In this document: positions 1-45,414 of the stretch, piece by piece | Layout: each line of letters opens with the position of its first letter | Numbering within the stretch: position 1 is the first letter of the stretch | IMG/VR virus record: IMGVR_UViG_3300022707_003995 | Span: 1 to 45,414 of that record | From: a virus | Strand: one strand, 5' to 3' | Length of the DNA: 45,414 nucleotides | The notes under the pieces: model-generated | What the model was told of the DNA's origin: nothing | The model's input: only the letters and a program-made list of their open reading frames with translations | Databases searched by the model: none | Program-made: the position numbers and the translations under genes

Positions 1-144
1 GCAAAGAAATTTGCAGATTTCAATATCGTGCATGACTTTATCGGGTTTGTGATTCAACATCCAGAAAGATTCGGTGAAAAGTTGCAGATAACCACTTCAC
101 CAAGTGGTACAGAAATCACTACTCTCACTCAGATAGTTGACCTA
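1..144. repeat. Direct terminal repeat, left copy
   Basis: Identical base for base to positions 45271-45414. It lies inside the major capsid gene, whose frame passes through the junction without a break. This is therefore overlap from a circular or circularly permuted molecule, not a biological long terminal repeat. Confidence 0.97.
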
Positions 145-198
145 CTCAGACCTCCAACAGGAGTGGTAGTGAAAAATGATGTCCGAGAGGGCACTTAA
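1..198 (+). CDS. Major capsid protein, C-terminal 65 residues
   Basis: This is the end of the capsid gene that starts at 44161. Codon phase at base 1 matches the phase at 45271, and the stop is TAA at 196-198. Joined across the circle the protein has 435 residues. The end is hydrophilic and rich in Thr and Val, with no further domain. See the entry at 44161 for the full description. Confidence 0.93.
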   Translation, partial: AKKFADFNIVHDFIGFVIQHPERFGEKLQITTSPSGTEITTLTQIVDLLRPPTGVVVKNDVREGT

Positions 199-229
199 TC
201 CTTTTATTTGTAGACTTTACTAACTAATC

Positions 230-427
230 ATGGTTAATAATGATGGTATAGCTTCTCGATGTGCTATTTTACAACGCAAGGCAGGAATACTAATCCCTCA
301 ATGTCCACCTAAGAATGAACTAGAAATTAATGGTGAAGCTGATTATTACTTTTTTGCACATGCATCTCATGAGATTTACAAAGCTACCTATGACATGTTA
401 TTTGATAATAACAATACTAGAAATTAA
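230..427 (+). CDS. Small hypothetical protein after the capsid gene
   Basis: This 65-residue protein lies 31 nt after the capsid stop. A TATA-like CTTTTATTTG sits about 25-30 nt before the ATG, which fits a leaderless start. It has a Cys pair (residues 11 and 25) and a C-terminal half that looks helical. I recognise no family. Its place between capsid and connector genes suggests a head-completion role or a small accessory protein. The next gene starts 2 nt after its stop, so the two are co-transcribed. Confidence 0.7.
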   Translation: MVNNDGIASRCAILQRKAGILIPQCPPKNELEINGEADYYFFAHASHEIYKATYDMLFDNNNTRN

Positions 428-429
428 TC

Positions 430-879
430 ATGTCCAAATATATCCCACAAAAATATATCACTACTGCTGATGCCTTTGACTCTCAAGGTATTACAGAGGA
501 ACTTCAAAAAACAATGCCAAGTGAGGAACGCAAAAGATACCAAGATTGGGTAAGAGAAGCAAACGACAGAGTAGAGACAGAGCTATTCGAGTCCTCAGAT
601 GTAATTCCGTTAGAAGAAGGAACTACTATTTTTACATATGCCAAAGATGCTGCATTAAATTGGGTTAGATACAAACAACGAAACCAGATAGGATCAGTCA
701 ATGCCAAAGACTCTAAGAATGATTACAAAGAAAGTATCGTATTAGCAAAGAAATTATTGGCAATGACTCCAACTGAGAGACAAGCGCCAATACAGGAAGC
801 AGAAACTACAAAGTTTAATGAACAATATCAGTTTGGGTACAGCCAGAATCAAGGCTATCCAAGTGACTTTTTATATTGA
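430..879 (+). CDS. Putative head-tail adaptor/connector
   Basis: This 149-residue soluble, mostly helical and charged protein has no signal peptide or membrane segment. I do not recognise the sequence. The assignment rests on gene order: in siphovirus-type genomes the gene after the major capsid protein usually encodes the adaptor (HK97 gp6 or SPP1 gp15 type) that binds the portal. The small helical bundle expected for that family fits. The tail ends in Tyr- and Gln-rich sequence. Confidence 0.5.
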   Translation: MSKYIPQKYITTADAFDSQGITEELQKTMPSEERKRYQDWVREANDRVETELFESSDVIPLEEGTTIFTYAKDAALNWVRYKQRNQIGSVNAKDSKNDYKESIVLAKKLLAMTPTERQAPIQEAETTKFNEQYQFGYSQNQGYPSDFLY

Positions 880-913
880 ATACCCCTTTATAGTAGTTTG
901 AATTTAATATTTT

Positions 914-1444
914 GTGAAATATGAAATATCTCCTGAAGACCTAAAGAGATTTTACTCCAAGATAAAATTCAATGAAGAGACATGGTGTTGGGATTGGGTA
1001 GGAACTACTCTACAACGTGGATATGGTCATTTTAAACTAAAAAGAAAGATTTGGCGATCGCATAGATTATCTTATCTTATTCACAAAGGAGATTTGATAG
1101 AAGGACTTACTTTAAATCATCTCTGTCGAAATAGAAAATGCTGTAATCCTGATCATTTAGAACAAATTACCTCTAAAGAAAATATTCTTTGTGGAGAAAG
1201 TTTTTCAGCAGTAAATAAAAGAAAAACTCACTGTAAAAGAGGACATGAATTTACCGAAGAGAATACAATTAATCTATCTCGTAATAGACGAGAATGTAGG
1301 AAATGTAGAAAATTACATGACCACAATAAATATTATAAAGACTTGGAAAAATCAAGAGAAAAATCCAGATTGAATAAACGTAAATGGCTTAGTAACCCTG
1401 AAAATAGAGAACGGCGTAATGCCAAAAGGCGAAAAAATTTATGA
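914..1444 (+). CDS. HNH homing endonuclease
   Basis: This 176-residue free-standing HNH nuclease starts at GTG, with a TTTATAG box about 20-25 nt upstream. The core is visible: a W-C-W-D-W start typical of phage HNH proteins, an NHLCRNRKCCNPDHL zinc/HNH motif (about residues 73-87), then a second Cys/His ribbon (HCKRGHEF, then CRKC) and a very basic tail. It is related to the genes at 3555, 23965 (C-terminal half) and the remnant at 16249. It sits between structural genes without belonging to their function, as homing genes do. Confidence 0.9.
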   Translation: MKYEISPEDLKRFYSKIKFNEETWCWDWVGTTLQRGYGHFKLKRKIWRSHRLSYLIHKGDLIEGLTLNHLCRNRKCCNPDHLEQITSKENILCGESFSAVNKRKTHCKRGHEFTEENTINLSRNRRECRKCRKLHDHNKYYKDLEKSREKSRLNKRKWLSNPENRERRNAKRRKNL

Positions 1445-1463
1445 TACCGTATATTACACAGAA

Positions 1464-1500
1464 CCTATAAAAGCATAATCTTAATTATTGAGACTTTGAA
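1464..1500 (+). promoter_or_regulatory. Virion promoter, copy 1 (37 bp identical to 8590-8626)
   Basis: A TATA box (CCTATAAAAGC) is followed by CTTAATTATTGAGA. All 37 bp recur at 8590-8626 before the large fibre gene. The ATG at 1509 lies about 40 nt after the TATA box, leaving a very short leader. The CTTAATTATTGARA part also recurs at 2585 and 34250. Confidence 0.75.
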
Positions 1501-1508
1501 AATATATT

Positions 1509-1616
1509 ATGAGTTCCGAACCCACAGGCATTCAATTATTCTTTGACTTTGACACAAACCCTACTACACCAATAGAGTTTGATTTTACTGATGTAAATCC
1601 AGAGGATGGATCTTAA
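1509..1616 (+). CDS. Small acidic protein, first gene of a virion operon
   Basis: This 35-residue protein is rich in Phe, Thr, Pro and Asp (contains FFDFDTNPTTPIEFDF). It starts at the ATG right behind the duplicated promoter, and its TAA overlaps the next ATG (TAATG). Its promoter position argues that it is translated. No function is recognised. Confidence 0.6.
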   Translation: MSSEPTGIQLFFDFDTNPTTPIEFDFTDVNPEDGS

Positions 1617-1696
1617 TGCTTTGTAATAACGATAATCCAATTCAAAAGAAAATGCGTAGAATACAGACAGACCAACAGGAGAAAAATATTGCCTGA
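1616..1696 (+). CDS. Small basic peptide, translationally coupled
   Basis: This 26-residue open frame starts in a TAATG overlap with the gene before it. Its stop overlaps the TTG start of the next gene. It is basic and Gln-rich. It may be a real microprotein or only a translational bridge to the gene at 1689. Confidence 0.4.
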   Translation: MLCNNDNPIQKKMRRIQTDQQEKNIA

Positions 1697-2051
1697 AGCT
1701 CAAAGAGGTTCTACTACTCTACCTATATTGGTAATTCCTAGAATTAAAGGAGTTCCAGTTACACAGACAGAAATAAAGAATAATTTCTCAAATGTCTTTG
1801 TTGATGATGGCTCTACTCCCCTTACTTGGGTATTGGAATATCAGAAAAGAGGAGGTACACTAAACACTCAAAACTTTGATGCAGAACTTTCTACTGACGC
1901 GGTAATCTTTTTTCCTGTACCTGATTCATTTTATGCTAGCGATGTCATTTGGACTCTACTCCCATTCTGGCAAATAGCAGGAATATCACAAACTGAAAAG
2001 ATTTTTGCTGATGAATCAATAATGTTTGAAGTAAAGGATCTACATCTATAG
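1689..2051 (+). CDS. Putative head-closure (stopper) protein
   Basis: This 120-residue beta-rich protein has a TTG start that overlaps the stop of the small frame before it. The sequence has alternating hydrophobic strands and no catalytic motif, which fits a small beta-barrel of the head-tail interface. Its place between the adaptor and tail-terminator candidates suggests a stopper. I do not recognise it by sequence, so this is inferred from gene order. Confidence 0.45.
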   Translation: MPEAQRGSTTLPILVIPRIKGVPVTQTEIKNNFSNVFVDDGSTPLTWVLEYQKRGGTLNTQNFDAELSTDAVIFFPVPDSFYASDVIWTLLPFWQIAGISQTEKIFADESIMFEVKDLHL

Positions 2052-2055
2052 GATC

Positions 2056-2589
2056 ATGAGTTTTTCAAGTGCATTAAATACAAACTCCATTATAGACCGA
2101 TTGGAGAAAACTTTCCAAGCATCTCCACTATTATTCCCAAACAAGAATGGAGGTACAGATACTCCCGATTTAGTACGACAAATAATCAAATATGAATTTC
2201 CTTTACCAGAATCGCCTCCGGGTGGATTGGGCCCCCCACACATTTGGATTAACGTAGCACCTGTTCCTATAGTATCTAGAGAGAGAGCTGGTAGAGGAAC
2301 TCGAGATATTGTAGCAAGAGAGTTGATTACTTACGAATTTTGGTGTGTATGTATTACTCAAGATGTAGACCCACTACGAGCACAAAATCAACTATACACT
2401 ATCGTTTCAGCAGTAGAGACAGCAATAGGAAAAAATAGAAGACTAACTATTCCTGCAGATCAAAGCGATCCTCTAGCATTTGGATTAGAATATCGTAGTG
2501 TTCCTTTTGCTTTACACACTGAAACAAACGAGCAAGCAGCTACAAACGTGATAGTTAGACCAAAAATGTTCATTAATATGATTCCTTAA
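2056..2589 (+). CDS. Putative tail terminator / tail completion protein
   Basis: This 177-residue protein has the layout of the phage tail-terminator group: an N-terminal helix with a small-molecule-like gap, a PPHIWINV strand near residues 55-62, then YEFWCVCITQD, a long helix that pairs with QLYTIVSAVETAI, and a C-terminal strand ending in RPKMF. The gene follows the stopper candidate by 4 nt. In the assembled particle it would cap the tail tube and bind the head-closure ring. The call is from pattern and order, not from a search. Confidence 0.5.
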   Translation: MSFSSALNTNSIIDRLEKTFQASPLLFPNKNGGTDTPDLVRQIIKYEFPLPESPPGGLGPPHIWINVAPVPIVSRERAGRGTRDIVARELITYEFWCVCITQDVDPLRAQNQLYTIVSAVETAIGKNRRLTIPADQSDPLAFGLEYRSVPFALHTETNEQAATNVIVRPKMFINMIP

Positions 2590-2598
2590 TTATTGAGA
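2585..2598 (+). promoter_or_regulatory. CTTAATTATTGARA element, copy 2
   Basis: CTTAATTATTGAGA lies 17 nt before the ATG at 2616 and overlaps the end of the preceding gene. An A/T tract (ATATAAAATAAAA) fills the space to the start codon. No strong TATA box lies upstream. Confidence 0.55.
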
Positions 2599-2615
2599 AT
2601 ATAAAATAAAATCAA

Positions 2616-3017
2616 ATGACAGGTAGTTTAGCTGATGCATTTAACTCAGATGTTGTATTACTTTCTATTGAAGGTGGTGAATTTGTCACTGTATATGATG
2701 TGGAATATTCCAAAGATCCTCCTCGAAACAGAATATCCACACGAGCAGGTAAACTTGATACTTACGGACCTGAATTAGAAGATATTTGGTGTTCGGCAGT
2801 CGTAGACAAGGCTATTTTTAATATAATAAATACTGCAAGTACCCCTAATTCCAGACGAGCATATACGCCTCAGGCAATTATAGTTACAGGTCAAGCCCTT
2901 TCAGGTGCTGCCAATGATATTACGATAAACTTTTCTGCAGAGATTCCGACTATGAAATTTCTCGCTCCTCCTGGCGGAGTAGCAACTGGAATCAGATTTC
3001 ACATAATTGCCTTGTAG
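2616..3017 (+). CDS. Putative major tail tube protein
   Basis: This 133-residue protein is small and beta-rich, as expected of tail-tube or tube-like proteins. A segment around residues 40-60 (TRAGKLDTYGPELEDIW) resembles the TRAG-x-x-x-x-YG start of several phage tube-like proteins. The C-terminal half has an SGAANDITINFSAEIP strand typical of that fold. It has its own copy of the recurrent promoter element, which suits a protein needed in many copies. Confidence 0.5.
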   Translation: MTGSLADAFNSDVVLLSIEGGEFVTVYDVEYSKDPPRNRISTRAGKLDTYGPELEDIWCSAVVDKAIFNIINTASTPNSRRAYTPQAIIVTGQALSGAANDITINFSAEIPTMKFLAPPGGVATGIRFHIIAL

Positions 3018-3028
3018 GAGTTACGCTC

Positions 3029-3562
3029 ATGTCTTCTGACTTTGGGTTTGAAGATATTACTCGTATTGAAATGCGAGAGGCAAAAAGAAAAGTTAATGAT
3101 GAATTAGATAAGGGAATGGAATCATACTATAACAATTTTGTAATACCTGAAATAATGAGAATATCTAAAGCATCCAATTTACCAGAACAATTCATTAACG
3201 GATTCAAATTTGTAAAAACTGGACGGAACAGGGGTAAAATCATCAATAATTGGGGAACACCTGAAAAACCTCTAGCGAAATGGTTCAACTATGGTACTAA
3301 AGAGAAAATTTGGATAGAACCAAAAACAGAAGGAGGAGTCTTGGCATTTGCATCTAAAGGACCAAGCGGAGGAAGAAACCCAAGTGCGATATTTTTCAAA
3401 GGTGCTGGAACTCCAAAAGCAGGATCTACCATATTTTCTAAAGGTCATTACATAACTGGACAAAGAGACACTCATGCTATGGAGCGCGGACTAGAATTCT
3501 CCCAAAAGTCCTTAATAAGAAATGTAATAAACGAAATACAAGAGAAACTAAATCATGATTGA
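3029..3562 (+). CDS. HK97 gp10-like tail/neck protein
   Basis: This 177-residue protein has an N-terminal helical part and then a WFNYGTKEKIWIEPK segment. It continues with a GGVLAFASKG strand and a C-terminal GHYITGQRDTHAMERGLE segment before a helix. That order (a GT turn, a charged strand, a loop, then a PG- or G-ending strand and a terminal helix) is the pattern of the HK97 gp10-like family. GGAG precedes the ATG at good spacing. It probably works at the head-tail joint or as a tail completion factor. Confidence 0.6.
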   Translation: MSSDFGFEDITRIEMREAKRKVNDELDKGMESYYNNFVIPEIMRISKASNLPEQFINGFKFVKTGRNRGKIINNWGTPEKPLAKWFNYGTKEKIWIEPKTEGGVLAFASKGPSGGRNPSAIFFKGAGTPKAGSTIFSKGHYITGQRDTHAMERGLEFSQKSLIRNVINEIQEKLNHD

Positions 3563-4055
3563 GGAAGTAAAAAATATCAATAATATAAAAAGATTTACTA
3601 AATTTATTCAATTAGATATTCTTTCTGGTTGCTGGAATTGGAAAGGAAGTTTAGCTACTAAGGGTTATGCCCAGATTAGAATCAACAGTAAAAAAATAAT
3701 GGCTCATCGTTTTTCTTATGTATATTGGAATGGTGAAATTCCACATGGATTAATAATTCATCACAAATGCAGAAACCGAAAATGTGTAAATCCTGCACAT
3801 TTAGAAGCTATAACAAATAAAGAGAATGTACTTCAAGGAATAAGCTTTTGTGCACTAAACTCAAAAAAAACCCACTGTCCACAAGGACATGAATATACGG
3901 CTAAAAATACACAACTTCAAAAATTTGGCAGAAGTTGCAAAATATGTAATCTTCAACGAGCTAAAGAATATGCACAAAACAATAGAGAAAGATGTAATCT
4001 CTCTTCAAGAGATTGGAAACGACGTAATAGAAAGAAAATGAGGTTGAAAGTATGA
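3555..4055 (+). CDS. HNH homing endonuclease
   Basis: This 166-residue HNH nuclease is clearly related to the one at 914. It has GCWNWKGS at the start, HHKCRNRKCVNPAHLEAI (about residues 74-91) as the HNH core, then HCPQGHEYT and a CKIC pair, and a basic tail. Its start overlaps the end of the gp10-like gene and its stop overlaps the next start, so it fits into the tail operon with no promoter of its own. This is how a homing gene settles without breaking an operon. Confidence 0.9.
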   Translation: MIEEVKNINNIKRFTKFIQLDILSGCWNWKGSLATKGYAQIRINSKKIMAHRFSYVYWNGEIPHGLIIHHKCRNRKCVNPAHLEAITNKENVLQGISFCALNSKKTHCPQGHEYTAKNTQLQKFGRSCKICNLQRAKEYAQNNRERCNLSSRDWKRRNRKKMRLKV

Positions 4056-4702
4056 GTGAGGAGGGGATCATCGAAATTGAGGTTGGGCTTCAGGCACGCT
4101 CTAAAGCAGAGATTGACGAGTATCTAAAAAAAGTAAATGAGATGAAAGCTGGTCTTGAAGAGGTAAGACCTGTACTAGAACAACTAGAAGAAGGAGAAAC
4201 TACTACTACTAAGAAAACTAAAACAAATAAAGAAAAAGAAGAAAAAACAGAATTCACAAAAGCACTTGAAGGACTAGACAAATCCGAAATTCAAAAAATC
4301 CGTGGAATTCTTAAAAATCCAGAAGGCTTTGCGATTGGTGGATTAGAGAAACTTCTCTCAAGATTAGGACCTAATGCTACTGTAATGCTCGGTATAGTTG
4401 GAGCTATAATTGCATCTCCAATACTGTTCATTGAAATAATGAAAAAGCTCTCTGTAAAAGGAGGACCATTTAATCGAGACTTTAGAAGATTCATCTCAGA
4501 AGAGGTAGACGTTGGACTATCTAGAGAGTTAGTAAAAATGCGAGAGTTTGGAGATCCAAACGCTCAGGTAATCTTATCACAAGGTAAAGGATGGACTTCA
4601 AATAATGAGGTATGGGTGTATAATAGTTACTTTGAAGTTAATCAATCACGTATAGCCAGAATCGGATTAGATGATAAAAGTGCAGGAGTGAGAATAGAAT
4701 AA
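4052..4702 (+). CDS. Short tape-measure candidate
   Basis: This 216-residue protein has an N-terminal charged coiled coil (about residues 15-75, with a Thr/Lys/Glu-rich linker). A hydrophobic stretch follows at about residues 108-130 (VMLGIVGAIIASPILFIEIM), then a mixed C-terminal domain. A coiled coil plus a hydrophobic segment between tube and distal-tail genes is where the tape measure sits. If so it is very short, since siphovirus tape measures usually exceed 600 residues. Using the usual 0.15 nm per residue, the tail would be only about 30 nm. The start overlaps the HNH stop. Confidence 0.45.
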   Translation: MSEEGIIEIEVGLQARSKAEIDEYLKKVNEMKAGLEEVRPVLEQLEEGETTTTKKTKTNKEKEEKTEFTKALEGLDKSEIQKIRGILKNPEGFAIGGLEKLLSRLGPNATVMLGIVGAIIASPILFIEIMKKLSVKGGPFNRDFRRFISEEVDVGLSRELVKMREFGDPNAQVILSQGKGWTSNNEVWVYNSYFEVNQSRIARIGLDDKSAGVRIE

Positions 4703-5242
4703 TTGGCTGACTCTACAAATTTACCATTTGCACTATATCGATTCACAGTAGGATCAGATACAGAAGCAAGCATACCAAACTCAGAAGCTATTGGATTAGA
4801 GTATGGTATTACAGAAACATCTTCGGCTGGTGTAGTTGCGTTCAGTCATGGAGTACCACAACGAAAAACAGATGTTCCTAATGTTGGAGCCCGTATTACT
4901 ACAAGACCAGCTACTACACTAGTAACGGTTCCAATTAAATTCACTGTTGCAATAAATGAAAAAGTATCTGATCAGGCAGCAATACAGGCAAGATTTGAAT
5001 TATTTTCATTAAAAGAACAAAATGTTAGAGGGGTATTTACCGAAGGAAGATTCGGATTACGAAATGACAAACTCACAGGATTCCCTACAATAAATCCAAC
5101 TATACTAGCTGGAATTAGATTTGTAAACTATGACCTAATTGATATGCTAGAATGGACTAACCATCAACTCGTAACTATAGAATTAGAATTTGTAGGGGAT
5201 TACACAGAATACATCACACTATTAGAGGCGTTGAATCCATAA
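4703..5242 (+). CDS. Putative distal tail protein
   Basis: This 179-residue beta-rich protein has a TTG start directly after the preceding TAA. Its stop overlaps the next ATG (TAATG). No motif is diagnostic. Between the tape-measure candidate and the large hub protein, the usual occupant is the distal tail (Dit) protein that forms the ring at the tube end. The role is inferred from order alone. Confidence 0.45.
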   Translation: MADSTNLPFALYRFTVGSDTEASIPNSEAIGLEYGITETSSAGVVAFSHGVPQRKTDVPNVGARITTRPATTLVTVPIKFTVAINEKVSDQAAIQARFELFSLKEQNVRGVFTEGRFGLRNDKLTGFPTINPTILAGIRFVNYDLIDMLEWTNHQLVTIELEFVGDYTEYITLLEALNP

Positions 5243-8200
5243 TGTCTCTTGATCCTCGACCCTTTACAATATCTTTTGATCCTAACGGAACTCCTGTAAA
5301 TATTTCGGATTCCATTATTGCAATTAACTCTTGCAAGTTTCAGGGTACAGGAAGAATAAGATCAGCATCAATTATGCTCAACTCACAAGAAGGCGCATTT
5401 ATCACAAATACCAATGGTGGTACAACTCCTCAAATTAATCAGTTTGATGGAATCAAAATATCTTGGCAAGACAAGAACGGAAATACAAAATCTGGAGTAT
5501 TTGAAGTTGATACTGAACTAGGACAGAAAAATGAAAATGGAGATCTCTTACCACTAGAACTCAAAGGACGAGAGAGAGCACTACAGGATATGAAATTTCC
5601 AGCATACTTTGAATGGGTAACTCCTTTTACTGCTATTGTACTTTTGATTATTAGCTATAACCAAAACAAAGGAACAGACCAACCAGAAATTACTATCGGA
5701 TTTCCAAGTGTTAACACCTTTTTAGGAACCAATAACATCTACGAATTTAATTCAGAGACTACTTACTATGATGCATTACTTCACATATTTGAGAGACTAA
5801 ACCAACCAACCACTTCTGGAGGCCTTGGTAACTTTTTCTCTTTTGTCTTTGAGGATAATTTCGCAGATCTTATTATGACTATAAAAGAACAAGGCTCAGG
5901 AGGAGATACCGTATTTAATCCCATTACTGCACCAATTCACTCTTTAACATATAGAATTGAATCACAACTTGCAACTCAAGTATTTGTAAGAGGTCAACCA
6001 AATACTGGTTCTGTTCCAGCAGAGTTTCATGAATTCTCATCATTTGTAGAGGAAATTAACAACTATCCAGCTTATAATGCAGGAGCTACATATCTCATAG
6101 GAATGAAGGTAATTTCAGATGGAATTATCTTTCAGGCAAACCAAACAGTACCTATCTCTACTCCTCCTCCTGATATACAATGGACAGCCACGGATTTTGC
6201 TACCATAGTGGGAGCATTAGATTATTCACCATTTACCAATAATAAAGCAGTAGTTACAAAGAACTCGTGTAGCAATCCAACAAACAATTTTATCTCAGCT
6301 GGATTTGATTCTCCTGCATTTCCAGATGGTAATTTAGTTGTACGAGAGTCATTTTATAATAGAGACTGGGTATTTGGTAGATCAATAACTGATGATTTAG
6401 AAAATGATGCTACACTAAAATTTTATCTGAGAGGTCAGTTAAACACAGGACTCTATGCAGGCTTTAGATTACTAGTTGATTTGTCCTTAGGGAATCCTAG
6501 TGGTGCTTTTGGAGATGGAGCAGGTACCATATTCAATGATAGATTTGGTAGAACTTTTGGAAATGCTTTAGTACAATATACAGGATCAGAATGGATTGTA
6601 TTTTTGACTCCTTCAATTCCTACAGTACAAGATAGAGCAGTATCTCACTGTTGCATATATTCAGAAGGTAAGGTTTATGAATTCAATACAGATCCCACTG
6701 TGGTAGGAAAACAAAAACTTGCCATACGAAAAGCAGATGTGTTTCGAGGAGGCAGTTCAGGAGGTCCTTTTTCATGGCAAGATATATCAGATGATTCTGG
6801 CGGAAATGATCCCTTTCATCATCCTCTCAATATACAGTCAGTAGATGGACTAATTACAAATACAATAAAATCAAACCAAGACATCTCATCATTTCTTACA
6901 AATTCTGCAATTGAGATTAGCTACGAATATGATCTAAATAGTATAATAGACGAATTCCTAGTAAAAACTGGAAACTGGCTGGACTCTGTAATTGATAACG
7001 CAAGTAGATTGTTTAGTTTACCTATTGAGGATACTGTAAAGCCTACTACTACAGAATTAGAGGCATTAGTACAAACTGACTATTATGATTTTGGTTGGTG
7101 GTATGCTTTGCCTTTTCCTTATCCGTTTTCAGAGTTTAATGCCATTACTGAAAAAGTGGGGGATCTGTATGGGTTGGGAACTGATCCTAATGGAGTAAAT
7201 AATCAACTTTTTGGACATTTAGATATTCAAAATACTACATTCACACGAAACGGATTAACAGGATTCAATAATGATCAGTCCGAAGACTTGGGAAGTCCGT
7301 TCTCAGCACTTGCATTTTTGTTTAATTTTACAATGTTTGTAGGAGATTTTCCTAAACTCTTTGAGGGTGATATTGCATTTACTGTTACAATATATGACGA
7401 CTTGTCACAAGTATGGAGAACTGACTATAACTATAGACATCTAGGAGATACTGTAGATATTGTTCTACCATTTGCAAACTTTACAGTAGAGCGACCATCA
7501 AGAGCACCTTGGAGTATTGATACGATAGCAATAAATCTAATTCATACTCCTGAGCTTGAAATTCGTTCAATATTTCAGCAAAGAAAAGTTCGACTAATCA
7601 CATGGCAGTTAAAGACATCATATGATGGAGAAGGGAGATACCTACCAGTTAACATAGGTAATTTTTTCAAAAATCTAATATTTGGTGCATTGAATAACTT
7701 CAAGACTGTAGGGATTATTGATGGTCTTCGATTAGTAAAACAGCCTTTCGTATCTAGTGGAGTAGAGACTACCAGAGTAGTAAATGGTCCCACATATCAA
7801 TCTCCACAGACACGCAATCTACGACAACTAAGATCAATTGCTATTGCAGAACAACAGCGTCAGGCATTACAGTATGAAGCATACACATATGAGACGGAGA
7901 TTCGTTGTGATTTGCAGACTGAGCAATTTGTGTTTGTTGAAAATGCAGATATGATAAAGTTTGCAGAACTAGCAACAATTGATTTAGATATATGGATGAC
8001 TGCCACTACCTATGCAGTATCAAATACTGTGGTAGCTACATTTGATAGTTTGCCTTACAGATGTATTGTATCTCACACATCAGATGCAACCAACGAGCCA
8101 GCAGTAGGAGCTAATTATCTAAAGTTTTGGGTTCAAGCTGGTGATACTTTTACAGTAGATAATACTAGAGAAGTAGTTTTAATGTCTGAGAATTTTACAT

Positions 8201-8271
8201 TCAACGCGGAAGGCAAGCGTGGGGGTGCAATATATGAAGCAACGCTGACCAAGAGATTAGATGTAAGTTGA
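5242..8271 (+). CDS. Baseplate hub / tail-tip protein with carbohydrate-binding-like modules
   Basis: This 1009-residue protein is the largest in the genome. The N-terminal 250 residues look like a phage hub (gp27 or Tal type) domain. Near residues 275-310 a stretch with YNAGATYLIGMKVI, then IIFQANQ and a Pro-rich turn before W, matches the small chitin-binding-like (CBM5/12) pattern. A second, degenerate copy lies near residues 920-960 (TATTYAVSNTVV, then PYRCIVSHTSDATNEP). It probably forms the tail tip and contacts the glycosylated S-layer. It is coupled to the gene before it and ends a tail operon, with convergent minus-strand genes behind it. Confidence 0.6.
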   Translation: MSLDPRPFTISFDPNGTPVNISDSIIAINSCKFQGTGRIRSASIMLNSQEGAFITNTNGGTTPQINQFDGIKISWQDKNGNTKSGVFEVDTELGQKNENGDLLPLELKGRERALQDMKFPAYFEWVTPFTAIVLLIISYNQNKGTDQPEITIGFPSVNTFLGTNNIYEFNSETTYYDALLHIFERLNQPTTSGGLGNFFSFVFEDNFADLIMTIKEQGSGGDTVFNPITAPIHSLTYRIESQLATQVFVRGQPNTGSVPAEFHEFSSFVEEINNYPAYNAGATYLIGMKVISDGIIFQANQTVPISTPPPDIQWTATDFATIVGALDYSPFTNNKAVVTKNSCSNPTNNFISAGFDSPAFPDGNLVVRESFYNRDWVFGRSITDDLENDATLKFYLRGQLNTGLYAGFRLLVDLSLGNPSGAFGDGAGTIFNDRFGRTFGNALVQYTGSEWIVFLTPSIPTVQDRAVSHCCIYSEGKVYEFNTDPTVVGKQKLAIRKADVFRGGSSGGPFSWQDISDDSGGNDPFHHPLNIQSVDGLITNTIKSNQDISSFLTNSAIEISYEYDLNSIIDEFLVKTGNWLDSVIDNASRLFSLPIEDTVKPTTTELEALVQTDYYDFGWWYALPFPYPFSEFNAITEKVGDLYGLGTDPNGVNNQLFGHLDIQNTTFTRNGLTGFNNDQSEDLGSPFSALAFLFNFTMFVGDFPKLFEGDIAFTVTIYDDLSQVWRTDYNYRHLGDTVDIVLPFANFTVERPSRAPWSIDTIAINLIHTPELEIRSIFQQRKVRLITWQLKTSYDGEGRYLPVNIGNFFKNLIFGALNNFKTVGIIDGLRLVKQPFVSSGVETTRVVNGPTYQSPQTRNLRQLRSIAIAEQQRQALQYEAYTYETEIRCDLQTEQFVFVENADMIKFAELATIDLDIWMTATTYAVSNTVVATFDSLPYRCIVSHTSDATNEPAVGANYLKFWVQAGDTFTVDNTREVVLMSENFTFNAEGKRGGAIYEATLTKRLDVS

Positions 8272-8355
8272 TTCTATTTTCTTTAATTCCGCTTCAAGTT
8301 CGTCTAGACTCTTATCCATATCCTCAATCATATCATCACAAGTATGTCCTTTCAT
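8257..8355 (-). CDS. Small coiled-coil protein, minus strand
   Basis: A 32-residue acidic helical peptide (ends LDELEAELKKIESTYI) whose ATG overlaps the stop of the minus-strand gene at 8352-8570 as ATGA. Its 3' end overlaps the hub gene by 15 nt on the opposite strand. The overlap and composition support a real microprotein, though function is unknown. Confidence 0.5.
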   Translation of the reverse strand: MKGHTCDDMIEDMDKSLDELEAELKKIESTYI

Positions 8356-8570
8356 GTTCCTGTGTCCCCTTCGATTTTACTTAAACGTGTTTGAAGATCT
8401 TTGATTTTTTCATCATGATCATATATTCGCTCTCTGTCTTTGAACCAAGACTTACCCATCCAGCACAGCAACACGATAAGGCTCTGACTGTTAAAATTAG
8501 GCTCACAAAGTTTTTCAAGTAATTTTAAGAATCTGTCTCTTTGTTTTCGTAATTCTTCGATTTTTGTCAT
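8352..8570 (-). CDS. Small coiled-coil protein, minus strand
   Basis: This 72-residue charged protein begins MTKIEELRKQRDRFLKLLEK. It has two heptad-like helical stretches around a hydrophobic middle (SLIVLLCWMG) with Cys residues. It fills a region between two plus-strand tail genes that would otherwise hold only a promoter. The A/T-rich segment at 8590-8600 could drive both strands. It may be an early or regulatory protein, since it runs opposite to the virion operon. Function is unknown. Confidence 0.6.
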   Translation of the reverse strand: MTKIEELRKQRDRFLKLLEKLCEPNFNSQSLIVLLCWMGKSWFKDRERIYDHDEKIKDLQTRLSKIEGDTGT

Positions 8571-8589
8571 TAATCGCTATCACAAAATC

Positions 8590-8626
8590 CCTATAAAAGC
8601 ATAATCTTAATTATTGAGACTTTGAA
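8590..8626 (+). promoter_or_regulatory. Virion promoter, copy 3 (37 bp identical to 1464-1500)
   Basis: CCTATAAAAGC plus CTTAATTATTGAGA, identical over 37 bp to the copy at 1464. The ATG of the fibre gene follows 8 nt after the end of the match. Perfect conservation 7 kb apart, in a genome with little other intergenic similarity, marks it as functional. Confidence 0.78.
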
Positions 8627-8634
8627 GATTTATC

Positions 8635-10965
8635 ATGTCTGCTCGTCACCCTGGGTCTATCTCTACTAACCAAAAACAATCCGCTCAAGACATTAGACTA
8701 AATTATTATGAAGGTGGGAAAATTGCCTCATTACAGTCCATATCACCTGCTCAGACATTTTCATTATTATCTCATGGTCCTACTGCTAATGCTGGCACTA
8801 CACATCCTGTATTGTATCCTTTTCTCATAATATCTGGTGCAGATATAATTGATATTAGTCTTAGCGGAACATACGCTCGTTATTCGAATATCTTACTAAC
8901 TAGCGATAATACTACAATTAACTTTACTAACCTAATTCAAAATCGAATTATTAAATTCACACTGGATATTACAATTGATACAGCTACATTCAACTCTCTT
9001 ACTTTTAATCCCACTATTGAGAATCTCCCGACACTACCTACTGAAATTGGAGAAAGATACCTATTAGAAATTACAGCCTATAAAACGGCAACAGAGGAAA
9101 CATATTTCGTTACAGGGGGAACTTTAGGAGGTGATGGTGGTGGTGGTGGAGGAGAAGGACTATCTGAACCAGTACAATTAACATTTAATGAAATAACTCC
9201 ACAAACTTTACCAACAAAATCAACTATTGATGCAGGAATTAGCAACGTACATCACATAATAATAGATAGAGACATTGAATTTGAAATTATTAATCCTCCT
9301 CCTATATCAAAGGAAGAAGGATTAAGAATAATTATAGACATTGATGGTACGGGTGGGTATGCTTCACCAATATGGCCGCCAAGTTTAGCAAATCCTCCAG
9401 AAATTCCAACTACAGCTAATACGAGATTTACAGTTGTATTATACACAATAGATGAAGGAATCATTTGGACTCATGCCACCAGTGTTGGAAGTTCTAGTTC
9501 AGGTGGAATAACTGCACTTTCAGCATTAGACATTGATGTAAACAAGAATTGGCAAGCTCAAGGAATTGCTAATGTTGGTGCATTAACTGGTGTTACTGGA
9601 ATTGATATGGATGGTGCCGCCCCATTAATTCAAGGAGTAGACAAAATAGAATTTCTTCAAGCTGGTCAATCTATACAAAATAAAGCAGACCCTAATGGTG
9701 GATTACTATATGGTGTGGCTGCTGTACAATCTCACATATTTCTAGCAAATCTAATTGAGATAGCAAGATTTGAAGAAGCTGCAGCAGGAGTATATCGATT
9801 AGAGATGCTTGGTCATTCCATTAGAGATGCACGAGACATTACATTTGCTTCTTCTTCTGGTACAAATGTTTTTGCAGGAAGTTCACCTGCAATAGGATAT
9901 GATTCTATTCTTTCTAATCTTGTGATAAATTTTCCATTTAGTGCTAAGATTGTTATTAGTGAAAATAATATTATAGGCTCCGCTGAAATTAAAAATAATG
10001 AATTTGCGGCTGATCTACTAACTGCAAATTCAAGTTTATTGATTGGACTTTTAGGAGGAGCACCTACAGTTTCAGGGCAATTCACAAATGATGGAACAGA
10101 CACGCTTGTTTTTTCAGGTGGTTCAGTAAGAAACCTATCAAATATTGGAGTAGTTGCTGGCGGTGCTGATGTATTTCTCTCTAATTTATCAAATCCTACA
10201 TCAATTAATCAAAATCTAATACCACAAGCAGGTAAAACATTAGGCGATTCAGGAAATCTATGGAGTGCCATACATGTAAATAATTTAAGACTAGGTACTG
10301 CAGGAGTTATTAGTTCATCTGATAATCAAATTATTGGCACCACATCAGGTATTGATTTTAACATTCCTTCAGGGATTGGAGCAAATTACGAATTTTTAAC
10401 AGGTGGTTCTACTGTTGGAACAATAAGTGATAGTGGTACTATTAATTTTCCATTCGCAATAATTAATATTGCAATAAGTTTAGGTGATGCTGTTTCTTTT
10501 CCAGGAAATAATGGTGACATGTATAGAGAAGGTGCAGACGTCAAGATAGTTTCTGGTGGGATAGAGCGAAACATTAGTGATTTAACAGGTCTAGGAGCTA
10601 ATGTTAATCTCTCAAATCTTGCAAGCCCAACAGCTATAAATCAAGATTTAATTCCAAATGGTTCTTTTGAGTTAGGTTCATTTGCTGATAGATGGAATAC
10701 ACTGTATGTCCAATTCCTTGATGTAACTAATACTGCTATATTTGGCGGAGATGTTATTTTAGGAAATTCTGTTGATGATGATATATCTTTTAACGGTCTT
10801 GCTATTACTGATTTAAGTTTTAACTTAAGTGCTACAATAGATTTTAATATATCTCAATCTTTTGCAAATTCTGGTTCTGGAAGTGCTTTACCTGCTTTAC
10901 CTCAAACTTACATACGAATAAAACAAAGTGGTGGGTTTTTATTTATTCCAGCATATCTAGGTTAA
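8635..10965 (+). CDS. Tail fibre
   Basis: This 776-residue repetitive, low-charge protein is typical of trimeric phage fibres. A glycine hinge (GGDGGGGGG, about residue 168) separates the N-terminal part from the shaft. Two copies of a common phage fibre repeat lie at about residues 513-556 and 659-702 (LSNLSNPTSINQNLIP and LSNLASPTAINQDLIP). Each is followed by LG and W-x-x-x-x-V. The N-terminus likely anchors to the hub encoded just before. It has its own promoter, identical to the one at 1464. Confidence 0.8.
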   Translation: MSARHPGSISTNQKQSAQDIRLNYYEGGKIASLQSISPAQTFSLLSHGPTANAGTTHPVLYPFLIISGADIIDISLSGTYARYSNILLTSDNTTINFTNLIQNRIIKFTLDITIDTATFNSLTFNPTIENLPTLPTEIGERYLLEITAYKTATEETYFVTGGTLGGDGGGGGGEGLSEPVQLTFNEITPQTLPTKSTIDAGISNVHHIIIDRDIEFEIINPPPISKEEGLRIIIDIDGTGGYASPIWPPSLANPPEIPTTANTRFTVVLYTIDEGIIWTHATSVGSSSSGGITALSALDIDVNKNWQAQGIANVGALTGVTGIDMDGAAPLIQGVDKIEFLQAGQSIQNKADPNGGLLYGVAAVQSHIFLANLIEIARFEEAAAGVYRLEMLGHSIRDARDITFASSSGTNVFAGSSPAIGYDSILSNLVINFPFSAKIVISENNIIGSAEIKNNEFAADLLTANSSLLIGLLGGAPTVSGQFTNDGTDTLVFSGGSVRNLSNIGVVAGGADVFLSNLSNPTSINQNLIPQAGKTLGDSGNLWSAIHVNNLRLGTAGVISSSDNQIIGTTSGIDFNIPSGIGANYEFLTGGSTVGTISDSGTINFPFAIINIAISLGDAVSFPGNNGDMYREGADVKIVSGGIERNISDLTGLGANVNLSNLASPTAINQDLIPNGSFELGSFADRWNTLYVQFLDVTNTAIFGGDVILGNSVDDDISFNGLAITDLSFNLSATIDFNISQSFANSGSGSALPALPQTYIRIKQSGGFLFIPAYLG

Positions 10966-10991
10966 GTAGTAAGAATACTGGATATAGTAAT

Positions 10992-11276
10992 ATGCAAAAA
11001 CTCTCTAATCTTGAATACAAATTAATTACTAAACAATGGATAATATTCATATTAATCACACTTCGAAAAAATCAAAAATTGAGTTATAAAAAAATTGCAC
11101 AAATGTCTCAGATACCAACATCAACATTATCAATAAAATTAAAAGAATTAGTCAAATACAAGTTCATTGAAAAATTTGTATATGGCTCTATTAGTAAACC
11201 TCATAATGTAGATTACAAAATAACAGATTTGGGTATAAGTTGTTTAAATAACGTCTTACCAAAAAACCTATGTTGA
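10992..11276 (+). CDS. Winged helix-turn-helix regulator
   Basis: This 94-residue, very Lys-rich protein has helix-turn-helix LSYKKIAQMSQIPTSTLSIK (about residues 34-53) followed by LKELVKYKFIEK and a wing. The pattern is of the archaeal MarR/HxlR-like class. Its stop overlaps the start of the secreted-protein gene at 11270, so the two are one operon. It may control the accessory block to its right. Confidence 0.7.
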   Translation: MQKLSNLEYKLITKQWIIFILITLRKNQKLSYKKIAQMSQIPTSTLSIKLKELVKYKFIEKFVYGSISKPHNVDYKITDLGISCLNNVLPKNLC

Positions 11277-12508
11277 AATTTCACATATTGTTTATTTTCT
11301 TAACATTGCCAATGTTGATAATTCCTGCATTTGCAGAAATAACTGCTATTACAGATAAAGAAGAATATGTAAAAAGTGAGACAGTTTTAATTACTGGTGG
11401 AGTTGATAAAATTATAGAAGGACACACATTATCTTTTATAGTAATTAATCCAGATAATAATATAGTTTCCATGGATCAGATCCCAATTGAAGAAGACAAA
11501 ACATTCACTAAAAATATACATTCAACAACATCTTGGATTTTAGGAAATTATATAATTAAACTTCAATATGGTATAGATAAACTAGATTCCATAGAAATTA
11601 CTTTTGAACTGTTACCAAACAATATACAAATTCAAACAGACAAATCACAATACAATCTCAATGACAATATTTTCATAAACGGAACCATAACAAAGATAGA
11701 TTTGTCAGATACCACCATAACCTATAATGTGTATCACTCAGATGATACATTATTAGAAAGAGGAGACGGTGGAATTTTACAGGATGATGGTACATTCAAT
11801 TTCACAATAGATACCTATAGTTGGTTATCAGATGTAGGTTACTCTGATTACATGAAACTTACAGTAGATATACAAAATTCTACAGCTTCTACATTCTTCA
11901 ACTATTATAATACCCCAGACATGACAAACGAAGTCTTATACAGCTATATCATGGATAACAAAGATACAATATCCACACATGATTATATGATGGGTGAGTA
12001 TGATACAGTCCTATCTGCTCAAAACAATACAATAACTTTACAAAATGAAATCATCAACTCGTTAAGAGAAGACTTGATTATACTAATAGCTCTAGTCGAG
12101 GAGTTAATTGGCCAAATCCCGCCACTACCACTAGATGCACCAATTATAATATCAGTGATTGCAGATGATCCTGATAATCTAGATGATATATTTTCTACTG
12201 ACGATACCATAACCATATTATTTGATTCTGAAACTAACACACCACTAGGAAACGGAATGTTGACAAAACCAGAAGTTAACGAACTATTTACATTCTCAGA
12301 AAAGATAGCACAAGCATACAGTGGAACATGGACTAATTCATCAGCATTTACAATTAGCATAAACAGCATAGCAAACTCTGAACTAATCATAAATCAAACT
12401 ACTGTAACGCCCGCACAAATTACTTTAATCCTACCAGTAGATAATGACTCTGAACAGTTTTCCCATGAAACATCTCCTGCACTAATTGGTGATTGGGGAA
12501 TGCCATAA
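11270..12508 (+). CDS. Secreted thaumarchaeal-type surface protein with Ig-like repeats
   Basis: This 412-residue protein has a signal peptide (MLKFHILFIFLTLPMLIIPAF, cut after AFA). Two Ig-like units follow (TDKEEYVKSETVLITG and TDKSQYNLNDNIFINGT), each with the T-D-K-x-x-Y start common in Nitrososphaerota exoproteins. A helical linker sits at about residues 225-275. The C-terminal module (DPDNLDDIFSTDDTITILF to ALIGDWG) belongs to a repeat seen in large thaumarchaeal surface proteins. No membrane anchor is visible. It is probably acquired from a host and could coat or alter the cell surface, or be part of the virion. Confidence 0.75.
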   Translation: MLKFHILFIFLTLPMLIIPAFAEITAITDKEEYVKSETVLITGGVDKIIEGHTLSFIVINPDNNIVSMDQIPIEEDKTFTKNIHSTTSWILGNYIIKLQYGIDKLDSIEITFELLPNNIQIQTDKSQYNLNDNIFINGTITKIDLSDTTITYNVYHSDDTLLERGDGGILQDDGTFNFTIDTYSWLSDVGYSDYMKLTVDIQNSTASTFFNYYNTPDMTNEVLYSYIMDNKDTISTHDYMMGEYDTVLSAQNNTITLQNEIINSLREDLIILIALVEELIGQIPPLPLDAPIIISVIADDPDNLDDIFSTDDTITILFDSETNTPLGNGMLTKPEVNELFTFSEKIAQAYSGTWTNSSAFTISINSIANSELIINQTTVTPAQITLILPVDNDSEQFSHETSPALIGDWGMP

Positions 12509-12579
12509 AATGCTTAGATCTAAGAGATAGTAAAAAATGATCGCTAATCACTTTTATTATCTTATGGAAATTAAATAAT

Positions 12580-12774
12580 ATGCAAATAACATACAAACTT
12601 GAAAAGTTGAAAACTGGTGGCTTTATGGCTTATTGCCCAGCAATGAAACCTGTAATTGTAGAAGGAGATACAGAAGAAGAAGCCACTAAAAAATTATTAG
12701 TAGTAGCTAGAATGTATGTTGCAAGGCATCCTGAAATTAGTAATACTTTAAGAGTTTCTGATTTGGAGCAATAA
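12580..12774 (+). CDS. HicB-like small protein (orphan)
   Basis: This 64-residue protein has the HicB fold signature: a YKLEKLKTGGFMAYCPAM start, the EGDTEEEATKKL helix and a second helix. In toxin-antitoxin loci HicB is the antitoxin to the RNA-cutting HicA. No HicA-like frame (about 60 residues with a GSH motif) is seen on either side, so this copy stands alone. It may counter a host HicA or act as a regulator. Confidence 0.7.
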   Translation: MQITYKLEKLKTGGFMAYCPAMKPVIVEGDTEEEATKKLLVVARMYVARHPEISNTLRVSDLEQ

Positions 12775-12854
12775 ATTGAAACTAGATCCACTCGTCAAAT
12801 TAACAGAACCATAATATCTTAAAGATTATATTCTAGTATAAAAAAACAAAATAA

Positions 12855-13274
12855 ATGAAGTTACAAATACTATTTTTATTATTGATTTTCTCTATTGGTT
12901 TAATTTCTAATTCAGTATATGCTGATCATCCTGATGGAACTGCAATGGAAGTAACATTTGATAAAGATAACTATAAAGTTGGTGAAACTGTATATATGGA
13001 ATCTCAATTAGTTACACCTTGGGAAACTACACCTGGTGCTATTGCCACTCAAGTATATTTACGTACCAATTTATTATCAACACTAGACGGATGGAAAAGA
13101 ACAAATGATATATCAGATTCAGGTGTCGCATTTCTTAATTTTACATTACTATTAGATGGCACATATGAAGATAGAGAACTTACAGTTGAGACTTATTTTA
13201 TTACTTTTGACCCCGCAACATACCACTATGGTCCAACATATACTCTAACTTTAAATTCTTATTGCACAGAATAA
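12855..13274 (+). CDS. Secreted protein with one Ig-like domain
   Basis: This 139-residue protein has a signal peptide (MKLQILFLLLIFSIGLISNS, cut after VYA). One beta-sandwich domain follows, with FDKDNYKVGETVYMES, the same Y-x-x-G-E/D-x-V start as in the protein at 11270. The C-terminal Cys (SYCTE) is unpaired. A-T boxes (TCTTAAAG and TATAAAAAAA) lie 15-40 nt before the ATG. It is probably exported by the infected cell. Function is unknown. Confidence 0.7.
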   Translation: MKLQILFLLLIFSIGLISNSVYADHPDGTAMEVTFDKDNYKVGETVYMESQLVTPWETTPGAIATQVYLRTNLLSTLDGWKRTNDISDSGVAFLNFTLLLDGTYEDRELTVETYFITFDPATYHYGPTYTLTLNSYCTE

Positions 13275-13371
13275 TACATTTCAACTTGGATATTTATCCA
13301 CAATGATTAAAACTCTTTAAAATAAGTAAACATAAGTAAACTTATTATAAGTCATTATTTTATAATATACT

Positions 13372-13521
13372 ATGAATAAAGTAAAAGGTAAAAGAATAGA
13401 ACACGGTTGGTCTAGTGATGATGATTACGACCGAAAAGATTTATTGTTTCCTTGTGACGGATTTGGAGAATACTTTTTCGAACCAGTAAAGGCAGTTCAG
13501 GATAATGAGGGAAAGAAATGA
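13372..13521 (+). CDS. Small hypothetical protein
   Basis: A 49-residue protein with a basic start (MNKVKGKRIEHGW), an acidic middle and an aromatic C-terminal half. A TATA-like stretch is about 25 nt upstream. Its stop overlaps the next start (ATGA), opening a six-gene chain that runs to 14348. Confidence 0.6.
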   Translation: MNKVKGKRIEHGWSSDDDYDRKDLLFPCDGFGEYFFEPVKAVQDNEGKK

Positions 13522-13736
13522 ATGATTTAGAAGAAGAAGCATTAAAAACACAAAAAGAGTTCTTTACCTTTAACTCTAAAGGTAATAAACTATATCTTAT
13601 TAGAACAAAACCAAAACTATTTTTACACGAATACAAATTAGCTTTTTCATGGAATGTTAAATCAGTATATGATGGAAGTAAATTATTATATTTACTAAAA
13701 AGATTTTTCACTGCTTGGAGAGTAAGAAATGCATGA
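13518..13736 (+). CDS. Small hypothetical protein
   Basis: A 72-residue protein with a charged N-terminal helix and a basic aromatic C-terminal half (LLYLLKRFFTAWRVRN), which could lie on a membrane or bind nucleic acid. It overlaps both neighbours, so it is part of the 13372-14348 operon. No family is recognised. Confidence 0.65.
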   Translation: MNDLEEEALKTQKEFFTFNSKGNKLYLIRTKPKLFLHEYKLAFSWNVKSVYDGSKLLYLLKRFFTAWRVRNA

Positions 13737-13911
13737 TTTGCTTTTTTATATTTTCTTGGGAATTACTATAGTTCTATCTAGTACTACTCTTGGACTTGTT
13801 ATCTATGATAGGGGTGACGGAGTAGTATTTTCAGATGGGGTAACGCTATTTTTGGCAATATTAAGTGCATTTATGATTATATTTACTGTGATTATAGGAA
13901 TTGTTGGATGA
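13729..13911 (+). CDS. Small two-span membrane protein
   Basis: A 60-residue protein with two hydrophobic helices (about residues 4-25 and 38-58) joined by a short charged loop (YDRGDGVVFSDG). This is a hairpin topology like many small holins and membrane effectors. The start overlaps the preceding gene by 8 nt. A holin role is possible but unproven. Confidence 0.65.
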   Translation: MHDLLFYIFLGITIVLSSTTLGLVIYDRGDGVVFSDGVTLFLAILSAFMIIFTVIIGIVG

Positions 13912-13924
13912 CGATAAAAAAGAA

Positions 13925-14026
13925 ATGAATGAATCAACATTAGAGAAAAAAATAGATGATTTACAGATGGGTACGTGCAAACCACATCTCCAAGTTATTG
14001 AGGATATGAAGGTGATTTTTAGATGA
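13925..14026 (+). CDS. Small hypothetical peptide
   Basis: A 33-residue peptide (MNESTLEKKIDDLQMGTCKP and onward), largely helical and charged. Its stop overlaps the next start as ATGA, which supports translation. Confidence 0.5.
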   Translation: MNESTLEKKIDDLQMGTCKPHLQVIEDMKVIFR

Positions 14027-14223
14027 ATATTTTTAAAAGAAAACACAAGCATACATACGCTATACCTCAACTAACAGACCATTGGAAACAAATTCATAAA
14101 GAAATTATCATAGATGGGAATCTGACGACAAAAATTGATATTGTATGTGATTGGGGCCATGTAAAGCAAATTGAAATTGACATATCTCTGAAATTAGATC
14201 ATATATTGGATTTGAAAATATGA
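14023..14223 (+). CDS. Small hypothetical protein, His-rich start
   Basis: A 66-residue protein with a basic His-containing start (MNIFKRKHKHTYAIP), then beta-prone sequence with a Cys-Asp-Trp-Gly turn. It overlaps both neighbours in ATGA fashion. No family recognised. Confidence 0.6.
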   Translation: MNIFKRKHKHTYAIPQLTDHWKQIHKEIIIDGNLTTKIDIVCDWGHVKQIEIDISLKLDHILDLKI

Positions 14224-14348
14224 AATTCACACTAGAAATCAAAGACGAACTACAAAAAAAGATGAAGGCAGACGCCCAAACCAACAAGCGTTCTATTGCA
14301 AAACAGTACGAGTGGATAATTGAAAAGTATTATGAGGAAAAGAAATAA
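14220..14348 (+). CDS. Ribbon-helix-helix-like small protein
   Basis: This 42-residue protein begins MKFTLEIKDELQKKMKADAQ, a beta strand plus helix A, and goes on with NKRSIAKQYEWIIEKYYEE as helix B. That is the minimal CopG/Arc-type DNA-binding fold. It ends the operon that starts at 13372 and could be its repressor. Confidence 0.6.
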   Translation: MKFTLEIKDELQKKMKADAQTNKRSIAKQYEWIIEKYYEEKK

Positions 14349-14369
14349 AAATTACGAGATTATAATATT

Positions 14370-15332
14370 GTGATAATAATTATAATATTTATTTTAGTTA
14401 TAGTATTTACAATCCCCACAGTGTATGCTGTTGATGATAGTTTTACTCTTAATGATCCATACCTAAAAATAGTAATAACTCCTGAGCAACTAATTATTGG
14501 AGAACCTGTAACCATATCTTGTAAATTACTCAACGATGAAATACAATTCTTTGTTATACTGAGAGTCTTTCTAAATTATCAAACTGTATACGAAGGATCT
14601 GAATCTGTTACTATGACTTTTGATACATCAGATATGATTGGAGTAGATTGTGTTACTGTGTTTGTTGGTACAGCAATACCATACATTATACAATCACATT
14701 TGCATTTTACTCCAATAGAGCTATCATCTACTTATCCATCAGATAATATTAAAAAATCAGGTAGAGGAGGTTGTAGTGACTGTATTCCTCCAACTTTAGG
14801 CTATGACTCTAAGGGAGTAAAAAAAGTTGATAATGGAATTTGTATAAATGGTTCTTGTATGGATGGCGGTTATTTTCATACAGAGTATACAATGCAATCG
14901 ACTTTATTATATTGGCCAAACACAATATCCCTCAAATATTATGAGAATAATGGTCCATCAAACATGCAAATGGTACAGTTAGGAATTGGAGTTAAAGAAA
15001 TAGGTTCTCCACTTAGTCAATCCCAAGCAATCATCGAGGTATGGCTAAATCCATTCAAAGGCGACATGTATAATCCTACTATACAAGAAATAATCATAGT
15101 AGATCCTGATAAAATGTTATACTATACTGATGCTGATATATCTCTAGTACCATGTATGGACTCTTTTTCTTCTAGCTGTCTGCAAGTTGATTTCAAATAC
15201 TCTTATGCTAAACCTCCAGCTTCTCCAATTCTTGTTACTAATGCTTGGGATATTCCAAGAAATGCAATAAATAACTACATCAATAATGGTTTGAGTGTAA
15301 TAAACTACACACCTGAAATTCTAAAAGAATAA
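14370..15332 (+). CDS. Secreted Cys-rich thaumarchaeal-type protein
   Basis: This 320-residue protein has a GTG start and a hydrophobic signal peptide (about residues 1-20, cut after VYA). The central GRGGCSDCIPPTLGYDSKG segment begins a module I associate with secreted Nitrososphaerota proteins, which share a GGCSDC-x-x-P-T start and a YMNEG- or YINNG-type end. Here the end is NNYINNGLSVI. Cys pairs at CSDC, GICINGSC and VPCMDSFSSSC suggest disulfides. It is likely host-derived and exported. It could act in attachment, surface exclusion or envelope weakening. Confidence 0.7.
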   Translation: MIIIIIFILVIVFTIPTVYAVDDSFTLNDPYLKIVITPEQLIIGEPVTISCKLLNDEIQFFVILRVFLNYQTVYEGSESVTMTFDTSDMIGVDCVTVFVGTAIPYIIQSHLHFTPIELSSTYPSDNIKKSGRGGCSDCIPPTLGYDSKGVKKVDNGICINGSCMDGGYFHTEYTMQSTLLYWPNTISLKYYENNGPSNMQMVQLGIGVKEIGSPLSQSQAIIEVWLNPFKGDMYNPTIQEIIIVDPDKMLYYTDADISLVPCMDSFSSSCLQVDFKYSYAKPPASPILVTNAWDIPRNAINNYINNGLSVINYTPEILKE

Positions 15333-15397
15333 TTTACTTTTTTATACTCTGTTAAATTAAAGACAACCCTTAAAAAATAGGTTATTTATCATATATT

Positions 15398-15664
15398 ATG
15401 CCAGTAGATGAAGATAATCTTGATGCAATAATAGTTGATTTGATAAAAAAAACTAATACTAATTTCGTACAACGCCAAGAAATAACGGAAATTTACAAGT
15501 GTGCTAAAAGGATTGAATTAGTAGATGTACCTGATCCAACTATAGAAGACCCAAAACAAACCAAAAAAGTCTTACCTATGGATGATGATTTGGGACTTGA
15601 AATTACTGTACAGCGGAGAGAGCAGATATATGATGAGTTAATCTCTGATATTGAAAAATTATAG
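15398..15664 (+). CDS. Small acidic protein
   Basis: This 88-residue acidic protein has a helix-rich start and end around a Pro/Asp linker. TTAAAAAATAGG sits about 28 nt before the ATG, which fits a leaderless start. No family is recognised. The single gene and own promoter suggest independent control. Confidence 0.65.
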   Translation: MPVDEDNLDAIIVDLIKKTNTNFVQRQEITEIYKCAKRIELVDVPDPTIEDPKQTKKVLPMDDDLGLEITVQRREQIYDELISDIEKL

Positions 15665-15714
15665 ATTCTAGCATAGAAATAAATATTATCACACCATACA
15701 AGTAATAATGAATT

Positions 15715-16248
15715 ATGGCGTTTGTAGGATTTACCGATATATTATTCAAGATAGAAGGTGGAAAGAAAGACGTGGGTGATATTCAATATCTTGTAACTCA
15801 AGAATTTAATAATAATATTATTAGATTAAATGGAGATATTAGTGCTTTAACTAATAAATTAACACATGTAGTTTCAGCAGGAAAAGACGGATATATTTTA
15901 GTTGCAAAAATTATTCCTTCTGGATTTACTGTGGCTGCCGTAGCGGGATTAGGACAAAATATACAATCAAATAATTCAACTGAGGCAAAAATTTCTACAA
16001 ATGCAGTCGAAATTGACAGAGTTACAGTTGGAATGGGTACACGGGCACTACAAATTTCACAAACACAAAACGCTGGTGGTGATGGTTCAGGTTATGGAGC
16101 ATTAACTGATGGATTATTTCATGCTGCCATAGGTGCAAAAGCACTGACAGGTCAAACAATGGAGATTGAAAATACAAAAGATAATGGAAATTGTATTGCA
16201 CAAATGGTCATTTTAGAAGTAGATACTGGTACAACTCCAGCAATCTAA
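15715..16248 (+). CDS. Beta-rich, possible virion or receptor-binding protein
   Basis: This 177-residue, Gly/Thr/Asn/Gln-rich, low-charge protein has even spacing of hydrophobic strands and no signal peptide. The composition is close to fibre heads and decoration proteins of this genome rather than to the secreted proteins beside it. Its gene lies outside the virion block. An HNH fragment begins directly after its TAA, so homing DNA once entered here. Confidence 0.6.
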   Translation: MAFVGFTDILFKIEGGKKDVGDIQYLVTQEFNNNIIRLNGDISALTNKLTHVVSAGKDGYILVAKIIPSGFTVAAVAGLGQNIQSNNSTEAKISTNAVEIDRVTVGMGTRALQISQTQNAGGDGSGYGALTDGLFHAAIGAKALTGQTMEIENTKDNGNCIAQMVILEVDTGTTPAI

Positions 16249-16389
16249 GAAAAATTTTACATTTTTAAAAATGGTCATCGTAGATGTCGAAAGTGTGAGA
16301 GTAGCAGAAAGAAAAAACAATATAGAAAGAATCTTGAAAAATCAAGAGAAAAAGAACGGTTACGATATTATCGTAGAAAAGAAAAATAA
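16249..16389 (+). pseudogene. HNH endonuclease remnant (C-terminal piece)
   Basis: Directly after the stop of the preceding gene, the same frame reads ENFYIFKNGHRRCRKC, then QYRKNLEKSREKERL, to TAA at 16387. This matches the C-terminal zinc pair and basic tail of the HNH protein at 914 (ENTINLSRNRRECRKC, then YYKDLEKSREKSRL). The catalytic HNH core is missing, so this is a decayed copy. Confidence 0.8.
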
Positions 16390-16413
16390 CCTTCATGTAC
16401 GTCTACATGAAGG
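16390..16413. terminator. Perfect 10-bp hairpin, possible terminator
   Basis: CCTTCATGTA and TACATGAAGG pair perfectly around a CGTC loop, starting at the base after the HNH remnant stop. It lies between the plus-strand gene ending at 16248 and the convergent minus-strand gene ending at 16484. It is either a bidirectional terminator or a leftover of the homing element. No T-run follows, which weakens the terminator reading. Confidence 0.5.
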
Positions 16414-16443
16414 AAGGAGGAGAAAAAATAAAGGGAGTTGAGC

Positions 16444-16455
16444 CTGTATATACAG
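16444..16455. other. 12-bp perfect palindrome between convergent genes
   Basis: CTGTATATACAG is fully self-complementary, 28 bp from the stop of the minus-strand gene. It could be a protein-binding site for a dimeric (for example RHH) regulator or part of a 3' end. Chance occurrence cannot be excluded. Confidence 0.35.
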
Positions 16456-16483
16456 AACTCTTGTTGTACGGTTTTCATATCAT

Positions 16484-17425
16484 CTAATTGCAGCGTTCGT
16501 CAGCAAAGATTGATTGCCTGGGTTCATCTCTGAATGATTGAGGCAGATAGTTCCATCTTGCATCAATTACCCAGTCCATGTTTGGATTCCAAGCACCACT
16601 ATGCACCATTACAAAGTCGTCAGTCCACACATGAGTATACCCTTCATATTCTGTTGTGACTTTTACATCATAACAAAAGTTCGGGTAAAATAGAGGATAT
16701 ATCATATCATCTATTTCTACATGTATTGTACCTCCCAGTTCTGATTTGAGATTTACAGACCGTAAGATTAGATCATCTCTTGATATTTCAAGAGTAACAT
16801 CTGCACCTACAAGTGCTGTATTATTTCTGACACTATACACATAGCCATCAAACTCGAACTTGTCGTTAAGATATAACGAGTTGAATGATTGTGATGATTT
16901 GAGTGCCATCAGAAATGATTGGTCAGAATCTCTCGAAAGAGAGTCTGGAACGTCCCATTTTGTAATGTCTGCACCTACTGAGCTAATTGGCTCTGTACCT
17001 GATATGATAGTTTCTGCAATAGATTCATCGATAGATTCCTCTATTTCAATTGGTTCTTCACTTAGTTCTGGTAGTATGTAAGATATGCCTATAAACCGAT
17101 ATACTGTATCACTTGTGAGTACAAGTAATTTGTATTGTTCATCAGATATAGGATGAGCAAATACCAGTATGCCTGATTCAAGGTTTCTCATGGAAAAACC
17201 GCCAGAATTGTAGTGTCTAACCACACTATCAAAGTGCTTTGATATTCCCGTATCACTTTGTAGAATAATGATATTATTGGTATCATCATCTGCAATGAAT
17301 ATTTCACGAGTTTCATCATAACCACTTATAGTACGTGTAGGTTCTGCTTGTGCAGTATCTACTGTTGATATTATCATCAGTATAGCTGCTACTGCAATCA
17401 GTGATGTTGTTTGTTTCGCTTTTAT
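16484..17425 (-). CDS. Secreted protein, apparent ATA start
   Basis: The first standard in-frame start is the ATG at 17377, but that would cut the signal peptide in half. Reading back from it gives KAKQTTSLIAVAAILMIIST and a cleavage site at AQA, a complete signal peptide. It begins at ATA (17425-17423), 7 nt after a perfect SD (GGAGGTGAA, 17439-17431). An in-frame stop lies just upstream. The mature protein (about 285 residues) is acidic and beta-rich, with a Glu/Ser/Ile-rich linker and a C-terminal Ig-like part (EFDGYVYSVRNNTALVGADV). It resembles secreted archaeal proteins. It is on the strand opposite to all its neighbours. Confidence 0.7.
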   Translation of the reverse strand: MKAKQTTSLIAVAAILMIISTVDTAQAEPTRTISGYDETREIFIADDDTNNIIILQSDTGISKHFDSVVRHYNSGGFSMRNLESGILVFAHPISDEQYKLLVLTSDTVYRFIGISYILPELSEEPIEIEESIDESIAETIISGTEPISSVGADITKWDVPDSLSRDSDQSFLMALKSSQSFNSLYLNDKFEFDGYVYSVRNNTALVGADVTLEISRDDLILRSVNLKSELGGTIHVEIDDMIYPLFYPNFCYDVKVTTEYEGYTHVWTDDFVMVHSGAWNPNMDWVIDARWNYLPQSFRDEPRQSIFADERCN

Positions 17426-17508
17426 TTTATTTCACCTCCAATTTCTCTCTGAAAGTTAACGTATTTTTTAACACAAGTTAATAATATTATTCTATTAACT
17501 TAAACTTT

Positions 17509-17544
17509 ACTACACACATAACTACACACATAACTACACACATA
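17509..17544. repeat. 12-bp tandem repeat in a divergent promoter region
   Basis: ACTACACACATA occurs three times in a row, followed by ACTATATATATAAC, which serves as TATA box for the gene at 17576. The repeat lies between divergent genes (17425 minus, 17576 plus), a place for an iterated operator. AT-rich GTTAAC-type motifs fill 17445-17505. Confidence 0.6.
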
Positions 17545-17575
17545 ACTATATATATAACAATAATTATAAAATAAT

Positions 17576-18481
17576 ATGGAATTAAAAGCATTTCACAATA
17601 ACCCACAAATTCAAAAAGAGCTTCTAGACAGAGTTCAAGGTCATTATGATGCTGATGAAATTATTCATGGTGTTTATTGGGAAAATGGTAAAGGTTGTGC
17701 ATATGGTTGTATGACACATTCTAGTAACCATAAAGATTTAGAATTATTGTATGGGATTCCAGAATGGCTCGGTAGATTAATAGATGTTTTGTTTGAAGGA
17801 ATGAATAATAAATATTCTAAAGAATTTGTTCTTGATTTTGCAAAGACAGTATGTAGCCCATCTTTTTTAGGTTTTGATAACTGGCAGTATATTTATCATC
17901 AACTGTGCATCTTTTTTTTATCTAATGTTTGTAGAAACATAGACCATCCCATAGTAAAACAAGTTATCTCTGACGTTATAATTTTACATAAAACAAAAGA
18001 ACAAAATAAAGAAAAATGGTCTACTGCTAGGTCTACTGCTAGGTCTACTGCTAGGTCTGCTGAGTCTGCTGCTAGGTCTGCTAGGTCTGCTGCTGAGTCT
18101 GCTGAGTCTGCTGAGTCTGCTGCTTGGTCTGCTGAGTCTGCTGCTAGGTCTGCTAGGTCTGCTGCTTGGTCTGCTGAGTCTGCTGCTGAGTCTACTGCTG
18201 AGTCTGCTGCTTGGTCTGCTGAGTCTGCTGCTAGGTCTGCTAGGTCTGCTGCTTGGTCTGCTGAGTCTACTGCTAGGTCTGCTGAGTCTACTGCTAGGTC
18301 TGCTGAGTCTGCTGCTAGGTCTGCTGAGTCTGCTGCTAGGTCTGCTTGGTCTGATTGGTCTGCTGAGTCTACTGCTGAGTCTGCTGCTAGGTCTGCTGCT
18401 AGGTCTGCTAGGTCTGCTAGGTCTGCTGCTTACAAATCAATTGCAGATAAACTCTTAGAATTATTAAGAAATAAATCATGA
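17576..18481 (+). CDS. Ser-Ala repeat protein
   Basis: This 301-residue protein has an N-terminal domain of about 145 residues. It includes GYGIPEWLGRLIDVLFEGM-like sequence (IPEWLGRLIDVLFEG at about residues 61-75) and a conserved GKGCAYGC stretch. It continues with about 137 residues of S-A-R, S-A-E, S-A-A-R and S-A-A-W units and a closing helix (KSIADKLLELLRN). Alanine-rich repeat proteins with this same N-terminal domain and closing helix are widespread in phages, function unknown. The repeat would form one long helix or coil. DNA of the repeat is nearly all TCTGCT plus AGG/GAG/TGG, which favours slippage. Confidence 0.8.
   Translation: MELKAFHNNPQIQKELLDRVQGHYDADEIIHGVYWENGKGCAYGCMTHSSNHKDLELLYGIPEWLGRLIDVLFEGMNNKYSKEFVLDFAKTVCSPSFLGFDNWQYIYHQLCIFFLSNVCRNIDHPIVKQVISDVIILHKTKEQNKEKWSTARSTARSTARSAESAARSARSAAESAESAESAAWSAESAARSARSAAWSAESAAESTAESAAWSAESAARSARSAAWSAESTARSAESTARSAESAARSAESAARSAWSDWSAESTAESAARSAARSARSARSAAYKSIADKLLELLRNKS
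18116..18268. repeat. 66-bp duplication inside the Ser-Ala repeat
   Basis: The unit at 18116-18181 recurs at 18203-18268. It encodes SAAWSAESAARSARSAAWSA and two or so residues more in both copies. It sits on top of the 9- and 12-bp repeat pattern that runs from 18019 to 18432, and shows recent recombination or slippage. Confidence 0.75.
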
Positions 18482-18594
18482 AAATTCATATTAAATGTCC
18501 TTGGTGTGACTACAAATTTAATACTCATAAAATGTTAGAGGTACAATGTGGAGAATGCGATAAAAGATTTGCAGTAAAGGAGAATATAGATTAA
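18478..18594 (+). CDS. Zinc-ribbon microprotein
   Basis: This 38-residue protein has two CxxC pairs (CPWC and CGEC), spaced as in a zinc ribbon. The ATG overlaps the stop of the Ser-Ala repeat gene (ATGA). It is the partner gene in that operon and may bind nucleic acid or the repeat protein. Confidence 0.65.
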   Translation: MKIHIKCPWCDYKFNTHKMLEVQCGECDKRFAVKENID

Positions 18595-18691
18595 GATGAT
18601 TCTAAAACTGTCTATGAGTTTGACATTAAAGAAAAGTGACTTGAAATGACAAAACGCAATATTTTTTAGTATGTTAAATATTTAATTAATA

Positions 18692-19003
18692 TTGAGTAAA
18701 GAAGAATCGCCTGTGACGCAAGCATTAATACCAGATCAACAGTACCAACAAATGTTTTCTAAACTATCTACACAATTCAAAACTCCTCTTAGAAATATAC
18801 TAGGTGAAACACAAGAAGTAGTACAAAACATTACCTCAAACTTGATTGATCAACTCGTCAGAACCAATATTGCTCTAAAAGACTCAAATGAGAAGGTTAT
18901 ACATTTACAAAAACTATGCACAGATAACAATATTCTTTTCATGCCTAAATCTCCAAACAGAAAAGAACGTAGAGCAACAGATAGAAAAGCCAAAAAAATC
19001 TAA
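18692..19003 (+). CDS. Hypothetical helical protein with basic tail
   Basis: This 103-residue protein has a long amphipathic helix region (residues 15-80) and an NRKERRATDRKAKK tail. An A/T-rich TTAAATATTTAATTAAT region precedes it. The TTG start falls inside ATTGAG, a string also present in the recurrent virion promoter element. The basic tail suggests nucleic-acid binding. No family recognised. Confidence 0.6.
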   Translation: MSKEESPVTQALIPDQQYQQMFSKLSTQFKTPLRNILGETQEVVQNITSNLIDQLVRTNIALKDSNEKVIHLQKLCTDNNILFMPKSPNRKERRATDRKAKKI

Positions 19004-19048
19004 TAATTAGATATTAAATACAAGTCATTTTTAACTAAATAGAGACAC

Positions 19049-19339
19049 ATGCCAGAATCTACTCCCTTAATTGGATTATTAATCTCAATAATGGGAGTAA
19101 TATCTATTATATCCTACAAATTTTATCGTGATTCTAAAAAAGATTATACCATGTCTGGATTTGACAAGGGAAAAATCGAAACAAGTATGACATATTTTAA
19201 AGATGAACTTGTACACGTCAAACAATTGATACAAGATATAGTAAATGATGTTGAGAAAGGTCATATAGATTATGACTCTATTCAAAAACAGATAGCAGAC
19301 ATTCGTGAAAGGTTAGCTAGAGTTGAGGGACCGCGTTAA
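19049..19339 (+). CDS. Membrane-anchored coiled-coil protein
   Basis: This 96-residue protein has one N-terminal transmembrane helix (about residues 6-23). A charged linker and a C-terminal coiled coil follow (ELVHVKQLIQDIV to IRERLARVE). This topology is shared by several phage lysis accessory and holin-like proteins, but also by many small membrane factors. Its stop overlaps the next start (TAATG), so it is co-translated with the polytopic membrane protein. Confidence 0.65.
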   Translation: MPESTPLIGLLISIMGVISIISYKFYRDSKKDYTMSGFDKGKIETSMTYFKDELVHVKQLIQDIVNDVEKGHIDYDSIQKQIADIRERLARVEGPR

Positions 19340-20139
19340 TGAGTAACAATCTAAGCAAAGAAAATCTACTAATGTTGTCTATATTTGCAATATTTTTTGC
19401 TGTAATTGTGTTATTTTATGCAGATTCCATTCATGATGATGTGTACGGGATGATCTACATGTCACCGATCATATTGTGTATTGTATTATCCTTCTCTCTA
19501 TTTAGACGGTATAAAAAAACACGCAACTTTTCTTTGGGTTTTCTTTTTGTAGGGTTGGCAAATTTATCTTTGTTAATTGCCGAATTTTTGTGGCTTTTAA
19601 TGTCATATCTTGAAATCAAACAATATGAATCATATCCAGACATATTCTACATTGGGTATGCCATATCATCATTAGTTTTTCCTTGGTTTATCTTAAAACA
19701 TTACAAAATACATTTTACTAGAATGTCTTTTACCATAAAAAAACAAAAGATACATCTTATCTCAATACAACATCTCACAATATTGTTAATCACCATAATT
19801 GGAGTTCTATTTTATGTGATATTATCATATGATGTGATGGAATCCCCCTCTTTTGCGTTAGGTTTGACATTTGTGTCTCTAAGTAGTATGTTGGTGGGAA
19901 TAAGCATCATAACTATGATTACTCTTAAAAATACCAATATATTCACAGTTTGGATAATTATTACATTTTCATTTTTTATTAGTGGAATAACTGATATTTG
20001 GTATTATGCCAATGAAAATACAACTGGGTGGAATGCCAATAGTTGGACTAATATTGTATGGTTTGTCTCATATTTGATTCTCATATTTGCTCTAAATAAG
20101 CAAAATTATCTATACATTACAAAAAGAGACAATAATTAG
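19339..20139 (+). CDS. Polytopic membrane protein
   Basis: This 266-residue protein has seven or eight hydrophobic helices (about residues 10-27, 36-53, 66-89, 103-118, 143-164, 173-196, 203-217, 239-252). It has few charged residues except at the loop ends. The general look is of the N-terminal membrane sensor part of archaeal histidine kinases, without any kinase part. It is probably host-derived. It may be a signalling decoy or part of cell exit. The neighbours are also membrane proteins. Confidence 0.65.
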   Translation: MSNNLSKENLLMLSIFAIFFAVIVLFYADSIHDDVYGMIYMSPIILCIVLSFSLFRRYKKTRNFSLGFLFVGLANLSLLIAEFLWLLMSYLEIKQYESYPDIFYIGYAISSLVFPWFILKHYKIHFTRMSFTIKKQKIHLISIQHLTILLITIIGVLFYVILSYDVMESPSFALGLTFVSLSSMLVGISIITMITLKNTNIFTVWIIITFSFFISGITDIWYYANENTTGWNANSWTNIVWFVSYLILIFALNKQNYLYITKRDNN

Positions 20140-20222
20140 AATTTCTTGATATAATGTATATATGCCATGATTTTTTTAGTAAATATAATGATACAAGATA
20201 ACATTACAGAAGAGATGATATT

Positions 20223-20648
20223 TTGCAAGTATTAGGTTTCGATCCTGTATCAGTTACAATTGCAATCTGTATAATTGGTATATCATATAGAATACTTACT
20301 GGAATGGCAGGAAAGAGCTGGAAAGAGTTCAATCCTACTATGGCATTGACTACATTCATGTTAGGTATTATAACTTCTATTGGATTAGTCGCCCCAGTAA
20401 TTGATGCACTACCTGATAATCTTAGCTCTACTCTACAAATGGCAGCAGTAGTTGGTCAGATTGGTCTAATAATGGGAATTGATGCAGGTGTACGAAAAGG
20501 TCAAAAGGTAGCTCAATCAATCAAAGATAAAAAAGAGCAAAACCTGTTAGAAGAAGAACCAGAACCTATAGATGATTCAGCAGATTTACCACCAGGTAAA
20601 AATCAAGATACGCCTATATCGACTACAACAACGGGAAAACTAACATAA
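20223..20648 (+). CDS. Three-span membrane protein, holin candidate
   Basis: This 141-residue protein has a TTG start and three hydrophobic segments (about residues 7-24, 40-58, 71-88). A charged, Pro/Glu/Thr-rich cytoplasmic tail follows. Three spans, a charged tail and a small size are class I holin features, and the cluster with two other membrane proteins supports a lysis role. No endolysin is recognised nearby, so this is only a candidate. Confidence 0.55.
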   Translation: MQVLGFDPVSVTIAICIIGISYRILTGMAGKSWKEFNPTMALTTFMLGIITSIGLVAPVIDALPDNLSSTLQMAAVVGQIGLIMGIDAGVRKGQKVAQSIKDKKEQNLLEEEPEPIDDSADLPPGKNQDTPISTTTTGKLT

Positions 20649-20962
20649 TGTATTTCTCCAAAATAGCAGATAGAGACACATACAATTCACTTGTTAAAAC
20701 AGTGGGTGACAAAGCAATGATTCTAGTAGCCACAAAGACCTCACGTAGAACTCTAAGAAAAGGAAAGACTCAGTACATTTATTCTATGGATAACACCAAA
20801 GGCATCTATTATAACGAGTCAAAAAATGGAGTAGTCTTTGTTCCTATGGCTAGACGAGAGGTAAATATGAAAAAACATTATGATCTTTATTGTGTAGATC
20901 CTTTGAATAGAGCAGAACTAGAGTATCTAAAGTTACACCCACACATCAAACTGGTGAAATAA
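20648..20962 (+). CDS. Hypothetical basic protein
   Basis: This 104-residue protein is Lys/Arg/Tyr-rich and beta-prone, with a middle segment ATKTSRRTLRKGKTQYIYSM. It is coupled to the membrane gene before it (overlapping TAATG) and to the small gene after it. No family is recognised. The basic character suggests contact with nucleic acid. Confidence 0.6.
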   Translation: MYFSKIADRDTYNSLVKTVGDKAMILVATKTSRRTLRKGKTQYIYSMDNTKGIYYNESKNGVVFVPMARREVNMKKHYDLYCVDPLNRAELEYLKLHPHIKLVK

Positions 20963-21138
20963 TGGTAATTCATGAGGAAAACAGAAAGGAGAAACTAGAT
21001 GTCTCATATAATTTGTTTGGAATTAGTGCTGATGTATGTCAGTTAGCAAGGGCATATCTGCGTAGTGAATCTAAAGGAGTAAGTAAGAACATTACGCAAA
21101 TAATACATAAACTTGAGAGTATCAGCAAAAGAATTTAG
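20962..21138 (+). CDS. Small helical protein
   Basis: A 58-residue protein, ATG in a TAATG overlap with the preceding stop. It is helix-rich and charged, ending in QIIHKLESISKRI. Helix spacing could fit an RHH- or HTH-like mini protein but no motif is clear. It closes the 20223-21138 chain. Confidence 0.6.
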   Translation: MVIHEENRKEKLDVSYNLFGISADVCQLARAYLRSESKGVSKNITQIIHKLESISKRI

Positions 21139-21215
21139 TAACCTAATTTTTTGTTATAAAAATACATTAGATTATATGCGATCAGTTCCTAGTAGATGAT
21201 ACGGGAATAAATACA

Positions 21216-21339
21216 CACGCCAAGCCCCTTTGGTAAGGGACCTGACGTGCGAGAACCCCTGAAGGCTCTCTGTATGACAACCAAGTTCCCAGACAAATTG
21301 CTTAGAAATGAATAAGGAGTTTATTCTTAGTTGCCATAC
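21216..21339 (+). ncRNA. Structured RNA candidate
   Basis: Four paired elements in a row in the only long non-coding stretch on the plus strand. CACG/CGTG (21216-19 with 21246-49) encloses a CCCTT-TGGT-AAGGG hairpin. GAGA/TCTC pairs 21251-54 with 21267-70. A long stem GTATGaCAAC/GTTGcCATAC (21272-81 with 21330-39) encloses a GAATAA-GGAGT-TTATTC hairpin. G+C is locally much higher than around it. CTGA occurs twice, as in box D motifs, but no clear box C was found. Strand is unproven. It could be a leader of the gene at 21478 or a free viral RNA. Confidence 0.6.
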
Positions 21340-21464
21340 AATTTTAATACATAAAATTTGGTTATAAAATTACTTGTAAAATTAATTAAACAAAAGTTAA
21401 AGTAATAAATAGTAATAAAGACTTATTAAGTTGTTAAACTAATAGTTTGTGCTTAGAAATGAAT
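21299..21464. repeat. 15-bp direct repeat flanking the RNA candidate and an SD
   Basis: TGCTTAGAAATGAAT occurs at 21299-21313, inside the RNA candidate, and at 21450-21464, just before the GGAG of the next gene. Both copies are followed by GGAG within 3 nt. Between them, 21340-21449 is AT-rich with TATA-like strings and no gene. Confidence 0.7.
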
Positions 21465-21477
21465 GGAGTAGAACAAT

Positions 21478-21714
21478 CTGAAAACTTTTAGTATCGAGGA
21501 ATCAACACTGAATAGTGTTATAGAAACTATTCCCAAACTTGTCACCTCCAAATACAAGTTACTTGGTATTGATATTTCAGATCTCCAAGTCCTCGGTAGA
21601 AATGCTTTTGCATATTTTACAAAGTATCCACCTACCGAGGAACAAATTATCTCAATCTCAAATGTAAGTTCAGGAAATAAGACTCTTCAAAAAATTGTGG
21701 AGGCAAAGAAATGA
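21478..21714 (+). CDS. Hypothetical protein, CTG start
   Basis: This 78-residue protein has no ATG, GTG or TTG upstream of its conserved-looking body; an in-frame TAG lies at 21469. CTG at 21478 is 9 nt after GGAG (21465-21468) and gives a sensible start (MKTFSIEESTLNSV). A competing ATG at 21459 is out of frame and stops after ten codons. An indel at A4 or T4 (21481-21489) is the alternative. The stop overlaps the next ATG. The protein is helical, with a KYPPTEEQI turn. No family recognised. Confidence 0.6.
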   Translation: MKTFSIEESTLNSVIETIPKLVTSKYKLLGIDISDLQVLGRNAFAYFTKYPPTEEQIISISNVSSGNKTLQKIVEAKK

Positions 21715-22553
21715 ATCCATTCTCCAAACCAATCACATTTTCAGAGAAAAAACTAAATCATTTTTACTGTATAGAAAAAGATGGAGAATATATCAAAATA
21801 GAATCACCGAAAAAAGGTGACAAAGTTTTTGAAGTAGCCACTGTATCGGGAGGCTCAAATTTAGAGAAAAAATCACTAATATTACAAATTCCAATTCCTT
21901 TATGTGAAAAACATCAACATGATGGAGTATCATTTGGAGTAAAGACGTGTAGTGGTTGGGAATATATTGTAATTCCCACACAATTAGGATCTTTAAGGTG
22001 TAGAGAGTGTCATGATGAATTATTTATTCCTCAACCATACCTACGTTCTGCTAACCTACGTTCTGCTGACCTGAGTTATGCTAACCTGAGTTATGCTAAC
22101 CTGAGTTATGCTAACCTGAGTTATGCTAACCTGAGTTCTGCTGATCTGAGTTCTGCTGACCTACGTTATGCTGACCTACGTTCTGCTAACCTACGTTCTG
22201 CTAACCTACGTTCTGCTGATCTGAGTTATGCTGACCTACGTTCTGCTGATCTGAGTTATGCTGACCTACGTTCTGCTGATCTGAGTTATGCTGACCTACG
22301 TTCTGCTGATCTGAGTTATGCTGACCTGAGTTCTGCTGACCTGAGTTATGCTGACCTGAGTTCTGCTAACCTACGTTCTGCTGACCTGAGTTATGCTGAC
22401 CTGAGTTCTGCTGACCTACGTTCTGCTGATCTGAGTTCTGCTAAAAACATCAACGAGTCATTTAACCTTGATACGGTGTATTGGGATAAATTTACAATTA
22501 TAGACAAACAATTCAAAAAATTACTAAATAAAAGAGGTTTTTTACAAACATGA
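21711..22553 (+). CDS. Pentapeptide-repeat protein with zinc-binding head
   Basis: This 280-residue protein has an N-terminal domain (about residues 1-105) with Cys/His pairs (CEKH and CREC) likely to bind zinc. It continues with 27 consecutive pentapeptides of the type L-S/R-S/Y-A-D/N (about residues 111-245) and a short helical tail. The repeats form a right-handed square beta-helix. In the Qnr and MfpA branch such proteins mimic DNA and bind gyrase. Here the target is unknown. Repeat DNA is in near-perfect 15-bp units. It overlaps both neighbours (ATGA), so it belongs to the replication operon. Confidence 0.85.
   Translation: MNPFSKPITFSEKKLNHFYCIEKDGEYIKIESPKKGDKVFEVATVSGGSNLEKKSLILQIPIPLCEKHQHDGVSFGVKTCSGWEYIVIPTQLGSLRCRECHDELFIPQPYLRSANLRSADLSYANLSYANLSYANLSYANLSSADLSSADLRYADLRSANLRSANLRSADLSYADLRSADLSYADLRSADLSYADLRSADLSYADLSSADLSYADLSSANLRSADLSYADLSSADLRSADLSSAKNINESFNLDTVYWDKFTIIDKQFKKLLNKRGFLQT
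22028..22444. repeat. 15-bp tandem repeats in the pentapeptide gene
   Basis: About 27 units, mostly CTACGTTCTGCTGAC or CTGAGTTATGCTGAC with AAC and GAT variants. Higher-order 30-bp alternation is visible from about 22216 to 22330, a sign of recent expansion. Confidence 0.85.
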
Positions 22554-22777
22554 TTAAAAGAAATTTCCCTTACATACGCCTCACAAGCCAAAGCATAAAG
22601 GGTAATTATTATCATGCCTATTCATCCTCAGATGATAACGCAAAACGAGGGTATCAAATTTTCATATCTACAACTGATGAAAAACCTGATAACTGTGATT
22701 GTATGGCTTTTATTTATAATCTGCCCTGTTATCATCTGATTAGAGCCCGTGAATTAGAGGTGATTCTCTCTGCCTGA
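22550..22777 (+). CDS. SWIM zinc-finger protein
   Basis: This 75-residue protein has C49-x-C51-x8-C60-x-H62, the SWIM pattern, inside CDCMAFIYNLPCYHL. SWIM fingers bind DNA or protein and occur in recombination factors (Sws1/Shu2) and in archaeal and plant proteins. It lies directly before an RPA-like gene and near a resolvase gene. Its start overlaps the pentapeptide gene stop and its end overlaps the next start, so a role in viral recombination is plausible. Confidence 0.75.
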   Translation: MIKRNFPYIRLTSQSIKGNYYHAYSSSDDNAKRGYQIFISTTDEKPDNCDCMAFIYNLPCYHLIRARELEVILSA

Positions 22778-23432
22778 ATTTGTTTCCATAGATGAGGCTC
22801 AATCCCTTTTCAAAAATGACGGAAAGAAAAACTCTAGTATTTGTGCTACAGTAACAAAGATCGGTGATCTAAAGTCAGGCACAAGTGCCAAAGGTGACTG
22901 GACAAAGAAAAACATTACACTCAAAGATGATTCTGGTGCGCAGATATTAACTGCATGGAATGATGATATTAAGAAATTTGAACTAAACGTCATCTATAAG
23001 ATAGAATCTCCTTACTGGACTATCTATGATGGCAAGCCACAATTATCTTTAGGTAACTATGCTATAGTTACTGTTGCTGCTGAATCCGTATCAGAATCAA
23101 CATCATCTATACCACCATCTATACCACCATCTATACCACCATCTATACCACCATCTACACTACAACCCACACCATCAGCACCAACTTCAGATGAATACCT
23201 CAAAAACAAACAAACAGAGTTAGAACAAGAAACAAGAGATTTTGACGATAAAATGCACAAACTAATTGTATCTTCTTATGATAATGAACAGTTATTCTCA
23301 TTATACAAGGACATTGATAATCTGATAGCACTAGAACATATGATAAAAGCAAAGTTTGAAGAGCGAGGAGTTGAACTAAACGCTCAAAAAATAGGCATGT
23401 ACATGAAGTTAGTTAGAGGTTATCATGAATGA
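22770..23432 (+). CDS. RPA-like single-stranded DNA-binding protein, CTG start
   Basis: This 220-residue protein has an OB fold (about residues 20-105) with ICATVTKIGDLKSG, then NITLKDDSGAQILTAWND and PQLSLGNYAIVTV. This is the archaeal RPA pattern for binding single-stranded DNA during replication and recombination. A Ser/Ile/Pro linker follows, then a helical C-terminal part. The frame has no ATG, GTG or TTG before codon 160 or so and is closed by TGA at 22761. CTG at 22770 sits 5 nt after AGAGGTGAT. A start there gives the full OB fold. It overlaps both neighbours. Confidence 0.8.
   Translation: MPEFVSIDEAQSLFKNDGKKNSSICATVTKIGDLKSGTSAKGDWTKKNITLKDDSGAQILTAWNDDIKKFELNVIYKIESPYWTIYDGKPQLSLGNYAIVTVAAESVSESTSSIPPSIPPSIPPSIPPSTLQPTPSAPTSDEYLKNKQTELEQETRDFDDKMHKLIVSSYDNEQLFSLYKDIDNLIALEHMIKAKFEERGVELNAQKIGMYMKLVRGYHE
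23109..23156. repeat. 12-bp tandem repeat in the RPA-like linker
   Basis: ATACCACCATCT four times without change, encoding IPPS four times. It forms the flexible linker between the OB fold and the C-terminal helices. Confidence 0.9.
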
Positions 23433-23562
23433 TTTGTCTCTAATAGTCTGGTTAGAGATACTTCGTAGTAAGGTAGGAAGTGGAGATACTATACTGTCTC
23501 TTTCAATAATTAACGAACTAATAGACAAACTCAAGAAAAAAAATGGTGTGCCTGAAAATTGA
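23425..23562 (+). CDS. Small hypothetical protein
   Basis: A 45-residue helical protein (starts MNDLSLIVWLEILRSKVGSG) that overlaps the RPA-like gene end by 8 nt and the next start. Hydrophobic and charged faces alternate, so it may bind one of its operon partners. Confidence 0.6.
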   Translation: MNDLSLIVWLEILRSKVGSGDTILSLSIINELIDKLKKKNGVPEN

Positions 23563-23813
23563 TGATAGACACTAGCCTAGACGCTTGGAAAATTACAAAG
23601 CCCAAATTAGGTAAAATTCACACCAGAGTTTATGATGCTATAGCCAAATATCCTTATCATACTACTGCTGAATTGGGCTTAATTTTACACATTCCTACTC
23701 AGACTATAGCTGGTAGACCTGGTGAGTTATGTACAAAGGGATTGATTAAGCGAGTAGAGAAGAGAGAATGTGGAGTTACAAAGAATCAGGCGTGGACGTG
23801 GGTTAAAAAATGA
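23562..23813 (+). CDS. Winged helix-turn-helix protein
   Basis: This 83-residue protein has a helix VYDAIAKYPYHTTAELGLIL, a turn, a recognition helix IPTQTIAGRPGELCTKGLI and a basic wing. It is a small wHTH DNA-binding protein of the type used for virus gene control. ATG at 23562 overlaps the preceding TGA. A TTG three bases before is an alternative start. Confidence 0.75.
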   Translation: MIDTSLDAWKITKPKLGKIHTRVYDAIAKYPYHTTAELGLILHIPTQTIAGRPGELCTKGLIKRVEKRECGVTKNQAWTWVKK

Positions 23814-23968
23814 AACAAGGAAGAAATCCTTGTCTGGGTTGTGGTTGTAATATTGGTGGTTCTATAGATTATTCCTATTGCTCATTATGTAGTGATAACA
23901 AATGTGATAAATGCGGTTTAATGGGTGTCAAAAGTGATCTATGTTTTCATTGTAGGGAAAATAGATGA
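23810..23968 (+). CDS. Eight-cysteine zinc microprotein
   Basis: A 52-residue protein with Cys at CLGCGC, then YCSLC, CDKC and CFHC, enough for two zinc sites. ATGA overlaps join it to both neighbours. Confidence 0.7.
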   Translation: MKQGRNPCLGCGCNIGGSIDYSYCSLCSDNKCDKCGLMGVKSDLCFHCRENR

Positions 23969-24711
23969 CTAACAAAAATTACAGAATTGGCGCATCCTTT
24001 GAAAGAAGATTTGTTAATGAACTACTCAAAACAGGAAAGGCGATTAAAGCTAATAGATTTTATGCGTCTAAAGGGATTGCTGATGTTTACTGGCTAGACA
24101 AAAATGGCACATATCACGAAGCTCAGCTCAAATATTCTCATAGTAAACCATACATCTCTCCTCAAGAAAGAGAAAGAATTATACAATATGCGGAAAAATT
24201 CCCTCAAATTACAGTTTGGATTATTCTAAAATCATATAGAAAAGATGCAATATGGGAAAAGATCAACACTTTTCCAATTTACAATTTTTTAACACATGTC
24301 AAAGTTCTTCATAATGGTTGTTGGGAATGGACAAGTGTTCTTAACCATAAAGGATATGGTAATGTGAAGGTAGTTGGATTTTCAACAAGATTATCTCATA
24401 GAATTATGTATGATTATTTCTATGATGATTTAGATCCTAATTTAACAATAGATCATCTATGTCGAAATCGGGCATGTGTAAATCCCATTCATTTACAGCA
24501 AGTTACTATGCAAGAAAATCAAAAAAGAGGGTTAGTAAACCAATACAAATACGCCACACATTGTATTTCTGGCCACCCTCTTTTTGGGGATAATCTTACG
24601 ATGCAAAAAAGAGGTCAAAGAATGTGTAAAATATGTCATAGGATTTCTGATAAAAAATATAGAGAAAAACAGTCACGAAAACCACAAACTATGGAGAAGA
24701 TAACACTATGA
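23965..24711 (+). CDS. Hjc-like Holliday junction resolvase fused to an HNH nuclease
   Basis: This 248-residue protein has two nucleases in one chain. Residues 5-100 follow the archaeal Hjc layout: IGASFERRFVNELLKTG with Glu13, RFYASKGIADVYW with Asp40, AQLKYS with Gln54/Lys56 (Hjc has Glu-x-Lys), and an IISPQ-type helix start (ISPQERERIIQYAE). Residues 101-240 are an HNH enzyme like those at 914 and 3555 (GCWEWTSV, then DHLCRNRACVNPIHL, HCISGHPL, CKIC). The homing gene seems to have entered near the resolvase end and become its C-terminal domain. Whether both parts are active is open. Confidence 0.8.
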   Translation: MTNKNYRIGASFERRFVNELLKTGKAIKANRFYASKGIADVYWLDKNGTYHEAQLKYSHSKPYISPQERERIIQYAEKFPQITVWIILKSYRKDAIWEKINTFPIYNFLTHVKVLHNGCWEWTSVLNHKGYGNVKVVGFSTRLSHRIMYDYFYDDLDPNLTIDHLCRNRACVNPIHLQQVTMQENQKRGLVNQYKYATHCISGHPLFGDNLTMQKRGQRMCKICHRISDKKYREKQSRKPQTMEKITL

Positions 24712-24896
24712 TTCTTCATGGAATACTGGCTTCTTATGGTATCTTTTTCAGTTTATTACATGAAATGAACGTGTTAACAGAAAATGACACACAGCGAGAA
24801 AACAGAAAGATAAACTGGAAAGAGACACAGGTATATGATAATTCCAATAAAGGAAGATACCAAAATCTAACAATCTATAGGGAGAGGTGGAGATAA
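24708..24896 (+). CDS. Small hypothetical protein
   Basis: A 62-residue frame that overlaps the resolvase stop (ATGA). The start is hydrophobic (MILHGILASYGIFFSLLHEM), the rest polar and Asn/Arg-rich. It may be the displaced tail of the original resolvase region or a separate protein. Moderate support only. Confidence 0.45.
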   Translation: MILHGILASYGIFFSLLHEMNVLTENDTQRENRKINWKETQVYDNSNKGRYQNLTIYRERWR

Positions 24897-24976
24897 TGAA
24901 TTTCCACTCCACGCACAGCACACAGACCTTCATTTCCACTAGGTTATACGATTGTAGTAGTAGAAATAAAATAAAT

Positions 24977-25000
24977 ATTTATTTATTTATTTATTTATTT
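24977..25000. repeat. ATTT tetranucleotide repeat
   Basis: Six ATTT units in the 130-bp gap before the TTG-started gene at 25027. It probably forms an AT-rich promoter or melting region. Slippage could change promoter spacing. Confidence 0.8.
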
Positions 25001-25026
25001 TGTAGAAAATTCCAAGGAGATATTTT

Positions 25027-25365
25027 TTGTCTCTAAAAACATTCAAGGTTAATGATGAAGCGTATGAGAAATTCAAATCTCTTTGTGCTAGAGAGAGAAT
25101 AGGTATAGGTGATAAAATTAATGAGTTTATAATACAATATAATAAAGAACATGGAGATGGAAATCCTAATTATTCATTAGATCTCTTTGATCATGAAGAA
25201 ATGAAAGCGGTTCCTGCTGTTTTTAGAACTAGGGAAGATTGGGTGAATTATATAGAAAATCTTAATGAAAAAGATACACAAGATCTTCTTTGGCAGATAC
25301 AAACTATTCACACTCTTACGGATAAAAAATTCAATTATGGTACTACACATGTGAGGATTTACTAA
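25027..25365 (+). CDS. RHH-type DNA-binding protein with extra C-terminal domain
   Basis: This 112-residue protein has a TTG start 6 nt after AAGGAGAT. Residues 1-40 (KTFKVNDEAYEKFKSLCARE, then IGDKINEFIIQYN) give a strand and two helices of RHH type. Residues 50-112 form a separate acidic domain. It opens a chain of overlapping genes that includes the methyltransferase, so it may regulate that block. Confidence 0.65.
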   Translation: MSLKTFKVNDEAYEKFKSLCARERIGIGDKINEFIIQYNKEHGDGNPNYSLDLFDHEEMKAVPAVFRTREDWVNYIENLNEKDTQDLLWQIQTIHTLTDKKFNYGTTHVRIY

Positions 25366-25580
25366 TGAATGAAGAAGAATACATTACAGATGAGAATGAT
25401 CCTACAAGAGTAGAAAAGATAACAAAAGAAGATTATATTATCTCAGAAAAAGAAGAGACAATAGAATTTGATGATATAGTTCAATTTGTTGGTGGTGGGA
25501 ATATTGTAAATCTTTCTAACTATGATTGTATAAGGGAAAAAAAAGTATTGGATTCATTAAGAAAAGGGGAATTTAGATAA
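25365..25580 (+). CDS. Small acidic protein
   Basis: A 71-residue, strongly acidic protein (starts MNEEEYITDENDPTRVEKIT) whose ATG and stop both overlap its neighbours. Its charge suggests a DNA mimic or a partner of the basic zinc protein that follows. No family recognised. Confidence 0.65.
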   Translation: MNEEEYITDENDPTRVEKITKEDYIISEKEETIEFDDIVQFVGGGNIVNLSNYDCIREKKVLDSLRKGEFR

Positions 25581-25819
25581 TGAGTATTTTTTCTAAATCT
25601 GATTATAAAAAAGAGTCAAAACATAACAAAGTTGTAAATCCAAAAAGGGCTAGTCATGGAGGAATAAAAACCTCAAAGCAAGTTAAATTACCTACACAAT
25701 ACAAGTCAAAGAAGGTATTTTGTCGCAATTGTAATCGTCAAAATACTGAATCTGCCAAAATATGCGTACAGTGTGAGGTGACATTGAGGGAGCCACCCTT
25801 AAGGAGAAAAATGAGATAA
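25580..25819 (+). CDS. Basic zinc-ribbon protein
   Basis: A 79-residue, Lys/Arg-rich protein with one zinc ribbon near its end (VFCRNCNRQN and AKICVQCEV). The basic N-terminal half probably binds nucleic acid. Overlaps the genes on both sides. Confidence 0.7.
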   Translation: MSIFSKSDYKKESKHNKVVNPKRASHGGIKTSKQVKLPTQYKSKKVFCRNCNRQNTESAKICVQCEVTLREPPLRRKMR

Positions 25820-25956
25820 TGGGATTCTCACATCTAAACCAATCACACCTCTCAAAGAAACATTACTCTTCTAATTGTGTTGGGTATCGTCATAAGAGAT
25901 GTAAGGGATTTCGAGGACATCTCAAAGAAAAATGTGAGTGTGAATGTCATAAATAG
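25819..25956 (+). CDS. Cys/His-rich microprotein overlapping the methyltransferase start
   Basis: This 45-residue protein is rich in His and Cys (NCVGYRHKRCKGFRGH and CECECHK). It starts in the TAATG overlap with the zinc-ribbon gene and ends 23 nt inside the methyltransferase frame. Its existence argues for a methyltransferase start near 25934 rather than at the GTG at 25877. Confidence 0.6.
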   Translation: MGFSHLNQSHLSKKHYSSNCVGYRHKRCKGFRGHLKEKCECECHK

Positions 25957-27580
25957 ATCTATTTTAGAAGGGGATGTGCTAGACAAGCTCAAAGAGATTG
26001 ATGATAATAGTATAGATTTGATAGCAACTGACCCACCATACGGTTATTCTATGATGAATAAGAATTGGGACAAGGCAGTTATCTCAGTTGATATATGGAA
26101 AGAATGCCTGCGAGTGTTAAAGCATGGTGCATTTGCATATATTATGTCAGCACCAAGACAAGACGTATTATCTCATATGATAGTTAATTTATCCGATGCA
26201 GGATTTAAGACTGATTTTACGTCAATTTATTGGGCGTATGGAGTTGGATTTCCAAAAGCTATGAATATACAAAAGGCTATACGCAAGAGATATGAGACAT
26301 CCAAATCACGAATGCAAGACTTGTGGAAAATCTCTCTACATCAAACCGAAATATTACCAAAAAATCAAGAATACGACTGGAGGATTATGTCGGAAATGCT
26401 GGAAGATTTGGAACACAAAAAACAATACGAAATATTTGCATACTCCCGAAGCCAAATTGAAAACTTACAGATTTCCCAAAGGCAAAAAGAATATTTCTTG
26501 GAAAGGGGGCATAACATACAAGAGAGCCAAGGGGAATTATACAGGTGTCAAATATGTTCGATGTCCACAGGAGTTTTTGTTAATGGGAAGAAAAGATGGA
26601 TATGTAATGGAACACAGATTAGTAATGGCAAAATATCTTGGGAGATTATTAACGAGGAAGGAAGTAGTTCATCATTTGAATCACAAACCACAGGACAACA
26701 GAATACAAAATTTGAAGTTATTTGCCAACAATGCACTACACAAAAAATGGGAACACTCAAAGGTTCATACGCTGGATTCCAACCAAAACCCGCAGTCGAG
26801 GTAATTCTGGTATGTATGAAACCACTCTCCGAGAAAAACTATACAGAGCAGGCTATGAAAAATGGAAAAGGGATTACATGGCTTGATGATTGTAGGATTC
26901 CATTTCAAGGCGATAATGACTGCAAACCCTACGCATCAAGATTAAATTTTAATAAAAATCTTAATGATGATAATTGGAATAAGATAGGAATTCATGAACC
27001 AAAAACGACAAACCAAAAAGGCAGATTCCCAGCAAATCTCCTCGTATCAAATGATGCACTAAATGATGGTAAAACTCATAAAACTGGCGGAACAGCAAAT
27101 AAACAATACAATGTTTCTGGTAGTACATTTAGTGATGCTGCAACGGTTACACAAACTGTCTCTGATGAAGGTTCTTTCTCACGATACTTTGATTTAGATG
27201 CGTGGGAGGCACAATTTATCATCACACCAAAACCATCTAAATCAGAGAAAAACAAGGGATTAGACAACTTTACAGAGGCACAAGTTAATGATGGTAGAAA
27301 TATCCCACCTGATAACACCTTTCAACGTGGTACAACACAAAGAAAAAACACACACCCAACCGTAAAGCCAGTATCACTATTCAAGTATCTAATAACTATG
27401 GGTAGTAGAGAAGGGGATTTGATACTTGACCCATTTATGGGAAGTGGTACTACAGCTATAGCGTGCGAGCAGATAGCAAGAAAATGGATAGGCATAGAGA
27501 AAAATCCCGAGTATGTAGATATATTCAAAGCCAGATTGGCAGATTATATAAATCAAAATAAGATGGAAGAGTTTCTATAA
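25934..27580 (+). CDS. DNA N4/N6 methyltransferase carrying an HNH insertion
   Basis: This beta-class amino-methyltransferase has motif IV DPPYGYSMMNKNWD near its start, then VGFPKAMNIQKAIRKR. After an insertion come GSYAGFQPKPAVEVILV, ITWLDDCRIPF, HPTVKPVSLFKYLI and the SAM-binding LDPFMGSGTTAIACEQ near the end. It transfers methyl groups from SAM to adenine N6 or cytosine N4. About 155 codons between KRYE and TLKGSYAG (about 26290-26760) do not look like methyltransferase and coincide with an HNH gene in another frame, yet this frame has no stop. GTG at 25934 (or 25940) is my preferred start. The target site is unknown. Confidence 0.85.
   Translation: MSVNVINRSILEGDVLDKLKEIDDNSIDLIATDPPYGYSMMNKNWDKAVISVDIWKECLRVLKHGAFAYIMSAPRQDVLSHMIVNLSDAGFKTDFTSIYWAYGVGFPKAMNIQKAIRKRYETSKSRMQDLWKISLHQTEILPKNQEYDWRIMSEMLEDLEHKKQYEIFAYSRSQIENLQISQRQKEYFLERGHNIQESQGELYRCQICSMSTGVFVNGKKRWICNGTQISNGKISWEIINEEGSSSSFESQTTGQQNTKFEVICQQCTTQKMGTLKGSYAGFQPKPAVEVILVCMKPLSEKNYTEQAMKNGKGITWLDDCRIPFQGDNDCKPYASRLNFNKNLNDDNWNKIGIHEPKTTNQKGRFPANLLVSNDALNDGKTHKTGGTANKQYNVSGSTFSDAATVTQTVSDEGSFSRYFDLDAWEAQFIITPKPSKSEKNKGLDNFTEAQVNDGRNIPPDNTFQRGTTQRKNTHPTVKPVSLFKYLITMGSREGDLILDPFMGSGTTAIACEQIARKWIGIEKNPEYVDIFKARLADYINQNKMEEFL
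26292..26804 (+). CDS. HNH endonuclease nested in the methyltransferase gene
   Basis: This 170-residue protein lies in a different frame from the methyltransferase that contains it. It has an N-terminal zinc ribbon (CKTCGKSLYIKP and GLCRKC), then ISWKGG and GYVMEHRLVMAKYLGRLLTR. It closes with EVVHHLNHKPQDNRIQNLKLF, the HNH core of a group distinct from the 914/3555 type. It ends about 45 nt inside the resumed methyltransferase sequence. It has no visible promoter, so it must be translated from the methyltransferase mRNA by internal initiation. Confidence 0.85.
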   Translation: MRHPNHECKTCGKSLYIKPKYYQKIKNTTGGLCRKCWKIWNTKNNTKYLHTPEAKLKTYRFPKGKKNISWKGGITYKRAKGNYTGVKYVRCPQEFLLMGRKDGYVMEHRLVMAKYLGRLLTRKEVVHHLNHKPQDNRIQNLKLFANNALHKKWEHSKVHTLDSNQNPQSR

Positions 27581-28047
27581 TGGGGATAGTTGACTATGAA
27601 AATCTATACAAAATTTATCGTACATGTGTAGATTATTGTAAAGTAGAAAAACTACCATTTCATTTTAAAGTTGATTCAGGTACTTATGAGACTGCTATAG
27701 AATTTACCGCCATTGGTTATCATCACCCCCCAAGATCCAAATCATGGAAAGAACTAAAGGAGCAAGGAAATGAGATAAAATGTCCAGATCTATTAGACTT
27801 TGAAAATAAATTAATTATAGAATACGAAGAAGAACCAAAACCAGGCAAAATAGGAGGGAAACTTGGAAAAAAAGGCCATACATCTGAAAGCGATACAGAC
27901 GAACACAGAGACATGTTATATCGTATAGCAGGATTTAGAGTCCTAAAAATATGGGAATCAGAGTTTAAATCCAATAAATATAAAGAGAAATTGTATCAAT
28001 TTTTACATGAGATGTATAAAGTGCCACAAGATGAAAAGTATAATTAG
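27580..28047 (+). CDS. Vsr/DUF559-like PD-(D/E)XK nuclease
   Basis: This 155-residue protein has CPDLLDFENKLIIEYEEE (acidic pair on two strands) and a DEHRDMLYRIAGFRVLKIWE helix-strand, the pattern of Vsr-like and DUF559 nucleases. The ATG overlaps the methyltransferase stop (TAATG), so the two are translated together. That pairing suggests a restriction, nicking or repair function linked to the viral methyl mark. A role as junction or host-DNA nuclease is also possible. Confidence 0.7.
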   Translation: MGIVDYENLYKIYRTCVDYCKVEKLPFHFKVDSGTYETAIEFTAIGYHHPPRSKSWKELKEQGNEIKCPDLLDFENKLIIEYEEEPKPGKIGGKLGKKGHTSESDTDEHRDMLYRIAGFRVLKIWESEFKSNKYKEKLYQFLHEMYKVPQDEKYN

Positions 28048-28061
28048 TTTGGAGAGAGATA

Positions 28062-28172
28062 ATGACTAGAGAAGATTGTAAAACACCTAATGTTTTCATG
28101 GGAAAATTTCTTCATTGTAGTAATTTTTTCTGTAATAAATGTAATGATGAATATAAAAGGAGAAATAACTAA
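28062..28172 (+). CDS. Cys-rich microprotein
   Basis: A 36-residue basic protein with four Cys (one early, then HCSNFFCNKC). ATG follows GGAGAGAG at good distance. Likely a small zinc binder, one of a run of such genes from 28.0 to 33.4 kb. Confidence 0.55.
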   Translation: MTREDCKTPNVFMGKFLHCSNFFCNKCNDEYKRRNN

Positions 28173-28180
28173 CACACTAC

Positions 28181-28399
28181 ATGACTAGAGATCCTAAAAA
28201 ACTTGACGAGTATAGGAAAAGATACCAAGAAAAGTTAAAAAGACTAAATGTAACTACTCTAGGAATGCGAACTTTTTTTACTCGTTTAAAATGCCATAAA
28301 TGTGTGATTGGCTTTGCACCAAGAGATGAAATGTATAGAAAAAAAGGCAGAGTCATAAAATATTATCATCAAAAATGTTGGGATGAGATGCAATATTGA
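28181..28399 (+). CDS. Basic zinc-binding protein
   Basis: A 72-residue protein, basic N-terminal helix (LDEYRKRYQEKLKRL) followed by LKCHKCVIGF and YYHQKCWDEM, a C-x2-C and H-x3-C set able to bind one zinc. The stop overlaps the TTG of the next gene. Confidence 0.7.
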   Translation: MTRDPKKLDEYRKRYQEKLKRLNVTTLGMRTFFTRLKCHKCVIGFAPRDEMYRKKGRVIKYYHQKCWDEMQY

Positions 28400-28512
28400 A
28401 TCAAAAAGATAGATACACATTACGTAAAAGAATAAAATGCGACCATTGTGAGTTCAAGGCATCATCACTGCAAGAATTAAGAGAGCATAAAAAAACAGTT
28501 CATGCGTACTAG
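28396..28512 (+). CDS. Single C2H2 zinc-finger microprotein
   Basis: A 38-residue protein started at TTG within the preceding stop. KCDHCEF, then 10 residues, then REHKKTVH gives C-x2-C-x12-H-x4-H, a classical DNA-binding finger preceded by a basic arm. Confidence 0.7.
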   Translation: MNQKDRYTLRKRIKCDHCEFKASSLQELREHKKTVHAY

Positions 28513-28589
28513 AATTAATTCAAGCATGTTAAACATAAGTAATTATGTAATAACCTGAAAAATAAATACTAGCGTACAGAATATTATAC

Positions 28590-28751
28590 ATGGTTGACAA
28601 AGTTATACAAACAATCTCTACACAAATAGAGATAGAGTGTAAAAAATGCGGATATGAAGGAGAAATAACTGCAACCAAACAATATTACATAGACTGTCCA
28701 GAATGTGATGAATTGGTATATGTTGGCAGACTTACTGGTGCTATAAAATAA
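28590..28751 (+). CDS. Zinc-ribbon microprotein
   Basis: A 53-residue protein with CKKC and CPEC pairs about 18 residues apart, a complete zinc ribbon, after an N-terminal strand. A TATA-like AAATAAATAC lies about 25-30 nt before the ATG, so it may start a new leaderless transcript. Confidence 0.7.
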   Translation: MVDKVIQTISTQIEIECKKCGYEGEITATKQYYIDCPECDELVYVGRLTGAIK

Positions 28752-28782
28752 TACTTAATAGGATCTAGTGTGTATAAATGGT

Positions 28783-28914
28783 ATGGAACGTCTCACTATA
28801 ACTATTGATACTCAAACTTTAACTAAACTACACAAAATTTGTCTATTTATGGATAGAACTTCAAGTGGAACAATAAGACAACTCATAAAGGAGTATGAAC
28901 TAAATGGTGACTGA
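28783..28914 (+). CDS. RHH-type microprotein
   Basis: A 43-residue protein: strand RLTITIDTQTL, helix TKLHKICLFM, turn, helix TIRQLIKEYEL, the minimal CopG/Arc fold. Its stop overlaps the start at 28904. Probable dimeric DNA-binding regulator. Confidence 0.65.
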   Translation: MERLTITIDTQTLTKLHKICLFMDRTSSGTIRQLIKEYELNGD

Positions 28915-29185
28915 ATCAATCAAACTAACAGCAGATGATTTTCATTACGCTTACTGGGAAAAAGATAGTGCTGGTCCAGAGTTGTTTGAGCTAATCATTT
29001 ATGGAAAATCAGAATTACACTGTAATGAAATTAAACAGCAAATCTTAGAGAATCAAGAGATTGTTAACATGATAAAAATATTTTATGATTTAGAAAGTAA
29101 TACATGGTATCCTGAACAATCAATGGACAATCTTAATCAGAAAATTAGAGAAATTACAGGTAAAGACATTAAAGATTTATCATAA
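28904..29185 (+). CDS. Hypothetical protein
   Basis: A 93-residue acidic protein with mixed alpha/beta sequence and a conserved-looking WEKDSAGPELFELIIYGKS segment. It overlaps the RHH gene before it by 11 nt. Not recognised; position suggests an early regulatory function. Confidence 0.6.
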   Translation: MVTESIKLTADDFHYAYWEKDSAGPELFELIIYGKSELHCNEIKQQILENQEIVNMIKIFYDLESNTWYPEQSMDNLNQKIREITGKDIKDLS

Positions 29186-29187
29186 AC

Positions 29188-29370
29188 ATGGGAAGACCAT
29201 GCCTAGGGATTTGTGGCAGATATGAAACAACCTATAACCGTGGAGCATATGAGAGAGGCTTCAAGTATTGCTCAAGATGCTGTTCATTTCTTAAAATAGA
29301 TGAGAATATTTGTCCTTGCTGTAAGACTCCACTCAGATGTAAATCACACCAAGGCACTAGAACTTTGTAA
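29188..29370 (+). CDS. Thaumarchaeal-type C-x-GIC zinc protein
   Basis: A 60-residue protein with PCLGICGRYETTY, FKYCSRCCSFL, then CPCCKTPLR and a basic end. This C-x-G-I-C ... C-x-x-C ... C-x-C-C layout is common among small Nitrososphaerota zinc proteins. It is related to the gene at 33210. Follows the preceding stop by 2 nt. Confidence 0.75.
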   Translation: MGRPCLGICGRYETTYNRGAYERGFKYCSRCCSFLKIDENICPCCKTPLRCKSHQGTRTL

Positions 29371-29400
29371 AATATCACTTCACACTAAATTATCCACAAG

Positions 29401-29417
29401 TATGGTAAATGACCATA
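29401..29417. promoter_or_regulatory. Inverted repeat, possible operator
   Basis: TATGGT-AAATG-ACCATA, a 6-bp inverted repeat in the 107-bp gap before the gene at 29478. It could bind one of the RHH dimers encoded nearby. The rest of the gap is AT-rich with a TATTAATAG stretch near the start codon. Confidence 0.35.
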
Positions 29418-29477
29418 TAGTTAAGAGCATATTGGGATTTCTAAAATTTTATTAATAGATAGAGTAGTTACTTTTCA

Positions 29478-30107
29478 ATGACAAATATCAAAACAATAAG
29501 AATTCCTATCTCAGTTATAGTAAATGACCAGATACAAATTCACTATAACACACCACAAAAACTAAAAGAACTACGAAAACTACTCATTCAAAAAATAATC
29601 GCAATGTGTACTAATGCAAACAAAATGGTACTAATTAAAAAAATACCATGTGAAATAGATGTAGCTAAAGACCTCAAAAGACAGATTCAAACACAAGATA
29701 TTCCTCTCTCAGAGTTTAACTTGGATAACTACATTAAATATACCAAAGAAGAAGTCAACTGGCTACCAGATGAACTTAAAAACGAAAAACACGTATTCTT
29801 TGAGTTAAAAATCAGAGGTCATACATATGATAATCTCAAGCTTAGTGCCAAACTATTTCGTGGCAGAATGGAAAAATATCTTACATCACTTGAAATGAGT
29901 GCCGAAGAGAAGGAAAAACTTACAAACGAACAAAAAACAAAGTTTGCAGAAGCAAAAGAAATGAAATCAAAACATGCTCCACAATACAGTTGTATAGAGC
30001 ATTTTATCTATGTTCATCTCTTTTCTGGAATAACAGACAGTCTACTAGATAAGATAGAAAGTGGCATATCTGCAGATTTTGAAGAGGATTATCCAGATAA
30101 AGCCTGA
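29478..30107 (+). CDS. Hypothetical protein
   Basis: This 209-residue, Lys-rich soluble protein begins with an N-terminal beta strand and a helix (KLKELRKLLIQKIIAMC). A long charged helical region follows (EMSAEEKEKLTNEQKTKFAE) and an aromatic segment near residues 170-190 (QYSCIEHFIYVHLFSGI). It is the largest unrecognised protein of the early region and has its own promoter region. Candidates include a replication initiator or nucleic-acid binder, but nothing in the sequence proves that. Confidence 0.6.
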   Translation: MTNIKTIRIPISVIVNDQIQIHYNTPQKLKELRKLLIQKIIAMCTNANKMVLIKKIPCEIDVAKDLKRQIQTQDIPLSEFNLDNYIKYTKEEVNWLPDELKNEKHVFFELKIRGHTYDNLKLSAKLFRGRMEKYLTSLEMSAEEKEKLTNEQKTKFAEAKEMKSKHAPQYSCIEHFIYVHLFSGITDSLLDKIESGISADFEEDYPDKA

Positions 30108-30144
30108 TAGAAATCAATATAACCTTTCTTCTTTTATTTAATGC

Positions 30145-30339
30145 GTGCAAACCCAGAAAAAACAAATCCAATCCATTAACAAATCATCCATTACTGAATT
30201 TCTCAAAGAAAAAGAAAAATTCATAATAACACAAAAAAACATTCATATTTCAAAAAGAGTTGACTATCAAAATTTAGTATATCTAAATGCTCAACGAGAT
30301 TTTATAATTAAGATGTGTGAGAGCTTTCATATTGAGTAG
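30145..30339 (+). CDS. Small basic helical protein
   Basis: A 64-residue GTG-started protein, Lys/Gln/Ile-rich and helical. The upstream CTTTCTTCTTTTATTTA stretch may end the preceding transcript and hold the TATA box. Not recognised. Confidence 0.55.
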   Translation: MQTQKKQIQSINKSSITEFLKEKEKFIITQKNIHISKRVDYQNLVYLNAQRDFIIKMCESFHIE

Positions 30340-30367
30340 TACAGACTGCATGCATTATACTGTAGTG

Positions 30368-30538
30368 ATGGTAAAAATGGTAAACTATCCAAAAGATAAT
30401 CTATCAATACCTAGAGTCTGTCTTAAATGCGGAGCTTCATTAGGAATTTATCCACTAGAACTCAAAGATAATCCTAAATTAGCAGAATACATTGCAACTG
30501 CAGTAAAAGAAATGAGGGCAGCAATCCCTAATGTCTAA
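30368..30538 (+). CDS. Small protein with one CxxC motif
   Basis: A 56-residue protein with RVCLKCGASLGIYPLEL and a C-terminal helix. I choose the ATG at 30368; a longer frame begins at GTG 30317 but would overlap the preceding gene and add a poorly supported N-terminus. The stop overlaps the next ATG. Confidence 0.55.
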   Translation: MVKMVNYPKDNLSIPRVCLKCGASLGIYPLELKDNPKLAEYIATAVKEMRAAIPNV

Positions 30539-30644
30539 TTATAAATGCTCTATATGTCAAAAGAAAATTACATTAAATAAAGATGGCTCGTATTGCTGCA
30601 AAAGTTGTTTCTATACAGTAGGAGACATTTCATTTTCTGATTGA
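30531..30644 (+). CDS. Zinc-ribbon microprotein
   Basis: A 37-residue protein with KCSICQKK and YCCKSC, a compact four-Cys zinc site. ATG overlaps the end of the preceding gene by 8 nt. Confidence 0.65.
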   Translation: MSNYKCSICQKKITLNKDGSYCCKSCFYTVGDISFSD

Positions 30645-30713
30645 CAGAACCTGTTTTCCCACAAATTCGGAATAAACACAAACTTAATTAACCCCAAGCA
30701 TTAGTAGTTAGAT

Positions 30714-30899
30714 GTGGGAAGAATTGATGTTATTATTCCAGATGATACAGAGAAAAAAATACGAATGAAGGCTGTAGAATTGTTTGGTGGAAAGAAAGGT
30801 AGTTTATCAAATGTAATTACTAAAGCTATAGATGAATGGATAAACTTACAATCTACTAAAAACACCTCAAATAACTACCGATTAGGACACAGAACCTGA
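30714..30899 (+). CDS. RHH-type DNA-binding protein of archaeal class
   Basis: A 61-residue GTG-started protein. It begins GRIDVIIPDDTEKKIRMKAV and contains GGKKGSLSNVITKAIDEWI, a layout very common in Nitrososphaerota chromosomes and plasmids. A TTAATTAA tract sits 25-30 nt upstream. Likely a repressor acting just before the virion operon that follows. Confidence 0.75.
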   Translation: MGRIDVIIPDDTEKKIRMKAVELFGGKKGSLSNVITKAIDEWINLQSTKNTSNNYRLGHRT

Positions 30900-30909
30900 G
30901 ATAACTAAC

Positions 30910-30929
30910 TATATAAAGTATTATTGAGA
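30910..30929 (+). promoter_or_regulatory. Promoter of the terminase operon
   Basis: TATATAAAG followed at once by ATTATTGAGA, a relaxed version of the recurrent element seen at 1481, 2585, 8606 and 34250. The ATG at 30954 lies 24 nt downstream. Confidence 0.55.
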
Positions 30930-30953
30930 ATTCAACTTTAAGGTTCTTCAATA

Positions 30954-31646
30954 ATGACTAAAAAAGAGAAAATAGTTAACAAGAATGCAGTATATGCGTA
31001 TACTAAAATAGCCAAATCAGGCGCCAAATCAGATTCTACGAAAAGAATCACAAACAAAATACTCAAGGAACTATACTATGAAGATGGAATTACATATACT
31101 CATGCAGCAGAGATAGCAGGATGCTCAAAGTTATACGCATCTATAGAATTTAAGAAATTAGGTAGTGAAATAGCCCAATATAGAGAGAAAGATGAAGACT
31201 GGATAGACAAAAATGATAGGGTGAGGGATAGAGCACTAGAGGGATTATCTAGAAAAATAAGATATTCAGATGAAGTAATAGGGGGGTACCGTACAAGAAT
31301 TAGAGAACAGAAAGCCATACAATTGGCTATACTACCTAATGCAGCAGAAGCATTGGCAGATACTGCACTAGCAGGAATTATATCTAAAATTGACGTTAAA
31401 GTTATGTTGCAGATATACAATCTAATAGGCTCATCATTGAATATGCACAAAGATTATGGCTATTATATTGAACAAATTATCAATAATAAACGAGCAGAAA
31501 TAGTATTACACGCTCAATTACAACAGCAATATGATACCATTGAGATATTACCTCCTGCTAAAGAGGTGTTAAATGCAGAAATAGAAAAAAGAATAGCAAT
31601 CAAGAATAATCTTATGCCTAAAGTAGAGGAGAAAGTAGTGACATGA
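30954..31646 (+). CDS. Putative small terminase subunit
   Basis: This 230-residue, charged and helical protein has a helix-turn-helix DGITYTHAAEIAGCSKLYAS (about residues 44-63) in the N-terminal third. A long helical middle and a helical C-terminus follow. Small terminase subunits bind packaging sites through such an N-terminal HTH and multimerise through helices. It lies just upstream of the large-subunit ATPase gene in the same operon. Sequence alone does not prove the call. Confidence 0.6.
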   Translation: MTKKEKIVNKNAVYAYTKIAKSGAKSDSTKRITNKILKELYYEDGITYTHAAEIAGCSKLYASIEFKKLGSEIAQYREKDEDWIDKNDRVRDRALEGLSRKIRYSDEVIGGYRTRIREQKAIQLAILPNAAEALADTALAGIISKIDVKVMLQIYNLIGSSLNMHKDYGYYIEQIINNKRAEIVLHAQLQQQYDTIEILPPAKEVLNAEIEKRIAIKNNLMPKVEEKVVT

Positions 31647-31861
31647 TAACTACTACTATTCAAGTTTATGAAAAAGGTTTTTCGGGCATTGGAGCATATC
31701 CAATATCACCGTATGTGATTGTTGAGACTAGCTGTAATAACTTGGATGAACTTAAAGCTCATTATGATGATGATGTACAAGAGTCTTATCCTGATAATGT
31801 TGTAGTTTGTGAATCTCTAACTAACATGCGTGGGGATTTAATCTATAAGGCGAAATCATGA
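31643..31861 (+). CDS. Small hypothetical protein
   Basis: A 72-residue alpha/beta protein with an ATTIQVYEKG-like first strand (TTTIQVYEKGF) and a helix LDELKAHYDDD. Both ends overlap neighbours (ATGA). No family is recognised. Confidence 0.6.
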   Translation: MITTTIQVYEKGFSGIGAYPISPYVIVETSCNNLDELKAHYDDDVQESYPDNVVVCESLTNMRGDLIYKAKS

Positions 31862-31944
31862 ACAAGTACGGTACTTATCATAACTTCAAGAGATGGAGTA
31901 CGGTACTAGAATGGATAGTTAATAGTAAGGGGGTGTTTTTGTGA
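31858..31944 (+). CDS. Micropeptide bridging to the terminase gene
   Basis: A 28-residue frame (starts MNKYGTYHNFKRWSTVLEWI) between two overlaps: its ATG in the preceding stop and its TGA over the GTG of the terminase ATPase. Its main role may be translational coupling. Confidence 0.5.
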   Translation: MNKYGTYHNFKRWSTVLEWIVNSKGVFL

Positions 31945-32999
31945 GTTATGCTAAAATCAGCCAAAGTGCAGCACAGTTTAAGAAAAATTCAGAGATACTT
32001 GAAAAAGCATTGGAGAAAGCCTATAACAATCTCTCAGACTTTGATACATTACATCTACCAAAGTGTGAGACAGAAGATATACAATCATTCTACGAAGAGT
32101 TAGACTGCCCATTCTTTAACTCAGAGACTAAAATGCAAGTGTCACAATTAGCAGATTTACAGTTAGAAATTTGGAAACTCCACAAGAAATTCAAACTAAT
32201 CATACTTTTAAAGTCACAAAAAATAGGCATATCCTCATTATGTATTCTAATCACTCTATGGCACGCCCTAACTGACTGTATGGGAATGGAGTTAATCATT
32301 AATGCACAATCAGATGAGCAGGCAAAATCACACGCTCAAGATTTGAGGAGAATCATTGGTAATAGTGTGCGGTATAAGGATTACCTCATCTCTAAATCCT
32401 ATGCATCAATGGGATTATTAAAAGATGAAGTAACCAAAGTACACACAATCTGGTTGCACAATCCAAATAATCCACGAACTCCAACTAAGATAATAGTAGT
32501 AGGAATGTCTCAAGGTGCATTACTATCTCATAAGAGAGTAGGCTTTATCTGGTCATCAGATAGTACCATATCTGAACTAACAACAGAAAGAAAAAAGGCT
32601 GTATGGGCTGCAATGCTATCAAGACGAGCAAATACACGAGGACCTGTAATTGTAGAATGTCCTGCTCGCTCACCTGATGGACCAGTATATGATGCATTTG
32701 AGAGATACAACAAACAAATAGAACAAAAAGAAGAAATCTCCAAAATTAATGACTTTCACGTGTTCAAGTTTACATATGAAAGAGGCATACAAGACGGGTT
32801 TTTTGATAAAGAATTCATAGAGGCTGAGAAGCGTATTCATGGCCCACTATTTGGTACCTTCTATAATGCTGACTTTTACGCATCTGGTACTACTTGGTAT
32901 ATGGCTAGTATGCTGAAAAATAGTTCATCTGAAGCTACAGATCTATTTTTTGCATTTAATACTAATGATGATATAATTAGTGACGTGAGTGAGAACTAA
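31941..32999 (+). CDS. terL: Large terminase, ATPase part
   Basis: This 352-residue protein has the ATPase half of a phage packaging motor. The adenine-binding LQLEIW (about residue 73) is followed by a Walker A variant KSQKIGISS (91-99) and a Walker B-like strand VGFIWSSD (200-207), which lacks the usual acidic pair. The coupling-motif region follows. It ends at TAA right after the ATPase domain (LFGTFYNADFYASGTTW), where other large subunits continue into the nuclease. Start is GTG, overlapping the micropeptide stop. The nuclease part lies 455 nt downstream. Confidence 0.8.
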   Translation: MSYAKISQSAAQFKKNSEILEKALEKAYNNLSDFDTLHLPKCETEDIQSFYEELDCPFFNSETKMQVSQLADLQLEIWKLHKKFKLIILLKSQKIGISSLCILITLWHALTDCMGMELIINAQSDEQAKSHAQDLRRIIGNSVRYKDYLISKSYASMGLLKDEVTKVHTIWLHNPNNPRTPTKIIVVGMSQGALLSHKRVGFIWSSDSTISELTTERKKAVWAAMLSRRANTRGPVIVECPARSPDGPVYDAFERYNKQIEQKEEISKINDFHVFKFTYERGIQDGFFDKEFIEAEKRIHGPLFGTFYNADFYASGTTWYMASMLKNSSSEATDLFFAFNTNDDIISDVSEN

Positions 33000-33208
33000 T
33001 GAATTGGTGTATATTAGGACATTCAACAAAAACTCTAAGAGGAGTGATATTTTGTAAAAGATGTGGCTCTCCGTTTGAATCTCTACATTTAGCATATTAT
33101 ATCATCTCCAGAAAAAAGCATACAGATTGGGTAAACAAGAATTACTATACACGATGGAGAATGGCAGATGTAGAAATGACAAGAGAAGAATACGAGGAAT
33201 TTCTATGA
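32999..33208 (+). CDS. Zinc-binding protein inserted in the terminase locus
   Basis: A 69-residue protein with WCILGHSTKT and IFCKRCGSPFES, a likely single zinc site, and a helical acidic end. Start overlaps the ATPase stop (TAATG). Such C-x-x-C-G proteins with a CxxGH start are common in actinophage and archaeal virus genomes. It separates the two halves of the terminase. Confidence 0.7.
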   Translation: MNWCILGHSTKTLRGVIFCKRCGSPFESLHLAYYIISRKKHTDWVNKNYYTRWRMADVEMTREEYEEFL

Positions 33209-33209
33209 T

Positions 33210-33395
33210 ATGGTCCAAGAATGTAAGGGAATATGTGTAAATATCAAACAAGTAAATCTACGCACACCATTTAGAAAGTATTGCAGCACTTGTTCTTACT
33301 TTATAGTTACTGATGATGTAAACTGTTTCTGTTGTAAGAGAAGGTTTAGAGTATCTAGAAGGTACTCTACACTAATGAGGAGAAAGAGAATATGA
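33210..33395 (+). CDS. Thaumarchaeal-type C-x-GIC zinc protein
   Basis: A 61-residue protein with ECKGICVNIK, KYCSTCSYFI, CFCCKRRFR and a basic tail, a relative of the gene at 29188. It follows the previous stop by one base. It is the second zinc gene between the terminase halves and may be a mobile or recently duplicated cassette. Confidence 0.75.
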   Translation: MVQECKGICVNIKQVNLRTPFRKYCSTCSYFIVTDDVNCFCCKRRFRVSRRYSTLMRRKRI

Positions 33396-33453
33396 TAACT
33401 CTAATATCTAGAAAAATATTAAGAGATAAGAGAAATTGGAGGTGATGTAAAAC

Positions 33454-34247
33454 GTGGAAAAATCTAACTATGTGAAAAATGTAAATCCTACTTCAATAGT
33501 TGGCTTTTTCCACGGATAGGAATTGATGTGGCAAGTCAAAATGACTTTTACGTTGATATAATCCACGCACTGACATCAAAGCCCAAAATTACACCACAAG
33601 CACCAAAGGATAGACCTGTTTGGATTCCATTTTTGGCATCCATATTTAGAACTCACCATCGCTCACCTGATGAAATAATAGACATGCAGATTAAACTATT
33701 CAATAAATTCCCTCCAACTCTCGTAAAAATTGACACAAGTCGAGAGGACTTTCTAACTAGTGCATTAGTTAGAAAATATGGAGAGTCCACTATTATTCCA
33801 GTCAGATTTCTAAATTCGGGATCATCTAACACAAAATATCAACTAAAACAGAGAGGCTTTTCATATTTAGATGCAGGGTATGAGTGGCCTGATGTGAATA
33901 TACTAGAAAAAACACAGCCTAGATTCGCAACACTCATTAAAATTCTAAAAAAAGAGATGCTACATGAACAAGTCAAATACACAAGTAACGAGCGAGTTAC
34001 TTTTGATCATCCAATAGGTAAACATAACGATATGGTACATGCATGGGAGTTATCACTAGATGCTGTAATGGAGTTTCAGCAAAAGAATCTAGGATATGAA
34101 AAGATAAAGCCAGAAAGATCAGAGTTTAAGACAATGAATGATGAAATATACAAGGACTATCCTACAGAGGAGATAAAGGATAATTCAATATATGATCAGA
34201 TAGACATGCATGGAATTAATAACCTGCCTGATGAAAGAGGTTTTTAA
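33454..34247 (+). CDS. terL: Large terminase, nuclease part, with a -1 frame change
   Basis: RNase H-fold nuclease of the packaging motor: GIDVASQND (first catalytic Asp), VKIDTSRED and KHNDMVHAW (last acidic site). The first Asp codon (33525) lies upstream of the only ordinary in-frame start, GTG at 33528. A GTG at 33454 stands 7 nt after GGAGGTGAT and reads NPTSIVGFF before a TAG at 33517. A shift of -1 at the T5 run (33505-33509) joins this to PRIGIDVASQND. Either programmed slippage or a one-base assembly error explains it. The C-terminal 60 residues are acidic. Confidence 0.7.
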
Positions 34248-34249
34248 TC

Positions 34250-34263
34250 CTTAATTATTGAAA
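34250..34263 (+). promoter_or_regulatory. CTTAATTATTGARA element, copy 4
   Basis: CTTAATTATTGAAA directly behind the terminase stop, then CTATATAAAAATTAATAA and the TTG at 34283. It opens the fibre cluster. Confidence 0.6.
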
Positions 34264-34282
34264 ACTATATAAAAATTAATAA

Positions 34283-34711
34283 TTGACAACTATAAAACCT
34301 ACTAAAGTTAAGAGCTCGGTAGCCTCATTTATTGAGTATAGAGATATTGATTTTCAAAATACACCTATCATAATTACCAACACTGCTTATGATATATTCA
34401 CAGATAGAGTATTGGATGTTAGAACAGGAGCATCCATAGGAATAGCAATTCAGATTTTAAATGATGTTGCAAGTAGTGATAATATTTTATTTACAATTCA
34501 AAGTACAGCTTTTGGTTCACAAAGTAGTGATTTATCTAACATTCCAGAAAACACTTGGGCTGACTTGCAAGCAGAAACTAGTGTATCTCCAGATACACTG
34601 TCAATTATTTCTGAGTTTTTCAGAGCTACGCCCGCAATTACAGCTATTCGAATTAGATTAAGAGTAGCGTCAGGCTCTGCTACAATTACTGGAATAATTG
34701 GGTGGTTCTAA
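34283..34711 (+). CDS. Beta-rich virion protein, possible fibre tip or capsid spike
   Basis: This 142-residue, low-charge, Thr/Ile/Ser-rich protein has repeating beta strands (DIDFQNTPIIITNTAYDIF and similar). TTG start. The form is that of a small jelly-roll attached to virions. It is first of five co-directional beta-rich genes between terminase and portal, an unusual place for fibres. Its stop overlaps the next ATG. Confidence 0.6.
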   Translation: MTTIKPTKVKSSVASFIEYRDIDFQNTPIIITNTAYDIFTDRVLDVRTGASIGIAIQILNDVASSDNILFTIQSTAFGSQSSDLSNIPENTWADLQAETSVSPDTLSIISEFFRATPAITAIRIRLRVASGSATITGIIGWF

Positions 34712-34902
34712 TGAAATTACCTCTTCGTTCTGCTACCATTAAAGCTCAATGTGATGGTATTGTTTTAATTCCTTCATTAACACCTCTAGTAATTCCACCA
34801 ATATGTGTAGACATTACACCACCTATTGAAGGTTCTTGGATTGACGATCTTGGTAATCAGTTTGTAGATGATCTAGGACAGGTTTTGGTGTTTGAATTAT
34901 GA
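34711..34902 (+). CDS. Small virion protein with DDLGN tail motif
   Basis: A 63-residue Pro-rich protein (VLIPSLTPLVIPPICVDITP) ending WIDDLGNQFVDDLGQVLVFE. The same doubled D-D/N-L-G-N motif ends the beta-propeller protein at 35384, so both may use it for trimerising or docking. ATG overlaps the preceding TAA, and its own end overlaps the next ATG. Confidence 0.65.
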   Translation: MKLPLRSATIKAQCDGIVLIPSLTPLVIPPICVDITPPIEGSWIDDLGNQFVDDLGQVLVFEL

Positions 34903-35387
34903 GTATACGAATTAAAGATGTACCGCCAAAGGTTGGACAGGTTAGCAATTCAACAAAGATAGCAACAGAAGATGCTAATGATGAAACAAACAAAACAAGA
35001 CAAGTATCAGCATCAGATATTACACCATACACTTGGGCTGCCTCTGATGAAGATGCTTCTTTATCTACAGGATTATTATACACTACAGAGGCTGCAGCAG
35101 TACGCAGAAGTATTTTGGATGTAGTTATTTCACTAAAAAATGCACCAACTGGAAGTACCATGGAATTTGATATGCTAAAAGAGACTGAAATTAATGCAAA
35201 TTCTTTTGCAACTATCTTTTCTGTTAGACCAACAATTATGATTAATGAATTTACAAGTTTGACTTCGTTACCAGCAGCAGTGGTATCTAGTACAATATGG
35301 GAGGAAGGGCGAAGAATGCAGATAGTGCTAATCACTAATGATACAAATTTTGCAGCCACAGGATCAAAGGTGACAATAAAATCTTGA
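34899..35387 (+). CDS. Fibre/receptor-binding beta-sandwich protein
   Basis: This 162-residue protein has a polar N-terminal arm (about 40 residues). A beta-sandwich domain follows of the type seen at the end of many phage and virus fibres: SILDVVISLKNAPTGSTMEF, then IMINEFTSLTSLPAAVVSST and MQIVLITND. No enzyme motif. It probably recognises the cell surface. The gene overlaps both neighbours. Confidence 0.65.
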   Translation: MSIRIKDVPPKVGQVSNSTKIATEDANDETNKTRQVSASDITPYTWAASDEDASLSTGLLYTTEAAAVRRSILDVVISLKNAPTGSTMEFDMLKETEINANSFATIFSVRPTIMINEFTSLTSLPAAVVSSTIWEEGRRMQIVLITNDTNFAATGSKVTIKS

Positions 35388-37036
35388 CACAAAACTCGCT
35401 TCAAGTATTCAAAGGAGGATGGGAAGAACTAGAGAGTGCCGTACATACTAATAATTCAACTATGATTTCTGATCTAGCACAATCGTTGTTTATAAAACCT
35501 GATGGAACCTCTCTATTTTTAATAACAATTATTGATCAAACGATTGAAGAATTTGCTTTGTCTATACCTTGGGACATTAGTACAATCAGTGGTATGATTA
35601 ACTCATTTGATCCTTCTGAGGTAAATGTACCAATAGGTCTCTTCTTTAAATCTGATGGAACTAAGATGTTTGTCGGCGATTCAATATCAAATGACATATT
35701 TGAGTACGCACTTTCTATACCCTGGGATATATCCAGTATTATTACTTCACCTGTGTCTCTTCCAAATACTGCCAGCTTTTCGAGTATTACTTTTAGTACA
35801 CTTGGAGATTTTTTATTTTTAGCTGGAAATGTAGATGTGATAAGATTTCCATTACCCATACCTTGGGATATTACAAGTAATGTATCAAATGATTTATTTA
35901 CACCGACTGCTGGAATAGTCCCAAGTTATTTAATCTTCAAACCAGAAGGCGATAAGATGTTCATCGGTGAACAAGGTAATATGAAAATTACTGAATATGA
36001 CTTGTCTATACCTTGGGATACAACAACTTCTATTCCAAATGGGAACGTTTTAGATACTTCTAGTATGGGTAATTTTTCTGGTGGCGTTATGAGATCTAAT
36101 GGACTGGAATTATTTCTACTAGAGGTCTTCATAGCAGAGCCATCAATGAAGCTTCACCTAGATGATGCATGGAACATATCTACTGCATCTCACTTTGAAA
36201 ATAATTTTGCACTTATTATTGCATCAGGATTTCCAAGAGCCATATCATGGAAACCTGATGGCAAAAAATTCATAGTTGCAATCGTTTCAGGTGAGGTAAT
36301 AGACGAATATACAGTTCCAAATAAATGGAATACTAGCGGAGCTATCAAGACTGCGTCTTTTCCTATACCTGGAATATCGGTAACTGGTATGTGGTGGAGT
36401 ATAGACGGTAGATTTTGTTATGTCGTTGGAACAAATAACGAAGTGATTACCCAACTAAATGTAGCTACTCAGTGGGATGTATCTACAATGTCAAATCCTG
36501 GCATATCTTTTAACCTTGCTACTGTTATACCCGCCCTTGATAGTGTTCATGGAATATATTTTACAACTGACGACAATCAACAGATAGAAAAATTATACGC
36601 TGCAAATTTTCTCACAGGAATAATATATGAACTTAATCTGACTATCCATGGGGATATTACATCTTTGGTTGATTCTGGAAATTTTATAAACGTTAATGCC
36701 ACAGGACGTCCAGCCGATATATTGCTTAGTCCAGATCGTAAAAATATGTTTTATCCAACAACTGACGGTGACAAAATAGTGAGATACAAGTTATCTATTC
36801 CAGGTGATATTTCTAGTGCTGTATTTGCAGATTCTAGAATCACTAGCAGTGAAGGCGAAAACTCACCACAAGGACTATTCATAAGACAAACTGACGGTAA
36901 AAAAGTTTACGTTGTGGGATTTTCAATGAAGAATGTAATCTCTTATGACATGTCCTTAGAATTTAATTTCGGAATTATTGATAATTTAGGAAATAGATTA
37001 ATAGATAATCTAGGGAACTTACTGGTGTATCAATGA
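35384..37036 (+). CDS. Beta-propeller virion protein
   Basis: This 550-residue protein has about ten units of 45-55 residues, each with an F-x-x-D-G-T/K-x-x-F strand and a LSIPWDIS-type strand (ALSIPWDIS, ALSIPWDIS, DLSIPWDTT, KLSIPGDIS). This pattern belongs to the LST-x-W-D-x-S propeller repeats of phage and bacterial adhesins. It closes with a doubled D-N-L-G-N motif shared with the gene at 34711. TTG start, stop overlapping the next ATG. Likely a surface adhesin of the virion. Confidence 0.75.
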   Translation: MTQNSLQVFKGGWEELESAVHTNNSTMISDLAQSLFIKPDGTSLFLITIIDQTIEEFALSIPWDISTISGMINSFDPSEVNVPIGLFFKSDGTKMFVGDSISNDIFEYALSIPWDISSIITSPVSLPNTASFSSITFSTLGDFLFLAGNVDVIRFPLPIPWDITSNVSNDLFTPTAGIVPSYLIFKPEGDKMFIGEQGNMKITEYDLSIPWDTTTSIPNGNVLDTSSMGNFSGGVMRSNGLELFLLEVFIAEPSMKLHLDDAWNISTASHFENNFALIIASGFPRAISWKPDGKKFIVAIVSGEVIDEYTVPNKWNTSGAIKTASFPIPGISVTGMWWSIDGRFCYVVGTNNEVITQLNVATQWDVSTMSNPGISFNLATVIPALDSVHGIYFTTDDNQQIEKLYAANFLTGIIYELNLTIHGDITSLVDSGNFINVNATGRPADILLSPDRKNMFYPTTDGDKIVRYKLSIPGDISSAVFADSRITSSEGENSPQGLFIRQTDGKKVYVVGFSMKNVISYDMSLEFNFGIIDNLGNRLIDNLGNLLVYQ

Positions 37037-38547
37037 CTCTTAAACTAATTACCGACCATCCTGATGGTAAATCAGTAAGACTCTCTACTGCTGAAATTCG
37101 AATGGAACAATTAGGTGTTACATATAGAAGTACATTTAGACCAAATCCTGCAAATACATTATACATAACATCTCAACCACAACTAGAAGCAGAATTAGGT
37201 CCCGATTTGATAATCCCTCTTAATGAATCGAGAATTATAGTATATGATGAATCAATGACACAAACTAAACCATTCAAAAAACAAGCAGGCTCTAGCATAA
37301 AAATTATGTCACACTCAGTTTTAATTGAACTAGAATATACTGGCACTGGACATCTTGTTCAAATGGATGGTGACGTAATTGGAGGCATTACAGAAATAGA
37401 AAACATCACACTCAAAGGTAATTTTACGAATGGGGCTTTTGCAATAAAGGATTCATTATTCTTTATTACTAAAAAGGCTCCGATTACCGAATTTGGATTA
37501 TTAAGCACTTTTGAAGGCATGACAGTTCTCTGGGATGAAAGTGGGCCATTTACTAATTTGGCAGGGATTTCATTTATTAATAATCCCGCAATATCAATTA
37601 CCACAACAGGACTAAATGGTGTTGGTGTACTGCCCACTACTGCAATGTCATTTATCAATAAATCACCATCTACCAGAATGGATGTAGTGTTTGAGAATAA
37701 CCAAAACAAAACAGATTCGGCACATGAATTTTTATTTATTGACCCAAACTCTCACCCATCATCATCATTTAAAATAAGAGATTCGGGAATCATATCAACT
37801 ATCGATGAGAGTCTATTTCAGAAAGGAGTAGATGAGGCAATTACAGCAGTTTCAGATAATGGAAGCGGCAAACTAAGATTAACCAGTGTAGGTCATGGAC
37901 AGGTAAACAAAACTTATACCGTATTAAGTGGATTTGCAGAAGCAACATTCAACAGAACCACACTAGCTATAGTAATTGATAATAATACAGTTGATACAGA
38001 TATTGATTTTGTTGTAGGAATAGATTCAGGAAACATGAACAGGGCATCCCTAGATGCTTCAGACCCACGAGTAACAGCAAAAGATAATCCAGGACAAGAA
38101 GACTCTATGTCTATAGCAGAATGTAGGTCAAACGTACCAATATCTTTTTCAAGTGTGATTGGTTCATTTGTGCCAATACAAAATACTATTCCTGTAGTAA
38201 ATGATTTCATACAAGATGAGGCGACCCAAGATTGGATAATTGATACGAGTAAGGGAACAATGACATATATTGGATTAGGTAAGATAACCTCAACTATAAC
38301 ATTTGAATTTCTTTTATCGAAAGCTGGTGGTGGTAGTGATATTGGTACAGTTAGTTTGTTTAAAAATCTAGACCAGCAATCAAAGACAGACCAATTAGTA
38401 TCTATTAGCAGTACCGTTCAAAAAGTCATATACAGTGGAGGACTCTTTAAAGTAGATAATGGCGATGTTTTCCAATTACACCTAGACAGCGATGATATAT
38501 CAGTAATTAACGTATCTGCATTGAAGGTATTATCAGCACGACAATAA
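37033..38547 (+). CDS. Tail/head fibre with jelly-roll end
   Basis: This 504-residue beta-rich protein has an N-terminal part (about 1-90) of mixed fold. A long middle with parallel-beta-like repeats follows (VQMDGDVIGGITEIENITLK, then FAIKDSLFFI). The C-terminal 110 residues (SSTVQKVIYSGGLFKVDNGD, then LHLDSD) look like a trimeric TNF/C1q-like jelly-roll. That organisation suits a pectin-lyase-like fibre with a receptor-binding head. It ends the fibre operon. Confidence 0.65.
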   Translation: MTLKLITDHPDGKSVRLSTAEIRMEQLGVTYRSTFRPNPANTLYITSQPQLEAELGPDLIIPLNESRIIVYDESMTQTKPFKKQAGSSIKIMSHSVLIELEYTGTGHLVQMDGDVIGGITEIENITLKGNFTNGAFAIKDSLFFITKKAPITEFGLLSTFEGMTVLWDESGPFTNLAGISFINNPAISITTTGLNGVGVLPTTAMSFINKSPSTRMDVVFENNQNKTDSAHEFLFIDPNSHPSSSFKIRDSGIISTIDESLFQKGVDEAITAVSDNGSGKLRLTSVGHGQVNKTYTVLSGFAEATFNRTTLAIVIDNNTVDTDIDFVVGIDSGNMNRASLDASDPRVTAKDNPGQEDSMSIAECRSNVPISFSSVIGSFVPIQNTIPVVNDFIQDEATQDWIIDTSKGTMTYIGLGKITSTITFEFLLSKAGGGSDIGTVSLFKNLDQQSKTDQLVSISSTVQKVIYSGGLFKVDNGDVFQLHLDSDDISVINVSALKVLSARQ

Positions 38548-38555
38548 ATTATATT

Positions 38556-38630
38556 ATGGCAGTAGTATTACCAAAATTTGCAGATGAAGAAAGGGTAAAA
38601 GAAGACATTTTGAAAGATCTTGAAAATTAG
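38556..38630 (+). CDS. Micropeptide
   Basis: A 24-residue frame (starts MAVVLPKFADEERVKEDILK) 8 nt after the fibre stop. Short but with protein-like composition. Low certainty. Confidence 0.35.
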   Translation: MAVVLPKFADEERVKEDILKDLEN

Positions 38631-38643
38631 GTAATGAGAGTAA

Positions 38644-38868
38644 TTAAACCAACGAATTAAAACTAACTACGATTCCATATGTGGGAGTGCATGTAACATC
38701 ATATATTTCCATACGGTATTTTCTCTCTATATCTCTCATGATAGACCATGATAATACTTGCTGATTTGTAATAACTCTAAAGACATTTCCCTCAAACATT
38801 ACTCGCCAGTGTTGTCTATTAGCTAGAATATATTTTACCATTAATTCTGAATTTTCACTTAATTGCAT
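38644..38868 (-). CDS. Small minus-strand protein
   Basis: A 74-residue protein fills the 377-bp gap between fibre and portal genes on the opposite strand. Contains a VMFEGNVFRVITNQQ-type strand pair and a basic helix (MRDIERKYRMEIY). A TTTAAA box about 25-30 nt before its ATG lies back-to-back with the portal promoter. Probably an early or regulatory gene. Not recognised. Confidence 0.6.
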   Translation of the reverse strand: MQLSENSELMVKYILANRQHWRVMFEGNVFRVITNQQVLSWSIMRDIERKYRMEIYDVTCTPTYGIVVSFNSLV

Positions 38869-38924
38869 ACATGTATGGGTCTTGTTTAGAATTTAAATAT
38901 TAAAGAATTATTTATAAAATAAAG

Positions 38925-40724
38925 TTGAAAACAAAAAAACAGACGATAAATACTAGTGGCTCACTTAAAGAGGATATAGAAGCACTAAAACAGCCACGCT
39001 TAGACTTTTATTCGTTAGAAAAGAAAGATGACTTTGATTTCTTTCCATCTCTTGAGAACTCTAGTCTTGGAACTAAAGAAGGTAAACTCATTGCACAACT
39101 AAAAAACGGTAGTTATATGGCTCAAATGGCTCCAATTGAATATGAAGCAGAAGTTATTGGAACAAAACACAAGAAACTAAAATCAGCTAAACCTGCATCA
39201 GATGAATATACTGCATCTAGAGACTCTTGGGAGCAGCTAGATGCCGAAGCTATGGTGGAACTACAAAAAACTACTACAGCCCGAAGTAGATTACAAATAA
39301 TTATGGAGCAATTCAAAGCTCCAAATATTCCAGTCAGACCGCGATATTATCATAATCCATATCAATACTTTGATCATATTTTATTTTCAGATCAATACGT
39401 AAACGGATTTGCTGGAACTGCAATAGATACTTTTGCAGATTTTATTATGCCAAAAGGACTTAAACCCATACTGAAATTACGTCATCCAGAAGAACACGGA
39501 GACAAAGAAGCACAACAAAAACTACTCAAAGCCAACCAAGAGATTATTTCAAAACTAGAGGCAGTAGATAACTGGTATTCAGATTTATCCGTACATGAGA
39601 ATGACCCATTTATGGATATTCCATTACAGCAAAAATGGAAAGCACAAATTATTAACATGCTAACATTTGGACGAGATGCAATGGTGTTTGAAAATTGGAA
39701 ACACCTAGATCCTGTTACTATAGAAAATGACGAATACAGAGGATTACCAAATGTTACAAAACTTTTGCAACCTATTGATATGGGAATGATTGAGATTGAT
39801 GATTACACTTGGAAATTAGGTGGAATCTATGTACATAACGATAGATCATTTTTCCCAGCTAGTCAAATGTTATACATGGTAAATCAGTATCAGAGTCCGT
39901 TAATTGGCTCAATGCACTATGGTTATTCGAAAATACAGCGAGCTCTTGATCCAGGTAGATTACTACGAAGAATTTTTGCTAAAAATTATCAGCAATACAT
40001 CCGTTCATCTTATGCTGGTATGGGCATGTTTACATTTGATAGTACAGGGTATGATGAGGACATAAGAAAGAAACTACGTACTGCAATTAAAAATTCTTGG
40101 GTTGCTGGAGAAATTGGAGTAATTGATTATGCCAACATTAAAGATTTAGAATTTCATCAATTCAACATTAATACAAACCTTGGAGATTTACAATCTTTAC
40201 AAGAACAATTAATCAAAGTAATTATCGGAGTTATGGGAATTCCACAATCTCTAATATTTGATGAAGCAGCAGCAACTCGAGCTACACTGGTAGGTAGAAT
40301 AGTATCATTTCTTAATAATCAAATAACTACATCACGAGAACAAATAACAGCACAAATATCTCAGCAATGGTATAATAGAATATTTAGAACTATCTATGCT
40401 GGCAATGGTAACAAAGATATTTTAGAAAAATTTTACATTGACTGCCAATTCGAAGAACAAGAATTAGAAACCAAACTTGAAAAAATAGGTAGACTAATAC
40501 AAGAAGAACAACTCGCCCCAACTACTCTAGAGTATAAAGGTGAACAACTAAACGATGATGATTATTTGGAACATGTTGATATGGACAAATTAAAGCAACA
40601 AGAAAAAGAAAAAGCAATGGGTCAGCAAAGTAAAAACATGTTTGGTAATAAAGGACCAAGTAATCAATTTTCAGTTACAGATTCTAGCACTGGTCAAAAT
40701 ATCAAAGTCTCAAAGGATGAATAA
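38925..40724 (+). CDS. Portal protein
   Basis: This 599-residue protein starts at TTG. The sequence shows a portal core: a helix-rich N-terminal clip, a YGYSKIQRALDPGRLLRRIF region, GVMGIPQSLIFDEAAATRAT as the crown/stem junction typical of portals, and a Gln/Glu-rich C-terminal tail. It forms the dodecameric ring for DNA entry. It lies between the fibre cluster and the minor head gene, with overlap (TAATG) to the latter. TTTAAATATTAAAG and TTATAAAATAAAG upstream give the promoter. Confidence 0.75.
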   Translation: MKTKKQTINTSGSLKEDIEALKQPRLDFYSLEKKDDFDFFPSLENSSLGTKEGKLIAQLKNGSYMAQMAPIEYEAEVIGTKHKKLKSAKPASDEYTASRDSWEQLDAEAMVELQKTTTARSRLQIIMEQFKAPNIPVRPRYYHNPYQYFDHILFSDQYVNGFAGTAIDTFADFIMPKGLKPILKLRHPEEHGDKEAQQKLLKANQEIISKLEAVDNWYSDLSVHENDPFMDIPLQQKWKAQIINMLTFGRDAMVFENWKHLDPVTIENDEYRGLPNVTKLLQPIDMGMIEIDDYTWKLGGIYVHNDRSFFPASQMLYMVNQYQSPLIGSMHYGYSKIQRALDPGRLLRRIFAKNYQQYIRSSYAGMGMFTFDSTGYDEDIRKKLRTAIKNSWVAGEIGVIDYANIKDLEFHQFNINTNLGDLQSLQEQLIKVIIGVMGIPQSLIFDEAAATRATLVGRIVSFLNNQITTSREQITAQISQQWYNRIFRTIYAGNGNKDILEKFYIDCQFEEQELETKLEKIGRLIQEEQLAPTTLEYKGEQLNDDDYLEHVDMDKLKQQEKEKAMGQQSKNMFGNKGPSNQFSVTDSSTGQNIKVSKDE

Positions 40725-41431
40725 TGCGGCCTAAACTTGTAGTACAAACAACTCCTGATAAAATAGTACAAGGTCAAATGATTGCAGTACAGGCTTACAT
40801 TTTTGATCCTACTACTGGATTACCAATTATTTATAATAGAATTTACATGCAAATAATAGACAAAAAAGGAGTTGAAGTATGGCCTCTATCTACAATAGCT
40901 GAAAACACAGATAGAATGAACAAACTAATTTCTACAGCTCAGTTAGAAGATGGAATGTATCAATTGCGAGTTAGTACGTCAAAACAATTATCTCCAATGG
41001 CTTATTCATTTTTTGAAGTAGAAAAGAAACCAATAGGGTTAGAATTCTTACCATTAATTCCAGCTATCCTACTAGGGTATAAGACTGATAGAAAAAGCTC
41101 CAAAGTGGACTCTCCAATATTGGAACCTGAACCTACACTGATTAAAATTGTAAGACTGTTCTATCAAACTGAGTTGGATGGTAGAGTATGCCCTATTTGT
41201 ATAGGTCATAGAGAGGTTAGTTTTGCTAAGGGCGGGTGGGATCCACATGACGTTAACATTACAGTTATTGGTCCAGAAGAATTAGGAGGAGATACTCATT
41301 TTGGATGTCGATGTCACTACGATATTACAACAGACTTTGCCTTACATGCACAATTAATGGCAGAACTATATGAAGTCCATCAAGTATATGAGGCAACCCA
41401 AATAGCTATACAATATTGGAGTAAAAAATAA
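40724..41431 (+). CDS. Minor head protein with Ig-like arm and F/gp7-like zinc end
   Basis: This 235-residue protein has an N-terminal Ig-like domain (about 5-105: TTPDKIVQGQMIAVQAYIFD to YQLRVSTS). A short linker follows. The C-terminal part has DGRVCPICIGHREV and THFGCRCHYDI, the end of the SPP1 gp7/Mu F minor head family, where the Cys/His set binds metal. These proteins enter the procapsid with the portal. The Ig arm resembles archaeal exoprotein domains. Coupled to the portal and protease genes by overlaps. Confidence 0.75.
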   Translation: MRPKLVVQTTPDKIVQGQMIAVQAYIFDPTTGLPIIYNRIYMQIIDKKGVEVWPLSTIAENTDRMNKLISTAQLEDGMYQLRVSTSKQLSPMAYSFFEVEKKPIGLEFLPLIPAILLGYKTDRKSSKVDSPILEPEPTLIKIVRLFYQTELDGRVCPICIGHREVSFAKGGWDPHDVNITVIGPEELGGDTHFGCRCHYDITTDFALHAQLMAELYEVHQVYEATQIAIQYWSKK

Positions 41432-42414
41432 TGTGGTCATGTAAAATAGCTCAACATACAATCGAAAATAAAATTACACATTTCCATGGTTCTATAGAAA
41501 CTAAACCAATAATTCTAAATCGTTACAAAGGTAAAGAAGGAACTTTTCTGAAAAAATTTCTAATTGGTGAGGAATTTAATATGAATAGATGGCGTGTAAC
41601 ATGGGATGCCATAAAGCAAGATGTAGAAACTTTTCTAGGAAAGCCTCTTGTATTAACACCAGAGAAAGATCATCCTTCTGTTAAAGTTCAAGAAGATTTT
41701 AGAGTAGGTGATATTATTGATGTAGGACTAGATGAACTAAAACGTACAGCTTGGCAAGTATCTCACATTACAAAAAAAGAAATCATACCACTAATTAGAA
41801 GTGAGGAACTAAAGTTTGGTTCTCCAACGGTTTTACCATTCTCTAAAGCAACTACAGAAAGAGTTCACTTGGGAGATGGTAGAATAGAAATTACACTTCA
41901 TAGATTTAGAGGAGCTCAAGATGCAATAGTAGGAAACCCAGCATATGGAAAAGAAGTAGACTTTATTCCTGCTATTTGTGATGGAACAGGTGAAGGATGT
42001 GCATTAAAATTGATGGAAGTATCCGCTGCTGTAAATTCTGATAACATAGATCAGATAACTATTGTGCCATTTGTCAAACAATCACTAAAGAAACATTTCA
42101 AGGCTGATACAATTAGTGATATTGTAGGTTACATTAAAGAAGCTGATGTATCTACCTTGAAGGATTGTGTATCTAGAAAAATCAAAATTATCTCAAATGA
42201 AGATCCTAGAATGGATAATGAACAAATAGTAGCAATAGCCTACTCACATTGTAGAAAACACAAAGAAGGTCAAATTATAGACATGATAGCAGAAGATATT
42301 GGTGATACAATATTCTCAATTAAAGATAAAATTCAGGAAGAGATTTCACTACAACACGAAATACTGCATAAAATTAATACGACAAAGTCTAAATTAAAGC
42401 AACTTGCATCATAA
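41431..42414 (+). CDS. Prohead maturation protease with C-terminal tail
   Basis: This 327-residue protein has a protease-like domain at residues 1-195: WRVTWDAIKQDVETFLGKPL, then KDHPSVK (candidate His81) and FGSPTVLPFS (candidate Ser131). It ends at a motif AAVNSDNIDQITIVPFV (199-215) that is nearly the same as residues 118-134 of the capsid protein. The C-terminal part has CVSRKIKIISNEDPRMDNEQ and IAYSHCRKH, a small domain often attached to phage head proteins, then a coiled coil. I propose self-cleavage at the shared motif frees the coiled tail. Confidence 0.7.
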   Translation: MWSCKIAQHTIENKITHFHGSIETKPIILNRYKGKEGTFLKKFLIGEEFNMNRWRVTWDAIKQDVETFLGKPLVLTPEKDHPSVKVQEDFRVGDIIDVGLDELKRTAWQVSHITKKEIIPLIRSEELKFGSPTVLPFSKATTERVHLGDGRIEITLHRFRGAQDAIVGNPAYGKEVDFIPAICDGTGEGCALKLMEVSAAVNSDNIDQITIVPFVKQSLKKHFKADTISDIVGYIKEADVSTLKDCVSRKIKIISNEDPRMDNEQIVAIAYSHCRKHKEGQIIDMIAEDIGDTIFSIKDKIQEEISLQHEILHKINTTKSKLKQLAS

Positions 42415-42416
42415 TC

Positions 42417-42746
42417 ATGTCAACACAAGAGACTATTAATCCTCCAGATGATGATATTATCGTAATTAATTCAGGAGGAAATAAAGTAAATATAACAAAA
42501 ATAAATGATGGATCATCTACAGTACCACATACAGAAAAACCAAAAGTGAAAAAACAACCTTCGAAAAAGTCACCTAAACTCGCAAAAGACAAACCAAAAG
42601 AACTCCATGCCATAGGCAAATTCTACGCAGGAATAGCAGAGTTAAAGGTAGAGAAAAGCAATTTAGAACTAAATAGAACTCAGAGAATTATTTTTGAGGA
42701 AAAGGGAATTAAATATGAATACATTAGAAATAAGAATCCATACTAA
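42417..42746 (+). CDS. Hypothetical head-cluster protein
   Basis: A 109-residue protein: acidic start (INPPDDDIIVINSGG), a Lys/Pro/Ser-rich disordered middle and an amphipathic end that may fold (IGKFYAGIAELKVEK). It lies between protease and scaffold. Could be a scaffold helper. Not recognised. Confidence 0.55.
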   Translation: MSTQETINPPDDDIIVINSGGNKVNITKINDGSSTVPHTEKPKVKKQPSKKSPKLAKDKPKELHAIGKFYAGIAELKVEKSNLELNRTQRIIFEEKGIKYEYIRNKNPY

Positions 42747-42898
42747 CTTTTTAAATCTAATCTAACCAAGTCTCGCAAATAGTCTGATTCACTAGAATAT
42801 CCTACCTTACGCCATTTCTTACTTAGGCGTGTTTTCATTGGTTTTGTTATGTATGTCTGTATGGATTCCGTTAATTTAGATTTCTTCATTTTACTCAT
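42743..42898 (-). CDS. RHH-type regulator on the minus strand
   Basis: This 51-residue protein has SIQTYITKPMKTRLSKKWRK and SSESDYLRDLVRLDLKS, the strand-helix-helix of archaeal RHH proteins. I choose the ATG at 42898 because a TTTAAA box is centred about 27 nt upstream on that strand, giving a leaderless mRNA. A longer frame to 42961 would cross that box. It is divergent to the scaffold gene and could repress the late head genes. Confidence 0.7.
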   Translation of the reverse strand: MSKMKKSKLTESIQTYITKPMKTRLSKKWRKVGYSSESDYLRDLVRLDLKS

Positions 42899-42920
42899 AA
42901 AGTGATTTACATTATCTATG

Positions 42921-42945
42921 AATTTAAAACATGTTATTATATACA
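42921..42945. promoter_or_regulatory. Divergent promoter for the RHH and scaffold genes
   Basis: TTTAAA (42923-42928) serves the minus-strand RHH gene at 42898. TTATTATATAC (42934-42944) lies about 28 nt before the scaffold ATG at 42968. Both distances fit archaeal TATA boxes of leaderless transcripts. Confidence 0.6.
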
Positions 42946-42967
42946 ATTTCACCATTTGCACTATTAC

Positions 42968-43693
42968 ATGTCAACTCTAGAAGAACTCCATTCTAAGGTA
43001 GAAGAACTCACTGCTCAAGTAGACGAGAAAAAAGATGAAGTTAAAGATAAAGATGCAAAGCATAAAGCCGAAATGGACGAAAAAGAGAAAGAACACAAAT
43101 CTGCCATGGATGAGAAAGAGCATGAAGAGAAAGAAGCCATGGATAAAGAAAACGAAAAACATGAATCTTCCTACAAATCTGTATATTCTAAAATGAAATC
43201 CGCTATGGAAGAAGAGACAGACGAGAAAAAGAAAGAAGGAATGAAAGCAGCTCTTAAAGCCATGGAAGAAGAGCATAAAAAAGCAGATATGAATAATCCT
43301 AAAGAATATGAAAGAAAAGGTAAATCTGCAGAAGACGAGAAAAAAGAGAGAGAACATGAAGCACAAATTACTTACTTAACAGCACAAATTATTACACCTA
43401 AAATTAATCAATTAGAAATATTATACAAAGCCTCTAAAACACCAGAAGCCAAAATAAAAGAATACAAAGCACTATGGGAGAAATCAACTGGTTTACAATT
43501 AGACGCTGAAATCGAGAAAATTTCAGGAATACTCGGAAGTACACTAGATACTATATATGAAGCTCAAAATTCAGCATTTGGATTTAGTACCACAAGTTCA
43601 CTAAAGAAAAACCATCAATTTGATGCATCTAAATTTTCTACTAAAATTGATAAAATGTCAGACTCACAATTATTTAATACGGGGATTAACTAG
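42968..43693 (+). CDS. Capsid scaffold protein
   Basis: This 241-residue protein has residues 1-130 made of Lys/Glu/Asp/His-rich coiled coil with repeated K-E-H and M-D-E-K units. A second helical part and a C-terminal segment NHQFDASKFSTKIDK follow. Long coiled coils just before the decoration and capsid genes are typical scaffold proteins. QFDAS also occurs in the capsid protein N-terminal region (residues 100-104). The ATG at 42968 is preferred over an upstream start because of the TATA position. Confidence 0.75.
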   Translation: MSTLEELHSKVEELTAQVDEKKDEVKDKDAKHKAEMDEKEKEHKSAMDEKEHEEKEAMDKENEKHESSYKSVYSKMKSAMEEETDEKKKEGMKAALKAMEEEHKKADMNNPKEYERKGKSAEDEKKEREHEAQITYLTAQIITPKINQLEILYKASKTPEAKIKEYKALWEKSTGLQLDAEIEKISGILGSTLDTIYEAQNSAFGFSTTSSLKKNHQFDASKFSTKIDKMSDSQLFNTGIN

Positions 43694-44161
43694 ATGCCGG
43701 TAGCACTTACAGATAATTCAGTTAGATTCCCAACTGGATTCGCTCCTTGGTACGTCTATAAAGTAACTCTAGTAGCATCCCCAAATGCTTTTGAATACGG
43801 AGATATTCTTTTAGCAGATGTTTCTGGTACTTTTGATTTAGATAATTCAGCAGGTCCATTAGATCTTGATTTATCAGGTGGTTATGCATTTGCATTAGAG
43901 CCATTTGTAACAGGAATGACCGAAGTTCAAGTAGCAGTACCAGGTTCTGTATTTCCAGCAATTGCTGAAGCAAACTTACAACCTGAATCCCTTGTTGTTG
44001 TGAGTTCTACAGCAGGTGCACAAACTATTGCTCAAGGAGTGATAGCCGATATTCCACTAGGTACAATTTTAGGAAGATTTAGAAATCATCACTTTAATAA
44101 TGAAATTCTTAGATTACCAGCAGTAAATGACATTATCAATGTATTAACGGGGATTATCTAA
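43694..44161 (+). CDS. Head decoration protein
   Basis: This 155-residue beta-rich protein, low in charge, starts directly after the scaffold stop and overlaps the capsid ATG (TAATG). YVYKVTLVASPNAFEYGDIL and IADIPLGTILGRF are like the outer-capsid cement proteins placed just before the capsid gene in many tailed phages. Likely trimeric and on the capsid exterior. Confidence 0.65.
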   Translation: MPVALTDNSVRFPTGFAPWYVYKVTLVASPNAFEYGDILLADVSGTFDLDNSAGPLDLDLSGGYAFALEPFVTGMTEVQVAVPGSVFPAIAEANLQPESLVVVSSTAGAQTIAQGVIADIPLGTILGRFRNHHFNNEILRLPAVNDIINVLTGII

Positions 44162-45414
44162 TGCAAACTTTAACCTTTTTCCCTAAATCTGAAGTAGCCT
44201 ACTCTGGTAGTGCCTTGGATATTAACAATATTGGTATGCAGTCAGAATGGGTAGCATCCTTTAAGAGAATTGAAAAAAGTAGCAAAGTCTTTTCAGCAAT
44301 GAAAAAAGGTGAAGAGACTGCAAACCTCGAAGAACTAAACGCATTACTTAATCCTAGAGTAGGATACCAAATCGATGAGGTTCGAGAAGAACTCTCTGCA
44401 ATGAAGAGAATTGAAACCAAAATGGATGAACTTCGAAAACGTTCTCATGGTAGAATGCAATTTGATGCATCTGTCTCAGGTGAGATGCAATCACTACAGG
44501 GTCAGTATGATGCTGTAGCAAATTCAGATAACATAGATCAAGTCACTATTGTACAATTTGTAAATGAAATTGTAGGTAAACTAGAACAAGCCTCATACAT
44601 TGCAACTGCATTCAAACATATCGCACTAGATAGACTAAGAGGAAAAATCCCTGAAGCTGGATGGCCTGCTGTAAATGTTCAAGTATCTAGATTATCTGAG
44701 CCAGAAATTCAAAACACAGAATTCGGTCAGATTGAATTCAGGATATTTAGAAATGATATTCCAATTTACATTTCTAGAGAAGATCGGATGGAGGCAACTA
44801 TTGATCCATTCGCAGTATCAATAGCCCAAGGAAGAGAGCAACTATTCAGAGCAAGAGAATTTTTAGCACTCAAAGCATTATCAACTCTTGTTTACGCAGG
44901 AGATGGTACATACGGAGAACTTCCAGACTTTACAGCAACTGGTACAGAAGGAGTTCCTCACGCTACTAATGATGGTCCTAGAGCCTTGGTTAATGTCGTA
45001 TTATCTCACTATAATCTCTGGTTTAACAATATCAAGTATTTCATCTGGAACCCACTAGATTACAGAGATTACTTGAGCAATTGGTTCTCCTTTGCATATG
45101 CAAAACAGGAAGCACCAAAAGGCTATGGAGTAGTTCCAATGAGAGGCCTTGAGGAATGGGGATGTGTAGCTATCATATCGCCCTATGTTCCAGCAGGATT
45201 CGTTTATGCTCTTACTACAGAGGGAGCCTATGAATTAGATGGCCCTTATATTGTGGATTCAGAATATGATGCAAAGAAATTTGCAGATTTCAATATCGTG
45301 CATGACTTTATCGGGTTTGTGATTCAACATCCAGAAAGATTCGGTGAAAAGTTGCAGATAACCACTTCACCAAGTGGTACAGAAATCACTACTCTCACTC
45401 AGATAGTTGACCTA
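44161..45414 (+). CDS. Major capsid protein (HK97 fold), N-terminal 418 residues
   Basis: The 435-residue product continues at 1-198 across the circular junction. Residues 1-115 are helical and charged, a delta-like scaffold domain (EVREELSAMKRIETKMDELR). Residues 118-134 (AVANSDNIDQVTIVQFV) match the protease motif and should mark the cleavage zone. From about 135 on the sequence looks like the HK97 shell: AFKHIALDRLRGKIPEAGWP (N-arm/E-loop zone), IYISREDRMEATIDPFAVSI (spine helix zone), ALSTLVYAGDGTYGEL and WFNNIKYFIWNPLDYRDYL. The mature form would be about 310 residues. Confidence 0.85.
   Translation, partial: MQTLTFFPKSEVAYSGSALDINNIGMQSEWVASFKRIEKSSKVFSAMKKGEETANLEELNALLNPRVGYQIDEVREELSAMKRIETKMDELRKRSHGRMQFDASVSGEMQSLQGQYDAVANSDNIDQVTIVQFVNEIVGKLEQASYIATAFKHIALDRLRGKIPEAGWPAVNVQVSRLSEPEIQNTEFGQIEFRIFRNDIPIYISREDRMEATIDPFAVSIAQGREQLFRAREFLALKALSTLVYAGDGTYGELPDFTATGTEGVPHATNDGPRALVNVVLSHYNLWFNNIKYFIWNPLDYRDYLSNWFSFAYAKQEAPKGYGVVPMRGLEEWGCVAIISPYVPAGFVYALTTEGAYELDGPYIVDSEYDAKKFADFNIVHDFIGFVIQHPERFGEKLQITTSPSGTEITTLTQIVDL
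45271..45414. repeat. Direct terminal repeat, right copy
   Basis: Identical to 1-144. It shows that the true genome length is 45,270 bp and that the window opens inside the capsid gene. Confidence 0.97.

Follow-up and report, generated by a model that had tools for sequence, protein, structure and literature searches.

A putative large terminase divided between two genes, with a candidate ribosomal hop in its nuclease gene, in a viral genome from IMG/VR

The putative packaging nuclease gene of the virus studied here is interrupted just before the codon for its first catalytic residue, where five extra bases after codon 21 (Gly) put the catalytic Asp out of frame. We consider the chances about even that ribosomes hop forward over these bases to produce a functional nuclease, a reading that comes from the nucleotide sequence and its alignments. 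More tentative, and in our judgment rather doubtful, is the wider proposal that this probably archaeal virus depends on a hairpin-driven 5-nt stop-hop (GGA-UAG-GGA) to make its packaging nuclease, and that its relatives have repeatedly gained micro-insertions, likewise bypassed, at the catalytic-Asp codon, where they guard against homing endonucleases. Such a site would be the first archaeal ribosomal bypass, and a miniature, recurrent counterpart of the cassette in T4 gene 60.

We analysed a 45,414-bp virus record from IMG/VR (the window), which carries identical 144-bp direct terminal repeats (1-144 and 45271-45414). It has the gene order of a tailed virus, including a portal (38925-40724), a scaffold-like gene (42902-43693), and a capsid protein gene that starts at 44161 and continues across the record ends. 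Because the capsid gene crosses the ends and the terminal repeats are identical, the record is probably a complete circular or circularly permuted genome. The host is likely to be an archaeon, judging from two weak hints: the appearance of the secreted proteins and a domain resembling Hjc.

Direct searches of the window proteins against phages and viral contigs found no relatives except for a weak match to a jumbo-phage terminase (E 0.2). Relatives were reached in IMG/VR only by way of a tail protein, which led to genome G001 (IMGVR_UViG_3300005253_000040), and a degenerate HND-VH-WE motif, which led to G002 (IMGVR_UViG_3300038548_000545) and G003 (IMGVR_UViG_3300023284_002908), and the clade comparisons cover these three genomes and the window. 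Judged by the overall similarity of their other genes, the four genomes form two pairs, the window with G002 and G001 with G003. GTDB scans found no relatives, and two Parafrankia matches in them were taken to be chance matches to a degenerate pattern. PDB sequence searches gave no meaningful match.

Large terminases (TerL) of Caudoviricetes (PHROG 675) have ATPase and RNase H nuclease together in one gene, whereas the window clade has two genes. In the window, the ATPase half of a divergent large terminase (31941-32999, plus strand, 352 aa) is recognised by homology and weak PHROG matches, and it ends where the original prediction had placed it. The other half is an RNase H-type nuclease gene (33454-34247, plus strand). 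The ATPase is 60-69% identical to the ATPase genes of the three relatives and carries a Walker-A-like motif, KSQKIGISS, that is invariant in all four genomes; its Walker B motif is atypical (FIWSSD, not ending in Asp-Glu). The acidic residues of the nuclease occur in GID, KIDTSRED, and KHNDMVHA, and the Asp of GID, KID(T/S)SRE, and KHND are likewise invariant across the four. The Walker-A-like motif and the acidic GID, KID, and HND motifs resemble those of Caudoviricetes TerL. Terminase profiles PHROG 675 and 4914 matched the ATPase half weakly (E 0.03-0.2), and the two halves correspond to successive parts of the PHROG 675 profile (positions 45-131 and 381-454 of 576), with E values (0.07-0.2) that fall well short of confident thresholds. 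AlphaFold models built on alignments of the four sequences were of low quality (pLDDT 36 for the nuclease, and 42), too low for the fold to be confirmed. The putative TerL identity is drawn from motifs, gene order, and weak profile matches rather than from structure.

ATPase and nuclease are separate genes in all four genomes, with 0.5 to 3.4 kb between them. The same separation throughout indicates with high confidence that the split is real and is an old trait of the clade, and for the same reason the two-chain packaging motor suggested by the original prediction is well supported as a reading of these gene arrangements. Comparison to relatives with one-piece terminases had also been suggested; G001 and G002 supplied intact nuclease reading frames, but the terminase is not in one piece in any of the three relatives. 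A two-chain large terminase would be a useful system for studying the coupling of ATPase and nuclease activities. An Rfam scan for an intron in the window and the related loci examined gave no match, each half has its own start, and five or seven bases cannot be an intron, so the suggested spliced ATPase-nuclease mRNA was rejected. A split intein was also set aside, as Pfam scans of both halves had no intein match.

The genes between the halves vary among the four genomes, with one small zinc protein constant. In the window there are two small Cys-rich ORFs on the plus strand, as predicted: one (32999-33208) with no counterpart seen in the three relatives, and the zinc protein (33210-33395; CKGxC...CxxC...CxCC), found between ATPase and nuclease in every genome. 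Its counterparts in the ORF lists are at 8490-8672 of locus L005 (G001), 2681-2890 of L026 (G002), and 4245-4427 of reverse-complemented L027 (G003), and it may be a packaging partner. In G001, an HNH gene lies directly upstream of a nuclease gene that has no insertion. In G003, an HNH_3 gene unrelated to that of G001 occupies the same position, and the nuclease gene has an insertion. The window itself has no HNH gene at the ATPase-nuclease junction. The HNH genes of G001 and G003 show that this junction is visited by mobile genes. Neither a lost mobile element, as suggested earlier, nor splicing is needed to account for the split because each half has its own start.

The nuclease gene opens with a strong Shine-Dalgarno sequence, GGAGGTGAT (33438-33446, plus strand), and a GTG start at 33454, both as originally described. 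The GTG frame closes after 21 codons, which gives a 5' stub, MEKSNYVKNVNPTSIVGFFHG, followed by TAG (33454-33519, plus strand), and the remainder of the nuclease ORF is in the -1 frame (GIDVASQND..., 33519-34247, plus strand; 55-60% identical to the intact relatives). Its first ordinary start, GTG 33528, is just past the Asp of GID and would drop this first catalytic residue, again as predicted. A frame break before the catalytic Asp is thus real, but it is not at the T5 run (33505-33509) where it had been placed. That run is absent from the three relatives (TTCTTC, TTCTTC, and TTCTTT there), while the stub's GFFHG is conserved in all of them. Intact G001 and G002 read ...GFFHGIDPAT... without interruption. 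The window reads GGC TTT TTC CAC GGA TAG and then, five bases out, GGA ATT GAT GTG (GIDV). Alignment to G001 shows five extra bases in the window between His-Gly and Ile-Asp; the native frame is kept through CAC GGA (33511-33516), ATT GAT is at 33522-33527, and the lesion is at 33514-33521.

A break at this place is not confined to the window. G003 reads GGA TTC TTC CAT GGA ATT GTG AAT AGA CCC, with seven extra bases at the same codon pair; it keeps GFFHG and needs the opposite single-base phase to the window. Each pair of genomes (window and G002; G003 and G001) contains one broken and one intact nuclease gene, and since the two insertions also differ from each other, they look independent. 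A second genome broken at the very same codon pair, with all other conserved genes in frame, goes beyond chance. Our confidence is high that the insertion, as read from these alignments, is real, recurrent, and site-specific.

The candidate hop site, GGATAGGA (33514-33521, plus strand), was located by alignment to G001 and is the only copy in the window. It consists of a take-off GGA (33514-33516), UAG (33517-33519), and a landing GGA (33519-33521), all on the plus strand. TAG terminates only 7 of the 62 plus-strand ORFs of the window. In the proposed mechanism, the ribosome would stall with the stop UAG in its A site while peptidyl-tRNA-Gly is on GGA. A hairpin would form as the start-codon region pairs again with bases immediately behind the P site; this would push the ribosome forward, and the tRNA would re-pair five bases downstream, on the identical GGA. 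The product would read ...GFFHG-IDVASQND..., with NVNPTSIVGFFHGIDVASQNDFYVDIIHALTSK as the predicted junction peptide. A displacement of +5 restores exact co-linearity with the intact relatives. The GGA/GGA match is weak on its own, since a tandem-type insertion yields matched codons automatically. Read-through of UAG was rejected, as it leaves the ribosome in the wrong frame. The main weakness of a common hopping mechanism is the G003 site, which has no cleanly matched take-off/landing pair (AUU to AUA only) and no stop directly after the Gly codon. With lower confidence than for the hop, we propose that free-standing HNH homing endonucleases may target the site, which would explain its repeated micro-insertions; endonuclease cutting as the source is a reasonable but unproven idea.

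A hairpin is predicted at the nuclease start. Its 5' arm, CGTGGAAAAA (33453-33462, plus strand), holds the GTG start codon, and its 3' arm, TTTTTCCACG (33505-33514, plus strand), contains the T5 run and reaches exactly as far as the first base of the take-off Gly codon. The window nuclease start folds more strongly than shuffled sequences (z -4.2 for 171 nt, z -5.9 for the 5' part). G003 has an equivalent stem, CATGGAAGAG/TTCTTCCATG, at the homologous place and also ending at the Gly codon. Two of the 10 pairs show compensating changes between window and G003 (G-C/A-U and A-U/G-C), one becomes G-U, and the CATGG core of the stem is nearly self-complementary. Stems of at least 10 bp end at a given base at 0.43% of positions in the window and 0.37% in G003, and the intact genomes have stems of only 4 and 6 bp at this place. 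In a ranking of coding-strand segments by folding energy, for which segment size was picked after the first fold was seen, the site is in the top 0.11% in the window, 3.5% in G003, 13% in G001, and 33% in G002. Intact G001 folds this region moderately, with the Shine-Dalgarno sequence paired to the same Phe-Phe-His codons. Control of initiation is a possible alternative role for the hairpin. A hairpin that abuts a shift site and refolds attenuates -1 shifting and stimulates +1 shifting, also on 70S ribosomes (PMC6321510).

The insertions could instead be genuine but inactivating, as footprints of endonucleases or slippage hotspots in defective variants whose nuclease is supplied in trans or absent. 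Plain termination at UAG would leave a 21-residue stub with the predicted C-terminus NVNPTSIVGFFHG. We regard inactivation as possible but on the unlikely side. The frame-breaking insertions differ in length and sequence at one conserved site, HNH genes adjoin the nuclease gene in G001 and G003 with several more elsewhere in the window, and G003 has no obvious recoding site, all of which inactivation would accommodate. It would also mean that, of four assembled genomes, two have lost an essential gene and yet keep all their other conserved genes unbroken, and it leaves the hairpin in both broken genomes as a coincidence. The downstream protein is conserved, and Tajima tests found no acceleration of the downstream nuclease sequence in broken versus intact lineages, which fits either continued function or recent lesions, and is uninformative about decay if the lesions are recent. 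There is a slim chance that one contig or both contain an assembly or sequencing error. Both are single metagenome contigs, but two separate IMG metagenome records have non-homopolymer insertions, of 5 and 7 bases, at the same codon pair, and these genomes have no other frame break; about 18 other conserved genes are unbroken across them, which makes poor sequence quality unlikely. The T4 or T6 homopolymer error considered by the original prediction conflicts with the homologous GFFHG reading and would not explain G003.

Programmed frameshifting had been suggested as a possible means of making the nuclease, and a need for recoding remains plausible, but the specific -1 shift at T5 is improbable in our view. 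Slippage at C UUU UUC (33504-33510) would give ...GFF-PRIGIDVA, with the predicted tryptic peptide NVNPTSIVGFFPR, and would retain the catalytic Asp; the site is U-rich, and a stem-loop is predicted at 33519-33570, starting about 9-11 nt downstream. This heptamer is not of the X XXY YYZ type, however, and tRNA-Phe would mispair on CUU. The U run belongs to the hairpin stem and is missing in relatives, homology has the following CAC GGA read as His-Gly, and the product would be two residues longer than the relatives in the first strand (PRIGID). Moreover, the 5' abutting hairpin is of the kind that attenuates -1 shifting (PMC6321510), and G003, which needs +1, would go unexplained. Re-initiation on a non-standard AUU/AUA Ile codon after the break, giving a nuclease that starts at the catalytic Asp, is the least credible explanation. 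The window UAG is two bases before AUU GAU, as this would require, but the first core beta-strand (GFFHGI) of the RNase H fold would be lost, the incoming G003 frame has no stop near the site, and conservation of GFFHG in the stub would be needless.

In T4 gene 60, take-off and landing codons are both GGA, UAG comes right after take-off, and a 5' stem-loop is thought to be the motor (PMC5009743); the window has a counterpart of each, with the stem-loop a predicted one. It was mobA that split gene 60, and the 50-nt insert of the gene may have shielded it from being cut (PMC5009743, PMC2988022). In both the T4 gene 39-60 split and the window, a gene is in two chains, and the downstream gene carries a short insertion near its beginning (codon 46 in T4, codon 21 in the window). 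T4 has an HNH endonuclease gene just upstream of the downstream gene, as do G001 and G003 but not the window. The gap is 50 nt in T4, compared to displacements of 5 nt in the window and 7 nt in G003, and the stop directly 3' of take-off is found in the window (UAG) but not in G003. Spacing from the 5' stem-loop to the P site also differs between T4 and the window, and the stub MEKSNYVKNVNPTSIVGFFHG has no KKYK of the T4 nascent-peptide type. Gene 60 encodes a topoisomerase, while the window gene encodes part of a putative terminase. Another known terminase gene has a short coding gap thought to be bypassed, as proposed in the window, but that case is tied to host decoding of UUA and not to a split gene.

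Very few genes are known to use natural ribosome bypassing. The available text of a review on archaeal recoding names only one demonstrated archaeal -1 case and lists bypassing without an archaeal example (PMC8211752). As described there, archaeal -1 frameshifting (Saccharolobus fucA; haloarchaeal tailed viruses) likewise joins two out-of-phase frames in an archaeal setting (PMC8211752). Unlike those cases, the window has no standard slippery heptamer, and the shift would be forward in both broken genomes if hopping is right. Close relatives offer intact and interrupted versions of one gene, the sites are very short, and there is no ambiguity about the products predicted; it can therefore be tested directly whether a few inserted bases and a 5' hairpin are enough to cause hopping, and whether the insertions are driven by homing endonucleases.

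The clade is rich in HNH genes, and several occur in the window away from the terminase. Two free-standing HNH_3 genes (914-1444 and 3555-4055) are located amid virion genes and belong to the same Pfam family as the HNH gene adjoining the nuclease gene in G003. At 23965-24711, an Hjc-like (Holliday junction resolvase) N-terminus and an HNH_3 domain are fused in one ORF. A DNA methylase ORF (25877-27580, 567 aa, N6_N4_Mtase) wholly contains an HNH_3 ORF in the +1 frame (26292-26804, 170 aa, E 1.7e-7) and remains open across its whole length (dual coding); the HNH gene seems to occupy a variable part of the methylase without closing the methylase frame. The strongest local RNA fold in the window, about -38 kcal/mol in 76 nt, is on the minus strand at 21169-21279, just upstream of a pentapeptide-repeat gene. 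The ORF at 17576-18481 has an extended low-complexity repeat region of the SARSAAES type.
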